This document shows positions 1 to 64,000 of a stretch of DNA of 64,000 nt, one piece after another. The DNA comes from Hyphomicrobiaceae bacterium (lineage in GTDB: Bacteria > Pseudomonadota > Alphaproteobacteria > Rhizobiales > Aestuariivirgaceae). The number at the start of each line of letters is the position of its first letter. The stretch's first letter is position 1. Made by a program: the position numbers and the translations under genes. The stretch is from assembly GCA_900298995.1 (NCBI GenBank), contig OMIC01000039.1:62001-126000 (forward strand). The letters are read 5' to 3'. The notes under the pieces are model-generated. The model did no database searches and was not told the DNA's origin. It saw only the letters and a program-made list of their open reading frames with translations.

Positions 1-541
1 CGTGGACAGGGTGCGTGCCGTGTCGGAGCCGCTCGCGCTGGCGGTGGCGCGCAGCCTGTTCAGGCTGATGGCCTACAAGGACGAATATGAGGTGGCGCGG
101 CTTTACACCGATGGCGCCTTCGCCGAGCAGCTGTCGCGCCAGTTCACCGGCGACTACCGGCTCACCTTCCATCTTGCCCCGCCGCTTCTGAGCAGGCCCG
201 GCGCGCCCGCCAAGACCACATTCGGGCCCTGGATGATGAACGTCTTCCGCCTGCTTGCTCGCTTCAGGCGGCTTCGCGGAACCGCCCTCGACCCCTTCGG
301 CCACACCGCCGAGCGCCGCCAGGAGCGCCAGCTCGTCGCCGACTACCGGGCCCTCATCGAGCGCTTGATGGCCAGCCCGCAGCAGGCGGCGACCGCCACG
401 GCGCTCGAGCTTGCGGCCCTGCCCGAGACGATCCGTGGCTTCGGCCATGTGAAACAGGCCAGCATCGAGAAGGCCAGGGCCCGGCAGGCAGAGCTCCTGC
501 GCCGCCTCGAGGCTGGCACGGATCTGGCCGCTGCCGAATGA
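1..541 (+). CDS. indolepyruvate ferredoxin oxidoreductase, C-terminal fragment (5' end outside window)
   Basis: This is the last ~180 residues of a large fused indolepyruvate (2-ketoacid) ferredoxin oxidoreductase, which oxidatively decarboxylates aryl-pyruvates from aromatic amino acid breakdown and reduces ferredoxin. The tail shows the conserved block YKDEYEVARLY, then FGPWMM and a TALDPFGHTAERR stretch, all typical of the C-terminal domain of the alpha-beta fusion enzymes. The frame is open to the window edge, so the GTG at base 2 is not a start. The catalytic TPP and gamma domains lie upstream. The family call rests on recalled conserved blocks, not a search. Confidence 0.8.
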   Translation, partial: VDRVRAVSEPLALAVARSLFRLMAYKDEYEVARLYTDGAFAEQLSRQFTGDYRLTFHLAPPLLSRPGAPAKTTFGPWMMNVFRLLARFRRLRGTALDPFGHTAERRQERQLVADYRALIERLMASPQQAATATALELAALPETIRGFGHVKQASIEKARARQAELLRRLEAGTDLAAAE

Positions 542-693
542 TTCCGGGCCTCGGAACATGGGCTTTTCGCCCCGAAACCGCGGTTGCGGACGAAAATCGC
601 GCCTTCTGTGATCTTTTGGGATTTTCAAGACGTTAACGGCAGAGTAGTCACTGCCGCCCAGAGACGCGGCCAACAGGACGGTTCAGGGCTTTG

Positions 694-1716
694 ATGACAG
701 TGCTTCCCCCCGGGCATCCGCCTTTCAAGGTGGGCAAGATCGGCGTGCTCCTGATCAATCTCGGGACGCCCGAGGGCACGTCCTATTGGCCGATGCGCCG
801 TTACCTCAAGGAATTCCTCTCTGACCGGCGGGTGATCGAGGTCAATCCGGTGCTGTGGTGGGTGCTGCTCAACGGCATCATCCTGTCCACCCGTCCGCGC
901 AAGAGCGGTCATGCCTATGAGCAGATCTGGAACCGCGAACTCGATGAATCGCCGCTCAAGACCATCACCCGGTCGCAGTCGGACAAACTCGCCGCCAGGC
1001 TTGCCGGCCTGCCGCAGGTGATCGTCGATTGGGGCATGCGCTATGGCCTGCCGCCGGTGGGCGAGCGCATCGCCGCGCTCAAGGATCAGGGCTGCGATCG
1101 CATCCTGCTGTTTCCGCTCTATCCGCAATACAGCGCCTCGACCACCGCGACCGCTCTCGACAAGGCCTATGACGCGCTCAAGGCCATGCGCTGGCAGCCC
1201 GCCATCCGCACCGTACCGCCCTATTTCGACAACCCCGCGCACATCGAGGCGCTGGCCCAGTCCCTCACCCGTCATCTCGAGACACTGGAGTGGACGCCGG
1301 ACATGATCCTCGCGTCCTTCCACGGCCTGCCGAAGGACTATTTCATGGCAGGCGATCCCTACCACTGCCAGTGCATGAAGACGGCGCGGCTTCTGGCCGA
1401 ACGCATGAACATGCCGCGCGAGAAGCTGATGGTGGTGTTCCAGTCGCGTTTCGGCAAGGCTGAGTGGCTGCAGCCCTATGCGCAGCAGACCGTCGAGGAA
1501 CTCCCTGGCAGAGGGGTGAAGAAGCTTCTGATGATCACCCCGGGCTTTGCATCCGACTGCGTGGAAACGCTCGAGGAAGTGGCGATCGGCCTCAAGGAAA
1601 CCTTCGAGGAGGCGGGCGGCGAGCAATTCTCGGTGGTTCCCTGCCTCAATGACTCCGAGCCCTCGATCACCATGCTGGATGCGATCGTGCGGGAAGAGCT
1701 CAGGGGCTGGATCTGA
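694..1716 (+). CDS. hemH: ferrochelatase
   Basis: Inserts ferrous iron into protoporphyrin IX, the last step of protoheme synthesis, at the inner face of the cytoplasmic membrane. The 340-residue product has the family opening (GVLLINLGTPEG), the metal-binding histidine block SFHGLPKDYF, the FQSRFGKAEWLQPY block and the late CVETLEE acidic block, at normal length. The ORF track starts at a TTG directly before ATG 694. I take the ATG, which has a weak purine-rich site (AGGACGG) upstream. The gene stands alone and converges on kdsD. No cysteine cluster for an iron-sulfur centre is evident at the C terminus. Confidence 0.96.
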   Translation: MTVLPPGHPPFKVGKIGVLLINLGTPEGTSYWPMRRYLKEFLSDRRVIEVNPVLWWVLLNGIILSTRPRKSGHAYEQIWNRELDESPLKTITRSQSDKLAARLAGLPQVIVDWGMRYGLPPVGERIAALKDQGCDRILLFPLYPQYSASTTATALDKAYDALKAMRWQPAIRTVPPYFDNPAHIEALAQSLTRHLETLEWTPDMILASFHGLPKDYFMAGDPYHCQCMKTARLLAERMNMPREKLMVVFQSRFGKAEWLQPYAQQTVEELPGRGVKKLLMITPGFASDCVETLEEVAIGLKETFEEAGGEQFSVVPCLNDSEPSITMLDAIVREELRGWI

Positions 1717-1725
1717 GGCAATGTC

Positions 1726-1778
1726 CGGCCTGATCGTGGTTCAGGCGCGGCCGGTGGTCATCGTCTCAGATCAGGCCG
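1726..1778. terminator. inverted repeat between convergent hemH and kdsD
   Basis: CGGCCTGATC (1726-1735) is repeated in perfect inverted orientation as GATCAGGCCG (1769-1778), with a 33-base spacer. It straddles the ends of the two convergent genes and runs into the last codons of kdsD. A bidirectional hairpin terminator or attenuator is the natural reading, but neither side has a T-run. Confidence 0.35.
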
Positions 1779-2770
1779 ATGCGCAGCAGGTCGTGGATGT
1801 GCACGAGCCCCACGGGCCGCGTGTCATCGTCGATCACGAACAGGCTGGTGATCTTGAGGGCGTTGATCTGCTCAAGGGCCTCCGAGGCCAGCGCATCCAT
1901 GCGGATGGTCTTCGGCAGCGGGGTCATGATCGCGCCGGCTTCGAGCTTCAGAAGCTCGGGTGACATGTGACGGCGCAGGTCGCCGTCGGTGATGATGCCG
2001 CTGAGGCGGCCCTCGCCGTCGAGAACGCCGAAGCAGCCATAGCTGCGCTGGGTCATCACGATCAGCACATCGGCCATGGACATCTCTTGCGTGCCCAGTG
2101 GCAGTTCCTCGCGCTTGTGCATGATGTCGCGGACATGCTTGAGCTGCGCGCCCAGCTTGCCGCCGGGGTGGAACTTGCGGAAGTCATGGGCGCTGAAGCC
2201 CTTGTCCTCGAGAAGCGCCATGGCCAGCGCATCGCCCAGCGCCAGTTGCAGCAGCGTCGAGGTGGTGGGTGCCAGGCCATTGGGACAGGCCTCGCGGGCG
2301 CGCGGCAGGGGCAGCACGATGTCGGCCTCGGCGCCCAGCGTGCTGCCCGGAGACGAGGTGATGGCGATGAGCGGCACCGCAAAGCGCCGCGTATAGGTGA
2401 GGATGTCGCGCAGCTCTGGCGACTCGCCGGAGTTCGAGATCATGATCACCGCATCTTCGGGCGTGATCATGCCAAGATCACCGTGGCTGGCTTCGGCCGG
2501 GTGAACGAAGCTGGCCGGCGTTCCGGTCGAGGCCAGCGTGGCGGCGATCTTGCGGGCGATGTGGCCGCTCTTGCCCATGCCGGCCAGCACCACCCGGCCC
2601 CTGGCGTTGCGGATCACATCCACCGTCCGGGCAAAGGCATCGCCGAGGGGTCCGTCGAGCGCGGCGATGAGCTGCTGCAGACCTTCGGATTCGGTCGACA
2701 GCGCGCGGCGGGCCGAGGCGCGCCACTGCGCGCCTAGCGGAACGGGATTGGCAAGATTGCGGTTGGGCAT
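1766..2770 (-). CDS. kdsD: D-arabinose-5-phosphate isomerase (KpsF/GutQ family)
   Basis: Interconverts ribulose-5-phosphate and arabinose-5-phosphate, the first committed step to Kdo for lipopolysaccharide. The 334-residue protein has an N-terminal SIS sugar-isomerase domain (roughly residues 45-180, with GMGKSGHIARK and ISNSGES loops) followed by two CBS domains (roughly 210-330), the full-length architecture of KdsD. The neighbouring galU and galE also serve surface polysaccharides, and galU lies upstream on the same strand 49 bases away, so co-transcription is plausible. GutQ-type function cannot be excluded from sequence alone. Confidence 0.93.
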   Translation of the reverse strand: MPNRNLANPVPLGAQWRASARRALSTESEGLQQLIAALDGPLGDAFARTVDVIRNARGRVVLAGMGKSGHIARKIAATLASTGTPASFVHPAEASHGDLGMITPEDAVIMISNSGESPELRDILTYTRRFAVPLIAITSSPGSTLGAEADIVLPLPRAREACPNGLAPTTSTLLQLALGDALAMALLEDKGFSAHDFRKFHPGGKLGAQLKHVRDIMHKREELPLGTQEMSMADVLIVMTQRSYGCFGVLDGEGRLSGIITDGDLRRHMSPELLKLEAGAIMTPLPKTIRMDALASEALEQINALKITSLFVIDDDTRPVGLVHIHDLLRIGLI

Positions 2771-2819
2771 GGCGGCTTTCTAGCGGTTTTCGGCGGGCAG
2801 GGCAAAAACCAATATCGGG

Positions 2820-3719
2820 TCACGTTCCCGGAGGCAGGTCCACGCCCAGGATGCGGCGCAGCGCCGCCCGGAATCCCGGGCCGACATCTGTGCGCCCGAG
2901 CGCGAAGGCCACATTGGCAGCGAGGAAGCCCACCTTGTCACCGCAGTCATAGGTGGTGCCGCGATATTTGAGTCCGTGGAACGCCTGGCGCCCGAGCAGG
3001 CGGATCATGGCGTCGGTGAGCTGGATTTCGCCGCCCGCGCCAGGCGGCTGACGCTCGATTTCTGCAAAGATCTCGGGCTGCAGGATATAGCGCCCGGAGA
3101 TGATCAGGTTGGAAGGCGCATCCTCCCGCCGCTTCGGCTTTTCCACCATGCCCGTGATCGCGAAGCCATCGCCGGCCCAGTCGCGGGCGCCGACCACGCC
3201 GTAGCGGCCGACGTCCTCCCAGGGGACCTCCTCGACCGCTACCACATTGCCGCCGCCGCGTGCCTCATAGACATCGACCATCTGCCGCAGGCAGCCCGGG
3301 CTCGCATGCATGACCATGTCGGGCAGAAGCAATGCGAAGGGCTCATTGCCGACCAGCTGGCGGGCGCACCAGACGGCATGGCCCAGTCCCAGGGGTTCCT
3401 GCTGGCGGGTGAAGCTCGCATGACCGGCCCCGGGCAGGTCGCCCTCCAGCTGGCCGAGTTCCGCCGTCCTGCCGCGCTGCTTCAGGGTCGTTTCCAGTTC
3501 AAAGGCCCTGTCGAAATGATCCTCGATCATCCCCTTGTTGCGACCGGTCACGAAGATGAAATGCTCGATCCCGGCCTCGCGCGCCTCGTCCACGGCGATC
3601 TGGATGAGCGGACGGTCCACCACCGTCAGCATCTCCTTCGGCATTGCCTTGGTGGCGGGCAGAAAGCGGGTGCCGAGCCCGGCAACCGGAAACACCGCAG
3701 TCTTGATCGGACGGGCCAT
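2820..3719 (-). CDS. galU: UTP-glucose-1-phosphate uridylyltransferase
   Basis: Makes UDP-glucose from UTP and glucose-1-phosphate for exopolysaccharide, glycolipid and UDP-galactose synthesis. The nucleotidyltransferase signature is present ([22 protein letters not shown]), as is the later VEKPKR substrate block. The ORF track extends 36 codons upstream, but homologues begin at [14 protein letters not shown] and that ATG is preceded by AGAGG, so I set the start at 3719 (299 residues). It is divergent from galE with a 100-base shared promoter region, a sensible pairing because GalE uses the GalU product. Confidence 0.95.
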
Positions 3720-3819
3720 CAGGAACCTCTTGCTACCCTGAATTGCCACCATGCCATAAAACGGCTTTGGTGGTGACAGAATCGGGGACTTCGCTACACT
3801 TAAGCGCGAGGAGATTTCA

Positions 3820-4809
3820 ATGACCATTCTTGTGACGGGGGGTGCGGGCTACATCGGCAGCCACATGGCGCTGGCCCTGGCCGACCGTGGCGAGGATGTG
3901 GTCGTCCTCGACAATCTCTCGACCGGCCTGCGCTGGGCGGTTCCGCCTGCGGCCGAACTGGTCGAGGGCGACATCGGCGATGAGGTGCTGCTCGATGGGT
4001 TGATGCGCAGCCGGCGCTTCGACGCGGTCGTGCATTTCGCGGGCTCGATCGTGGTGCCTGAGTCGGTGCGCGACCCGCTGGCCTACTATCTCAACAACAC
4101 CGTCAAGTCGCGCGCCCTGCTGGCCGCCACGGTGCGGGCGGGAATCCCGCGCTTCATCTTTTCCTCAACCGCCGCTGTCTATGGCAATCCCGTTTCCCAG
4201 CCGGTGTATGAGGATGCCCTTCCGTCGCCCATCTCGCCCTATGGTTCCTCCAAGCTGATGACCGAGTGGATGCTGCGCGATGTCCATGCGGCGCATGGGC
4301 TTCAATACGTCGCGCTGCGCTATTTCAATGTGGCGGGTGCTGATCCGCAGGGCCGCACCGGCCAGTCGACGCCGCGCGCCACGCATCTCATCAAGGTGGC
4401 CTGCCAGACGGCGCTCGGCCAGCGTGGCGCGCTTGAGATTTTCGGCACCGATTACCAGACCCCCGATGGCACATGCCTGCGCGACTACATCCATGTGAGC
4501 GATCTTGCCGCCGCGCATGTCGATGCGCTCGCCCATCTGCGCCGGGGCGGCGAGAGTGGCATCTTCAACTGCGGTTATGGCAAGGGCTACTCGGTGCTTG
4601 AGGTGATCCGGGCGGTGGAGCGCGTGACTGGCGCGCCGCTGCCTGTCAGCTATGGGCCGCGCCGGGCGGGCGATCCCGCCGCCATCGTGGCGGGCGCTTC
4701 CCGCGTGCGCGACATGCTGGGCTGGAAGCCGCGCTATGAAAACCTCGACTTCATCGTGGAGACCGCGCTCGCCTGGGAGCGTCGGCTGGGTCAGCGCAAT
4801 GCAGCCTGA
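3820..4809 (+). CDS. galE: UDP-glucose 4-epimerase
   Basis: Interconverts UDP-glucose and UDP-galactose using tightly bound NAD. The 329-residue short-chain dehydrogenase fold shows the N-terminal nucleotide loop GGAGYIGSH, the SSTAAVYG serine block and the catalytic YGSSK (YxxxK) motif. ATG 3820 has a clear GAGGAG ribosome site. The gene runs straight into the downstream lytic transglycosylase, whose ATG overlaps the last codons, so the two may be translationally coupled although functionally separate. Confidence 0.94.
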
Positions 4810-6034
4810 GTGTCCGCCATCCTCCGGGCTCCTGAGCCGCCGCCGTTTCGCGGAGCTGCTGGCGCTCGCGGCCCTGATCCATCCACAGACGGCTCTCGCC
4901 GATCCCAAGTTCGAAGCTTTCATCCAGAACACGCTGTGGCCGCGCCTCAAGGCGGCGGGCATTTCGCGGGAGCTCTTCGAGCAAGGCTTCAAGGGCATCA
5001 CCGATCCCGATCCCACGGTCCTGAAGCTGGCCGCGAACCAGCCCGAATTCACCTCGACGACCTCCGACTATCTCGCCAAGGCTGTCACTCCCGCGCGCAT
5101 CACAACAGGCAAGGCCAAGAAGGTCGAGGAGGAGGAACTCCTCTCGGCCATCGAGAAGAAATATGGCGTAGACCGGCACATCCTGCTCGGCATCTGGGGC
5201 ATGGAGTCCAACTTCGGCAAGGACAAGGGCTCGATGAGCGTGATCCGCTCGCTGGCGACCCTCGCCTACAGTGGCCGCCGCAAGGATTACGGCAACGAGC
5301 AACTCATCGCCGCCTTCAAGATCCTGCAGCGTGGCATCGTCAAACCCGATGATTTCAAGGGCTCGTGGGCCGCGGCCATGGGTCATACCCAGTTCATTCC
5401 CACATCCTACATCTCCTATGCGGTGGACTGGACGGGCGACGGGCGGAAAGACATCTGGAATTCGAGGCAGGATGCACTGGCCTCGACGGCCAACTATCTC
5501 GCCAGGGCGGGCTGGCAATCCGACCGTCCCTGGGGCTGGGAGGTGACGCTCCCCAAGGGCTTCGACGTGGCGCTCATCGGCCGCTCGCACTGGCGTCCGG
5601 TTGCGGCCTGGCAGGCGCTCGGGGTGAAGCGCGCCGATGGCGGCAAGTTCGGCTCCCTCAAGGCTGAGGCCTTCGTGATGGTTCCGCAGGGCGTGTCGGG
5701 TCCGCGCTTTCTGGTGACGAAGAATTTTCTCGCCATCATGGACTACAATCTCTCGCACTCCTATGCGCTGGCGGTCGGGCATCTGGCAGATCGCATTCGT
5801 GGCATGGGGCCGTTCGAGGCGGCCTGGCCAGATGTCGATTTCGGCCTCAGTTTCGAGCAACGCGTTGAGCTTCAGAAGCGGCTCAATGCGATGGGCTTCG
5901 AGACCGGCGGCAGCGATGGCCGGTTTGGTGCGCGCACCTATGAGGCGATCATCGCCTATCAGAAGAAGAAGGGCCTGCAGCTCGATGGCCGGCCGTCTCC
6001 GAAGCTGCTGGCCTTCATTCGAGAGAATGGCTGA
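4799..6034 (+). CDS. lytic murein transglycosylase, MltB family, with C-terminal peptidoglycan-binding domain
   Basis: Periplasmic enzyme that cleaves glycan strands of peptidoglycan to 1,6-anhydro-muropeptides. The N terminus carries a twin-arginine-like signal (LLSRRRFAEL, then a short hydrophobic stretch ending ALA). The MltB catalytic domain follows, with the glutamate in GIWGMESNFG (about residue 136) and the AMGHTQFIPTSY block. A PG_binding_1 repeat occupies roughly residues 350-411. The ORF track begins 49 codons earlier inside galE. I use ATG 4799, which overlaps the galE stop and gives the signal peptide at the N terminus. It ends overlapping the next start (TGATG). Confidence 0.92.
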   Translation: MQPECPPSSGLLSRRRFAELLALAALIHPQTALADPKFEAFIQNTLWPRLKAAGISRELFEQGFKGITDPDPTVLKLAANQPEFTSTTSDYLAKAVTPARITTGKAKKVEEEELLSAIEKKYGVDRHILLGIWGMESNFGKDKGSMSVIRSLATLAYSGRRKDYGNEQLIAAFKILQRGIVKPDDFKGSWAAAMGHTQFIPTSYISYAVDWTGDGRKDIWNSRQDALASTANYLARAGWQSDRPWGWEVTLPKGFDVALIGRSHWRPVAAWQALGVKRADGGKFGSLKAEAFVMVPQGVSGPRFLVTKNFLAIMDYNLSHSYALAVGHLADRIRGMGPFEAAWPDVDFGLSFEQRVELQKRLNAMGFETGGSDGRFGARTYEAIIAYQKKKGLQLDGRPSPKLLAFIRENG

Positions 6035-7038
6035 TGAAAAGGCTGGCGGCCCTCGCTGCGGTTCTTCTGCTGCTGGTCTTGCCTGCCAGGGCTGAGACCG
6101 GCGACGGCATCACCCGCATTCTGGTGATAGGTGATGCGCTGGGCGGCGGGCTGGGGGCCGGGCTCCTGCGCCTGACGCAGGACAAGCCCGGCTATGACGT
6201 GTCGCTGCGCTTCAACTAGGAGTCGGGCCTGGCCCGTCCGGAGGTCTACGACTGGACAGCCACCGTGCCAAAGATCCTCGCGGGCAACGCCTATGATGTG
6301 ATCGTCGTCATGCTCGGCGCCAATGACCGTCAGGTGATCCGCGAGGGTGATACGCGCTACGCCTTTGAAAGCGAGGGCTGGGACGGCGCCTATGCCCGCC
6401 AGGTCGACCGCTTGCTGGACACGCTGGAGGCCTCGGATGCCCGTATCATCTGGGTGTCGCTGCCGCCGATGCAGGATACCGGCTATGATGAGGCGGTGCG
6501 CGCCATCACGGCACTCCAGCGCGAACGTGTCGAGGCACGGGGCCTTGGCTTTCTCGATCTCCGGCCGCAACTCTCAGGCCCCGACGGCCGCTATGCCGAG
6601 ACACTGATCGATGGATCGGGCACGGCGATCAGGCTCCGCGGCCGCGACGGTGTTTCCTTCTTCAAGGCCGGCAACAATTTCATGGCCTCCCTCGTGCTGG
6701 CGGCCATCGCGGCTGCGGCGCCCGCCGAGGCTATCGTCACCGCGCCCCTGGACAGTCCTTCAGGCTCTTCCCCGGACAGTCCGGCCCCGCTCGGTGGCGT
6801 GCCGCTGTTCGGCCGGGCTGTCCCCGGTGGACCGCCCTACACCGTTCAGCCCGAGGGTGTCACGGCCAATGCCATGCTGCTGGCGCAGGCGGGTCTGACG
6901 CCCGATGCCGCGCTTCGCACGCTGCGCGACATCTCGCCGTCCGGCAGTGGTGCCGACCGGCTGTTCCGGCTGGGCGCACCTGCGCCCGCCCCGGCGGGCC
7001 GCGCCGATGACTTCACCACTCCGCCGCCCGCGCCGTAA
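6034..7038 (+). pseudogene. SGNH-hydrolase-like (DUF459-type) gene interrupted by an in-frame TAG
   Basis: One continuous reading frame from ATG 6034 to the TAA at 7038 is broken by a single amber codon at 6217-6219 (after RFN, before ESGLARPEVYDW). The upstream part has a signal peptide and the first SGNH block. The downstream part has the VVMLGANDRQ and WVSLPPMQ blocks of periplasmic DUF459 hydrolases, which act on cell-wall or polysaccharide esters. The first block reads GDAL where a GDS serine nucleophile would be expected. The gene overlaps the transglycosylase stop. It is either a pseudogene, a sequencing error or a read-through gene. The ORF track splits it into 6034-6219 and 6265-7038. 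Confidence 0.8.
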
Positions 7039-8457
<1,419 letters not shown>

Positions 8458-8458
8458 G

Positions 8459-13138
<4,680 letters not shown>

Positions 13139-13541
13139 CTCCTCGCCTCAGCCCCAATCCATCCAGAACCCGCCAGACCGGCGGGCCGTTCGTGTCCTCT
13201 GCTCAGGTGTCGATCGCGTCGGGGGGAGGGGGCCTTCGGGTGGCCCTCCAAACCCATCCGGGCGATCTCGACGCCTGGGCAATCCGTCTGCCCTGCGCCG
13301 CGCCCGTTACGTGCGTTTGCCGCGCGCCGCGCTGGGCTTGCCAACGGCGCCGCCGGCCGGTTTGGCCGTCGCTTTCAGGTTCTTGGTGGTCGTATTCCGG
13401 ATCATCCGGGTGCCCACGTGCCTTTGTTTGCGCCGCAAAAGGACAGTATCCCTGTCCTATCTGCTTATGGCAGATTGAGCGTGACAGTGCAAGGAGGGAA
13501 TCGGAGGGGACCGGGCAGGTTCTAAAAAATCCTGGGGGGTC
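13139..13541. other. gltB leader and intergenic region without a confident gene
   Basis: About 400 bases separate gltB from the rhodanese gene. There is a G/C hairpin near 13225-13249 (GGAGGG... GGCCCTCC around a TTCGGG loop) that would lie in the gltB leader on the minus strand. A 32-codon basic minus-strand frame (13307-13405, rich in Lys, Thr and Ala) exists but has no good ribosome site, so I do not call it. No recognisable riboswitch was seen. Confidence 0.4.
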
Positions 13542-13550
13542 TTATCCCCG
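13523..13550 (-). terminator. possible terminator after the bigR-rhodanese transcript
   Basis: On the minus strand GGGGATAAGACCCC, at the rhodanese stop codon, is followed within ten bases by a run of six T residues. The stem is only four to five pairs, so the call is tentative. Confidence 0.35.
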
Positions 13551-13850
13551 CTTCACCGGGAACCCGGCCGCCTTCCATGCCTCGATGCCGCCGTCGAGGA
13601 TGTAGACCTCGGCATCGGTGCAGGCTGCCAGGGCGGCTGCATTCATGCGGGTGCGCGCGCCGGATTTGCAGTGGAACACGACCGCCGGCGCGCCGGCGAT
13701 GGGGGTTCCCGCAATGCCCGAGAGGGGCGCGTTGCGCGCCGCCGGAATGTTCTCTCCCAGATATTCATTCACCTCGCGGATGTCGACGAGCAGCGCGCCG
13801 CCATCGACGAGCTTCTTTGCTTCCACGGCATTGATGTGCTTGACCTGCAT
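13542..13850 (-). CDS. single-domain rhodanese (sulfurtransferase)
   Basis: A 102-residue rhodanese domain that carries sulfane sulfur on an active cysteine. The active loop is HCKSGARTR, matching the C-x-S-G-x-R pattern of single-domain rhodaneses, and the N terminus has the VDIREVNEY block. It lies 12 bases downstream of the ArsR-type repressor on the same strand and across a shared operator from a persulfide dioxygenase. Its likely job is shuttling persulfide sulfur between glutathione and sulfite or thiosulfate during sulfide detoxification. There is no signal peptide, so it is cytoplasmic. Confidence 0.9.
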   Translation of the reverse strand: MQVKHINAVEAKKLVDGGALLVDIREVNEYLGENIPAARNAPLSGIAGTPIAGAPAVVFHCKSGARTRMNAAALAACTDAEVYILDGGIEAWKAAGFPVKRG

Positions 13851-13862
13851 GTTCGGGGCTCC

Positions 13863-14177
13863 TCAGCAATAGACAGTCTTGAGCGTGGACAGGATGCGCC
13901 GCACGCGCGGATCGATGACATGATAGAAGATCTGCTGCGCCTCGCGGCGGAAGCCCACGAGCTTCTCCTCGCGCATCCGGGCGAGATGCTGCGACAGCGC
14001 CGACTGGCTCAGCCCCACCTCGGCGGTGAGCGCCATGACGCTCATCTCCCCGTGTTCGAGCAGCTTGCACAGGATCATGAGGCGCTTTTCATTGCTCAGT
14101 GCCTTGAGCATGGCGGCGGCGTGGGTGGCCTTCTTCTCGAAGCCGGACAGGGATCGGTCAACCAGCAGGCGGGGCAT
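13863..14177 (-). CDS. bigR: ArsR-family sulfide/persulfide-responsive repressor (BigR/SqrR type)
   Basis: A 104-residue winged-helix repressor. The DNA-recognition helix region LSQSALSQHLARMREEKLV is typical of ArsR proteins. Two cysteines sit where BigR and SqrR carry their redox pair: one in the helix ILCKLL and one near the C terminus (TVYC). Known BigR proteins release DNA when these cysteines form a sulfur-bridged link. The metal ligands of ArsR and SmtB sensors are not apparent. The gene is divergent from the dioxygenase across an AT-rich palindrome and is followed by a rhodanese, the usual bigR neighbourhood. Autoregulation is inferred from this layout. Confidence 0.87.
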   Translation of the reverse strand: MPRLLVDRSLSGFEKKATHAAAMLKALSNEKRLMILCKLLEHGEMSVMALTAEVGLSQSALSQHLARMREEKLVGFRREAQQIFYHVIDPRVRRILSTLKTVYC

Positions 14178-14198
14178 GGCACCTCCAGAACAGGCTTG

Positions 14199-14223
14199 AT
14201 ATTTTAGAGCTACCTAATATAAT
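14199..14223. promoter_or_regulatory. BigR-type operator between bigR and the dioxygenase gene
   Basis: The AT-rich imperfect palindrome ATATTTTAG-AGCTACC-TAATATAAT stands out in a GC-rich genome. It lies in the 79-base divergent spacer, 22 bases upstream of the bigR start and 34 upstream of blh. Known BigR sites are AT-rich inverted repeats overlapping the promoter, so repression in both directions is expected. Confidence 0.7.
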
Positions 14224-14256
14224 GTCAACCGGAATTGCGACGAGGAGAGCCCGGCC

Positions 14257-15126
14257 ATGCCTGCGCCCATCATTCATGCCTTCTTCGACGAGCCCACCAA
14301 CACGGTGAGCTATCTGGTTGCCGACCCGGAGACACGCGAGGCGGCGGTCATCGACCCGGTGCTCGACTATGACCACAAGTCCGGCAAGGCCAATGCCGCC
14401 TCGGCCGAAAGGATCCTCGCCAGGGCCGTGGCCGACGGCTTGCGCATCACGCTGGTGCTCGAGACCCATGTCCACGCCGATCATCTCTCGGGCGCGCCCT
14501 ACATCAAGCTCAAGACTGGCGCGAAGGTGGCCATCGGAGAGCGCATCCGCGAGGTGCAGAAGATCTTCCGGCCGGTGTTCAACGCCATCGACGTTTCGGG
14601 CGAGGGCTCGGAGTTCGACATTCTGTTCAGGGACGGTGACAGCTTCATGATCGGCCGTCTCCAGGGCGAGGTGATCGCCACGCCAGGCCACACCCCGGCC
14701 TGCGTCTCCTACCGGATCGGAGACGCGGTCTTCGTGGGCGATACGCTGTTCATGCCCGACTATGGCACCGCGCGGGCTGATTTTCCGGGCGGCGATGCGC
14801 GCACCCTCTACCGCTCCATCCGGCGGCTCATGGCGCTGCCGCGCGCGACCCGGCTGTTCATGTGCCACGACTATCTGCCGAAGGAGGGCCGCAAGCATTT
14901 CGCCTGGGAAACCACGGTCGGAGAGGAGATCGACCGCAACATCCACGTCCACACCGGCGTGTCGGAAGACGAGTTCGTGAAGATGCGCACCGCGCGGGAT
15001 GCCACGCTCTCCGCGCCCACGCTGCTCATGCCCTCGATCCAGGTCAACATGCGGGCGGGCAAGCTGCCGCCGGCGGATGTCAACGGCGTGCATTATCTGC
15101 GCGTTCCGATCACGCTCGCCTCCTGA
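14257..15126 (+). CDS. blh: persulfide dioxygenase / Blh-type metallo-beta-lactamase-fold hydrolase
   Basis: Oxidises glutathione persulfide to sulfite, protecting against sulfide. The 289-residue metallo-beta-lactamase fold has the metal motif [10 protein letters not shown] (HxHxDH), the downstream [12 protein letters not shown] histidine and [11 protein letters not shown] aspartate, and a late MCHDYLP histidine, as in ETHE1 and Blh proteins. ATG 14257 has a GAGGAG site. It is divergent from bigR and sits in the classical bigR-blh module. Unlike some Blh proteins there is no fused DUF442 or rhodanese domain; the rhodanese is encoded separately next door. Confidence 0.9.
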
Positions 15127-15195
15127 ACAGGGCGTGATTGCCAAGCGAGTCACCGGCGGCTAGGGAAGATCGAGAAGTCCTTCCTTTGCGATTCG

Positions 15196-16074
15196 ATGGC
15201 TGTCTCCCAGAACCTCCGCGGCATTGGCGCCGTTCTCATCGCCACGGCGTCTTTCGTCGCCAATGACACCTGCATGAAGCTGGCGATGTCGGATGCGCCG
15301 CCCTTTCAGGTTCTGGTCATGCGCGGCATCGCGGCCTGCCTGTGGTGCCTGCCGGTGATCTATGCCATGGGCCTGATCCGTGAACTGCCCAAGGCCTTTC
15401 ATCCCTGGGTCACGCTGCGCTCGCTGAGCGAGGTCTTCGCCATCCTGAGCTTCGTCATGGCGCTGAGCCAGATGCCGATCGCCGATGTCACCGCCATTGC
15501 CCAGATCGCGCCGCTGGTGGTGCTGCTCGGCATGTGGCTCTTCTTCGGCGAGCGCGTGGACTCGCTGCGGCTGGCCCTCGTGGGGCTCGGCATCACCGGC
15601 GCCATGCTGGTTGCCCAGCCCGGCGGCAGCGCGGCCTCGCCCTTCGCGATCTTCGGCTTCTTCACGGCGGTCGGCGCGGCCTTCCGTGACATTCTCTCGC
15701 GCAAGGTGCCGCCGCGCACGCCCGCGCTGATGGTCACCTTCTCGACGCTGCTCATCGTCATGCTGAGCGCGCTTGCCGTGTCACTGCTGTTCGAGACCCA
15801 GGTCATGCCCACCTGGCGGCACGGCTGGCTGATGCTGGTGGCCGGCTTCTTCCTGATGTGCGGCCACTCCTTCGTGTTCATGGCCTATACCATGGCGCCC
15901 GCCCGGGTGGTGGCGCCCTTCAGCTACTCGCTGATGATCTGGGCGGGTCTGTCGGGGGTCCTCGTGTTCCAGCAGGTGCCCAATGCGCTGGCGCTCGGCG
16001 GCATGGCGCTGATCATGGCGGCGGGGCTCGCCGTGGTGCTTCTTGAGGGTCGCGCCCCGAGGGCGGCGCCCTGA
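15196..16074 (+). CDS. EamA-family (DMT superfamily) transporter
   Basis: A 292-residue integral membrane protein of about ten predicted helices, made of two EamA repeats (roughly residues 10-140 and 155-288), as in drug/metabolite exporters. Its substrate cannot be read from sequence. It ends in a TGATG overlap with the glutamine amidotransferase gene, so the two are probably co-transcribed. It may export a product handled by that enzyme, but this is conjecture. Confidence 0.9.
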   Translation: MAVSQNLRGIGAVLIATASFVANDTCMKLAMSDAPPFQVLVMRGIAACLWCLPVIYAMGLIRELPKAFHPWVTLRSLSEVFAILSFVMALSQMPIADVTAIAQIAPLVVLLGMWLFFGERVDSLRLALVGLGITGAMLVAQPGGSAASPFAIFGFFTAVGAAFRDILSRKVPPRTPALMVTFSTLLIVMLSALAVSLLFETQVMPTWRHGWLMLVAGFFLMCGHSFVFMAYTMAPARVVAPFSYSLMIWAGLSGVLVFQQVPNALALGGMALIMAAGLAVVLLEGRAPRAAP

Positions 16075-16775
16075 TGCGCGACGTCCTGATCATTCTCCAC
16101 TCCGAGGCCTCGACGCCGGGCCGTGTCGGCCGCATGCTTCAGGAAAAAGGCTATCGGCTCGACATCCGCCGCCCCTGCCTTGGCGAGGATCTGCCGCGCT
16201 CCATGTCGCACCATGCCGCCGCCGTGATCTTCGGTGGCCCGATGAGCGCCAATGATTCCGATGACTGGATCAGGAGCGAAATCGACTGGATCGGTGTGCC
16301 GCTGAAGGAGAGGAAACCCTTCCTCGGCATCTGCCTCGGCGCGCAGATGCTCTCGAAGCATCTGGGCGGCATGGTTGCGCCCCATGCCGAAGGGCTGGTC
16401 GAGATCGGCTACTATCCGCTCACGCCGACGCCCGAGGGTCATGCGCTCGGACCCTGGCCGGACCAGGTCTATCACTGGCACCGCGAGGGGCTGAGCCTGC
16501 CACGCGGGGCCAGCCATCTGGCGAGCAGCCCGTTCTTCGAGACCCAGGCCTTCCGTTGCGAGGCCAATGCCTTCGGCCTGCAGTTCCACCCCGAGGTCAC
16601 GCGCCTCACCATGCATCGCTGGGGCGTGCTCGGCGCCCACCGCTTCGTGCTGCCCAATGCGCAGGATTCGCGCGCCCATCTCGAGGCCAATCTCCTGCAT
16701 GACGGCGCGGTCAAGGACTGGCTCGCCCGCTTCCTCGCGCAATGGCTCGGGCCGCCGCCCAATGTGCCGGGCTGA
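16074..16775 (+). CDS. class I glutamine amidotransferase-like protein
   Basis: A 233-residue stand-alone GATase domain. The oxyanion loop GGPMSAND, the nucleophile elbow GICLGAQ with its cysteine, and the catalytic QFHPEV histidine-glutamate are all intact. It resembles the GuaA-like amidotransferases annotated as GMP synthase glutaminase homologues, but it lacks the synthetase domain. It may be a gamma-glutamyl hydrolase-type or amidating partner. It overlaps the DMT transporter stop by four bases and is followed by a strong terminator, so this pair forms a complete operon. Confidence 0.85.
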   Translation: MRDVLIILHSEASTPGRVGRMLQEKGYRLDIRRPCLGEDLPRSMSHHAAAVIFGGPMSANDSDDWIRSEIDWIGVPLKERKPFLGICLGAQMLSKHLGGMVAPHAEGLVEIGYYPLTPTPEGHALGPWPDQVYHWHREGLSLPRGASHLASSPFFETQAFRCEANAFGLQFHPEVTRLTMHRWGVLGAHRFVLPNAQDSRAHLEANLLHDGAVKDWLARFLAQWLGPPPNVPG

Positions 16776-16929
16776 GACGCCGGTAACGGCTTCTTAAGTC
16801 TTTTGGCAGGCTCTGGAAACTCTTTGGAAACCCTGATGCGCCATGATGCAGTCATGGCCAGCACACCCGGAGCGGGGGCAGCGCCAGGGCGACCCGGGAT
16901 CATGTACTGCGTACCCGGTCTCCAGTTTC

Positions 16930-16963
16930 GCGGGGGGCTTTCCAGAAAGGCTCCCCGCTTTTT
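16930..16963 (+). terminator. rho-independent terminator upstream of the exonuclease gene
   Basis: GCGGGG...CCCCGC forms the outer stem with an inner GGCTTT/AAAGGCT pairing, followed by five T residues. It lies between the glutamine amidotransferase and the exonuclease. This argues against the extended exonuclease ORF start at 16843, since the terminator would fall within it. Confidence 0.75.
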
Positions 16964-17022
16964 CTGTGCCGGCCACGCCGCCGCTTGCGAAACCCGGCGC
17001 CGCATCCGACATTGGCCACGCG

Positions 17023-18036
17023 ATGGCGTCTTCCTCTAACTTTCAAAGCTGGCTCCGGCCTGACCAGTCCGGTCTCTACTGCGAGCCCGGCGGCTTTCAC
17101 ATCGACCCGTCGCGGCCGGTGAGCCGGGCGGTCATCACCCATGGCCATTCCGATCATGCGCGGCCGGGTCACGATGCCATTCTCGCCACCGCCGACACCT
17201 TGGCCCTCATGCGCCTCAGGCTCGGCGCGGGATGCTTCGGGCAGGGCCAGGCTCTGGCCTATGGCGAGACGCTCCGGCTGGGCGAGGTCAGCCTGCGGCT
17301 GGCGCCGGCCGGGCATATTCTCGGCTCGGCGCAGGTGGTCATCGACTACCGCGGCCAGCGTGCGGTGATCTCGGGCGACTACAAGCGCCGCGCCGATCCC
17401 ACCTGCGAGGCTTTCGAGCCTGTGCCCTGCGACCTGTTCGTGACCGAGGCCACCTTCGGCCTGCCCGTCTACCGCCACGAGCCGGACCATGGCGAGGTGG
17501 CGAAGCTTCTCGCCTCGCTTGCCGATTTTCCGGGCCGCACCCACCAGATCGGCGTCTATGGCCTCGGCAAGTGCCAGCGCCTCATCGCGCTGTTGCGCCA
17601 GCAGGGCTATGATCGCCCCGTCTATCTCCATGGTGCGCTGCGCAGCATGAGCGATTATTACGCCGGGCGCGGCATCGCGCTGGGCGACATGCCTGCGGTT
17701 GCCGATGCGCCGGGCAAGCTCGCGGGCGAGATCGTGCTCTCGCCGCCCTCGGCGCTGGGCGACCGCTGGTCGCGGCGCTTTGCCGAGCCGCTCAATGGTT
17801 TTGCCTCCGGCTGGATGCGCATCCGTGGCCGCGTGCGCCAGCGCGGCGTCGAACTGCCGCTGATCATCTCCGATCACGCCGACTGGCCGGAACTCATCGC
17901 AACCATCGCGGAGACCGGCGCGGGCGAGGTCTGGGTCACCCATGGCCGCGAGGATGCGCTGGTGCATGAGCTGGGCAAGCGCTCCATCACGGCGCGCGCA
18001 CTGCGCCTCGTGGGCCGCGAGGACGACGCCGAATGA
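17023..18036 (+). CDS. ligase-associated DNA exonuclease (metallo-beta-lactamase fold)
   Basis: A 337-residue nuclease of the beta-CASP/Artemis-like type that is found next to a bacterial ATP-dependent DNA ligase. Seen: GLYCEPGGFHIDP opening, the metal motif ITHGHSDHARPGH, HILGSAQVV, ISGDYKRR and ISDHADWPEL blocks. The ORF track runs 60 codons further upstream through a terminator. The family start matches MASSSNFQSWLRPDQ at 17023. The stop overlaps the ligase ATG. The family is thought to process DNA ends for the partner ligase. The usual helicase and phosphoesterase partners are not adjacent. Confidence 0.9.
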   Translation: MASSSNFQSWLRPDQSGLYCEPGGFHIDPSRPVSRAVITHGHSDHARPGHDAILATADTLALMRLRLGAGCFGQGQALAYGETLRLGEVSLRLAPAGHILGSAQVVIDYRGQRAVISGDYKRRADPTCEAFEPVPCDLFVTEATFGLPVYRHEPDHGEVAKLLASLADFPGRTHQIGVYGLGKCQRLIALLRQQGYDRPVYLHGALRSMSDYYAGRGIALGDMPAVADAPGKLAGEIVLSPPSALGDRWSRRFAEPLNGFASGWMRIRGRVRQRGVELPLIISDHADWPELIATIAETGAGEVWVTHGREDALVHELGKRSITARALRLVGREDDAE

Positions 18037-19610
18037 AAGCCTTCGCGGATCTTCTCGACCGGCTCACCTACACGCCCGCACGCACGGGCAAGCTGATGCT
18101 GATGCGCAACTATTTCCGCACCGCGCCGGACCCCTGCCGCGGCCATGCGCTGGCAGCCCTCAGCGACGGCCTGGCGCTCGGCTTTCCGCTGCGCCGCGTG
18201 CTGGCGGGCATCGGCGAGCGCCGCTTCGATCCCGAACTCTTCCGCCTGTCGCGCGCCGATGTCGGCGACACGGCGGAGACCGTGGCGCTGATCTGGCCCG
18301 GGACCGGCGCGCCGGGCGCGGCCCCGGCGCTCTCCGACATCGTGGGCACCCTCGCCGCGGCCGCGCCTGCCGACCATCCGGCGCTCCTCACCGGCTGGCT
18401 CGACAGTCTCGACGCCACGGGCCGCTGGGCGCTGCTCAAGTTTCTGGGCGGCGCGCCGCGCGTCGGCGTGTCGGCGCGACTCGCCAAGCAGGCGGTGGCG
18501 GATGCCTTCGGCGCCAGCATCGATGACATCGAGGAGATCTGGCACGGGCTGCAGCCGCCCTATGCCGGGCTCTTCGACTGGCTCGAGGGCAGGGCGGCGC
18601 GCCCGGCGCTCTCCGCCAGTCCGGTGTTCCGGCCGCTGATGCTGGCCCATCCGCTCGAGGTGCAGGACTGGGATCGGCTCGAGATCGACGACTTCGCCGT
18701 TGAATGGAAATGGGATGGTATCCGCGTCCAGCTCGCCGCGCGCGGCGGCCTCACGAAGCTCTTCTCGCGCACCGGCGACGACATCGGCCACAGCTTCCCT
18801 GAACTCTGCGCGCCAGAGGGCGTCGATGCGGTGCTGGATGGCGAACTGCTCATCATGCGCGATGGCGAGGTTCAGCCCTTCGCCGCGCTTCAGCAACGGC
18901 TCAACCGCAAGAGCGTGACGCGCGCGCTCATGGCGCGCCATCCCGCCCATCTCCGCCTCTATGACGCGCTGGAGATTGCAGGCGAGGATCTGCGCGGCCT
19001 GTCCTTCGAGGAGCGACGGGCGCGCCTCGAGGCCTGGCACCGCGACCATGCGCCGCCCTTCACCGATCTGTCGGAGCGCCTGCGCTTCGCCGACAAGGCC
19101 GGGCTGCGCGCCGCCTGGGAGCAGACGCGCGCCGCGGCCATCGAGGGCCTCATGCTCAAGCGCCGGTCAAGCCCCTATCTCGCGGGCCGCCCGAAGGGCC
19201 ACTGGTTCAAGTGGAAGCGCGCCGCGCTCACCGCCGATTGCGTGCTGCTCTATGCCCAGAAGGGCGCGGGCAAGCGCGCCTCGTTCTATTCCGACTACAC
19301 ATTCGGAGCCTGGAGCGGGCCGGAGGGCGCGCCCGTGCTCGTTCCCGTCGGCAAGGCCTATTCCGGCTTCACCGACCGCGAGCTTGCCGAACTCGACCGC
19401 TTCATCCGCGCCAACACCGTCGAGCGCTACGGCCCGGTGCGCGCCGTGGCGCCAAAGCTCGTGCTCGAAGTCGCCTTCGACGCCATCCAGCCCTCGGCGC
19501 GGCACAAGTCGGGCATCGCCATGCGCTTCCCGCGCATCGCCCGCATCCGCTGGGACAAGCCGGCGGAAGAGGCCGACAGGCTCGAGACGCTGAAGGCGAT
19601 GATCGGCTGA
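18033..19610 (+). CDS. ATP-dependent DNA ligase
   Basis: Seals nicks using ATP, probably in repair with the upstream exonuclease. The 525-residue protein has the N-terminal DNA-binding domain (about 1-190), the adenylation domain with the nucleophile lysine in EWKWDGIRVQ (K226) and the LDGEL and EGLMLKRR motifs, then the OB-fold tail with WFKWKR. There is no LigD-type nuclease or primase domain. It overlaps the exonuclease gene by four bases, indicating translational coupling. It is distinct from the essential NAD-dependent LigA, which is not in this window. Confidence 0.93.
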   Translation: MKAFADLLDRLTYTPARTGKLMLMRNYFRTAPDPCRGHALAALSDGLALGFPLRRVLAGIGERRFDPELFRLSRADVGDTAETVALIWPGTGAPGAAPALSDIVGTLAAAAPADHPALLTGWLDSLDATGRWALLKFLGGAPRVGVSARLAKQAVADAFGASIDDIEEIWHGLQPPYAGLFDWLEGRAARPALSASPVFRPLMLAHPLEVQDWDRLEIDDFAVEWKWDGIRVQLAARGGLTKLFSRTGDDIGHSFPELCAPEGVDAVLDGELLIMRDGEVQPFAALQQRLNRKSVTRALMARHPAHLRLYDALEIAGEDLRGLSFEERRARLEAWHRDHAPPFTDLSERLRFADKAGLRAAWEQTRAAAIEGLMLKRRSSPYLAGRPKGHWFKWKRAALTADCVLLYAQKGAGKRASFYSDYTFGAWSGPEGAPVLVPVGKAYSGFTDRELAELDRFIRANTVERYGPVRAVAPKLVLEVAFDAIQPSARHKSGIAMRFPRIARIRWDKPAEEADRLETLKAMIG

Positions 19611-19617
19611 GGTCTTG

Positions 19618-20523
19618 TCAGGCGAGAACCGCCCGCGGCATGCGGCAGGCTACCGAATAGGCCGGGTTGAACACATTGGCGACATCATAGCGCACCTGCT
19701 GGCCCATCACATGGCTGGCGGTCACCGCATCGAGGCCATGAGCGGCGATCAGCCAGTCGAGCATCTCGGTGGTGGCGTGCTGCAGCGCCTGGTCCAGCGG
19801 CCGGGCATTGCCGATGGTGAAGATCTCGTGCGCCGTCCGCCCGCGCGGCCAGCCGATCTTCTCGCCCTTCATCACGGTCAGGCTGAAGGTCACCTCCGCG
19901 GCGGTTTCGATGCCGGTGCCCACGATCTCGCCATCGCCCTGACGGGCATGAACATCCCCGAGGAAGAACAGCGCGCCCGGCACGGCCACCGGGAACATCA
20001 TCTCCACGCCTGCGGCGATGCGGCGGTAGTCCATGTTGCCGCCATGCCGACCGCTGGTCGCGGTCGAGATCGCCTGTCCGAGATCAGGCGCCACGCCGAG
20101 GCAGCCGATCATCGGCTCCACCGCCACCGACCAGTCCGCAAGTGCGGGCGGCGGCGCGGCGAGCCGTGCGCGGCCGGCTGCGGCATCGATCAGCCACTCC
20201 GTCTTGCGCCGCTCGGGAAGGCGGGCGAGGGCCTGCGGGTCCATCACGGTGGGGCTCAGCACGTCATAGGTCCAGCCGGTGGCGCGGGTCATGCGGATCT
20301 CGTGAATGCTCACCAGCAGCGCGTCGCCGGGTTCGGCGCCGGTCACGAAGAACGGGCCGGTCATCGGGTTGGGCCGCACCGCGCGCTGTGTGCCCATGTG
20401 GTCGAAGCCATGGGCATCGACCGTCGCCGCCGCCACCGTGTCGCCGCTGGGGATGGTGAGGACGGGCGGATGGCTGCCGATGCTGTTCCAGAACTGGCCG
20501 GGCGCGAAGCGGCGGATGCTCAT
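19618..20523 (-). CDS. acetamidase/formamidase family amidohydrolase
   Basis: Hydrolyses short amides (formamide, acetamide) to ammonia and the acid. The 301-residue product matches the FmdA_AmdA fold: GFDHMGTQRAV and FVTGAEPGDAL early blocks, GVAPDLG, the RHGGNMDYR metal/substrate block, and FFLGDVHARQGDGE. The ORF track adds 82 codons upstream that belong to the overlapping regulator gene. The true start MSIRRFAPGQFW overlaps that gene's stop (ATGA). Co-translation with a cobalamin-binding regulator is unusual and suggests that amide use is under its control or shares its promoter. Confidence 0.85.
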   Translation of the reverse strand: MSIRRFAPGQFWNSIGSHPPVLTIPSGDTVAAATVDAHGFDHMGTQRAVRPNPMTGPFFVTGAEPGDALLVSIHEIRMTRATGWTYDVLSPTVMDPQALARLPERRKTEWLIDAAAGRARLAAPPPALADWSVAVEPMIGCLGVAPDLGQAISTATSGRHGGNMDYRRIAAGVEMMFPVAVPGALFFLGDVHARQGDGEIVGTGIETAAEVTFSLTVMKGEKIGWPRGRTAHEIFTIGNARPLDQALQHATTEMLDWLIAAHGLDAVTASHVMGQQVRYDVANVFNPAYSVACRMPRAVLA

Positions 20524-21401
20524 GGCGCGGAGGCCGCGAGGCTTTCGGCCAGAAGTTTCTTGGCGAGGATCACCGTGGCGGGACCATTGGCGGCGGTGCC
20601 GTCGGCGCCCAGTTCCTCCACCCATTGCGGATTTCGGGTGATGGCGGAGCCTCCGAGCATGATGCCGACCTTGCGGTTGACCGAGACCGCCCGCACGCGT
20701 GCGATGGCGTCGGCAAGCTGGCCGCGGTGGATGTCCGAATTGACCGAGAAGCCCACGACCCCGAACCATTCCTGCGCCGCGATCTCGGCGGCTTCCTCCA
20801 TGCGCTGGGTGGCGCAGGTCCAGACATGCCAGCCCGCCGCGCGCAGGAACTTCTGCACGATGGAGCTGCCGAAACTGTGCTGCTCGCCGGGCGCGCAGGC
20901 CAGCAGCACGCGGCGCTTCTCGTCATAGGCGGCGATCCCGCCCAGTCCCTCGAAGGCATGCACCAGGCGCTGCAGCCGCGCCATGCCGAGCGTCACGTCC
21001 ACGAAGTCGATCCTGTCCTCTTCCCAGAGTTCGCCGAGACGGCGCGCGGTGGGCTCCAGCAGCTCGGCATGCAGGTCGTCGAGCGTCACGCCGCCGTCGC
21101 GCAGGCCCAGCATATAGTCCGCGGCGGCCTCGTGCCGGGGGCCGAGCACCAGGCTGGCGAGTTCGGCGATCTCGGCGCTGCGCGGCGCCGCGGAGGGTGC
21201 CGCCTGGGTGTGCAGCACCATGAGGCGCGGCATGACATGATCGGCGATGATGCCGCTGAGCCTGGTGTAGCGGATGTCCGGCCGGTCGATCTCGAGGGTG
21301 AGCGGCGGCAGGAATCCGCTCTCGGCGCCGGAACCGCCTGTCGGCTCCCCGCTGGGTAGTCCGCGGCCTACGCCGCCGGATTGATCCCGGTCGTCTGCCA
21401 T
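20520..21401 (-). CDS. cobalamin-binding regulator, PpaA/AerR-like
   Basis: A 293-residue protein with a B12-binding helical module (about 75-150: RRLGELWEEDRIDFVDVTLGMARLQ) followed by a Rossmann B12 domain (about 163-285). The canonical DxHxxG cobalamin motif is absent. Instead there is PGEQHSFG (H175), as I recall in the PpaA/AerR group, which binds B12 or heme and modulates the photosynthesis repressor PpsR/CrtJ. Residues 1-40 are Gly/Ser-rich and probably disordered. Upstream is a perfect TGTC-N10-GACA palindrome, the PpsR/CrtJ consensus. It is the first gene of an operon with the formamidase. A photosynthesis role is not implied by its neighbours. Confidence 0.75.
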   Translation of the reverse strand: MADDRDQSGGVGRGLPSGEPTGGSGAESGFLPPLTLEIDRPDIRYTRLSGIIADHVMPRLMVLHTQAAPSAAPRSAEIAELASLVLGPRHEAAADYMLGLRDGGVTLDDLHAELLEPTARRLGELWEEDRIDFVDVTLGMARLQRLVHAFEGLGGIAAYDEKRRVLLACAPGEQHSFGSSIVQKFLRAAGWHVWTCATQRMEEAAEIAAQEWFGVVGFSVNSDIHRGQLADAIARVRAVSVNRKVGIMLGGSAITRNPQWVEELGADGTAANGPATVILAKKLLAESLAASAP

Positions 21402-21450
21402 CCCCCCATCCAGTCCGTGTGCCAGTCGTTTTCTGCTGGCCGGTTCTTCT

Positions 21451-21474
21451 GAGTGTCAATGATACGTGACACTC
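21451..21474. promoter_or_regulatory. palindromic operator matching the PpsR/CrtJ consensus
   Basis: GAGTGTCA-ATGATACG-TGACACTC is an eight-base perfect inverted repeat with an eight-base spacer. Read as TGTC-N10-GACA (21454-21471), it fits the TGT-N12-ACA recognition rule of PpsR/CrtJ exactly. It lies between the divergent B12 regulator (50 bases from its start) and the copper amine oxidase (104 bases), so it could control both. Confidence 0.7.
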
Positions 21475-21577
21475 TCCGGGCACGCAATCGGCCATTTTGC
21501 GGTGCAGCGGCGTTGCGTCTGCTTATGTCCAGGTTGCAGAGCGTGCTACATCGTCCGGCCATCAGGAGACCTTGCCC

Positions 21578-23455
21578 ATGACCAGCCACCCGCTCGACCC
21601 GCTCACCCAGGATGAAATCGCCCGCGTCCGGGACATCGTGCGCCGCGACGGCGGATTGAGTGCCGCCGCCTGGTTCGAGACCATCGCGCTCGAGGAACCC
21701 GCCAAGCAGGAGCTAGTGTCCGGCACGGCGCGGCGCGCGGCCTTCGTGTGCTGCTACGACCCCGCCTCGGGCGAGACCTGGGAGGGCGTCCTCGATCTCG
21801 CGGCGGGCCAGTTCCGCCGCTGGGCGGTGGCCAGGGGCATGCATGCGCGCATCGTCGCGGATGAATTCGCAGCGGGCGGTGAGGCGGCCAAAAGGGACCC
21901 GCGCTTCATCGCGGCCTGCGCCCGGCGCGGCATCACCGACCTCGACAGCGTGCTGGTCGAGGCCTGGGCGGCGGGCTATTTCGGCATTCCCGAGGAGGAG
22001 GGCCAGCGCATCGCCTATGGCCATTGCTGGGTGCGCAATGCCTCCGGCGACAATCCCTATGCGCGGCCCATCGCCAATCTCCATCCGGTCATCGACCTGC
22101 GCCGCATGGAGGTGATCCGGGTTGACGATTTCGGAATCGTGCCGCTGCCCCCCGACAGCGCCGACATCATCCAGCCCGTCACCCGCACGGACCTGAAGCC
22201 GCTCGAGATCACCCAGCCCGAAGGCCCGAGCTTCACGGTCGATGGCCATGCGGTGCGCTGGCAGAACTGGCACATCCGCGTCGGCTTCCATGTGCGCGAC
22301 GGGCTGATCTTTCATGAGATCGGCTATGAGGACAAGGGCCGCATCCGCCCCATCATGCACCGCGCCTCCATGGCCGAGATGGTCGTGCCCTATGGCGATC
22401 CCACCGGCGGCAACTACCGTCGCAATGCTTTCGACACCGGGGAATATGGCGTCGGCCAGTTTCTCGACTCGCTCACGCTGGGCTGCGACTGTCTTGGCCT
22501 CATCCACTACTTCGACGGCTGGAGCCATGACTGGCAGGGCAACCCGAAGCTCATCAAGAACGCCATCTGCATGCATGAGGAGGATTTCGGCACGCTGTGG
22601 AAATTCACCAACTGGCTCACCGGCCAGGTGACGGTGAAGCGCTCGCGGCGGCTGGTCATCTCGTCGGTTTCGACCATCGGAAATTATGTCTACGGCTTCT
22701 TCTGGTATTTCTATCAGGACGGCACCATCGGCGTCGAGGTGAAGGCCACTGGCATTCCCTTCGCCTCGGCCCTGCCGGTGGGCGAGAAGCCGGCCTATGG
22801 CGCGCTCATGGCGCCGGGCATCGCGGCGCATGTGCACCAGCATGTCTTCTGCTACCGCTTCGACATGGCGGTGGACGGGCCCCGCAACAGCGTGAAGGAG
22901 GTGAGCTTCTCCGCCCTGCCCATGGGCGAGGCCAACCCGCATGGCAACGCCATCGGCATTTCCGAAACGCTGCTGGCAAGCGAGGCCGGCGCCTGCCGCG
23001 ACATCGATCTTGCCGCCCAGCGGTACTGGAAGGTGGTGAACCCCAATGTCGTCAACGCGCTGGGCGAGCATCCGGGCTACAAGCTGGTGCCGGGCGTCAA
23101 CGCCTTTCCCTATCAGCACCCGGACTCGCATGTCGGGCGCCGCGCGGGCTTCATGTATCACCATTTCTGGGCCACGCCCTTCGCGGCCGACGAGCTCTAT
23201 CCGGCAGGGACCTATCCCAACCAGCACAAGGGCGGCGACGGCCTGCCTGCCTGGACCGCGCGCGACCGCGCGCTCGTCAACGAGAATGTCGTGGTCTGGT
23301 ATGTGATGAACTACCACCACATGCCCCGCCCCGAGGACTGGCCGGTGCAGCCCTGCGTCTATGCCAATTTCCACTGGATGCCGGTGGGCTTCTTCGACGC
23401 CAATCCGGCGCTCGACGTGCCGTCGCCCAAGTCGAAATCGAGCTGTTGCTGCTGA
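21578..23455 (+). CDS. copper-containing primary-amine oxidase
   Basis: Oxidises primary amines to aldehydes with release of ammonia and peroxide, using copper and a topaquinone made from a tyrosine. Of 625 residues, D2/D3 domains come first, then the catalytic domain with the base aspartate in NAFDTGEYG, the cofactor tyrosine in TIGNYVYG (Y370), copper histidines in HVHQHVFCYRFD and a late YHHFWATPF. The residue after the cofactor tyrosine is Val371, where the family has Asp or Glu. No signal peptide is evident, so it is probably cytoplasmic. I use ATG 21578 with AGGAGA upstream, not the 27-codon-longer ORF. The C terminus ends in SSCCC. Confidence 0.9.
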   Translation: MTSHPLDPLTQDEIARVRDIVRRDGGLSAAAWFETIALEEPAKQELVSGTARRAAFVCCYDPASGETWEGVLDLAAGQFRRWAVARGMHARIVADEFAAGGEAAKRDPRFIAACARRGITDLDSVLVEAWAAGYFGIPEEEGQRIAYGHCWVRNASGDNPYARPIANLHPVIDLRRMEVIRVDDFGIVPLPPDSADIIQPVTRTDLKPLEITQPEGPSFTVDGHAVRWQNWHIRVGFHVRDGLIFHEIGYEDKGRIRPIMHRASMAEMVVPYGDPTGGNYRRNAFDTGEYGVGQFLDSLTLGCDCLGLIHYFDGWSHDWQGNPKLIKNAICMHEEDFGTLWKFTNWLTGQVTVKRSRRLVISSVSTIGNYVYGFFWYFYQDGTIGVEVKATGIPFASALPVGEKPAYGALMAPGIAAHVHQHVFCYRFDMAVDGPRNSVKEVSFSALPMGEANPHGNAIGISETLLASEAGACRDIDLAAQRYWKVVNPNVVNALGEHPGYKLVPGVNAFPYQHPDSHVGRRAGFMYHHFWATPFAADELYPAGTYPNQHKGGDGLPAWTARDRALVNENVVVWYVMNYHHMPRPEDWPVQPCVYANFHWMPVGFFDANPALDVPSPKSKSSCCC

Positions 23456-23471
23456 GGATTGCCGAAAGACC

Positions 23472-23547
23472 TGGTGGAGCGAAGGGGGATCGAACCCCTG
23501 ACCTCGGCATTGCGAACGCCGCGCTCTCCCAACTGAGCTACCGCCCC
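23472..23547 (-). tRNA. tRNA-Ala (anticodon CGC)
   Basis: A full 76-base cloverleaf on the minus strand: acceptor GGGGCGG/TCGCTCC, D stem GCTC/GAGC, anticodon loop TTCGCAA (anticodon CGC), T arm AGGGG-TTCGATC-CCCCT, A73 and an encoded CCA. The third acceptor pair is G-U, the alanine identity element, confirming the amino acid. Confidence 0.97.
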
Positions 23548-23655
23548 GGTCCACAGGTGAGCGGCTTCTAATCCCTGCCCAGGCGAGCGTCAAGCTTGCT
23601 TGGGCGGCGCGGCGCGCCTACATGCGGGAGGCGAACAAGCGAAAGGCTGGCTGCC

Positions 23656-23961
23656 ATGATGATGTCCATGAACCCCTTGCTGTGGCTGATCCTCACGGTC
23701 ATCAACATCTATTTCTGGATCATTCTGGCGAGCGTCATTCTCAGCTGGCTGGTGGCCTTCAACATCGTCAACCGCTCCAACAGCTATGTGCGCCAGATCG
23801 GCGTCGCGCTCGACCGGCTCACCGAGCCGCTCCTGAAGCCCATCCGCCGCTTTCTCCCCGATCTCGGCGGCATCGACATCTCCCCCATCATCCTGCTCAT
23901 CGCCATGCAGTTCTTCGGCATGGTCGTGACCTGGCTCTTCGTCAATCTCGGCTGGGCGTGA
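23656..23961 (+). CDS. YggT-family membrane protein
   Basis: A 101-residue protein with two hydrophobic segments (about residues 6-35 and 75-98) flanking a short conserved basic loop LTEPLLKPIRRFLPDLGGIDISP, the hallmark of YggT proteins. Their role is not settled, with osmotic and cation handling and placement near cell-division genes reported. The ORF track adds 20 codons. ATG 23656 is preceded by GAAAGG, and two more ATGs follow within four codons. The stop overlaps the GTG start of the next gene. Confidence 0.9.
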   Translation: MMMSMNPLLWLILTVINIYFWIILASVILSWLVAFNIVNRSNSYVRQIGVALDRLTEPLLKPIRRFLPDLGGIDISPIILLIAMQFFGMVVTWLFVNLGWA

Positions 23962-24284
23962 CCTCGCCGCTGCGCCCGGGGCGCGGCGGGCTGCTGCTCG
24001 CCGTCCGGGTGACGTCCAAGTCCTCCCGCGATGCCGTGGCGGGTCTCCACACGGCGGCTGACGGCGCGGTGTCTCTGGCGGTCAGGGTTACGGCGGCGCC
24101 TGACAAGGGGCGGGCGAACAAGGCCGTGATCGGCCTGCTGGCCAAGGCCTCCGGCCTGCCCAGATCCGCCTTCGCGATCGTTTCCGGCGAAACAGAGCGT
24201 TGCAAAACCCTTCTGGTGACTGGAAATCCGGCCGCAGTTGAGGCATGGATGTCGTCAATAGTGAATGACAGGAAGGAAAGTTGA
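23958..24284 (+). CDS. DUF167 (YggU) family protein
   Basis: A 108-residue soluble protein matching DUF167: the block VRVTPKS-like [14 protein letters not shown] and [25 protein letters not shown], ending in [11 protein letters not shown]. The ORF track places the start far upstream inside yggT. The plausible start is GTG 23958, overlapping the yggT stop (GTGA). Function is unknown; members occur beside yggT across proteobacteria. folD begins two bases after its stop. Confidence 0.88.
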
Positions 24285-24286
24285 CC

Positions 24287-25165
24287 ATGGCGAAAATCAT
24301 TGACGGCAAGGCCTTTGCCGAGGGTCTGCGCGGGCGGATCGCCAAGGCGGTTGACGTTCTCAAGTCAAAGCACGGGTTTACACCCGGCCTCGCGGTGGTC
24401 CTGGTGGGCGAGGATCCGGCCTCGAAGGTCTATGTCGCCAACAAGGCCAAGCAGACGGTCGAGGTCGGCATGAACAGCTGGGAACACAGGCTGCCTGCCG
24501 AGACCTCCGAAAAGGATCTGCTGGCGATGGTCGAGCGCCTCAACGCCGACCCCGCCGTGGACGGCATTCTCGTGCAGCTGCCGCTGCCGAAGCACATCGA
24601 CTCCACCAAGGTCCTGACCGCCATCGCGCCGGCCAAGGACGTTGACGGTTTTCATGTCGTGAATGTCGGCAAGCTCTCGACCGGGCAGGATTCGCTCGTG
24701 CCCTGCACGCCGGTCGGCTCGGTGATGCTCGCCAGGGACGTGCTGGGCAAACTCGACGGGGTCGAGGCCGTCGTCATCGGCCGTTCCAACATCGTCGGCA
24801 AGCCGGTGGCGCAATTGCTGCTCGCCGAGAACTGCACCGTGACGATCGCCCATTCCCGTACGAAGGACCTGCCCGGGGTCGTCCGCCGGGCCGACCTCGT
24901 CATCGCCGCCGTCGGCCGGCCGGAGATGGTCAAGGGCGACTGGCTGAAGCCGGGGGCGACCGTCATCGACGTGGGCATCAACCGCATCGAGCGTGACGGC
25001 AAGGGGAAGTTGGTGGGCGATTGCGATTTCGCGTCCTGCGAGAAGGTCGCGGGGGCCATCACGCCGGTGCCGGGCGGCGTCGGTCCGATGACGATTGCAT
25101 GTCTGCTCTACAACACCGTGAAGGCGGCTTGCGCGGCACGCGGCATCAACCAGCCGGAGATGTAG
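24287..25165 (+). CDS. folD: bifunctional methylenetetrahydrofolate dehydrogenase/cyclohydrolase
   Basis: Interconverts 5,10-methylene-THF and 10-formyl-THF, supplying one-carbon units for purines and formyl-Met-tRNA. The 292-residue protein shows the active-site lysine block [15 protein letters not shown], the [13 protein letters not shown] signature and the NADP loop [11 protein letters not shown] plus CTPxG-like PCTPVGS. The start at ATG 24287 has AGGAAAG upstream, not the TTG two codons earlier. It is the last gene of a yggT-DUF167-folD operon and converges on ppa with only seven bases between. Confidence 0.97.
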
Positions 25166-25172
25166 GCGGACG

Positions 25173-25700
25173 TCAACGCTTTGCGCGCTGGACAGCTTCC
25201 AGAATCATCTTTTCGGCTTCCGCGGCATCGCCCCAGCCTACGACCTTCACCCATTTTCCGGGCTCCAGATCCTTGTAGTGCTCGAAGAAATGCTCAATCT
25301 GGCGGAGCGTGATCTCCGGCAGGTCGGCGTAGCTGTGTACGTTCTCGTAGCGGCGCGTGAGCTTAGGTGTCGGAACGGCAATGATTTTTTCATCGCCGCC
25401 CGCTTCGTCCTGCATCTTCAGCACACCCACCGGACGCACCGCCACGACAGCGCCCGGTATGATGCCGCGCTGGTTGGCGATCAACACGTCGATGGGGTCG
25501 CCGTCATCCGAAAGCGTGTGTGGGATGAAGCCGTAGTTTCCTGGGTAACGCATTGAAGTATAAAGGAAACGGTCAACCACCAGCGTGCCCGCCGCCTTGT
25601 CCATTTCATATTTGATCGGCTCGCCGCCCACCGGCACCTCGACGATGACATTGACCTCCTTGGGCGGGTTGCGGCCGATCGAAATGGCGTCGATGCGCAT
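25173..25700 (-). CDS. ppa: inorganic pyrophosphatase
   Basis: Hydrolyses pyrophosphate to drive biosynthetic reactions. The 175-residue family I enzyme has the substrate/metal blocks [33 protein letters not shown] and [10 protein letters not shown] (the D-x-D-P-x-D motif), and a conserved KxxxRR-like [10 protein letters not shown] region. Full length. It stands alone, convergent with folD. Confidence 0.97.
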
Positions 25701-25792
25701 GACGGATTCCTGTGTTGCGGACGCGGTCTGTCTGCCATGGACGGCAGAGCGGTTCCATTGGGCTTATGGCGGTGGCGTGTGCGCCATCCGGC

Positions 25793-27625
25793 TCAGGCCG
25801 CGCTTTCCGCCTCCTTGGCGCGACTTAGGCGCTTTCTTTCATGTGGATCGAGAATTGCCTTTCGGAGCCGGATGGACTTCGGCGTCACTTCCACCAGCTC
25901 GTCCTCGCCGACATAGGCCAGGGCCTTTTCCAGCGACATCTTGATCGGCGGCGTCAGGATCAGCGCTTCGTCCTTGCCCGAGGCACGCACGTTCGAGAGC
26001 TTCTTGCCCTTGATGACATTGAGCTCGAGATCATTGCCGCGCGTGTGTTCCCCAACGATCATGCCGGGATAGACCTTGGTGCCGTGCTCGATGAACATGG
26101 GGCCGCGGTCCTGCAGGTTGAAGATGGCATAGGCCACCGCCTCGCCGTCGCTGTTGGAGATGAGCGCGCCGGTGTGACGGCCCGGAATGTCGCCGAAATG
26201 CGGCGCATAGCCGTGGAAGAGACGGTTGAAGATGGCGGTGCCGCGCGTGTCCGAGAGAAGCTCGGACTGATAGCCGATGAGGCCGCGTGTCGGCGCCAGG
26301 AACACCAGCCTCTGGCGGCCCGCACCCGAGGGACGCATGTCGCGCAGCTCGCCCTTGCGCTCAGACACCTTCTGAACCACGACGCCGGAATAGGCCTCGT
26401 CGACATCGATGATCACTTCCTCGACCGGCTCGAGCTTCTGGCCCGTGGCCTCGTCGACCCGGAACACTACCCGTGGCCTGCCGACCGTCAGTTCGAAGCC
26501 TTCCCGCCGCATGGTTTCGATCAGGATGCCAAGCTGCAACTCACCGCGTCCGGCCACTTCGAAGGCATCGGTTTCCGTCTCGGACGGCGTGACGCGCAGC
26601 GCCACATTGCCTTCTGCCTCGCGCAGCAACCGTTCGCGGATGACGCGCGACTGCACCTTGTCACCCTCCTTGCCGGCCAGAGGGCCGTCATTGATGCGGA
26701 AGGTCATGGTCAGTGTCGGCGGATCGATGGGCTGCGCAGGAATCGCGTCGGACACCGCGGGATCGCAGATGGTGTCGGCGACGGTTGCCGTCGTCAGGCC
26801 CGATATCGCCACGATATCACCCGCCTGGCCCTCATCGACCGGCTGGCGTTCCAGTCCGCGGAAGGCCAGCACCTTGGAAACCCGGCCCTGTTCGACCAGC
26901 TTGCCATCGCGCGACAGGGCCTTGACGGACTGGTTGGCCTTGACCGTCCCTGAGCGGATGCGGCCGGTCAGCACGCGACCCAGAAAGGGGTTGGCCTCAA
27001 TCGTCGTCACCAGCATGCGGAACGGACCGTCCTCGACCGGCGGCGATGTGAAATGCCTTACGATGAGATCGAACAGCGGTGCCATGTTGTCTTGCGGCCC
27101 GGTGGGCGACTCGGCCATCCAGCCCTGCTTGGCGGAGCCGTAGATGATGGGGAAGTCGAGTTGCTCCTCATTTGCGTCAAGATTGGCGAACAGGTCGAAC
27201 ACCTCATTCACCACCTCGTTGTGGCGCTCGTCGGGACGATCGATCTTGTTGATGCAGACGATCGGCCGGAGGCCGATCTTGAGCGCCTTTTGCAGCACGA
27301 ATTTGGTTTGCGGCATCGGCCCTTCGGCGGCATCGACCAGGAGCACCGCGCCATCCACCATGTTGAGGATGCGCTCGACCTCACCGCCGAAATCGGCGTG
27401 GCCTGGGGTGTCGACAATATTGATGCGGGTGTCCTTCCAGTTCAGGGAGGTCACCTTGGCGAGAATCGTGATCCCGCGCTCACGCTCGAGATCGTTTGAA
27501 TCCATGGCGCGCTCGGCCACCTTCTGGTTCTCGCGGAACGAGCCCGACTGCGACAGCAGCCGGTCGATCAGCGTCGTCTTGCCATGGTCGACATGGGCGA
27601 TGATGGCGATATTGCGCAAATTCAT
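25793..27625 (-). CDS. typA: ribosome-associated translational GTPase TypA/BipA
   Basis: GTPase of the EF-G family that acts on the ribosome during stress and in 50S assembly. The 610-residue protein has G1 AHVDHGKTTL, G2 RERGITI, G3 DTPGHADFGGEV, G4 NKIDRPD, then EF-G domains II, III and V and the BipA-specific C-terminal domain. Its size is normal for TypA. The minus-strand gene is divergent from the J-domain gene. Together with prfC and lepA, the window holds three members of this GTPase family, each in its own context. Confidence 0.96.
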   Translation of the reverse strand: MNLRNIAIIAHVDHGKTTLIDRLLSQSGSFRENQKVAERAMDSNDLERERGITILAKVTSLNWKDTRINIVDTPGHADFGGEVERILNMVDGAVLLVDAAEGPMPQTKFVLQKALKIGLRPIVCINKIDRPDERHNEVVNEVFDLFANLDANEEQLDFPIIYGSAKQGWMAESPTGPQDNMAPLFDLIVRHFTSPPVEDGPFRMLVTTIEANPFLGRVLTGRIRSGTVKANQSVKALSRDGKLVEQGRVSKVLAFRGLERQPVDEGQAGDIVAISGLTTATVADTICDPAVSDAIPAQPIDPPTLTMTFRINDGPLAGKEGDKVQSRVIRERLLREAEGNVALRVTPSETETDAFEVAGRGELQLGILIETMRREGFELTVGRPRVVFRVDEATGQKLEPVEEVIIDVDEAYSGVVVQKVSERKGELRDMRPSGAGRQRLVFLAPTRGLIGYQSELLSDTRGTAIFNRLFHGYAPHFGDIPGRHTGALISNSDGEAVAYAIFNLQDRGPMFIEHGTKVYPGMIVGEHTRGNDLELNVIKGKKLSNVRASGKDEALILTPPIKMSLEKALAYVGEDELVEVTPKSIRLRKAILDPHERKRLSRAKEAESAA

Positions 27626-27749
27626 GAGTTTGGAGAACTTTCTTCAGGGATGCGGATTGCCGGGGCGCTTAGCATGTGCATTATGGGAACGCAATTTGTC
27701 GGTTCGCTGACGTCTGGTGCAGCGTCCGGGCATCTGAAAGGAAAGGGGC

Positions 27750-28211
27750 ATGTTTCAGTCGAGGGACGACAAGGCCAACCGTACCCTGGTGCTGGTCAGC
27801 CTGACCGATAATTCAGCAATGACGGTCTCCGTGCGCATGCCGCTGTCCAACCGGCTGGGTGACGCGCTCAACAATGCCGACCAGTTTCTGGATGCCATGA
27901 CCGTTGCGGGCCAGCAGATCTACATCTCGAAATCGAGCATCCGCTCGGTGCGTTCTGCTGCGCTGCCCAAGACCGACCAGCTTGAACTCGATACCCGCGG
28001 TCAGGGGCTTCCGGGCTTTGACCCCTATGCCGTGCTCAAGGTCGAAAAGGGTGCCTCGGCCGAGGAGATCAAGCATGCCTATCACAAGATGGCGAGACTC
28101 TATCACCCCGACCGCATCGCGTCCTACGAACTGCCCGAAGAGGTGAAGGAATATGTCCGCGCCATGCTGGTGCGGATCAATCTCGCCTTCGAGCAGATCG
28201 GTCAGCAATAG
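27750..28211 (+). CDS. J-domain protein (DnaJ-like) with unrecognised N-terminal region
   Basis: A 153-residue protein. Residues 88-150 form a J domain (FDPYAVLKVEKGASAEEIKHAYHKMARLYHPDR, with the Hsp70-stimulating HPD). Residues 1-80 contain a beta-rich segment (LVLVSLTDNSAMTVSVRMPLSNRLGDALNNADQFL) that I do not recognise. There is no G/F or zinc-finger region, so it is a class III co-chaperone that probably recruits DnaK to a specific client. Its start has GGAAAGGGGC upstream. Confidence 0.85.
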   Translation: MFQSRDDKANRTLVLVSLTDNSAMTVSVRMPLSNRLGDALNNADQFLDAMTVAGQQIYISKSSIRSVRSAALPKTDQLELDTRGQGLPGFDPYAVLKVEKGASAEEIKHAYHKMARLYHPDRIASYELPEEVKEYVRAMLVRINLAFEQIGQQ

Positions 28212-28233
28212 GCCAGGGAGCGAGCGTCCGGCA

Positions 28234-28740
28234 TCAGGGGAGCTTCTTCACATCCGTCAGCTCGCCGCTGGCGGAATCGAGCTTGATGCTGAAGGACTTG
28301 CCGTCGCGCTGGGCGTTGAAGGCATAGATCTTGCCCGTGCAGCTTGACGCTTCCACGCTGGAAAAGCCGAAGCTGCTGACCACCATGGTGGCCTTCTCGC
28401 AGGACAGCGCGGTGGCAGGCGGTGGTTCCGCCTTGGCCGCCGTTGCAGGCTTGGCCGCAACCGGCGACTTCTGGGTCGGAGTTGAGGGCTTGGGTTCGTA
28501 ATAGCTTTCGTCGAATTTCTTCTTGCTCCTCGCATCCTCGCCATAGAGCGTGTCGAATTCCTCCTGTGTCAGCCCATAGTCGCCGAACAGCAGGCGCACG
28601 CCCGGAATCTTGCGCAGGAAGGTTGGTCCGACGAACTCATCTTCCGCCACCAGGATGGGCTGCTGCGCCCCGGACGGGGCCGGGAGGTCACCGGGGCCCG
28701 GGAAAACGGCGAGCGACAGGACGAGTGTGTGAAGAACCAT
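28234..28740 (-). CDS. secreted or periplasmic hypothetical protein
   Basis: A 168-residue protein that I do not recognise. It begins with a short hydrophobic segment (LVLSLAVFPG), a weak signal-peptide candidate. A Pro/Ala/Lys-rich linker (about 85-108) separates an N-terminal acidic region (LTQEEFDTLYGED) from a C-terminal domain with two cysteines (SCEKATM, SSCTGKIY) that might form a disulfide, and a PepSY-like ending DSASGELTDVKKL. It is convergent with the J-domain gene. Codon use is like its neighbours. Confidence 0.7.
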   Translation of the reverse strand: MVLHTLVLSLAVFPGPGDLPAPSGAQQPILVAEDEFVGPTFLRKIPGVRLLFGDYGLTQEEFDTLYGEDARSKKKFDESYYEPKPSTPTQKSPVAAKPATAAKAEPPPATALSCEKATMVVSSFGFSSVEASSCTGKIYAFNAQRDGKSFSIKLDSASGELTDVKKLP

Positions 28741-28897
28741 GGTCTTCCCTCATTCTGGTTGCCCGGCGCGGCAGGCACGCGCCGGGTTCAACCCCTATGG
28801 CGGCACATGCCGTGCCGGGCGTCAATGAAAACTTCACATGCCATTGGTCGAAAACATCGTGGCCATTGTGCGGCATTGCTGTCCGGCTGGCAGCTGC

Positions 28898-29296
28898 TCA
28901 CCGGATGACAGCCAACTGGTTCACCGCACCCTGGCTAGTCACCCGCACCAGATACTGGTGGCCATTCCTCCACGCGGTGAAGGAGTAGCGGGGGGCGTGG
29001 CAGTCCCTGGCGTTCACATTATGGTAACCACGATTGTAAAGGATCTGGCGTCCGTCGTTGCAGGTGACGTAGCGGTTGACGGGCCGGTGCGGCGCAGGAC
29101 GATAGTGGTAGGGGCGAACTGGACGCGGATAGTAGCCGCCGTACCAGCCGTGATAGCCGCCGTACCAGCCATTGTAGCCGCCGTTGATGCCGATGCCGAT
29201 GTCGACGTCAACATCCGCCCGGGCTTCGGAGGCGAGCAGCGTGGCCGCGAGACCCATGACCAGGGCGGCGGCGGCGAAGAGGGACTTGGCAATCAT
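28898..29296 (-). CDS. small secreted glycine/tyrosine-repeat hypothetical protein
   Basis: A 132-residue protein with a clear signal peptide (MIAKSLFAAAALVMGLAATLLASEARA). A short repeat of YGG/GWYGGY units (NGWYGGYHGWYGGYYPRP) and a Pro/His/Tyr-rich stretch follow, then a domain with two cysteines (VTCNDGRQILYNRGYHNVNARDCHAPRYSF). The ORF track adds 23 codons. ATG 29296 has a strong AAGGAGA site and fits the signal peptide. The function is unknown; the repeat resembles glycine-rich envelope proteins. Confidence 0.75.
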   Translation of the reverse strand: MIAKSLFAAAALVMGLAATLLASEARADVDVDIGIGINGGYNGWYGGYHGWYGGYYPRPVRPYHYRPAPHRPVNRYVTCNDGRQILYNRGYHNVNARDCHAPRYSFTAWRNGHQYLVRVTSQGAVNQLAVIR

Positions 29297-29424
29297 GGTC
29301 GTTCTCCTTGTTTCCTGGCGATGCCGGTGATCGGTCATCGTTGGGAGGAAACTAGCAGCCGCCATTTGAACCGAAGCCGAACTAGGCGTTCATCTGGCAT
29401 TCATCCGGGGTGGCCGCAGGGGGG

Positions 29425-29452
29425 CTTGAAACCAGGCCCGTACTCCCTATCT
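29425..29452 (+). promoter_or_regulatory. RpoH (sigma-32)-like heat-shock promoter for hsp20
   Basis: CTTGAA (29425-29430) and CCCTATCT (29445-29452) with 14 bases between resemble the alphaproteobacterial RpoH consensus (CTTGAA and CCCATNT). They sit about 100 bases upstream of the hsp20 start, leaving room for the thermometer leader. Confidence 0.6.
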
Positions 29453-29493
29453 CAAGGCCTGCGGACGCCCATCCGGGGTTCGCCCAACCCAAT

Positions 29494-29547
29494 GCCCGGC
29501 CAGTCATGGCGGGCCAGCAACGTGACATTGCTCAAGGAGAATGTGAC
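29494..29547 (+). promoter_or_regulatory. ROSE-type RNA thermometer in the hsp20 leader
   Basis: Two consecutive hairpins precede the hsp20 ATG. The first pairs GCCCGGCC with GGCGGGC (29494-29514). The second (29522-29547) pairs GTGACATT with AATGTGAC (one mismatch), leaves a bulged G, and then pairs CTC with the GAG of AAGGAG, hiding the ribosome site. The TTGCTC element with its bulged G opposite the Shine-Dalgarno is the hallmark of ROSE elements of rhizobial small heat-shock genes. Confidence 0.8.
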
Positions 29548-29548
29548 C

Positions 29549-30001
29549 ATGTTCGATCTTACCCCCCTTTATCGTTCCACCGTCGGTTTTGACCGGCTCG
29601 CCCGCATGCTCGACGAGGCTGCGGCCGGCGAGGCTCCGGGTTATCCGCCCTACAACATCGAGCGCATCGCCGAGGACGAATACCGCATCACCATGGCGGT
29701 TGCCGGTTTCGCGCCTGCCGACATCGCCATCGAGGCGAAGGGCAATGCCCTTACGGTTGCCGGCAAGAAAGCCGAGAAGACCGAGAGCAAGGGCGAATTC
29801 CTGCATCAGGGCATCGCGTCGCGCGCCTTCGAGCGCCGCTTCCAGCTTGCCGATCATGTGCAGGTGCAGGGCGCCAGCATGGAGAACGGCCTGCTTCACA
29901 TTTCGCTCAAGCGCGAAGTGCCGGAAGCTCTCAAGCCGCGCACCATCCCGGTTGTCGACGGTCAGTCGCCGAAGGTCATCGAGGCCCGCAAGGCAGCCTG
30001 A
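29549..30001 (+). CDS. small heat-shock protein, Hsp20/IbpA family
   Basis: ATP-independent holdase that binds unfolding proteins. The 150-residue protein has an alpha-crystallin domain (about 38-130), with the YNIERIAEDEYRITMAVAGFAPADI opening typical of IbpA-class alphaproteobacterial proteins, the GIASRAFERRFQLADHV block, and a conserved ENGLLHISLKRE. The ORF track opens 237 codons upstream, but the gene starts at MFDLTPLYRS with AAGGAGA in the thermometer hairpin. It is preceded by an RpoH-like promoter and followed by a terminator, so it is monocistronic. Confidence 0.95.
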   Translation: MFDLTPLYRSTVGFDRLARMLDEAAAGEAPGYPPYNIERIAEDEYRITMAVAGFAPADIAIEAKGNALTVAGKKAEKTESKGEFLHQGIASRAFERRFQLADHVQVQGASMENGLLHISLKREVPEALKPRTIPVVDGQSPKVIEARKAA

Positions 30002-30024
30002 TTGCGCAATTGTGAGAACGAAGA

Positions 30025-30050
30025 GGGGCGCTCCGCAAGGGGCGCCCTTT
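30025..30050 (+). terminator. rho-independent terminator after hsp20
   Basis: GGGCGCTCC-GCAA-GGGGCGCCC hairpin with a short TTT tail, 25 bases after the hsp20 stop. Confidence 0.65.
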
Positions 30051-30057
30051 GCCGCGT

Positions 30058-31107
30058 TCAGCCGCGCGCCATGAGGGCGAGAAGCGAATTGATCTCCTCC
30101 TCCGGCGTTGCGAAGGAGAGCACGAAGCGGGCGAAGACCTCGTCCGGAGCGATGCCGTCGCCCAGGCTGTCCGGCATCCAGTCGTAGAAACGCGCGCCTT
30201 CCGCCTGCAACCGATCGAACAGGCTGCGCGGCATGATCGCAAACACCTCATTGGCTTCGACCGGATTGGGTATGCGGATGGTTCGGATCGCCGCAAATCC
30301 TTCCGCCAGTCTGCGGGCGAGGGCATTGGCACGCCGTGCATTCTGGAGCCACAGATCGTTCTCCAGATAGGCCATCATCTGGGCGCCCAGATAGCGGCTC
30401 TTGGAAAGCAGCTGTCCGCCGCGCATGCGGCGGTAGGCAAAATCCTCCGCCAGCGCCAGATCGAAGAAGATCACGGCTTCGAGCATCATGGCACCGTTCT
30501 TGGTCGCCCCGAAGGACAACACATCGACACCCGCTTTCCATGTGAGATCAGCCGGCGTGCAGCCAAGCCCTGCAACGGCATTTGCGAAACGCGCGCCGTC
30601 CATGTGCAGCTTCATGCCGCGGGGGCGGATCAGGCTGGAAAAGGCTTTCACCTCTGCGGGCGAATAGACCGTACCGAGTTCGGTGGCATTGGTGAGCGAA
30701 ACACCTTTCGGTTTTGGGTCATGCTCGCCACGGATGAAACCCTTCAGAGTCCGTTCAACCTGTGCCGGGGCAATCTTGCCGCCTGGCGCGGCAAGGCCGA
30801 GGATCTTCGCGCCGCCGGTGAAGAACTCCGGGCTGTTGCATTCATCAACCGCGATATGTGCCTCGGCATGGCAGATGATCGCTCCGAAGCCCGGCGTGAT
30901 GGCCGAAAGCGCGAGACCATTGGCCGCCGTACCTGATGTCACCAGAAAGGCGCGGAGATCGCAGCCGAATATCTCCTTCAGCCGCTCCTCTGAACGTCTG
31001 GTGAAGTCGTCGCCGCCATAGGAGGGGGCGGTGCCGCCGTTCACATCGCCCAGAGCGGCGAGGATCCTCGGGTGGACGCCATAGACATTGTCGGATGCGA
31101 AATTCAT
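30058..31107 (-). CDS. ltaE: low-specificity L-threonine aldolase
   Basis: PLP enzyme that splits threonine or allo-threonine to glycine and acetaldehyde. The 349-residue fold-type I protein starts MNFASDNVYGVHPRIL and shows FLVTSGTAANGLAL for phosphate binding, the aspartate block KLHMDGARFANAV, and the Schiff-base lysine in LSFGATKNGAMML. Length is normal. It lies 27 bases downstream of the disrupted reductase gene on the same strand. Confidence 0.93.
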   Translation of the reverse strand: MNFASDNVYGVHPRILAALGDVNGGTAPSYGGDDFTRRSEERLKEIFGCDLRAFLVTSGTAANGLALSAITPGFGAIICHAEAHIAVDECNSPEFFTGGAKILGLAAPGGKIAPAQVERTLKGFIRGEHDPKPKGVSLTNATELGTVYSPAEVKAFSSLIRPRGMKLHMDGARFANAVAGLGCTPADLTWKAGVDVLSFGATKNGAMMLEAVIFFDLALAEDFAYRRMRGGQLLSKSRYLGAQMMAYLENDLWLQNARRANALARRLAEGFAAIRTIRIPNPVEANEVFAIMPRSLFDRLQAEGARFYDWMPDSLGDGIAPDEVFARFVLSFATPEEEINSLLALMARG

Positions 31108-31134
31108 GGGGGGATGCCTTCTGTCGGGAGGTGT

Positions 31135-32354
31135 TCAGCCCTTGAGCAGGGCCTTGAGCTGCACGCCGGGATCGGCCAGCGCCTCGGGCGGAGGGGAGGC
31201 CTGCCGCGCGATCAGCATTTCTGCGAGCTTCACGTCGCGGGCGATGGCGTTGCCCGGCCCGATTCCGGAGGCGGCGACAAGCCGCCCTGCCGCATCGAGG
31301 TGGAACATCACGAAGGCCTGCTCACCGGTCTGGCGGCGGACGGTGCGGACGCCATCGCCGGGGCTTCCCGCAATCTGGAGCGAGAGGTCATACTGGTCGG
31401 ACCAGAACCACGGCACAGCCAGATAGGACTTCGACCCGCCGAGCATGTTTCGGTTGCGATATTGGCCTGGTCGGTGGCGTTGCGCCAGGCTTCGAGCCGC
31501 ATGCGCTTGCCCCCGTACAGCCCGTGCGGGAAAGAGCAGCAGTCGCCTGCCGCGAAGATGTCCGGGTCGCTGGTGCGCAGCATGGCGTCACAGGTGATGC
31601 CGTTGTCGCTGGCGAGCCCCGCCTGCCCGGCGAGCGCCGTCTCCGGCGCGGCTCCAATTCCGGCGATGACGATGTCGGCCTGTATCTTGCGGCCGTCGGC
31701 AAGCCGCACCCCATCGGTTTCGACCGCCGCGAGCCCGGTTCCCACTTCCATATTCACGCCCGCCTCAACATGCCGGGCATGGACGACGCTCGCGATCTCT
31801 TCCGGCACACCGCGCATCAGGATGCGGGGCTGGGCTTCGATGAGCGTCACGCTGCAGCCCAGTTGGCGCGCACTCGCCGCAACCTCAAGCCCGATGAACC
31901 CGCCCCCGACGATAGCTGCCGAGGCGCTCGACCGCAGGTGTTTGCGGAGATGGTCGCCGTCAACGAAGTCGCGGAGCGTGTAGGCGAGTTCGCCACCGGG
32001 CAGGGTGAGCTTGCGCGGTTTCGCCCCGGTGGCGATCAGGAGCTTGTCATAGGAAACAGTGCGGCCATCTTCGAGCAGCACGGCCTTGATCCTGCGATCA
32101 ATGCCGGTGGCGCGCGCGCTCCTTATGAGGGTAGCATTGAGCGAAGCGATCATGCTCTCGTCGAGCAGGTAGACAGGCTGCGGTTCCGGCTCGTCGGTGA
32201 GCATCGCCTTGGACAGAGGCGGGCGGTCATAGGGCAGCAGCGTTTCCTCGCTGATCAGGGTAATGGGCCCCTGCCAGCCATTGGCGCGCAGGCTGACGAT
32301 GGCCCGTGCCCCCGCCATACCCCCACCCACGATGACCATGCCTGCATCCGGCAT
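31135..32354 (-). pseudogene. FAD-dependent ferredoxin reductase, frameshifted
   Basis: Two adjacent reading frames join into one ~406-residue NAD(P)H:ferredoxin (rubredoxin/rhodocoxin-type) reductase. Frame one (31308-32354) carries the FAD loop VIVGGGMAGARA, the NAD loop AAIVGGGFIGLEVA and FAAGDCC. It runs normally to EAWRNATDQANIATE and then turns to nonsense. Frame two (31135-31446) resumes at MLGGSKSYLAVPWFWSDQYDLSLQIAG, the family's next block. A single missing base near 31447-31455 explains this. It is a pseudogene, or possibly a sequencing error. The product would pass electrons to a small iron-sulfur carrier. Confidence 0.85.
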
Positions 32355-32425
32355 TCGCTCGACTCCGCGTGTTGCAATTCCGGCATGTGGTTACGCGATC
32401 CGCATGCCGAATGCCAGTGCGCGGG

Positions 32426-33994
32426 CTATTCGGTGGTGCGCATGCCCAGCCGTCCGAGCGTCCAGCGCTCGAGCACCACCACCACCTGGTAGAAGGCAAC
32501 GGCGATCAGCACGGAAACCGCCGCCACCGTCCAGATCATGCCGTAGTCGAGATAGCCACGGCTCTGGTTGAGGAGATTGCCGAGCCCGGTACCGGTCGCC
32601 AGCCATTCGGCGATCATCACGCCAAGCAGGGCACGCGGTGCGGCCAGCCGCGTGGCGGCGAACAGATAGGGAAGCGAGGCTGGAACACTCACCAGCCGCA
32701 ATTGCTGAAGCCGCGTGGCGCCATAGGCGCGCGGTACATCAAGCGCGGCGCGCGGCACCATGGCCATGCCCTGAGCTATGGTCACGAAGGCTGGAAAGAA
32801 CGTGACCGAAATCGTCACCCACAGGATCAGGGGCGTGCCGCGTCCGAGCAGAAGCACGAGCAGGGGGGTGAGGGCCACCAGCGGCATGGTCTGGGTAACC
32901 AGCGCCACCGGCATGAAGCTCCGCGTGATGGCGGGGAAGAGATCGGCCAGCACCGCCAGCGCGAAGGCAAAGGCGAGCCCGGCGGCAAGCCCAATGACGG
33001 CGATCGGAAGGGTTTGGGCGAGGGCCGCAAGCAGGCGTTCCTGCGCCTGTGCAGCGCCGCCGCCGAGGACCAGATAGTCGACGATGCCGGCTGGCGTCTT
33101 GGCGATCATTTCGGGCACGTTCAGGACCACCAGCAGCAGCCACCACAGGACGAGTGGCAATACCGCTGCCGCCGTGGCAAGCAACAGGGCCGTCGCGCGG
33201 TTGCCGCCCATGGCGGGCGCGGCGGGTGCGGCGGTGGGAACTGTAACGGCACGGGCCGTGCCGGTCACACGGCGGCCTGCCACCGCGAAGGCGGCATAGG
33301 CGAGACCAGCGATCAGCGTTGCGGTGAGGCCGATGCACCAGAGCCGTGGCGGGTCGGCGCGGCCCAGCGAACCCAGAAGATAGGTGCCAAGCCCGAATCG
33401 GCCGCCGCCACCGAATTCGGCCAGAATTGCGCCCAGCACGGCCGCCGGCGCCGCCACGCGGAAGCCGCCGAGAATGGCAGGCAGTGCACTGCGGAACTGG
33501 ACAAGGCGCAGTTCGTCCCAGCGACTGCCGCCATAGGCCCTGACCACGTCAAGGCTTCTGGGGTCGGCCTGAGTGAGGCCCAGCACGGTGGCTGTCATGG
33601 TGGCGAAATAGCAGCCGATGGCCGCGAGGATCACGCGCGGCGCCATTCCCGAGAAGGTCAGCACCAGAACCGGCGATATGGCAATGGGCGGAAGCGCGAA
33701 GATGGCGATGTTGACGCCTCGGAACAGGCGCAAGAGCAGCGGCGAGAGCACGAAGGCAACGCCTGCCGCGATAGCGATGGCATTGCCGATCAGAAAGCCC
33801 AGAAAGCTTGCCTCGAGCGTCGCCAGCACATGCGGCGGGTAATCGCTCTTGTCTTCCCAGAATCGGGCGAGAATGGCGCTGGGGGCGGGCAGGGCTCCGC
33901 CGGCCACGAGCTGGAAGCGTCCCGCCACCTCCCACAGCACAAGCAGGATGGCGAGATTGCGGATCCAGCCGTGGCGGGGGCCTTCATTCGCCAT
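32426..33994 (-). CDS. ABC transporter permease, two fused BPD_transp_1 domains
   Basis: A 522-residue inner-membrane permease with two complete permease units in tandem (about 20-235 and 275-515), each with the cytoplasmic EAA-like loop (VVRAYGGSRWDELRLVQ and VPRAYGATRLQQLRLVS). Most nitrate/taurine/HMP-type importers use a homodimer of a ~260-residue permease, so this fusion supplies both halves. The start at MANEGPRHGW overlaps the ATPase gene by eleven bases. The ORF track start is eleven codons earlier. Confidence 0.88.
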   Translation of the reverse strand: MANEGPRHGWIRNLAILLVLWEVAGRFQLVAGGALPAPSAILARFWEDKSDYPPHVLATLEASFLGFLIGNAIAIAAGVAFVLSPLLLRLFRGVNIAIFALPPIAISPVLVLTFSGMAPRVILAAIGCYFATMTATVLGLTQADPRSLDVVRAYGGSRWDELRLVQFRSALPAILGGFRVAAPAAVLGAILAEFGGGGRFGLGTYLLGSLGRADPPRLWCIGLTATLIAGLAYAAFAVAGRRVTGTARAVTVPTAAPAAPAMGGNRATALLLATAAAVLPLVLWWLLLVVLNVPEMIAKTPAGIVDYLVLGGGAAQAQERLLAALAQTLPIAVIGLAAGLAFAFALAVLADLFPAITRSFMPVALVTQTMPLVALTPLLVLLLGRGTPLILWVTISVTFFPAFVTIAQGMAMVPRAALDVPRAYGATRLQQLRLVSVPASLPYLFAATRLAAPRALLGVMIAEWLATGTGLGNLLNQSRGYLDYGMIWTVAAVSVLIAVAFYQVVVVLERWTLGRLGMRTTE

Positions 33995-34754
33995 GCAGCG
34001 CCCTGCCAACCCGGTCGTTGAGCGCATGGAAGTCGGGGTGAATGAACAGCGCTCTGGCGCGTGGCCGTGCGAAGGGAACCTCGATCACGTCGGAAATCCG
34101 CCCTGGCCGGCTGTGCATGACGACAATGCGATCGGCGAGGAATACGGCTTCGTCGATGCCATGCGTGACCAGCAGTGTCGTGGCCTGCGACTCCGACCAG
34201 ATGCGCTGCAGCTCGATGTTCATCTGGCGCCGCAGAATCTGGTCGAGCGCGCCGAAGGGCTCGTCGAGAAACAGCACCCCCGGCGCCGTGACGAGCGCCC
34301 GGGCGATCGACACGCGCTGGCGCATGCCGCCCGACAGCTCGCCCGGCAACGCCCGCTCGAACCCCGTGAGGCCAACCAGCGCAATCAGTTCCGCGATGCG
34401 GGCGGCATGGGCGGCGCGAGGCTTGCCCAGTACGTCGAGCGGCAGGGCGATGTTTGCTTCGACGCTGCGCCATGGCAGCAGCGCCGAGTCCTGGAACGCG
34501 ACACCCGTGGTGCCGGTGGAGGCGGCGGACGCCGGAGGCAGGCCGCCGATTTCGACCGTGCCGGAATCGGGCTCATCAAGCCCCAGCGCCAGCCGCAGCA
34601 GGGTGGACTTGCCGCAGCCCGACGGACCAATCAGCGCCGTGAAGGACCCCGGCGCGCATTCGAGTGAAACGGAGGCCAGCGCGGTGAGGGTCTCACCGCG
34701 CAGGCTGAATGTCTTGCTGATCTGCCGGAGGCTGATGCTGCGGTCGCCCGCCAT
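33984..34754 (-). CDS. ABC transporter ATPase, nitrate/taurine/thiamine-precursor type
   Basis: A 256-residue nucleotide-binding subunit. Walker A GPSGCGKST, Q-loop region, signature LSGGMRQRVSIARAL and Walker B VLFLDEPFGALDQ are all intact, as is the switch histidine (VTHGIDEA). It overlaps the substrate-binding gene upstream and the permease gene downstream, an arrangement that fits balanced expression of a single importer. Confidence 0.94.
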   Translation of the reverse strand: MAGDRSISLRQISKTFSLRGETLTALASVSLECAPGSFTALIGPSGCGKSTLLRLALGLDEPDSGTVEIGGLPPASAASTGTTGVAFQDSALLPWRSVEANIALPLDVLGKPRAAHAARIAELIALVGLTGFERALPGELSGGMRQRVSIARALVTAPGVLFLDEPFGALDQILRRQMNIELQRIWSESQATTLLVTHGIDEAVFLADRIVVMHSRPGRISDVIEVPFARPRARALFIHPDFHALNDRVGRALHGE

Positions 34755-35728
34755 CAGATCTCCGCCAGGAGCGAGGCGTCGAACATGTCCTTCGTCGCCT
34801 TGATGCCGACCTGCGAGAGCGCCTCTATGTTCTTGGCGATGGCCTCGTCGGTCATCGAGAAGATGCCGGCGGGCGTCTCGATCAGCGGCTTCTGGGCGTT
34901 GTTGAAGTAGATCTCGTTCTCGATGGTGCGGCCGGTGCCCTTGAACCAGGTGTCGGCGAACTTCGGCGGATAGAGGTTCGGATCCTTCAGGTTCTCGTCC
35001 CAGCCCTTGCGGCTGGCGCGCAGCCAGGCGACGAGTTCCTTACGCTTGTTCTTGAGGGTCTCCTCGGTGACCACCACGGTGTCGTTGAAGATCGTGAAGC
35101 CGGCATCGTAGAGCAGGAAGGAAACGGCCTCAGGGCCGGCCTGCTTGATCGTGAAGGGCACGTTGGTGGTGAAGTCGAGCGATGCATCGATCTCGCCCTT
35201 GACCAGCGGCGTCGGGTCATAAGCGTAGGGCACGATGTTGACCTGTGACTTGTCGATGTTGTTGAGCTTCAGCATGGCCTCGACCGAGATCACGTTGACA
35301 GGCGGAACAGCCAGCGTCTTGCCCACCAGATCCTGCGGTGTCTTGATCGGCTTTGCGGCCAGTGACACGATGCCGATCGGGTTCTTCTGGTATTGCGCGC
35401 CGATGATCTTGAACTTGGCGCCCTGCTCGGCGATGGCCTTCACCGTGGTGTCCGGTGTGGTGAGTGCGAGATCGGCCTTGCCCGCCACGATGGTGCTTTC
35501 CGGGATCACGTCAGGTCCGCCCGGAAGATAGGTCAGGTCGAGACCCTCGGCGGTGTAGTAGCCATTGTCGATGGCCACGAAGTAGCCGGTGAACTCGGCG
35601 TCGTTGATCCAGGCCGCCTGCATGCTGAGCGGGTTGGCGGCAGAGGCCGCGCGGCCCCCGAGTGCCGCTGCGGCGGATGCGGCAGCGCCAAGTTTCAGAA
35701 ATTTGCGACGGTCAATGGCAAGTCTCAT
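34754..35728 (-). CDS. NMT1/THI5-like periplasmic substrate-binding protein
   Basis: A 324-residue binding protein with a twin-arginine signal (IDRRKFLKLGAAASAAAALGG) and an NMT1/THI5-like fold: GYFVAIDNGYYTAEGLDL, PESTIVAGKADLALTTPD and the later KTPQDLVGKTLAVPP blocks. The family binds pyrimidine precursors of thiamine, sulfonates, nitrate or riboflavin-like compounds, so the ligand is open. The Tat signal suggests export of a folded protein. It forms an operon with the ATPase and fused permease. Confidence 0.9.
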   Translation of the reverse strand: MRLAIDRRKFLKLGAAASAAAALGGRAASAANPLSMQAAWINDAEFTGYFVAIDNGYYTAEGLDLTYLPGGPDVIPESTIVAGKADLALTTPDTTVKAIAEQGAKFKIIGAQYQKNPIGIVSLAAKPIKTPQDLVGKTLAVPPVNVISVEAMLKLNNIDKSQVNIVPYAYDPTPLVKGEIDASLDFTTNVPFTIKQAGPEAVSFLLYDAGFTIFNDTVVVTEETLKNKRKELVAWLRASRKGWDENLKDPNLYPPKFADTWFKGTGRTIENEIYFNNAQKPLIETPAGIFSMTDEAIAKNIEALSQVGIKATKDMFDASLLAEI

Positions 35729-35761
35729 GGTCTTCTCCTGGGATGTGCGATGTTGGTTGGT

Positions 35762-36499
35762 TCAAGCAAGGCCCTGCATGCGCCGCAGTTCCTGCAGCGG
35801 CGGTGTTGCGGCGACCTGCTCCGGCTCCAGTAACTCCCATTTCACGCCCCGGGGCCGCTTGGCGCGCCGCTCGACCGTTATCATACGGCTTGGAGTGGCA
35901 ATATGGTCCACCAGAATGTCGGTGGCACTTGGCTGGAGCTTGTCCTCGACCACCTGCACGTCATGCACGATGGCGACGACTGGCGTGGCCTCGTCGACGA
36001 TGCCGAGGTCGGTGAACATGCCCCACTCAAGATCAAAAAATCCGTGGCCCTTGCCGAAGCGCACGCCATCCATGGAAACGGCCGAGGCGCCCGTGACCAT
36101 CAGGTCGAAGCGACCGCGGCGGGCGATTTCCTCAAGCGAGATTGGACGTGCGAAATGTTCCATGCCGTCGAGCCAGGCAGCATAGAGCTCCGCCCCCTTG
36201 GGCACCATGCCTGGCTCGATGTAGAGAAATCCGCGATAGATGCCATAGGTCGACATCACGAAGGGTATGCCCTGTGCGATCATCCGGCGGCGCAGTTCCA
36301 CCAGGCAGTTGTCCGGCGTGATGAAGGCATATTTGCACGACTTGTAGGCCGGCATGCCGACGATCAGGTCGGTGGCCCGTTCGGAGCCTTCGAAATCCGG
36401 AATGACCTCGTTGAAATTGAGATGAAACCGGGTGTCGGGCTTCGCCACGTCATGCAGCTTGCTCCAGATCCGCTGCCGGATGATCTTGGAATTCGACAC
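35762..36499 (-). CDS. 5-formyltetrahydrofolate cyclo-ligase-like protein
   Basis: A 245-residue member of the MTHFS superfamily. It has the ATP-binding late block FGKGHGFFDLEWG (the GRGxGYYD-type motif) and a FDLMVTGASAVSMDGVRFG stretch. The N-terminal basic block (RQRIWSKLHD) is present. It is larger than a typical 190-residue cyclo-ligase, and many such proteins have uncharacterised substrates. As first gene of the ABC importer operon, it may act on the imported compound, perhaps a thiamine- or folate-related molecule. I cannot fix the reaction. Confidence 0.78.
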   Translation of the reverse strand: MSNSKIIRQRIWSKLHDVAKPDTRFHLNFNEVIPDFEGSERATDLIVGMPAYKSCKYAFITPDNCLVELRRRMIAQGIPFVMSTYGIYRGFLYIEPGMVPKGAELYAAWLDGMEHFARPISLEEIARRGRFDLMVTGASAVSMDGVRFGKGHGFFDLEWGMFTDLGIVDEATPVVAIVHDVQVVEDKLQPSATDILVDHIATPSRMITVERRAKRPRGVKWELLEPEQVAATPPLQELRRMQGLA

Positions 36500-36692
36500 G
36501 TCCCGCCTGTTGCCCCTGTGATCCTGTCAGTCGGAAGACGCTTCCATAAGCGTCAGCGCTTGTCATCAGGAAAATCCACGTTTCCAACCGTTCCGGAGGG
36601 ATGACGGGTTTTCACCACTGCGGCCCTTCGGCGCGGTTCCCTCACGCCAGGTCTTGGTCTAGAAGCCCGGCGCAGCAGTGTGCGGAGCGGAC

Positions 36693-37175
36693 ATGAAGCC
36701 GAGGCTTCCAGCCATCATCATAGCCCTGATTGCGGTGCAGATCGTCTGCGCCGGGGTGTTTCTGGCCGACGTTCTGGGGGATGCTTCGGAGCAGACGGCG
36801 ATGAGCTGGGCGCTGGTCCCGGAAGCCCTGGCCTGCATTGCCCTGTTCCTGGGCATCGGTTTCGAAGCCGTGTTTCTGTCCGAACTCCTTCGCCGCAAGG
36901 CCAGCCTCGAACGCAGCGTGAAACTGGCGTCTTCGGAGCTGCAATCGGTCATTGAGAGGCATTTCGACGAATGGAAGCTCACCGCCAGCGAGCGGGACGT
37001 GGCGGCCCTGATGGTAAAAGGCCTGAGCATCGCCGAGATCGCCAAGGTGCGCGGCTCGGCCGAAGGCACGGTCAAGGCGCATCTCAACGCCATTTACCGC
37101 AAGGCTGATGCCCGTAACCGGGCCGAGGTTCTGAGCAACATCATGGACGCGCTCATCGGCAAGCCGCTTCTCTAG
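36693..37175 (+). CDS. membrane-anchored LuxR-type transcriptional regulator
   Basis: A 160-residue protein with two predicted transmembrane helices (about 5-28 and 42-65), a short amphipathic linker, and a C-terminal LuxR helix-turn-helix (about 98-155: LTASERDVAALMVKGLSIAEIAKVRGSAEGTVKAHLNAIYRKA). There is no receiver or autoinducer domain, so sensing would be through the membrane part. ATG 36693 (GGAG upstream) is preferred to the GTG five codons earlier. Its stop overlaps the convergent matB stop in a shared CTAG. Confidence 0.85.
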   Translation: MKPRLPAIIIALIAVQIVCAGVFLADVLGDASEQTAMSWALVPEALACIALFLGIGFEAVFLSELLRRKASLERSVKLASSELQSVIERHFDEWKLTASERDVAALMVKGLSIAEIAKVRGSAEGTVKAHLNAIYRKADARNRAEVLSNIMDALIGKPLL

Positions 37176-38668
37176 TTTCCAAAACAGCTCGCATAGAGCT
37201 TGCGCAGTTCCGCCTTCTGGACCTTGCCCATGGCATTGCGCGGCAGTTCGGGCAGTTCGAAAATGCGCTTGGGCCCCTTGAAGCGCGCGAGCCTCTCGGA
37301 GGCCGCCGCGATGATCTCCGGCTCGGGTGGCAGCGGGCCTGATGCCGTCACGACCGCGACCACGCCTTCGCCAAAATCCGGATGCGGCACGCCAATGACC
37401 GCGCTTTCGCTGATCCCCGGAAACGCGTCGAGCACGTCCTCGATTTCCTTTGGATAGACATTGAAGCCGCCGCTGATGATCATGTCCTTGGCACGGCCAA
37501 CGATGCTCACACGGCCGGTGGCATCCATCGTGCCGACATCGCCGGTGATGAAATAGCCATCGCCGGTAAACTCCTCGCGGGTCTTTTCGGGCATCCGCCA
37601 ATAGCCCTTGAACACATTGCGACCCTTGACCTCGATCACGCCGGGCTGGCTGCCGGTGATGCGCACCGCAACGCCGGGCAGCGCGAAGCCCACGCTTCCC
37701 GGAACACGCGGGCCATCATAGGGGTTGGACGTGATCATGCCGGTTTCGGTCATGCCATAGCGTTCGAGTATGGCGTGGCCGGTGCGGGCTGCAAAGGCTT
37801 CGTGCGTTTCGGCGAGCAGCGGCGCCGAGCCTGAAATGAACAGCCGCATGCCGGCCGCGGTTTCGCGCGTCAGGGCCGGGTGGCCCAGAAGCCGGGTGTA
37901 GAAGGTCGGCACACCCATCATGAGCGTGGCGTGCGGCATTGCGGCGATCATCGCGCCGGCGTCAAACCTTGGAAACCAGAAGATTTCACTGCCGGCCAGA
38001 AACGCCGTGTTGAGGGCCACGTAAAGCCCATGCACATGGAACACCGGGAGGGCGTGCAGAAGCCGGTCGTCGGCGGTGATACGCCACAGATCGACCAGCG
38101 CCCGCGCATTCGACGCGAGATTGTCATGACTGATCATCGCGCCCTTCGAACGGCCGGTGGTGCCGGATGTGTAAAGCAGTCCCGCGAGATCATCGGCGGT
38201 GCGGGCTGCCGTCTCATGGCGATCGTCCATCGACGCGGCGAGGCTGGCCAGCGAGCCTTCGCCCTTGCTGTCGAGATTGGCGACCGCGAAGACCTTGTGA
38301 CGGTCGGCCAGCGCCCGCATCTCGCCCTGCCGGGAGGTATCGCAGACGATCAGTTTGGGTTGTGCATCGGCCACGAAGTAATCCACCTCGGCGGCGGTGT
38401 AGGCCGTGTTGAGCGGCTGATAGATCGCCCCCTGCTTCAGGACTGCAAGATACAGCAGCACGCTGGCCGGAGATTTCTCGACCTGCACCGTCACCCGGTC
38501 ACCGGGCTCCACGCCCAGTGTGGCGAGGGCATTGGCGTAGCGGGCAGCGCCCTCGGCGAGATCGCCGAAGCTCAGTCGTGTTGCGCCATCGGCGGAGCGG
38601 AGCGCGGTGCGGCCGGCGCTGGCTGCGAACACCCGCTCAAAGGCGAGGTAGAGGTTCTCACCGCTCAT
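37172..38668 (-). CDS. matB: malonyl-CoA synthetase (MatB family)
   Basis: Activates malonate (and often methylmalonate) to the CoA thioester with ATP. The 498-residue AMP-forming enzyme opens with NLYLAFERVFAA, a MatB-like start. It has LLYTSGTTGRSKGAM for ATP, GMTETGM, the YFITGDVG aspartate and the C-terminal catalytic lysine in RNAMGKVQKAEL. The start overlaps the aminotransferase stop (ATGA), so it is the third gene of a three-gene operon. The acyl specificity is inferred from overall resemblance. Confidence 0.88.
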   Translation of the reverse strand: MSGENLYLAFERVFAASAGRTALRSADGATRLSFGDLAEGAARYANALATLGVEPGDRVTVQVEKSPASVLLYLAVLKQGAIYQPLNTAYTAAEVDYFVADAQPKLIVCDTSRQGEMRALADRHKVFAVANLDSKGEGSLASLAASMDDRHETAARTADDLAGLLYTSGTTGRSKGAMISHDNLASNARALVDLWRITADDRLLHALPVFHVHGLYVALNTAFLAGSEIFWFPRFDAGAMIAAMPHATLMMGVPTFYTRLLGHPALTRETAAGMRLFISGSAPLLAETHEAFAARTGHAILERYGMTETGMITSNPYDGPRVPGSVGFALPGVAVRITGSQPGVIEVKGRNVFKGYWRMPEKTREEFTGDGYFITGDVGTMDATGRVSIVGRAKDMIISGGFNVYPKEIEDVLDAFPGISESAVIGVPHPDFGEGVVAVVTASGPLPPEPEIIAAASERLARFKGPKRIFELPELPRNAMGKVQKAELRKLYASCFGN

Positions 38669-39834
38669 GCTTCGAGGAAGGTTTTCATGCGCTTCAGTGC
38701 CTCGCTGAGTTCCGCCTCGCCGGCGGCATAAGAGAGCCGCATGTAGCCCTTGCCGTTTTCGCCAAAGCTTTCGCCGAAGATCAGCGCCACATAGGCCTTG
38801 TCGAGCAGTTCCCGCGCGAGGTCGCGCGACGACCAGCCAGTGCCGGTGATGTTCGGGAATGCATAGAAGGCCCCGCCAGGCAGGCGGCAGCGCACGCCGC
38901 GGATGGCGTTGAGCCCGTTCACCACAAGGTCGCGGCGGCGCTGGAAGCTCTTGCGGAATCCCTCGATCTCGTCCATCGGTCCGGTGATTGCCGCAAGCCC
39001 CGCCATCTGGGTGGCGACGCTGGTGCAGGAATGATCGACGGTGATCAGTTTCTTCACATATTCAATCAGGTGCTTCGGCCAGATGCCGAAGCCCAGTCGC
39101 CAGCCGGTCATGGCGAAGGTCTTGGACCAGCCGTCGAGAATGATGGTTCGGTCCCGCAGTTCGGGAAAATCCAGGAAGCTCACGAAATCGACCCCATCAT
39201 AGACCTGATGGCTGTAGATCTCGTCCGAGAGCACCGCCACATGCGGGTGCCGCGCCAGGCCCTCGGCAAGTTTCGTGATCTCGGCGCGCGACACGACGCC
39301 ACCTGTCGGATTGGCGGGGGAATTGATGATGATGAGCCGGGTGCGGGGCGTGATCAGCGACAGGACCTCCTCGGCATCGAAGCCGAAGTCCTTTTCCTCG
39401 CGGATGGGGTAGGGCACAGGCGTCGCGCCGCTCGAGCGCACGGCATCCCGGTAGGGCGGAAATCCCGGATCGGGGTAGAGGATCTCGGCGCCGGGACCGC
39501 CAAAGATCTGGCAGGCGAAATAGAAGGTCACCTTGCCGCCCGGCACGATCACGACTTCATCGCCCGAGACGGGAACCTTGAAGCGCTGGCCCACATACTG
39601 CGCAACGGCGTCCCGGAGCACGGGGAGTCCCTGGGGTGTCGTGTAGCCGTGGGGCCCGTCGCGCACCGCCTTCTCGGCGGCTGCGAGAATGTGCCTGGGC
39701 GGCGTGAAATCGGGTTGCCCAATTCCGAGATTGATCACCGGATGCCCTTTGGCCTTCAGCGCATTCGCGCGGTCGAGCACGGTAAAGGCGGTTTCTTCCT
39801 CGATGGCGGCAACGGCAGGGTTGATCTTCAGCAT
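38665..39834 (-). CDS. class I/II pyridoxal phosphate aminotransferase
   Basis: A 389-residue fold-type I aminotransferase. Seen are LGIGQPDFTPP, the NSPANPTGGV block, LSDEIYSHQVYDG and the Schiff-base lysine in DGWSKTFAMTGWRLGF. Group I aspartate/alanine-type aminotransferases fit best. It sits between a beta-hydroxyacid dehydrogenase and malonyl-CoA synthetase with overlapping ends, suggesting a beta-amino or alpha-amino acid degradation step, possibly making a 3-carbon semialdehyde. The substrate is not determinable from sequence. Confidence 0.88.
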   Translation of the reverse strand: MLKINPAVAAIEEETAFTVLDRANALKAKGHPVINLGIGQPDFTPPRHILAAAEKAVRDGPHGYTTPQGLPVLRDAVAQYVGQRFKVPVSGDEVVIVPGGKVTFYFACQIFGGPGAEILYPDPGFPPYRDAVRSSGATPVPYPIREEKDFGFDAEEVLSLITPRTRLIIINSPANPTGGVVSRAEITKLAEGLARHPHVAVLSDEIYSHQVYDGVDFVSFLDFPELRDRTIILDGWSKTFAMTGWRLGFGIWPKHLIEYVKKLITVDHSCTSVATQMAGLAAITGPMDEIEGFRKSFQRRRDLVVNGLNAIRGVRCRLPGGAFYAFPNITGTGWSSRDLARELLDKAYVALIFGESFGENGKGYMRLSYAAGEAELSEALKRMKTFLEA

Positions 39835-40697
39835 CGGCTCACATCGTCAGTTGCGGGGTCCAGAAGACGGCTCACGTTGCGGCCGCCATGACCTGTTTGT
39901 ACGGCCTTGGAGAAGGTCTCCGCAACGGCTTCCGTCAGCGGGGTCCGGCAGCCGAGGCTTGCCGCCAGCCCGGCATAGTAGCCGATGTCCTTGGCGGCAT
40001 TGGCCAGGGCGAAGCGGTAGCCGTTGAAATCCCCCTCCAGGGCGGGTGCCACCATCTTGCGCAGAACACCGGAATTGCCCGACCCGTTCAGCATGACTTC
40101 ATAGAGATTTTTCCAGTCGATGCCCGCCAGGCGTGCTGCGCCGAAGGCCTCGGCCACCAGGGCCACCATGCCGGTGACCAGATAGTTCGAGATGAGCTTG
40201 GCCGCGTGGCCCGTTCCCGGGGGGCCAAAATGCCTGACCGTGGTGGCAAAACAGGCGAGCAGGGGTGCAATGCGCGTGAAGGTCTCCGGGTCCGCCCCGC
40301 ACAGCACCCCGAGAACGCCCTGTTCGGCCTGCTCCGGCCCGCCGGTCAGGGGGATGTCGGCAAAGGCGATGCCCCGGGACACCATCTCCCGGGCCAGCCG
40401 CGCCGTGACACCTGGATCGGAGGTGCCGGCATCCAGCACGATCTGTCCAGGCCTCAGATGCGGCGCGAGGCCCTGCAGCGTCTCCGCCACCACCTCCGAC
40501 GTGGTGAGGCAGAGTATGATGGCCTCGGCCCCGGCGATCTCCGCCAGACTTCGCGCCTCCAAGGCGCCCCGCGCCACCAGATCATCGATCGGCGACCGGT
40601 TGCTGTGTGCGATAACGCTGACGCGGTGGCCATGCTTGAGGAGGTTCACGGCCATGCCATGGCCCATCATTCCAGCGCCGATCAGACCGACATGCAT
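39828..40697 (-). CDS. NAD(P)-dependent beta-hydroxyacid dehydrogenase (3-hydroxyisobutyrate/tartronate-semialdehyde type)
   Basis: A 289-residue enzyme of the HIBADH/GarR family. The NAD loop GLIGAGMMGHGM, substrate block DIPLTGGPEQAEQG, and catalytic lysine in GTGHAAKLISNYL are intact. Such enzymes oxidise or reduce short beta-hydroxyacids such as 3-hydroxypropionate, 3-hydroxyisobutyrate or glycerate. It is the first gene of the operon with the aminotransferase and matB, and divergent from an aldehyde dehydrogenase, so a linked hydroxyacid-semialdehyde-acid-CoA route is attractive. Confidence 0.88.
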   Translation of the reverse strand: MHVGLIGAGMMGHGMAVNLLKHGHRVSVIAHSNRSPIDDLVARGALEARSLAEIAGAEAIILCLTTSEVVAETLQGLAPHLRPGQIVLDAGTSDPGVTARLAREMVSRGIAFADIPLTGGPEQAEQGVLGVLCGADPETFTRIAPLLACFATTVRHFGPPGTGHAAKLISNYLVTGMVALVAEAFGAARLAGIDWKNLYEVMLNGSGNSGVLRKMVAPALEGDFNGYRFALANAAKDIGYYAGLAASLGCRTPLTEAVAETFSKAVQTGHGGRNVSRLLDPATDDVSRC

Positions 40698-40760
40698 GCT
40701 TGCCTCATGGATTGGCTCTCCCTATGGTCCCGCGCCGGGCATCAATTCAGTGAGGTCATC

Positions 40761-42197
40761 ATGGCGCTGCACCGCAATCTCATCAATGGCGAATGGCTGG
40801 AGGGCAAGGGCGTCCGCGAGAACGTGAACCCGTCCGACATTTCCGACATTGTTGGCGAATATGCCCAGGCCGATCGAGCCCAGACTGAGGCCGCCATCGC
40901 CGCCGCCGGCGCTGCCCAGCCCGGATGGGCCGCCACGACGCCGCAGCAGAAGGCGGATGTTCTCGAATTCATCGGGACCGAACTTCTCGCCCGCAAGGAC
41001 GAAATCGGCCGACTGCTCGCCCGCGAGGAGGGCAAGCCACTCGCCAACGGCATTGCCGAAACCATGCGTGCCGCCCAGATCTTCAAGTTCTTTGCCCAGG
41101 AGGCCCTGCGCACGGAAGGTGTTGGAATTTCCTCCGTTCGCCCTGGCGTCGACGTGATGATCACCCGTGAACCTCTGGGGGTTGTGGGTCTCATCTGCCC
41201 GTGGAATTTCCCGATCGCCATTCCAGCCTGGAAAATGGCCCCCGCCCTGGCCTTCGGGAACAGCGTGGTGTTCAAGCCCGCCGATCTGGTACGCGGCAGC
41301 GCCTGGGCGCTCGCCGAGATCGTGTCACGCTCGGGCCTGCCCAAGGGCGTCTTCAATCTTGTCATGGGCCGCGGCTCCGTGGTCGGTCAGACACTCCTCG
41401 AATCGCGCGGCGTCCATGCGATTTCCTTCACGGGATCGGTGGAAACAGGGTCCCGCGTGGCCATGGCCTGCGCGGCGCGCGGTGCCAAGTTCCAACTCGA
41501 GATGGGTGGCAAGAACCCGCTCGTGGTGCTCGACGACGCCAATCTCGATCTTGCGGTGGCGGCGGCTCTCGACGGCGCCTTCTACCAGACCGGCCAGCGC
41601 TGTACGGCCTCTTCGCGTCTCATCGTTCAGGCAGGCATCCATGACGCCTTCGTCGAACGCATGGTCGATGGCATGAAGAAGCTGAAAGTCGATCACGCGC
41701 TGAAGGAAGGTACGGTGATCGGGCCTGTCGTCGATGACAGCCAGATGGCACAGGATGAACGCTATATCCAGATCGCGCGTGATGAGGGCGGAACGCTGGC
41801 CTGGGGCGGCGAACGCCTCAATCGCGATACCAAGGGGCACTACCTCAGCCCTGCGCTGTTCACTGGGACCACCAATGATATGCGCATCAACCGCGAGGAA
41901 GTGTTCGGTCCGGTCGCCTCGGTGATCCGGGTGGCGAATTATGACGAGGCGCTGAGTGTCGCCAATGACACCAGCTTCGGTCTTTCGTCCGGCATCTTCA
42001 CCGCCTCGCTGAAGCATGCCACCGATTTCCGCAAGAAGTCGGCGGCCGGCATGGTGATGGTGAACCTGCCGACGGCCGGTGTGGATTATCACGTACCCTT
42101 TGGCGGCCGCAAAGGCTCGAGCTATGGGGCGCGCGAGCAGGGCCGGCATGCGGTCGAATTCTACACCGCGATCAAGACGGCCTACACGCTCGCCTGA
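40761..42197 (+). CDS. NAD(P)-dependent aldehyde dehydrogenase (ketoglutarate-semialdehyde dehydrogenase-like)
   Basis: A 478-residue aldehyde dehydrogenase. The catalytic glutamate in ELEMGGKN-type block (FQLEMGGKNPLVV), the nucleophile cysteine in TGQRCTASSR, and NAD-binding FTGSVETG are present. The size and the TAGVDYHVPFGGRKGSSYGAREQG ending resemble alpha-ketoglutaric semialdehyde dehydrogenases. The ORF track extends 291 codons upstream across the divergent gene. I take ATG 40761 with GAGG upstream. The C terminus overlaps the convergent DMT gene by 16 bases. Confidence 0.9.
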   Translation: MALHRNLINGEWLEGKGVRENVNPSDISDIVGEYAQADRAQTEAAIAAAGAAQPGWAATTPQQKADVLEFIGTELLARKDEIGRLLAREEGKPLANGIAETMRAAQIFKFFAQEALRTEGVGISSVRPGVDVMITREPLGVVGLICPWNFPIAIPAWKMAPALAFGNSVVFKPADLVRGSAWALAEIVSRSGLPKGVFNLVMGRGSVVGQTLLESRGVHAISFTGSVETGSRVAMACAARGAKFQLEMGGKNPLVVLDDANLDLAVAAALDGAFYQTGQRCTASSRLIVQAGIHDAFVERMVDGMKKLKVDHALKEGTVIGPVVDDSQMAQDERYIQIARDEGGTLAWGGERLNRDTKGHYLSPALFTGTTNDMRINREEVFGPVASVIRVANYDEALSVANDTSFGLSSGIFTASLKHATDFRKKSAAGMVMVNLPTAGVDYHVPFGGRKGSSYGAREQGRHAVEFYTAIKTAYTLA

Positions 42198-43051
42198 CCA
42201 GGGGCTGCTGCCTCGCGGGCGAAGACCACCAGTCCGCTTGCCACCACGATGGCCGCGCCCACCAACGTCCAGAGGTCGGGAACGTCGCCGAAGAACAGGA
42301 AACCTGCTCCAATCATCCATACGATCTGGGTGTAGAGAAAGGGGGCGAGGGCGCTGGCGGGCGCCAGCCGGTGCGCCTGGATCAGCATGAAGTGACCCAC
42401 TGCGCCTGCCACACCCATGAAGACTAGAAATCCCCATTGCGTGCCATGCGGCATCTGCCACAGCAGTGGCAGGGGCGCGGCTGCTGCGAGGGCGCCCACG
42501 AAGCTCACATAGAACAGTGACGTTTCTGCCCGGTCGCGCGCGCCCACCTTGCGGGTGACGATATTGTAGACCGCGCCGCAAAAAGATGAGCCGATCGAGA
42601 GCAGCATGGCCCAGTGGAAACTGTCCGTCCCGGGCCGCATGATGATCAGCACGCCAAGAAAGCCGGTTATCACCGCCGCCCAGCGCCGCCAGCCGACGTG
42701 CTCACCGAGGATCGGCACCGAGAGTGCGCAGACCCAGAGCGGAATCGTGAAGAAGATCGCCGCGGTCTGCGCCAGTTGCAGATGCCGCATGGCCATGAAG
42801 TTAAGGATGGTGGACAGCATCAGCAGCACGCCGCGAAGGCCCTGCAGCGCGGGATGGCCGGTGATCAGCATCGCTGGTCCTCCGGCACGCAGCAGGACGG
42901 CAACCGAAATCAGAAATGCCACCGCATAGCGGCCGAAGACCGCCACCGCCGGGGACAGGTCATGCATCACGTGCTTGGCTGCGGAGTCGAGGCTGGTGAA
43001 GACGACCATCGAAGCCGTCATCAACGCTATGCCGGTCATGCGCGGGCTCAT
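42182..43051 (-). CDS. EamA-family (DMT superfamily) transporter
   Basis: A 289-residue ten-helix protein with two EamA repeats. ATG 43051 (MSPRMTGIAL) has AGGA upstream and starts at the first helix, 21 codons inside the ORF track frame. It is convergent with the aldehyde dehydrogenase and lies close to glucokinase upstream on the same strand. The substrate is unknown. Confidence 0.87.
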   Translation of the reverse strand: MSPRMTGIALMTASMVVFTSLDSAAKHVMHDLSPAVAVFGRYAVAFLISVAVLLRAGGPAMLITGHPALQGLRGVLLMLSTILNFMAMRHLQLAQTAAIFFTIPLWVCALSVPILGEHVGWRRWAAVITGFLGVLIIMRPGTDSFHWAMLLSIGSSFCGAVYNIVTRKVGARDRAETSLFYVSFVGALAAAAPLPLLWQMPHGTQWGFLVFMGVAGAVGHFMLIQAHRLAPASALAPFLYTQIVWMIGAGFLFFGDVPDLWTLVGAAIVVASGLVVFAREAAAPGQASV

Positions 43052-43135
43052 CGTGATCCTATGGGAGGCACGAAGCGACTGGATCGGCAGAACTGCCGCC
43101 GGAGCAGACATCATGGTCAGGATTGTTCACGATCC

Positions 43136-44083
43136 TCACGTCATGTCGGCGATGGCCGCCGCGCAGCCCTTGAAGGCGGGAAATCGCTCCGTGATGACAT
43201 AGACGGGGATGGGCCGCATCACATGCGCCAGCCGGCCCTTGTCTTCGAATACGGCGCGAAATGTGCCTGCTTTCAACTGTCCGATGATCGACGGTGCTAT
43301 TCCGCCGGCCAGATAGACGCCACCCTTCGCCTGCATGGTCATGGCGGCGTCGCTCGCGATCCGGGCCAGCCATACGATGAATTGCGCAAGGGTCTTTTCT
43401 GCGGAGGCATCGGTGCCCGCCAGTGCGGCCTGCAACACGGCCTCCGGGCTGTCGAGGCGGGCCGTGCCGGCAATTGCCCGGTACATGCGCAGCAGGCCGC
43501 CGCCCGTGACCGCAAATTCGGCCTCGAAGGGGATGTCAGGCTCGCTCATGCGCTCGCGCCAGTCGAACTCGGCCTTTGTGACCACGGGCAGCGTGATGTG
43601 GCCCACCTCGCCCGGCAGCGCCAGCCAGCCGCCCTGCGGCATCGGCGCCAGTGTCGCCATGCCGAGCCCCGTGCCGGGCCCGAGAACGATCTTGACGCCG
43701 GGCTTCAGGGGTGTTTCGCCGCCGATCTGCACCAGATCGTCAGGGCTCAGATGTGGAAGAGAGAGTGCCAGGGCCTCGAAATCATTGAGCAGACGAAAGC
43801 GGTCCGCACCCGCCGCTGCCATGAGCGATGTCCGACTGAAGTGCCAGTCCCGGTTGGTGAGGGTTACGCTCTCACCCTCGACAGGCGCCGCCACGGCGAC
43901 CGCCGCGGCGGCAAGGCGCGTGATGCCCCGGGTCTTGAGATAGGCCCTGATCGAGTCCTCCAGCGAGGCGAAATCATCGTTCTTGTGCACGGCGATGTCG
44001 GCCACATGGCTCTCGCCGCGCGCAATCAGCCCGAAGCGGGAATTCGTCCCTCCGATGTCGCCGACCAGCGCGTGTTCGCTCAT
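43136..44083 (-). CDS. glk: glucokinase
   Basis: Phosphorylates glucose to glucose-6-phosphate, feeding the Zwf-Pgl-Edd-Eda genes nearby. The 315-residue protein shows the ATP loop GDIGGTNSRFGL, the sugar-binding LLNDFEA, LGPGTGLGMA and the GEVGHITLP block of the Glk (ROK-unrelated) family. The start MSEHALVGDIGG at 44083 is preferred to the longer ORF frame. It is divergent from prfC and upstream of the DMT gene on the same strand. Confidence 0.93.
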   Translation of the reverse strand: MSEHALVGDIGGTNSRFGLIARGESHVADIAVHKNDDFASLEDSIRAYLKTRGITRLAAAAVAVAAPVEGESVTLTNRDWHFSRTSLMAAAGADRFRLLNDFEALALSLPHLSPDDLVQIGGETPLKPGVKIVLGPGTGLGMATLAPMPQGGWLALPGEVGHITLPVVTKAEFDWRERMSEPDIPFEAEFAVTGGGLLRMYRAIAGTARLDSPEAVLQAALAGTDASAEKTLAQFIVWLARIASDAAMTMQAKGGVYLAGGIAPSIIGQLKAGTFRAVFEDKGRLAHVMRPIPVYVITERFPAFKGCAAAIADMT

Positions 44084-44199
44084 CTCATGCCCCCGTGGGC
44101 ACCCAGTGCCACGGCGGCGGGCTTTGGGCAACAGCGAAAGCTTTACCCTGCGGGAAAAGGGGTTTAGGAGACCGCCAGCACCCCAGAGACGGACGCATC

Positions 44200-45779
<1,580 letters not shown>

Positions 45780-45783
<4 letters not shown>

Positions 45784-46517
45784 ACCCGCTCGCTGCCTAT
45801 CTGCCGATGGATTTCGACTGGCTCCACGCCGTCGCGGTGGGCCTCATCTTCGGGCTGTGGGGCCTCTACACGCCGATCCTGAAACGTCTGGGCCGTGGCT
45901 CGCTCAACGAACAGCTTCACGTGGTGCGGTTGCGCTGGCTCCAGATGCATCAGGACATCGATCGCGAGCACCGGGTTTTCGACGCCATATTGCTGGGTCA
46001 CATTTCCAATTCAGTGTCCTATTTCGGGTCCGGCACGCTTCTGGTTCTGGCCGGGCTGGTTGGCGCACTGGCCAATGTCAACAATGTCTTCCTGCTGACG
46101 CGCGGACTCAAATTCGTCGACAAGACCATGTCGCTCGAGCTTTTCACGCTCTACTTCGGCTTGCTGACGCTCATCATGGTGCTGTGCTTTTTCGCCTTCA
46201 CCTATGCGCTGCGCAAGATGGCCTATACCTTTGCCATGCTCGGCGGCCTGCAGGCCGCGCCGGCTGAAACCGAACAGTCGCGGATCATGGGTGAGCAGTC
46301 GGCGGTGGTGCTGACCGAGGCGGTGCGTTCGATCAACAACGGCATTCGTGGTTTCTACTATGCGATTGCGGCGCTGTTCCTGTTCGCCGGACCCTATGCG
46401 GCGATCTCCGCCACGGTGGCCATCACTGCTCTGCTCTTTTACCGGCAGCTGTTTTCGCCCACGGCTGTCGCCATTGCGCGCTACGTCGATGCGCTCAGGG
46501 GCTCTTCGCCGAAGTGA
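45780..46517 (+). CDS. DUF599-family membrane protein
   Basis: A 245-residue protein with about four predicted membrane helices (roughly 18-35, 78-105, 122-150, 195-220). The N-terminal cytoplasmic helix and a loop RWLQMHQDIDREHRVFDAILLGHISNSVSYFGSGTLL are typical of DUF599. The function is unknown. It overlaps prfC by four bases and converges on eda with a 23-base overlap, so its last codons lie inside the eda coding strand complement. Confidence 0.88.
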
Positions 46518-47160
46518 TCTGGCGCAGCGCCGCCGCCTCGGCAGCAAGCCTCTCGACCCCGGCCCAGTCTTTCGCATCCACGAGCGTCTTGGGCGCCATC
46601 CACGATCCGCCGATGGTGATGACATTGGAGAGTTTCAGATAGGCCGGTGCCTTCTCGAGATTGATCCCGCCCGTGGGGCAGAAGCGGATCTGCGGCAAGG
46701 GCGACGCAAGTGACGAGAGATAGGCGGCCCCTCCAGCCGGTTCGGCGGGGAAGAATTTCTGGATCGTGTAGCCCCATTCAAGCAGAGCCATGCATTCAGA
46801 GGCGGTCACGCCGCCGGGCAACAGGGCAATGTCGTAGTCCTCTCCCGCTCCAAGCAGTCTTCCGGTTGCGCCCGGCGATACAGCGAATTTGCAGCCAAGT
46901 TTCTCACTGTCGCGCAACTGTTCAGGTGTCAGCACGGTGCCGGAGCCGACGATGGCGTCGTCGACCTCGGCGATGATGGCGCGGATGCAGTCCATGGCCT
47001 TGGGCGTCCGCAGCGTGATCTCGAGCACCGGCAGCCCGCCCTTGACCAGCGCGCGAGCGAGCGGCACGGCATCCGCCACATTCTCGATCACCATGACGGG
47101 TACCACCGGCGCCAGGCGCAGCGCCTCCACAAGGCCTTTCTGATAGATCCTTGTCATCAC
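46495..47160 (-). CDS. eda: 2-dehydro-3-deoxyphosphogluconate (KDPG) aldolase
   Basis: Splits KDPG to pyruvate and glyceraldehyde-3-phosphate, the closing step of the Entner-Doudoroff pathway. The 221-residue class I aldolase has the glutamate in LEITLRT and the Schiff-base lysine in [10 protein letters not shown]. Last gene of zwf-pgl-edd-eda on the minus strand; its start overlaps the edd stop (ATGA). Confidence 0.96.
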
Positions 47161-48971
47161 AGGCTCCCGAAAATCGATGCACCACGGTCCGCGCCGCCGG
47201 TGGTGGCGCGGAACACCTCGAAGAGATCCCGCCCCGTGCCGTCGCGGTTGGCGGCAAGATCAGCCGTTGCCGGTTCGCGGAGGGAGAGATCGGCCAGCAC
47301 GTCGAGCGTGCCGCGCTCGGCATCGAGCCGGATCATGTCGCCATCGCGGATCAGCGCGATTGCTCCGCCGTCTGCCGCTTCGGGCGTCACATGGATTGCG
47401 GCGGGCACCTTGCCCGAGGCCCCCGACATGCGGCCATCCGTGACCAGCGCCACGCGGAACCCCCTGTCCTGCAGCACCGCCAGCGGCGGCGTCAGGCGGT
47501 GCAGTTCGGGCATGCCATTGGCTCTGGGGCCCTGGAAGCGCACGACGGCCACGACATCGCCATTGAGAGAGCCCGCCTTGAAGGCCGCCTGAAGTTCCTC
47601 CTGCGAGTGGAACACCCTTGCAGGCGCCTCGATCACATGGCGGTCGGTGGGGATGGACGAGGTCTTGATCACCGACAGCCCGAGATTTCCGGAAAGCACG
47701 TTGAGACCGCCCGTCGGCTGGAAGGGCTCGGCACAGCCACGCAATACCTTCTCGTCATGCGAGGCCCGTGCGGCATCGGCATAGATGAGTTCGCCGGACG
47801 GGCCCAGCCGCGCTTCCCTGGTGTAGCCGGACAGCCCGGTGCCCATGATGGTCGAGACATCCTCATGGAGCAGGCCTGCGCCAAGCAATTCGCGGATGAG
47901 GAATCCCATGCCGCCTGCCGCATTGAAGTGATTCACGTCTGCCTTGCCATTGGGATAGACGCGGGCCAGCAGCGGCACGGCCTTCGAGAGTTCAGCGAGA
48001 TCGTCCCAACTTAGCGCAATGCCGGCGGCTGCGGCCATGGCGATGAGATGCATGGTGTGATTGGTCGAGCCGCCGGTGGCGAGCAATCCCACGACGCCGT
48101 TCACCACGGCCTTTTCGTCATAGATCCGGCCGATGGGAAGGTAATCGTTGCCCAGCGCCGTGATCGCCAGTGCGCGCCTCGCCGATTCCCGCGTGATCGC
48201 TTCGCGCAGCGGTGTGCCCGGGTTGACGAAGGTCGAGCCGGGAAGATGAAGACCCATGATCTCCATCAGCATCTGGTTGGAATTGGCGGTACCGTAGAAG
48301 GGGCAGGTGCCGGGACCGTGATAGGAACGGGCTTCGGCCTCCAGCAGTTCCTCGCGACCGATCTTTCCTTCGGCGTAGAGCTGACGGATCTTGGCCTTCT
48401 CGTCATTGTTCATGCCGCTGGTCATTGGCCCTGCCGGTATGAAGACGGCTGGCAGATGCCCGAAGGAGAGTGCACCGATGATGAGGCCCGGCACGATCTT
48501 GTCGCAGACGCCGAGATAAACCGCCGCGTCGAACATCTGGTGCGACAAGGCGACGGCCGTCGAGAGCGCGATCACGTCGCGCGAGAACAGCGAGAGTTCC
48601 ATGCCGGTCTCGCCCTGGGTCACACCATCGCACATGGCGGGCACGCCGCCGGCGACCTGGGCAGTGCCGCCGGCCTCCCGCGCCGCATGGCGGATTGTCT
48701 CAGGATAAGTCTCGAAGGGCTGATGTGCCGAGAGCATGTCGTTGTAGGCGGTGACGATTCCTACATTGGGGGCATCGCCGTGGCGCAGGGCGTTCTTGTC
48801 ATGTGTATTGCAGGCGGCGAATCCATGCGCGATGTTCGCACAGCCGAGGCTCTTGCGCTTTGGGCGCAGTGCCACGGCCGCCTCGATCTTGTCGAGATAG
48901 CGCCGACGTGATGCCCGGCTGCGGGCGATGATCTTCTCGGTGACGGCGGAAACGGTCTCTGTCACGGACAT
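47157..48971 (-). CDS. edd: phosphogluconate dehydratase
   Basis: Dehydrates 6-phosphogluconate to KDPG; an IlvD/Edd-family iron-sulfur enzyme. The 604-residue protein shows the cysteine-bearing blocks [40 protein letters not shown] and VCDKIVPG, matching the [4Fe-4S]-binding pattern. ATG 48971 (GAGGTGAAG upstream) is used rather than five codons earlier. It lies 16 bases after pgl and overlaps eda. Confidence 0.96.
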
Positions 48972-48987
48972 GTCTTCACCTCGCAAT

Positions 48988-49644
48988 TCACGGGCACCAG
49001 TAGAGTGTCAACGGCCTGACGCTCCGCAAGACTGCTCTTACCGGCATTTCCGACGCTGGGCCATGGCCGAGCGCGCGCTGCAGCACGGCCCTCTTTTCCG
49101 CGCCCTCGATGTGGAGCATGAGGCAGCCCGCCTCCTCGAGCACGGGAAGCGTGAAGGTCAGGCGCGGCTCGCCTGCGCCCGGCGCCGTGATCTCGATCAG
49201 CCGTATGCCGGAGTTGGGGTCAATCGCCTCCGCCAGCCGGTCGCCGCCGGGAAAGAATGACGCTGTGTGACCATCGGTTCCCATGCCGAGCACCGCAACG
49301 TCAAGGGCCGGAAGCCGGGCGGCGGCAGGGTTTTCGAACAGTGGTACGAAACCAGCCCGGGCCGCTTTGCCGTGCATCAGATGCTGGCGTACCAGCCGGG
49401 CGTTGGAGCGCTCGCTCGTCTCCGGCACCTGGCGCTCGTCCACCAGCGTGACGCGCACCTTCTCCCAGGCTAGGTCCGTCTGCGCGAGCTTGTCGAGGAA
49501 GAGGGCAGGCGTCTTGCCGCCGGATACCGCGAGAAGGGCTTCGCCCTGTTCGGACAAGGCCTTTCTGAGCACTGCCGCCACGTCGGCAGCCAGCGCCGCT
49601 GCGAGATCCGCGCGGGTATCGAAGATGCGTTCTTCCGTGATCAT
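48988..49644 (-). CDS. pgl: 6-phosphogluconolactonase
   Basis: Hydrolyses 6-phosphogluconolactone to 6-phosphogluconate. The 218-residue protein matches the DevB/Pgl family: [39 protein letters not shown] and [14 protein letters not shown]. It overlaps zwf by four bases upstream and is followed by edd, completing the upper half of the ED route. Confidence 0.94.
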
Positions 49645-51137
49645 AGGTCCTGGTCTTCATACCAGGTGCGGCCATCACGCTCGATCAGTGCCACGGCGGC
49701 GGACGGGCCCCATGTGCCAGCGGTGTAGGGCTTGGGCAGTTCGGCCGATGTGCCCCAGGAATCGAGAATGGGATCGATCCACGCCCAGGCGGCCTCCACC
49801 TCGTCACGCCGCATGAACAGCGCCTGATTGCCGCGCACAACGTCCATGATGAGCCGCTCATAGGCATCGGGATTGCGCACGTTGAAGGCATCCGCGAAGC
49901 TCATGTCGAGCGGGACATGCGAGAGCCGCATGCCGCCGGGACCCGGGTCCTTGATCATAAGCCACAGCTTCACGCCCTCGTCGGGCTGCAGGCGGATGAC
50001 GAGCCGGTTGGGTGCGATGGGGCCCGCGCTGGCGTCGAACACCGAATGGGGAATGGGCTTGAAGGTGACGACAATCTCGGAGACGCGGCCTGCCAGACGC
50101 TTGCCGGTGCGCAGATAGAAGGGAACCCCACTCCACCGCCAGTTGGCGATCTCGGCCTTGAGTGCCACGAAGGTCTCGGTGCGCGATGCGGTCGATCCGA
50201 GTTCCTCGAGATAGCCCTTCACCGCGCCGCCGCCTGTGGCGCCCGCGCGATACTGCCCGCGCACCGTGACATGGGCTGCCTGGTCGCCCGCAACGGGCCG
50301 GAGCGATTTCAGAACCTTCAGCTTCTCGTCACGCAGAGAGTCGGCATCGGTTGATACCGGCGGCTCCATGGCCACGAGGCAGAGCAGCTGCAGGATGTGG
50401 TTCTGGACCATGTCGCGCAGCGCCCCGGCCGTGTCGTAGTATCCCGCGCGGCTCTCGACGCCCAGCGTTTCCGCAACTGTGATCTGCACATGGTCGATAT
50501 GTCCGGAATTCCACACCGGTTCGAACAGCGCATTGGCGAAGCGTAGCGCCATCAGGTTCTGTACCGTTTCCTTACCGAGATAGTGGTCGATGCGGTAAAT
50601 CTGCGGCTCGGCAAAGACCCGGCCGATCGACTCGTTCAGGGCGCGTGCCGATTTGCCCGACTTGCCCAGCGGCTTCTCGATCACCACGCGGGTGCGCGGT
50701 GTCACCAGCTGGCAGGCCGCGAGCCGGTCGCAGATCGGCCCGAACAGGTCGGGGCCCACTGCGAGATAGAAGACGCGCACGCGATCAGCGCCCGCCGCGA
50801 GCCGCTGGCCGAGTTCGGCCCAGCCCGCATCCTGGGCGGCATCGGCCGTGACATAATCAAGGCGTTCCAGGAATCGCGTGAGGCTGTCGGCAGGCCGGTC
50901 GGAGGCTGCGACGTGATCCTCGATGGCCTTGAGGGCGAAATCCACGAAGGCCTCCCGGCTCAGCGCACGCCGCGAACAGCCGATGATGCGCGCGCCCGGT
51001 GGCACCTGGCCCTGCATGTCACGGTGGAAAAGGGCCGGCAGCAGCTTGCGTTGCGCCAGGTCGCCGGTCGCACCGAAGACCACAAGGTCGAACAGGTCCA
51101 CCGGGATGATCCGCGAGGTCATGCGTGTATCCGCCAT
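49641..51137 (-). CDS. zwf: glucose-6-phosphate 1-dehydrogenase
   Basis: Oxidises glucose-6-phosphate with NAD(P) to the lactone, entry to the ED and pentose phosphate routes. The 498-residue protein shows the nucleotide loop FGATGDLAQRKLLPAL and the active-site block RIDHYLGKETVQN. Candidate starts are ATG 51137 and ATG 51122, and the ORF track frame is 19 codons longer. First gene of zwf-pgl-edd-eda and divergent from a PfkB kinase. Confidence 0.95.
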   Translation of the reverse strand: MADTRMTSRIIPVDLFDLVVFGATGDLAQRKLLPALFHRDMQGQVPPGARIIGCSRRALSREAFVDFALKAIEDHVAASDRPADSLTRFLERLDYVTADAAQDAGWAELGQRLAAGADRVRVFYLAVGPDLFGPICDRLAACQLVTPRTRVVIEKPLGKSGKSARALNESIGRVFAEPQIYRIDHYLGKETVQNLMALRFANALFEPVWNSGHIDHVQITVAETLGVESRAGYYDTAGALRDMVQNHILQLLCLVAMEPPVSTDADSLRDEKLKVLKSLRPVAGDQAAHVTVRGQYRAGATGGGAVKGYLEELGSTASRTETFVALKAEIANWRWSGVPFYLRTGKRLAGRVSEIVVTFKPIPHSVFDASAGPIAPNRLVIRLQPDEGVKLWLMIKDPGPGGMRLSHVPLDMSFADAFNVRNPDAYERLIMDVVRGNQALFMRRDEVEAAWAWIDPILDSWGTSAELPKPYTAGTWGPSAAVALIERDGRTWYEDQDL

Positions 51138-51235
51138 TTTTGATGTGCGCCGCTCAAATAGCGGTTTTCCGTGGCAAGTCAATGACGCCGGCACGATGCA
51201 GCGACGACGCCTTTATTGCAATTCGCGGCCGCATA

Positions 51236-51250
51236 CGCCAATGCTTGGCG
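51236..51250. promoter_or_regulatory. short perfect palindrome upstream of the PfkB kinase
   Basis: CGCCAA-TGC-TTGGCG is a six-base perfect inverted repeat, 25 bases before the kinase ATG and about 100 before zwf. It could be a regulator site shared by the sugar genes or a leader hairpin. No known consensus is matched with confidence. Confidence 0.4.
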
Positions 51251-51275
51251 GACGTCAGAAGAGGGGGAACGGGGC

Positions 51276-52199
51276 ATGATCCTGTGCTGCGGCGAAGCGC
51301 TGATCGATTTTCTGCCGCGCCAGACTGCGTCGGGCGCCACCGCCTACCAGCCGTTCTGCGGCGGATCGGTCTACAACACCGCCATTGCACTCGGGCGGCT
51401 CGGGCAGCCCGTCGGCCTGTTCACGGGCCTGTCCGACGATTTCTTCGGCGACATGCTGCGCGAGGGCCTCGCAGCCAGCAAGGTGCGCCTGACCTACACG
51501 AAGTCATGGGACCGGCCCTCTACGCTCGCCTTCGTCAAGCTGACAGATGGCCATGCGCGCTATTCCTTCTTCGATAACAATTCGGCCGGGCGCATGCTCA
51601 CGAGGCGGGACCTTCCGAGGCTCGATGCCCGGGTACAGGCACTGCATTTCGGATCCATCAGCCTCATTCCAGAGCCTGGCGGATCGACGCTCGAGGCGCT
51701 GATGAAACGTGAGGCGGGCAAGCGGGTCGTTTCGCTCGACCCCAACATTCGCCCCGGGCAGATCCGGGACCGCCGGTCCCATCTCGCCCGCCTGAAGCGC
51801 ATGATCGCCATGGCCGATATCGTCAAGCTTTCGGATGAGGACGTGATCTGGATGACCGGCAAGGATGACGCCCGTGCCGCCGCCCGCAACTGGCTGCGGC
51901 TGGGCGCAAAGCTGGTGCTGGTCACCCGTGGCGCTGCCGGGGTTGAGGCCTTCACCGCGTCTCTCGCCCTGAGCCGTCCTGCCGGGAAGGTGAAGGTGGC
52001 TGACACGGTTGGTGCGGGTGACACCTTCACGGCAGGCTTCCTCACCGCCCTCCGCAGCCGCAGGCTGCTCGCCAAGCGAGCCATTGCCGACCTGTCCGAG
52101 GCCGAACTCGGGGCGGCCCTCGAGTTTGCTGTGCGTGCGGCGGCCATCACCTGTTCGAGGCCCGGTGCTGATCCGCCATGGGCGCGCGAGCTGGCTTGA
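51276..52199 (+). CDS. PfkB-family sugar kinase (fructokinase-like)
   Basis: A 307-residue ribokinase-fold kinase with the N-terminal LCCGEALIDFLP and GGSVYNTAIALGRLG substrate block and the C-terminal signature DTVGAGDTFTAGFL containing the base aspartate. It resembles fructokinases and 2-keto-3-deoxygluconate kinases. With the ED operon divergent, either fructose or KDG would be sensible. ATG 51276 has a GGGGAACGGGGC purine-rich site. The ORF track frame is 20 codons longer. Confidence 0.85.
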   Translation: MILCCGEALIDFLPRQTASGATAYQPFCGGSVYNTAIALGRLGQPVGLFTGLSDDFFGDMLREGLAASKVRLTYTKSWDRPSTLAFVKLTDGHARYSFFDNNSAGRMLTRRDLPRLDARVQALHFGSISLIPEPGGSTLEALMKREAGKRVVSLDPNIRPGQIRDRRSHLARLKRMIAMADIVKLSDEDVIWMTGKDDARAAARNWLRLGAKLVLVTRGAAGVEAFTASLALSRPAGKVKVADTVGAGDTFTAGFLTALRSRRLLAKRAIADLSEAELGAALEFAVRAAAITCSRPGADPPWARELA

Positions 52200-52230
52200 C
52201 TTTCGCGCTCGCCCGCCCGAGGTGAGCGGC

Positions 52231-54669
52231 ATGGATTTCCCCGTCGATCGGATCATTCCTGCACTTGCGGATGCGCTTGCGGCAAGTCCCTGCGCGCTGC
52301 TGGTTGCCGAACCTGGCGCGGGCAAGACCACGCGCGTGCCGCTGAAGCTTCTCGAACAGGCCTGGCTCGGGGGACGGAAGATCGTGATGCTCGAGCCGCG
52401 CCGGCTTGCCGCGCGCAACGCAGCCCATCGCATGGCAGACACGCTGGGCGAGGAGGTGGGGCAGACAGTCGGTTACACGGTCCGCCTCGATCGCAGTGTC
52501 TCTGCCCGGACCCGCATCGAGGTTGTGACCGAGGGCATTCTCACGCGCCGTCTGCAGTCGGACCCCGAGCTCAAGGGCACCGGCCTCGTGATCTTCGATG
52601 AATTCCACGAGCGCTCGCTCGATGCCGACCTCGGTCTGGCGCTCTGCCTCGACGTTCAGCGCGGCCTGCGGGAGGATCTGCGGATTCTCGTCATGTCCGC
52701 CACGCTGGATGCCGCGCGCGTGGCCTCCCATCTGGGCGGTGCTCCAGTGATCGCGGCGCCTGGCCGCGTCTTTCCGGTCGAAACCCGCCATCTCGACAAG
52801 ACCCAGCGGCAGACCCTGTCGGCGGATGCTCTGCGCGCGGTGCACCGCGCGCTGGACGAGACGGAGAAGAGCATTCTGGTGTTTCTGCCCGGCGAGGCGG
52901 AAATCCGCCGGACCGCGGATGCGCTCCTGGCGTCAGGTCTTCCGCATGGCACCGTCGTACATCCGCTCTATGGCGCGATGAGCTTTGCCGAACAGGACGC
53001 GGCGATCCGCCCCTCGCCCCCCGGTGAACGCAAGATCGTGTTGGCCACCACCATAGCTGAAACCAGCCTCACCATCGACGGCATCGGCGCCGTCATCGAT
53101 ACCGGCTTCAAGCGTGTGCCGCGGTTCGATCCAGCCTCTGGCATGACGGCACTCGAGACCGTGCGTGTGTCGCAGGCCTCGGCCGACCAGCGTCGCGGCC
53201 GCGCCGGCCGTCTTGGGCCCGGCGTCTGCTACCGGCTGTGGCCCGAGGCAGAAACCCGCGCCCTCAAGCCCCATGACGAACCGGAGATCTTCATCGCCGA
53301 TCTTGCACCCCTTGTCCTGGAACTCGCCGCCTGGGGCGTGAGCGATCCCCGGTCCCTGCCCTGGCTCGATCCGCCGCCCGCCGCGGCCTTTGCGCAGGCG
53401 CGCGACTTGCTCATGCGGCTGGAAGCACTCGATGCGCAGGGAAAGATCACCGCGATGGGCAAGGACATGGTGCGCCTGCCACTGCATCCGCGGCTTGCGC
53501 ACATGGTGATCCGGGGCCGCAGCGCGCGCGCTGCCGAGCTTGCCGCCCTTCTGTCCGAACGTGACGGCTTGCCGCGTGAAGCGGGTGCCGACATCACGGC
53601 GCGCCTTGCCGCCATCCGGGGCAGCCACCGCGACCGGATCCGCCAGACGGCAAAGCAGATCCGCCAGATTGCCGGTATCGGAGAGGATGACGGCGCGGAC
53701 GAAGTGGGCCCGGGCGTGCTCATTGCCCATGCCTTCCCGGACCGCGTCGCCCAGCGCCGTGGCGGCGACCGTCGCTATCGCCTGTCGGGCGGTGGTGGTG
53801 CCGTGCTGCCGGACCATGATGCACTGGTGACGCAGGAGTTTCTTGCGGTCGCCACGACCGACGGCGCGGCCGGCGACCAGAAGATCTTCCTCGCCGCGCC
53901 CCTGTCGCTGAAGGAAATCGAGACGCATTTCGCAGATCAGATCGACACCCGCGACGGTATCGTCTGGGACAGCCGGGCCCGGGCGGTGAGCGCGTCGAAG
54001 TCGCGCCGCCTCGGCGCACTGGTCCTGGAGGAGAAGCCCACCGTCAACTCCGACCCGGCGCTGATCGCAGCGGCAATGCTCGAGGGCGTGCGGGAGATGG
54101 GTCTCTCAAGCCTGCCATGGAGTGACGGCGCCAGGGCGCTTCGCGCCCGCGTAATGTTCCTGCGCCGTCTGTTCCCGGATGAGGGCTGGCCCGATCTCTC
54201 GGATGATGCGCTGCAGGCCGGGCTCGGCGACTGGCTGATGCCCTGGCTCGCGGGAGTCAGTCGCAAGGCTCATCTCGAACGGCTCGACATGCACCAGATC
54301 ATCCAGGGCATGATTCCCCATGAGCTTCAGCGCCGGATGGACCGCCTCGCCCCGCCGCGCGTCGAGGTGCCCTCGGGGGCCGATGTTCGCATCGACTACG
54401 AGACAGACGGCGACCCCGTGCTGCGCGTTCGTCTCCAGGAGATGTTCGGTCTGGCGCGCACGCCCGCCATCGCCGATGGAAGGAGCCCGCTGCGCATCGA
54501 GTTGCTTTCGCCCGCCGGGCGGCCGCTGGCCGTCACACAGTCGCTTGAAACCTTCTGGACCAACGGCTACCCCTCGGTGCGCGCCGACATGCGCGGCCGC
54601 TACCCGAAGCATTCCTGGCCTGAAGACCCCCTCAATACCGCTCCGGTGAAGCCCAGACGGTTGCGATAG
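52231..54669 (+). CDS. hrpB: ATP-dependent RNA helicase HrpB
   Basis: DEAH-type helicase of 812 residues. Motif I EPGAGKTTRVP, motif II DEFHERSLDADL, motif III SATL, motif VI QRRGRAGRLGPG, then the HA2/OB and C-terminal HrpB domain (PWSDGARALRARV, GRYPKHSWPEDP ending). The family is widespread but its cellular role is poorly defined. The ORF track frame starts 74 codons earlier inside the kinase. ATG 52231 with GAGGTGAGC fits the family N terminus. Confidence 0.94.
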   Translation: MDFPVDRIIPALADALAASPCALLVAEPGAGKTTRVPLKLLEQAWLGGRKIVMLEPRRLAARNAAHRMADTLGEEVGQTVGYTVRLDRSVSARTRIEVVTEGILTRRLQSDPELKGTGLVIFDEFHERSLDADLGLALCLDVQRGLREDLRILVMSATLDAARVASHLGGAPVIAAPGRVFPVETRHLDKTQRQTLSADALRAVHRALDETEKSILVFLPGEAEIRRTADALLASGLPHGTVVHPLYGAMSFAEQDAAIRPSPPGERKIVLATTIAETSLTIDGIGAVIDTGFKRVPRFDPASGMTALETVRVSQASADQRRGRAGRLGPGVCYRLWPEAETRALKPHDEPEIFIADLAPLVLELAAWGVSDPRSLPWLDPPPAAAFAQARDLLMRLEALDAQGKITAMGKDMVRLPLHPRLAHMVIRGRSARAAELAALLSERDGLPREAGADITARLAAIRGSHRDRIRQTAKQIRQIAGIGEDDGADEVGPGVLIAHAFPDRVAQRRGGDRRYRLSGGGGAVLPDHDALVTQEFLAVATTDGAAGDQKIFLAAPLSLKEIETHFADQIDTRDGIVWDSRARAVSASKSRRLGALVLEEKPTVNSDPALIAAAMLEGVREMGLSSLPWSDGARALRARVMFLRRLFPDEGWPDLSDDALQAGLGDWLMPWLAGVSRKAHLERLDMHQIIQGMIPHELQRRMDRLAPPRVEVPSGADVRIDYETDGDPVLRVRLQEMFGLARTPAIADGRSPLRIELLSPAGRPLAVTQSLETFWTNGYPSVRADMRGRYPKHSWPEDPLNTAPVKPRRLR

Positions 54670-54680
54670 GCGACAGTGAT

Positions 54681-54709
54681 CTCCCGCCAAGGCTTGACCT
54701 TGCGGGAGG
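54681..54709 (+). promoter_or_regulatory. hairpin covering a Shine-Dalgarno-like sequence upstream of lepA
   Basis: CTCCCGCCAAGG and CCTTGCGGGAG pair over eleven bases with one bulged C and a CTTGA loop. The right arm contains GGGAG, the only strong ribosome-site-like sequence before lepA. A second small hairpin (GCGGTG-CCAAA-CACCGC) follows at 54710-54726. It may act as a terminator for hrpB or restrict lepA translation. Confidence 0.5.
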
Positions 54710-54733
54710 GCGGTGCCAAACACCGCGCCAACC

Positions 54734-56536
<1,803 letters not shown>

Positions 56537-56567
56537 CGCCTGATCCTGCTTGTGCCTGGCCGCGTAG

Positions 56568-56584
56568 TTTGGAATAATTCTAAA
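56568..56584. promoter_or_regulatory. iron-control element (Irr box) upstream of mbfA
   Basis: TTTGGAA-TAA-TTCTAAA is a palindrome with one mismatched position and fits the ICE consensus TTTAGAA-N3-TTCTAAA bound by the heme-dependent regulator Irr in Rhizobiales. It lies 28 bases before the mbfA start, where Irr is known to repress mbfA in iron-limited cells. Confidence 0.78.
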
Positions 56585-56612
56585 TTCATGCCGCCACGGG
56601 GGTTCTGTTGTC

Positions 56613-57569
56613 TTGAAAACCTTCTCCGACCTCACCGAACAGGAACTCCTTGCCCTGGCGATTTCCAGCGAGGATGACGATGCGCGGGCCTATGCGGGAT
56701 TCGCCCATTCGCTGATGGATACCTATCCCGCCTCCGCCAAGGTCTTCATGGAAATGGCCGAGGAGGAGCATGAACACCGCCGCTCCCTCACCGAGCTCTA
56801 TCGCGGCAAGTTCGGCGATTTCATTCCCCTCATCCGCCGTTCCGACGTGCAGGGCTTCGTGCGCCACAAGCCGGCCTGGACCATTGGGAAAATGAACATC
56901 GAGGAGATGCGTCAGCGCGCCGAGGTGATCGAGCTCGAAAACTATCGCTTCTACAAGCAGGCTGCCGAACGCTCGCAGGACCCGCAGGTGAAGAAGCTGC
57001 TGCTCGAACTCGCCGAGGCCGAGAAAGGACATGAGTCGATTGCCGTCAAGCTGGGCCTCACCCATCTCACGGCCGATGCCAAGCTCGAAGAGGGTGAGGC
57101 CAAGCGCCGCCTGTTCCTGTTGCAGGTGATCCAGCCCGGTCTTGTCGGCCTCATGGATGGATCGGTTTCAACGCTGGCGCCTCTGTTCGCGGCGGCCTTC
57201 GCCACCGGAAATACCTGGGAGACCTTTCTCGTCGGACTAGCCGCTTCGCTGGGTGCTGGCATTTCCATGGGCCTTGCCGAGGGTCTTTCGGACGACGGCA
57301 AGCTTACGGGGCGTGGCCATCCGCTGATCCGCGGCCTTGCGGCCGGCATCATGACGGCGGTCGGAGGGCTCGGCCACGCGCTCCCCTATCTCATCCCGCA
57401 TTTCATGCTTGCCACCTGGATTGCCATTGCGGTCGTGTTCTGCGAGTTGTGGGTCATTTCCTGGATCCGCTACAAATACATGGACACCCCATTTCTCCGG
57501 GCTTCCATGCAGGTGGCGGTTGGTGGCTTCCTAGTGTTCCTCACAGGAATTCTGATCGGCAGCGCCTGA
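56613..57569 (+). CDS. mbfA: membrane-bound ferritin with VIT1-like transporter domain
   Basis: Iron exporter/storage hybrid. Residues 1-145 form a ferritin-like (rubrerythrin) four-helix domain with the diiron ligand pattern (EEEHEHRRS and ELENYRFYK plus EAEKGHE), followed by a VIT1/CCC1 transmembrane domain (about 160-318, DGSVSTLAPLFAAAFAT and SMGLAEGLSDDGK). This is the MbfA architecture that exports ferrous iron in Rhizobiales. The start is a TTG with GGGGG upstream, and an Irr-type box lies just before it. Confidence 0.93.
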   Translation: MKTFSDLTEQELLALAISSEDDDARAYAGFAHSLMDTYPASAKVFMEMAEEEHEHRRSLTELYRGKFGDFIPLIRRSDVQGFVRHKPAWTIGKMNIEEMRQRAEVIELENYRFYKQAAERSQDPQVKKLLLELAEAEKGHESIAVKLGLTHLTADAKLEEGEAKRRLFLLQVIQPGLVGLMDGSVSTLAPLFAAAFATGNTWETFLVGLAASLGAGISMGLAEGLSDDGKLTGRGHPLIRGLAAGIMTAVGGLGHALPYLIPHFMLATWIAIAVVFCELWVISWIRYKYMDTPFLRASMQVAVGGFLVFLTGILIGSA

Positions 57570-57574
57570 GCCGG

Positions 57575-58417
57575 TCAGGCGAGCCGGATCAGCACCGCCC
57601 CGGCAACGATCAGCAGGGCGCCACCCAGGCGGATCAGGCTGACGTTCTCATTGAGGATCTTTGCCGAGAGCAGCATGACCACGAGAATGCTCGTCTCGCG
57701 CAGCGCCGCCACGCTGGCAATCGGAGCCTTGGTCATGGCCCAGATGGCGATCCAGTAGGCCGCACCCGAGAGCAGTGCGGCGAGCAGGCCTGTCTTCCAG
57801 TAGGGCGCCACCTGGCGGAACACGCCGGGCCCCCGGAGCGTGAGAGCAGTCGCCGACAGGAACAGGGCGTCGAAGATGAAGACCATGCCGGTATAGGCCG
57901 AGGGCTGTCCCGACACCCGTCCGCCCATGCCGTCGATGATCGTATAGGCGGCAATGAACACGGATGTCCCGATGGCGAAGAACAGCGTCAGCCCGTCGAG
58001 GCGCAATCCCCTGCGGCCGATCAGGCTGATGACCCAGATCCCGGCGACGAGGATGGCAACACCTGCACCCCCCATGGCGCTGATGTCCTCGTGCATCAGG
58101 CCCCAGGTGACGGCCAGTGTGAGCAGGGGAGCCGCTCCCCGGGCGATCGGATAGACCTGGCTCAGGTCGCCGGTGCGGTAGCTGCGCGCCAGGAACAGAT
58201 TGTAGCCCAGATGCAGCAGGCCGGATGTCACCGCATAGGGCAGGCTGGCGACCGACGGCAGCGGGAAGGCCAGCAGCATCAGCAGACCTGCGCCACCCAT
58301 GAAGGCCTGGATCAGCAGAAGGGCGAGGAAGCGGTCAAGCTCAAGCTTGATCAGCACGTTCCAGCCGGCATGCATGGCCGCCGCGGCCAGCACGGCGAGA
58401 AAGACGGGAAGTTCCAA
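57575..58417 (-). CDS. EamA-family (DMT superfamily) transporter
   Basis: A 280-residue ten-helix protein, two EamA repeats, of the DMT superfamily. It is convergent with mbfA with only five bases between the stops. Nothing in sequence reveals its substrate. It lies 54 bases beyond the end of the pilus genes on the same strand (stop 58472), with an ACCCGGC/GCCGGGT hairpin (58433-58455) between. Confidence 0.88.
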   Translation of the reverse strand: MELPVFLAVLAAAAMHAGWNVLIKLELDRFLALLLIQAFMGGAGLLMLLAFPLPSVASLPYAVTSGLLHLGYNLFLARSYRTGDLSQVYPIARGAAPLLTLAVTWGLMHEDISAMGGAGVAILVAGIWVISLIGRRGLRLDGLTLFFAIGTSVFIAAYTIIDGMGGRVSGQPSAYTGMVFIFDALFLSATALTLRGPGVFRQVAPYWKTGLLAALLSGAAYWIAIWAMTKAPIASVAALRETSILVVMLLSAKILNENVSLIRLGGALLIVAGAVLIRLA

Positions 58418-58471
58418 GATACTCGCTCCCGTACCCGGCTTAGCGCAGGCCGGGTCCAGCCGCCAGCTGGT

Positions 58472-59029
58472 TCAGCAGCCGCTGCAGGCGATGGTGTCCG
58501 AGATGCGGGGGCGCAGCGCCATCTGTTCGGTGATGGTGATGGAAGTGAAGCCCAGGATATTGGCACCCATGAAGGTCACGACCGGTGGTGCGTAGCTGGT
58601 GCAGGCAACCGCCAACACGACATCCTGACCATTATCCACAAGAGTGCTCAGCGTGCTTGTGTCGATAGCGCAGGCGGCGGTCCCGCCGGCCGAACTCCGC
58701 GACCATTGCTGGGTCATCGTTTGGCCGTTCTTGCGAAAGGCATAGACAGACATCCGCACGTCGGCCGCGTTGATCGGCCGGATCGCCAGCCCGGCGGCCG
58801 TGAAATAGTCGTCGATGGCGGAGCTGGTGACCGTCCCGTCATTGCGGGCCACGAGGTCGCCCGTGAGATTGCTCGCTGTCACAATCCTGTTCAGGGTCGC
58901 GACATAGTCGGCGACATTGACGACGCCGAAGAACAGCAGGATCAGGATCGGGAAGGTGATCGCCGCCTCGATGGCGGCCACACCCGACTGATCGGCGCCA
59001 AAGCGTCTGACCGCAGAATCCCACAGCAT
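58472..59029 (-). CDS. TadE-like minor pilin/pseudopilin
   Basis: A 185-residue protein with a short basic N terminus, the pseudopilin-like motif SGVAAIEAAITFPILILLFFGVV (a glycine then a glutamate five residues on, leading a hydrophobic helix) and a C-terminal extracellular region with four cysteines (TAACAID, AVACTS, TIACSGC). This fits TadE family pilus-assembly proteins. The start overlaps the stop of the upstream TadE-like gene by one base. Confidence 0.85.
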   Translation of the reverse strand: MLWDSAVRRFGADQSGVAAIEAAITFPILILLFFGVVNVADYVATLNRIVTASNLTGDLVARNDGTVTSSAIDDYFTAAGLAIRPINAADVRMSVYAFRKNGQTMTQQWSRSSAGGTAACAIDTSTLSTLVDNGQDVVLAVACTSYAPPVVTFMGANILGFTSITITEQMALRPRISDTIACSGC

Positions 59030-59565
59030 CAGAATGGCTCGTTCATGAACACGGTGAGACCGTAGATCCGCCGCGAATCAGTCTTGCCCGACAGGTTGCT
59101 GAACACGCCGAGGAAGGGGAAGACAAAGGACCAGTCGAAGGTCGCCACCACCGAGCCCCGCCTGGAGGATCCTCCGGGCTGGTAGGTCGAGGTGTAGGTA
59201 CCGACGCCATTCGCCGGGCCCACGGCAATGGGCTGGGGCATCACGGTTGCCAGTGCTGTGAAACTGTCCGCGTTCCGTACGTCGATATTGATGGCTGCGG
59301 CACAGTTGCTGATCAGCACGACACGGCTGCACAGGAGAGACCTGAAAGCCGACTCATCCAGGATCGGTGTCCCGTCAGCCTGTGTCACTGCACCCGTCCG
59401 GATCTGGCGGGTGGCGGTCTCCACGGCGTGCTGCAGTTCGAATTGCGCGACCAGCATGATGCTGATCTCGATGATGGCTCCCAGCAGAATGATGAGGGGC
59501 ATCGCCACCAGCGCGAACTCGATGGCTGCGGCGCCGCTCTCTGAACGACGGGCGTGCTTTTGCAT
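59029..59565 (-). CDS. TadE-like minor pilin/pseudopilin
   Basis: A 178-residue protein with the same layout as its neighbour: basic MQKHARRSESGAAAIEFALVAMPLIILLGAIIEI, where the glycine-glutamate spacing matches prepilin peptidase sites. The extracellular part has two cysteines (LLCSRV, SNCAA). ATG 59565 (GAGG upstream) is 16 codons inside the track frame. Together the two genes probably supply minor pilins for the Tad pilus made by the adjacent cpa genes. Confidence 0.87.
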   Translation of the reverse strand: MQKHARRSESGAAAIEFALVAMPLIILLGAIIEISIMLVAQFELQHAVETATRQIRTGAVTQADGTPILDESAFRSLLCSRVVLISNCAAAINIDVRNADSFTALATVMPQPIAVGPANGVGTYTSTYQPGGSSRRGSVVATFDWSFVFPFLGVFSNLSGKTDSRRIYGLTVFMNEPF

Positions 59566-59641
59566 TGATGACCTCACGCCGGATAGAATAGGCGGGGCGG
59601 GCTCATTTTGCAATCAAAGGTCACATGCCGTTGGTCCGGCG

Positions 59642-60148
59642 TCAGGGTGCCGCTGGCGCCGGTGTCCGGGACAGCAGAAGGTCCTCGCCAAGAGCCTGCG
59701 AGGTGGCCAGGGCCGTCTTCGAGTTCATCTGGTCGACGAAACCCTTGAAGAACAATTCGTTGTCGCCGATGCGCAAGATGGGCTCGCAGTCCGCGGGACA
59801 GGCGTAGGTGAAACGGCCATCGGGCGTGAACATGGCGAGGCTGTCGGAATCGGCGTAGGACACATGCACGAGGTAGTCGACCATTGACTTGCCTGCGGCA
59901 TCGAGCACGAGGATGTTGGTGAGGCCCGGTCCCCGCGCATGCAGGAAGATGGAGCGTCCCTCGAGTGTGGCGTCGGCGATGCTCGGGTTGCCGACCACCA
60001 CCGTTCCGGGATCCGACGGCAACTGGATGATCTGCGACTGATCGGCCGTAAGCACCAGTTTCTCGGACGCAACTGCCCCATGAAGCGCTCCGAGCCACAA
60101 TCCGACAGACATGGCCGCAAGACTCAGAATACGGATTTGGTGTCTCAT
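59642..60148 (-). CDS. pilus-formation N-domain protein (secretin N-domain relative)
   Basis: A 168-residue periplasmic protein with a signal peptide (HQIRILSLAAMSVGLWLGALHGAVA). The mature part matches the short N-terminal pilus domain found at the start of CpaC secretins: LTADQSQIIQLPSDPGTVVVGNPSIADATLEGRSIFLHARGPGLTNILVLD. A pair of cysteines (YACPADCEP) follows, then a tail absent from secretins. It resembles a stand-alone copy of the CpaC N-domain and may be an accessory of the secretin. It faces the flp control region. Confidence 0.8.
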   Translation of the reverse strand: MRHQIRILSLAAMSVGLWLGALHGAVASEKLVLTADQSQIIQLPSDPGTVVVGNPSIADATLEGRSIFLHARGPGLTNILVLDAAGKSMVDYLVHVSYADSDSLAMFTPDGRFTYACPADCEPILRIGDNELFFKGFVDQMNSKTALATSQALGEDLLLSRTPAPAAP

Positions 60149-60196
60149 GGTGGATCGGCTCCGGAATGACCAGTGTGTCGTGGCTTCAAGGCACAT

Positions 60197-60679
60197 CTGC
60201 CTGACAATGTTACGAGACTGGTGAATCTTCCCTTAAAGGTGTTCATTTGACAAGATGTTGCCAATGATGGAAATCACAAGTATTTCATGATTGCATTCTG
60301 GTATAGAGACATAAATACTGTTTCTCTGAAATACAAATCTCAAATAAATCATGAGATACGCAAGTCAAACAGATTTATTTTAGAACATATACTTGTAAAT
60401 CTTGCAAACCCGAACGGTTTTTCCAGATTGTTTGAATTGAATTCTAGGTTTTCTCCCTGAGCTCTACTAAAGATTTAAGAAAATCACGGCTTTTCTACCA
60501 TTAATTGTAGGTGATTCATCAAATCTACAATTGTTTTCAACTTCGGCGCTCCATGGGGGTTGACCCCGGATTTACCGGCCATTAAATCGACGCATTGAAA
60601 ATGCTACCTACAGTTCCAGATCACCGGTGTGGTTCGGATCTCAGAGTTCGTGTCGTAGAAACATCAACGGAGAAACATC
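60197..60679. promoter_or_regulatory. AT-rich control region between the pil-N gene and flp, with nested inverted repeats
   Basis: About 480 bases with no gene, much more AT-rich than the rest of the window. Contains AATTGTAG-N14-CTACAATT (60503-60532), GTATTTCA/TGAAATAC arms at 60280-60334, ATCTCA/TGAGAT at 337-357 of this stretch's 60300s, a GGGGT-TG-ACCCC palindrome near 60556, and TTTA-N7-TTAA (60571-60585), a near-match to the CtrA box TTAA-N7-TTAA, just before flp. It probably carries the flp promoter and that of the divergent gene. Confidence 0.65.
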
Positions 60680-60859
60680 ATGATGAACCTCAAGCGCTTC
60701 CTGAAGGATGAGTCCGGTGCCACGGCCATTGAATATGGCCTGATCGCTGCGCTCGTTGCCGTGGCGATCATTGGGGCTGTAACGGCGCTCGGCACCTCAT
60801 TGATAGGTTTGTTTGACGGCATTTCTGCGGAACTTGACGGGGCGACACCCACACAGTAG
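60680..60859 (+). CDS. flp: Flp-type type IVb pilin
   Basis: A 59-residue prepilin, too short for the ORF track: MMNLKRFLKDESGATAIEYGLIAALVAVAIIG... It has a basic leader, a G-ATAIEY prepilin peptidase site with the glutamate at position +5, and one hydrophobic helix. CpaA downstream would process it, and the mature pilin would be secreted through CpaC. CGGAGAA precedes the first of two ATGs. The gene follows the AT-rich control region. Confidence 0.92.
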   Translation: MMNLKRFLKDESGATAIEYGLIAALVAVAIIGAVTALGTSLIGLFDGISAELDGATPTQ

Positions 60860-60902
60860 TGACCAGCGGCACAACCGCATAATTTGCGCAGTACTTCAAT
60901 GG

Positions 60903-61133
60903 ATGCGTCGGGGCTTGCCAGCCTCCCGGCGCGTCCTTTCGTTGGTTATCCGCGGAGACCGGGGCACAGTTTTAATGGAGTGCGAACTCCTCTAATCCTT
61001 CGTGGCCGTCGTGATTGCAGCGGCGGCACTGCAAATCGGCGCGAGCTTGAATGCCACTCTCCGCAGCATTCCAGATGGCGTGTGTCGGCGTGGCCGCTGG
61101 CCTTGTGGTTTCGCGCAAGTTGATTGTGTTTGA
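60903..61133 (+). pseudogene. degenerate second Flp-like pilin with in-frame TAA
   Basis: A continuous frame between flp and cpaA reads ...VIRGDRGTVLMECELL-stop-SFVAVVIAAAALQIGASLNATLRSIPDGV.... It aligns without gaps to flp from the processing site (G then E five residues on) through the helix (VAV, I, A, G-SL, I), about 12 identities in 37. The TAA at 60993-60995 sits where flp has an alanine. The ORF track shows only the piece before the stop (60813-60995). The C-terminal tail is longer and less pilin-like. I read it as a decayed duplicate of the pilin gene. Confidence 0.65.
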
Positions 61134-61141
61134 GTCTCACC

Positions 61142-61666
61142 ATGGTTGATCAAACAGCGCTTCCAGTGGCTCTCTCGGCCTTTCTGTTCCCCTGTCTGAT
61201 GATCGTTGCCGGGGCAGGCGATGTTCTGAGCATGCGGATCCCGAACTGGCTTACCGTAATGGTCGCTGTGATGTTCCTGCCGTTTGCCCTGTGGGCGGGT
61301 CTTCCGCCAACTGTCCTCCTCATTCATGTCGCGACCGGCATCGCTGCGCTGGCAGGCGGATTTCTGCTGTTCTCGTTGGGTGTCATCGGAGGCGGCGATG
61401 CCAAGCTGCTCTCGGCGGGGGCTGTCTGGTTCGGCTTTCCGGGGATTCTTGCGTTTCTCGTCTATACGGCGCTGGCAGGGGGGGTACTGGCCGTTGCCGT
61501 TTCCCTGTGGTCGGCGCTCCGTATCGAGGCAGAGGTCCATGAACTGGACCGGCGTGGCGTCTTCCGGAGCATAATGCCGGAAGTTCCCTACGGATTTGCG
61601 CTCGCGGCCGGCGCCATTCTTGCCTCACCGTCCGCCGGCTGGTGGATGGCTGCCGGACCGGCCTGA
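61142..61666 (+). CDS. cpaA: prepilin peptidase CpaA/TadV
   Basis: Aspartate protease of the type IV prepilin peptidase family that cleaves the Flp leader. The 174-residue membrane protein has about five helices and the two aspartate motifs, one in GDVLSMRIPN and one as GGGDAKLL. ATG 61142 is used rather than the GTG six codons earlier in the track. It lies eight bases after the decayed pilin frame. Confidence 0.92.
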   Translation: MVDQTALPVALSAFLFPCLMIVAGAGDVLSMRIPNWLTVMVAVMFLPFALWAGLPPTVLLIHVATGIAALAGGFLLFSLGVIGGGDAKLLSAGAVWFGFPGILAFLVYTALAGGVLAVAVSLWSALRIEAEVHELDRRGVFRSIMPEVPYGFALAAGAILASPSAGWWMAAGPA

Positions 61667-61684
61667 CGGCAGATTGTTTTATAG

Positions 61685-61699
61685 TTAACGCAAATTTAT
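61685..61699 (+). promoter_or_regulatory. CtrA-like half box upstream of cpaB
   Basis: TTAACGCAAATTTAT reads TTAA-N7-TTAT, one base from the CtrA recognition sequence TTAA-N7-TTAA. It is in the 90-base gap before cpaB, which is AT-rich, so cpaB may have its own promoter. Caulobacter pilus genes are known CtrA targets. Confidence 0.4.
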
Positions 61700-61756
61700 A
61701 TATTACACTCCAAAGTCGCGTATTGAGACACGCATGTGGAGTGAGGGAATCAGTCG

Positions 61757-62587
61757 ATGAACAGGGCCCGGCTACTAATTCTGGTGGTGGCCATCGTGGC
61801 GGCGCTGCTGGCGGCCTATCTCGCCAGGGGTCTGCTCAAGAGCCGTCCGGAACCGCAGGTCGGACAGATCACGGCGCCCGTCGTCGTCGACACGACCCCC
61901 ATGACGGAAGTGCTCGTGGCTGCCAAGAACCTCAACAAGGGCGAGACGATGGGTGACTTTGCCCTGGAGTGGAAGTCTTGGCCGCGCAGTGCGGTTGCAC
62001 CGGGGATGATCACCCGTGGCGAAACCCCCAACGCCGTCAAGGATCTGGAGGGCGCGCGCGCCCGGCTGCCCATCTATTCGGGCGAGCCGATCCTGAATTC
62101 CAAGGTGGTGAAGCCTGGCGACCGCGGTTTCATGAGCGCCATCCTGCCCGAGGGGATGCGCGCGGTGTCGGTTGGCATTTCCGACCGGACGGCGGCGAGC
62201 GGCTTCATTCTGCCGGATGACCGCGTCGATGTGATCCTGACGCGCCGCAGCAACGCATACGCAGGCGGACGCAATGTGAACAGCGAGACGGTTCTCTCGA
62301 ACGTTCGGGTGCTCGCCATCAACCAGACCCTCCGCGAGGAAGACGGCAAGCCCGCCATACCCGATGGCCGGACAGCCGTCCTCGAACTCGAACCCAAACA
62401 GGCCGAGGTCATGGCGAAGATCGAATCGGCCGGCGAGGTCTCCCTCGCGTTGCGATCGCTCGCCGATGACACCACCGGAGATCAGCGGCCCATACTGTCG
62501 GAAGCCTACAGGACTGGCCGCAGCTCAGCCGCCGGCGGACCGCTGGTGGTGCGCTACGGCCTCGAACGATTGATCACCAACCGGTGA
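61757..62587 (+). CDS. cpaB: Flp pilus assembly protein CpaB/RcpC
   Basis: A 276-residue protein anchored by an N-terminal helix (RLLILVVAIVAALLAAYLARGL). An SAF-type domain follows (about 48-115, EVLVAAKNLNKGETMGDFALEW) and a C-terminal RcpC domain with AVSVGISDRTAASGFILPDDRVDVILT. Such proteins support the secretin in the periplasm. It leads cpaC by nine bases. Confidence 0.93.
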   Translation: MNRARLLILVVAIVAALLAAYLARGLLKSRPEPQVGQITAPVVVDTTPMTEVLVAAKNLNKGETMGDFALEWKSWPRSAVAPGMITRGETPNAVKDLEGARARLPIYSGEPILNSKVVKPGDRGFMSAILPEGMRAVSVGISDRTAASGFILPDDRVDVILTRRSNAYAGGRNVNSETVLSNVRVLAINQTLREEDGKPAIPDGRTAVLELEPKQAEVMAKIESAGEVSLALRSLADDTTGDQRPILSEAYRTGRSSAAGGPLVVRYGLERLITNR

Positions 62588-62596
62588 GACTCAGCA

Positions 62597-64000
62597 ATGA
62601 TCATGACAAAAACAAGCCATAGACCAACATCCCGCGGAGGCCAGCGTCTGCGCCGGAGCCTCGTTGCAGGCCTCTCCGCGCTTGCGGCGCTCTGTTTCTT
62701 GCACGGGTTCGTGCCAGGCGCCCACGCCACGGACGCCGACACGATCAATGTCTCGGGTGGCGCCCAGCAGGGCCGATCCCTGCGGCTCGGCCTCGCCAAG
62801 AGCGCCGTCATCAAGCTTCCCGCCGCCGCCAAGGATGTCATCGTGGGCGATACCGGGCTCGTCGATGTGATCCTGAAGAACCGCACCACCGCATATCTCT
62901 TCGCCCGAAAGGCGGGTCAGACGAACGTCTTCTTCCTCGATGAGACCGGACGGCAGATCCTCCAGCTTGACCTCGAGGTGACTCTCGACTCGCAGGCCCT
63001 CAAGAACCTGCTCGACAGGGCTATTCCCGGAAGCTCCATCCAGGTCGACAGCACGGGGGCGAATGTCGTTCTCAAGGGCTCTGTTCCGAGTGCCGAGCAA
63101 GGCAAGAAGGCGCAGGAGCTGGCCGAGCGCTTCATGGCCAGCAACGACGGGGATACGGATTCCGTGGTCAATCTTCTGACCATCGCCCAGGGTGATCAGG
63201 TCATGCTGAAGGTACGCGTGGTCGAGTTGAAGCGCACCGTCCTCAAGCAGCTTGGCATCGACCTGAAGAACGGCCGGCTCTCCATCGGCAATTTCAACTT
63301 CGATTTCAAGAATACCACCACTCTCTTCGACGATGCGCATGTGCTGAATGGTACGGCTGCTTTTGGCGGTCCTGCCCTCAGCGTGGACGCTACCATCAAG
63401 GCGCTGGAGAGCAGCGGACTAGCGACAATTCTCGCGGAGCCGGCGCTGACTGCTGTGTCGGGCGCGCCCGCGCGTTTCCGAGTGGGCGGTGAATATCCGT
63501 ATCAGAATTGCGAAATCGGCAGCAATACCATCTGCAACACCGAGTTCCGCAACTACGGTATCTCGCTGGACTTTACGCCGACTGTCCTGGCGGAAGGCCG
63601 CATCGCGCTGAACATCCATACACAGGTCAGCGATCTCGCTGAGAATGTCTTCGGCGGCGAACCGGTTATTGACAGCCGCGAGGCCCAGACCTCGCTCGAG
63701 ATTCCGAGCGGCGGCTCGATGATGATCGCCGGCCTGATCCGTGATTCCTCAATTCAGCGACTCAACGCCACGCCTGGCCTGCGCGCCTTGCCTTTTGTCG
63801 GCACGCTGTTCTCCAACCGCGCCACCCAGCAGAACCAGACCGAACTGGTCGTCATTGTCACGCCCTACATCGTCGGTCCCACCGGCGAGGAAGAACTCGT
63901 GACGCCAACCGACCGCTTCAACATGGCCACGGACATGCAGCAGGTGTTCCTCGGCCGCCTCAACCGCGTCTACGGCCTGCCGGAGGGTCCGTCGACTACA
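62597..64000 (+). CDS. cpaC: Tad/Cpa pilus secretin CpaC, 3' end outside window
   Basis: The outer-membrane secretin for the Flp pilus, at least 468 residues here. It has a signal peptide (SLVAGLSALAALCFLHGFVPGAHA), then the pilus N-domain (VIKLPAAAKDVIVGDTGLVDVIL and TNVFFLDETGR), a BON-type region and the secretin core with the VMLKVRVVELKR, EPALTAVSGAPARFRVGGEYP, IPSGGSMMIAGLIRD and ELVVIVTPYIV blocks. The frame is open at 64000. It is absent from the ORF track because the stop lies outside. A second ATG two codons in (62603) is also possible. TadZ/CpaE and the ATPase genes would be expected downstream. Confidence 0.95.
   Translation, partial: MIMTKTSHRPTSRGGQRLRRSLVAGLSALAALCFLHGFVPGAHATDADTINVSGGAQQGRSLRLGLAKSAVIKLPAAAKDVIVGDTGLVDVILKNRTTAYLFARKAGQTNVFFLDETGRQILQLDLEVTLDSQALKNLLDRAIPGSSIQVDSTGANVVLKGSVPSAEQGKKAQELAERFMASNDGDTDSVVNLLTIAQGDQVMLKVRVVELKRTVLKQLGIDLKNGRLSIGNFNFDFKNTTTLFDDAHVLNGTAAFGGPALSVDATIKALESSGLATILAEPALTAVSGAPARFRVGGEYPYQNCEIGSNTICNTEFRNYGISLDFTPTVLAEGRIALNIHTQVSDLAENVFGGEPVIDSREAQTSLEIPSGGSMMIAGLIRDSSIQRLNATPGLRALPFVGTLFSNRATQQNQTELVVIVTPYIVGPTGEEELVTPTDRFNMATDMQQVFLGRLNRVYGLPEGPSTT

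Follow-up and report, generated by a model that had tools for sequence, protein, structure and literature searches.

A putative PpsR/CrtJ operator over the promoter of an orphan long-form AerR gene suggests separately controlled long and short AerR genes in Aestuariivirga

The question raised by this locus is what a palindrome of the kind recognized by the photosynthesis repressor PpsR/CrtJ might control when it is found between a gene for a B12-binding protein, followed by an amidase-family gene, and a divergently read gene for an amine oxidase. The window analysed here is a 64-kb stretch (G000:C39:62001-126000) of a 2.99-Mb genome of Aestuariivirga (Hyphomicrobiales); the contig scan for relatives gave genus-level ones only, and those of the same genus include A. 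litoralis KCTC 52945. The palindrome reads GAGTGTCA-ATGATACG-TGACACTC, and both its position and its TGTC-N10-GACA content are exactly as first described. Its core, TGTCA-N8-TGACA (TGTCAATGATACGTGACA, positions 21454-21471), fits the TGT-N12-ACA palindrome rule for PpsR/CrtJ operators. TGTC-N10-GACA occurs a single time within the window; because chance would give 0.78 occurrences per window, and 55 of 100 shuffled sequences contain one, the match by itself has no value as evidence. The site stands out from chance for three reasons: PpsR is encoded in the genome, such sites are concentrated on the photosynthesis contig, and the palindrome occupies an identical position in two other species.

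Table 1. Features of the divergent aerR2 and amine oxidase locus, in window coordinates
Feature	Position	Strand	Remarks
Candidate PpsR/CrtJ-type operator, GAGTGTCA-N8-TGACACTC	21451..21474	.	Exact palindrome, found at the identical position in G011 and G027
aerR2, long-form AerR/PpaA paralogue with B12-binding domain, 293 aa	20520..21401	-	Closest PDB entry is AerR of R. capsulatus
fmdA-like gene, acetamidase/formamidase family PF03069, 301 aa	19618..20523	-	Family match 99.7 bits
Primary (copper) amine oxidase gene, divergent	21578..23455	+	PRK11504, 849 bits against a cut-off of 651
Putative -10 element of the aerR2-fmdA promoter, TATCAT, inside the operator N8	21459..21464	-	TAT..T unchanged across the nine orthologous promoters
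Putative -35 element TTGCGT, 17 bp from the -10 element	21482..21487	-	TTGC invariant in nine orthologues

The repressor presupposed by the original prediction is indeed present: the genome encodes a PpsR (TIGR02040, 420.9 bits against a cut-off of 275.4, E 4.5e-126) whose DNA-binding helix, LGLSRQSLY.KL, matches that of PpsR from Roseobacter litoralis, and in which the cysteine adjoining the helix-turn-helix is kept (LCIE, as against MCIE in R. litoralis). Its gene is located on contig C26, together with two copies of reaction-centre proteins (PF00124), and is directly preceded by a gene for a second B12 protein, the cluster aerR. The statement that the window contains no photosynthesis gene was correct for the surroundings examined, the photosynthesis cluster being elsewhere in the genome. 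Pattern searches of the whole genome revealed six exact TGTCA-N8-TGACA sites, compared to one for the reversed-pattern control, and three of the six are found on the 88-kb photosynthesis contig (binomial p about 5e-4), one in front of bchG, one between crtE and crtD, and one in front of a BCD transporter gene. The window site is similar to these. A score matrix was derived from 12 sites taken as photosynthesis-cluster sites of the genus (for one or two of these, e.g., G013:C80, the assignment was made from the contig and the form of the sequence and not from a gene check), leaving the window site out. With this matrix the window site scored 20.5 bits, against 20.8-28.6 bits for the training sites and 14.5 bits for the next-best 18-mer in the window. 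We infer from these sequences that PpsR binds the palindrome, which would make it an operator for the genome's own PpsR/CrtJ repressor.

The B12 protein encoded on one side of the palindrome (denoted here as AerR2) had been proposed to be AerR/PpaA-like, and PDB matching, fold comparison and phylogeny all placed it inside that family. Its top PDB match is 7te2, R. capsulatus AerR (E 2.9e-15, profile 1.4e-21, fold E 1.8e-9). In R. capsulatus AerR, His145, Trp94 and Phe101 constitute the lower ligand and the cap (PMC9144470); in AerR2, H175 aligns with the lower-ligand His and E173 with the Glu found two positions ahead of it, W126 and F133 correspond to the Trp/Phe cap, and His64, a candidate upper ligand, is shared by 41 of 58 long forms. 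Phylogenetic analysis of 74 proteins united the ten from the genus in one clade (100/99) contained in an orphan clade (99/95), and AerR2 is nested among AerRs adjacent to ppsR. Further members of the orphan clade are the products of genes next to an FrhB/BciB-like gene (G096 and relatives), one protein each from G250 and G230, and one from Polymorphobacter. Almost all of the remaining relatives examined, drawn from 398 genomes of the order, adjoin ppsR. Since aerR2 is on contig C39, without linkage to ppsR and its own aerR on C26, it was classed as an orphan paralogue of the AerR/PpaA family. Judged by sequence, fold and tree, the flanking protein is a true AerR/PpaA relative, and by homology it would be expected to bind both cobalamin and PpsR.

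The gene was detected in 10 of the 37 genomes of the genus, including the window's own. If a phototroph is defined as a genome with a PpsR or reaction-centre match, aerR2 is present in 10/15 phototrophs and in 0/22 of the other genomes (Fisher p 9e-6, a value not corrected for kinship). This confinement to phototrophs bears on the notion that the palindrome is the site of some other dimeric regulator, for instance of the GntR type, acting on the local operon and resembling a PpsR site by coincidence. Such a notion draws on the fact that TGTC-N10-GACA is met about once per 64 kb by chance, and on the exact TGTCA-N8-TGACA sites also carried by non-phototrophic congeners (0-4 per genome). It is, however, quite unlikely, as no transcription-factor gene is adjacent and the window site is the same in kind as the photosynthesis-cluster sites of this genome. 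Orphan AerR genes were also observed in other Hyphomicrobiales (L099-L102 and L104), where they are located beside an FrhB/BciB-like gene or, in G250, near a BLUF-like ORF.

The position of the palindrome provides a clue to its probable target, as it straddles a conserved -10 box, 52 bp upstream of the aerR2 start codon. The leftward promoter is deduced from conservation, TTGC and TAT..T at a distance of 17 bp being common to 9/9 orthologous promoters; the -35 TTGCGT matches the sigma-70 consensus weakly, and a simple consensus promoter scan does not call the -10 element. The exact 18-bp site is found 52 bp before the start codon in the window's genome and in G011 and G027, that is, in three of the nine fmdA-linked orthologues. 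In the remaining six, the promoter elements are kept and the palindrome is missing, and control by this operator is therefore not universal. None of the three refuting outcomes named in the original prediction was borne out in full, although the palindrome, identically placed in two related species, is missing from 6/9 orthologous promoters. Because G011 and G027 pair in the tree, and AerR2 of the window clusters with the six palindrome-less orthologues (97/76, a branch that is not firm), one origin followed by one loss and two independent gains are both possible. A palindrome arisen by chance, with no regulatory role and with aerR2 expressed constitutively, would agree with the some 0.8 sites expected per window and with the absence from six orthologues, but it is highly improbable considering that the same distance and the same -10 box recur in three species despite diverged flanking DNA. 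In the leader, a scan reported an inverted repeat at 21421-21440, yet no consensus structure emerged from the nine leaders, and an RNA family search of the vicinity returned tRNA only, with no cobalamin riboswitch.

The gene on the other side does encode an amine oxidase, as predicted, and its model match exceeds the cut-off (Table 1). This gene, however, is adjacent to aerR2 only in the window's genome and in G011, and in six of the genomes with aerR2-fmdA no amine oxidase is close by. In G027, the contig begins in the 3' end of a tRNA-Ala gene about 110 bp from the operator, and the same tRNA-Ala lies beyond the amine oxidase in the window; therefore, the operator is present in G027 without an adjacent amine oxidase. 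As for the congeners, G014, G017, G021 and G026 carry their exact sites and their amine oxidase genes on different contigs, and in G025, which also has an amine oxidase, there is no exact site anywhere. On these three grounds the operator was assigned to aerR2-fmdA; the amine oxidase is weakly tied to it, and the simpler reading is that of control of PpsR's own partner.

These observations disfavor the most far-reaching claim of the original prediction, namely that PpsR and AerR2 jointly run the amine oxidase and a formamidase, with light, redox state or B12 controlling this module for nitrogen release and the operator serving both divergent genes. The operator does lie between the two genes, in an arrangement common to the window's genome and G011, fmdA would be co-transcribed with aerR2 according to gene order, PpsR-like sites (C33:6919 and C33:10375) flank a permease/homospermidine-synthase-like cluster, and in other species AerR-type proteins have effects on nitrogen and transport genes (PMC10734443, PMC6199135). 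Nevertheless, the palindrome covers the -10 box of aerR2-fmdA, the neighbor of the operator in G027 is a tRNA gene, the congener amine oxidases are devoid of the exact site, the sites at the permease cluster are not conserved, and the fmdA product is no proven formamidase. We accordingly regard such a module as unlikely. Among open-licence papers, nothing relevant was found linking PpsR or bacteriochlorophyll to amine oxidases.

The coupling of a formamidase to the B12 gene was likewise confirmed only in part. The overlap is real, the start of the fmdA-like gene lying across the stop of aerR2 (ATGA, 20520-20523), but the identity of the product holds at the family level only: it scored 58.8 bits against the NCBI formamidase equivalog model, whose cut-off is 500 bits. 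The order aerR2, fmdA-like gene and then an oppositely read DNA ligase gene is kept in nine of the ten aerR2 genomes. From this gene order, the simpler reading would be that fmdA is a co-transcribed passenger of aerR2.

A further clue is derived from the length of the two AerR proteins. AerR2 contains 125 residues ahead of the cap Trp and was modelled, with middling confidence (mean pLDDT 71, the N-terminal tail being of low confidence), as a disordered tail (residues 1-40), a helix (41-64), a four-helix cap and a Rossmann fold. By contrast, the ppsR-linked AerR is short in 8/8 Aestuariivirga genomes having the fmdA-linked form and a cluster copy that was found. It carries at most 64-83 residues before the Trp, except that in G035 the count is 106 from the furthest start codon and 64 from the first Met. 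The short cluster form is missing the N-terminal tail and the helix that bears the P-R-L motif, the Pro of which is found in 57/58 long forms. In G008, G017, G018 and G021, all of them without aerR2, the cluster AerR is long. The same pairing appeared independently in another genus, g38, with four genomes that combine a long orphan with a short, 232-234-aa cluster copy. Exceptions to this rule are G022, G230 and G250, which have an orphan and keep a long cluster copy. Short cluster AerRs arose in two lineages only, and in none of the 12 short forms counted is the missing helix encoded in frame; one of them (L035) gave a match in another frame that is unlike the helix. G412 and G193 (L187 and L188) were rejected as short forms and left out of this count because they represent frameshifts of long genes, by decay or assembly error. 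The cultured A. litoralis (KCTC strain) has the long/short pair and lacks the operator. All this suggests that long and short AerR, the products of one gene in R. capsulatus, are two separately controlled genes here.

The reading that we favor, and to which we assign a probability of about 0.68, is that a PpsR operator lies over the -10 box of aerR2-fmdA, placing the long AerR2 in a feedback loop with PpsR, and that the short AerR stays linked to ppsR, the two forms being encoded by two genes. It is based at the sequence level on the presence of PpsR and photosynthesis genes, the position and conservation of the operator, the membership of AerR2 in its family, and the long and short forms. Briefly, PpsR bound at the palindrome would cover the -10 box of the leftward promoter, and the aerR2-fmdA operon would be held down whenever the photosynthesis genes are. 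AerR2 carrying cobalamin, under light (or low oxygen), would then convert or relieve PpsR, allowing the photosynthesis genes and aerR2-fmdA itself to rise, with fmdA co-transcribed. Such a loop would exist in the three species having the operator (G000, G011 and G027), and the long AerR would be activating and the short ppsR-linked AerR repressing, from separate genes. The binding and repression by PpsR, the sensing of cobalamin and light, and the opposite activities are transferred to this model from the respective protein families. A wider proposal is that the activating long form, dependent on light and B12, and the repressing short form came to be separately placed genes by duplication and truncation at least twice in Hyphomicrobiales (in Aestuariivirga and in g38), and that in some Aestuariivirga the long form was put under PpsR, giving a feedback switch that includes the amidase-family gene; we advance it tentatively, at somewhat less than even odds.

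Each component of this model is already known, and the new part would be their combination: the operator on the partner gene, the orphan status of the long AerR and the shortening of the AerR linked to ppsR. With R. capsulatus AerR (LAerR and SAerR) and R. sphaeroides PpaA, AerR2 shares the B12 fold, the PGEQH lower-ligand motif and the Trp/Phe cap. The long AerR of R. capsulatus has a flexible tail and an extra helix ahead of its four-helix cap (PMC9144470), and both were likewise modelled for AerR2. Unlike those proteins, AerR2 heads an fmdA operon outside the photosynthesis cluster rather than adjoining ppsR. In R. capsulatus, LAerR and SAerR derive from one gene by way of an internal CTG start (PMC6199135), and the loss of one or the other has opposite effects, whereas here the long and short forms appear as two genes. 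It has also been suggested by others that R. sphaeroides replaced the short AerR through the duplication that gave AppA. We propose by analogy that the long/short split in these genomes may be comparable, with the differences that AppA has BLUF and SCHIC domains while AerR2 is a plain long AerR, and that the short form here is the ppsR-linked copy.

Regarding the operator, the half-site rule is that of CrtJ/PpsR operators of the TGT-N12-ACA type, such as those of bchC, and the lower CrtJ site of R. capsulatus bchC is a palindrome over the -10 box with the same geometry (PMC5362033). In contrast to bchC, the window site is a single palindrome and not one of a pair, and its target would be a PpsR partner gene and a metabolic gene instead of a pigment or photosystem gene. 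A member of the PpaA/AerR family acting beyond photosynthesis is HP1 (Rru_A0625) of Rhodospirillum rubrum, whose deletion alters nitrogen and stress genes (PMC10734443); HP1 is ppsR-linked and without a cobalamin domain, whereas AerR2 is unlinked and keeps it. The combination described above, including the feedback loop that would arise from a PpsR operator on the gene of a PpsR partner, was not found in the open-licence papers searched, which is weak evidence of novelty. The AerR isoforms of R. capsulatus act oppositely on one repressor and are hard to study apart because they overlap in one gene. In species with two separate genes, each form could be deleted and followed cleanly, and such species would show the rewiring of a B12 photoreceptor onto new operons.

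Several minor observations concern other sites and the flanking enzyme. An exact PpsR-type site (L009:6169-6186) is located about 130 bp beyond the 3' end of a DXS gene, off its promoter. The two sites flanking the permease/homospermidine-synthase-like cluster of this genome (L010:6919-6936 and L010:10375-10392) are high-scoring, and the cluster was considered as a conserved second amine target of PpsR and rejected, the sites being missing in other genomes with readable upstream DNA. In primary amine oxidases, the topaquinone consensus is N-Y-[DE]; the amine oxidase of the window and seven congener sequences covering the motif (L049-L054 and L059 among the loci) read T-I-G-N-Y-V at this position, and the remaining catalytic and copper motifs seem to be intact. 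Finally, in the non-phototrophic G014, the fmdA-like gene and the amine oxidase gene are separated by an ORF (L049:4396-5436) with no NCBIfam match; by eye, its product is like a histone-deacetylase/acetylpolyamine amidohydrolase, which hints at polyamine breakdown.
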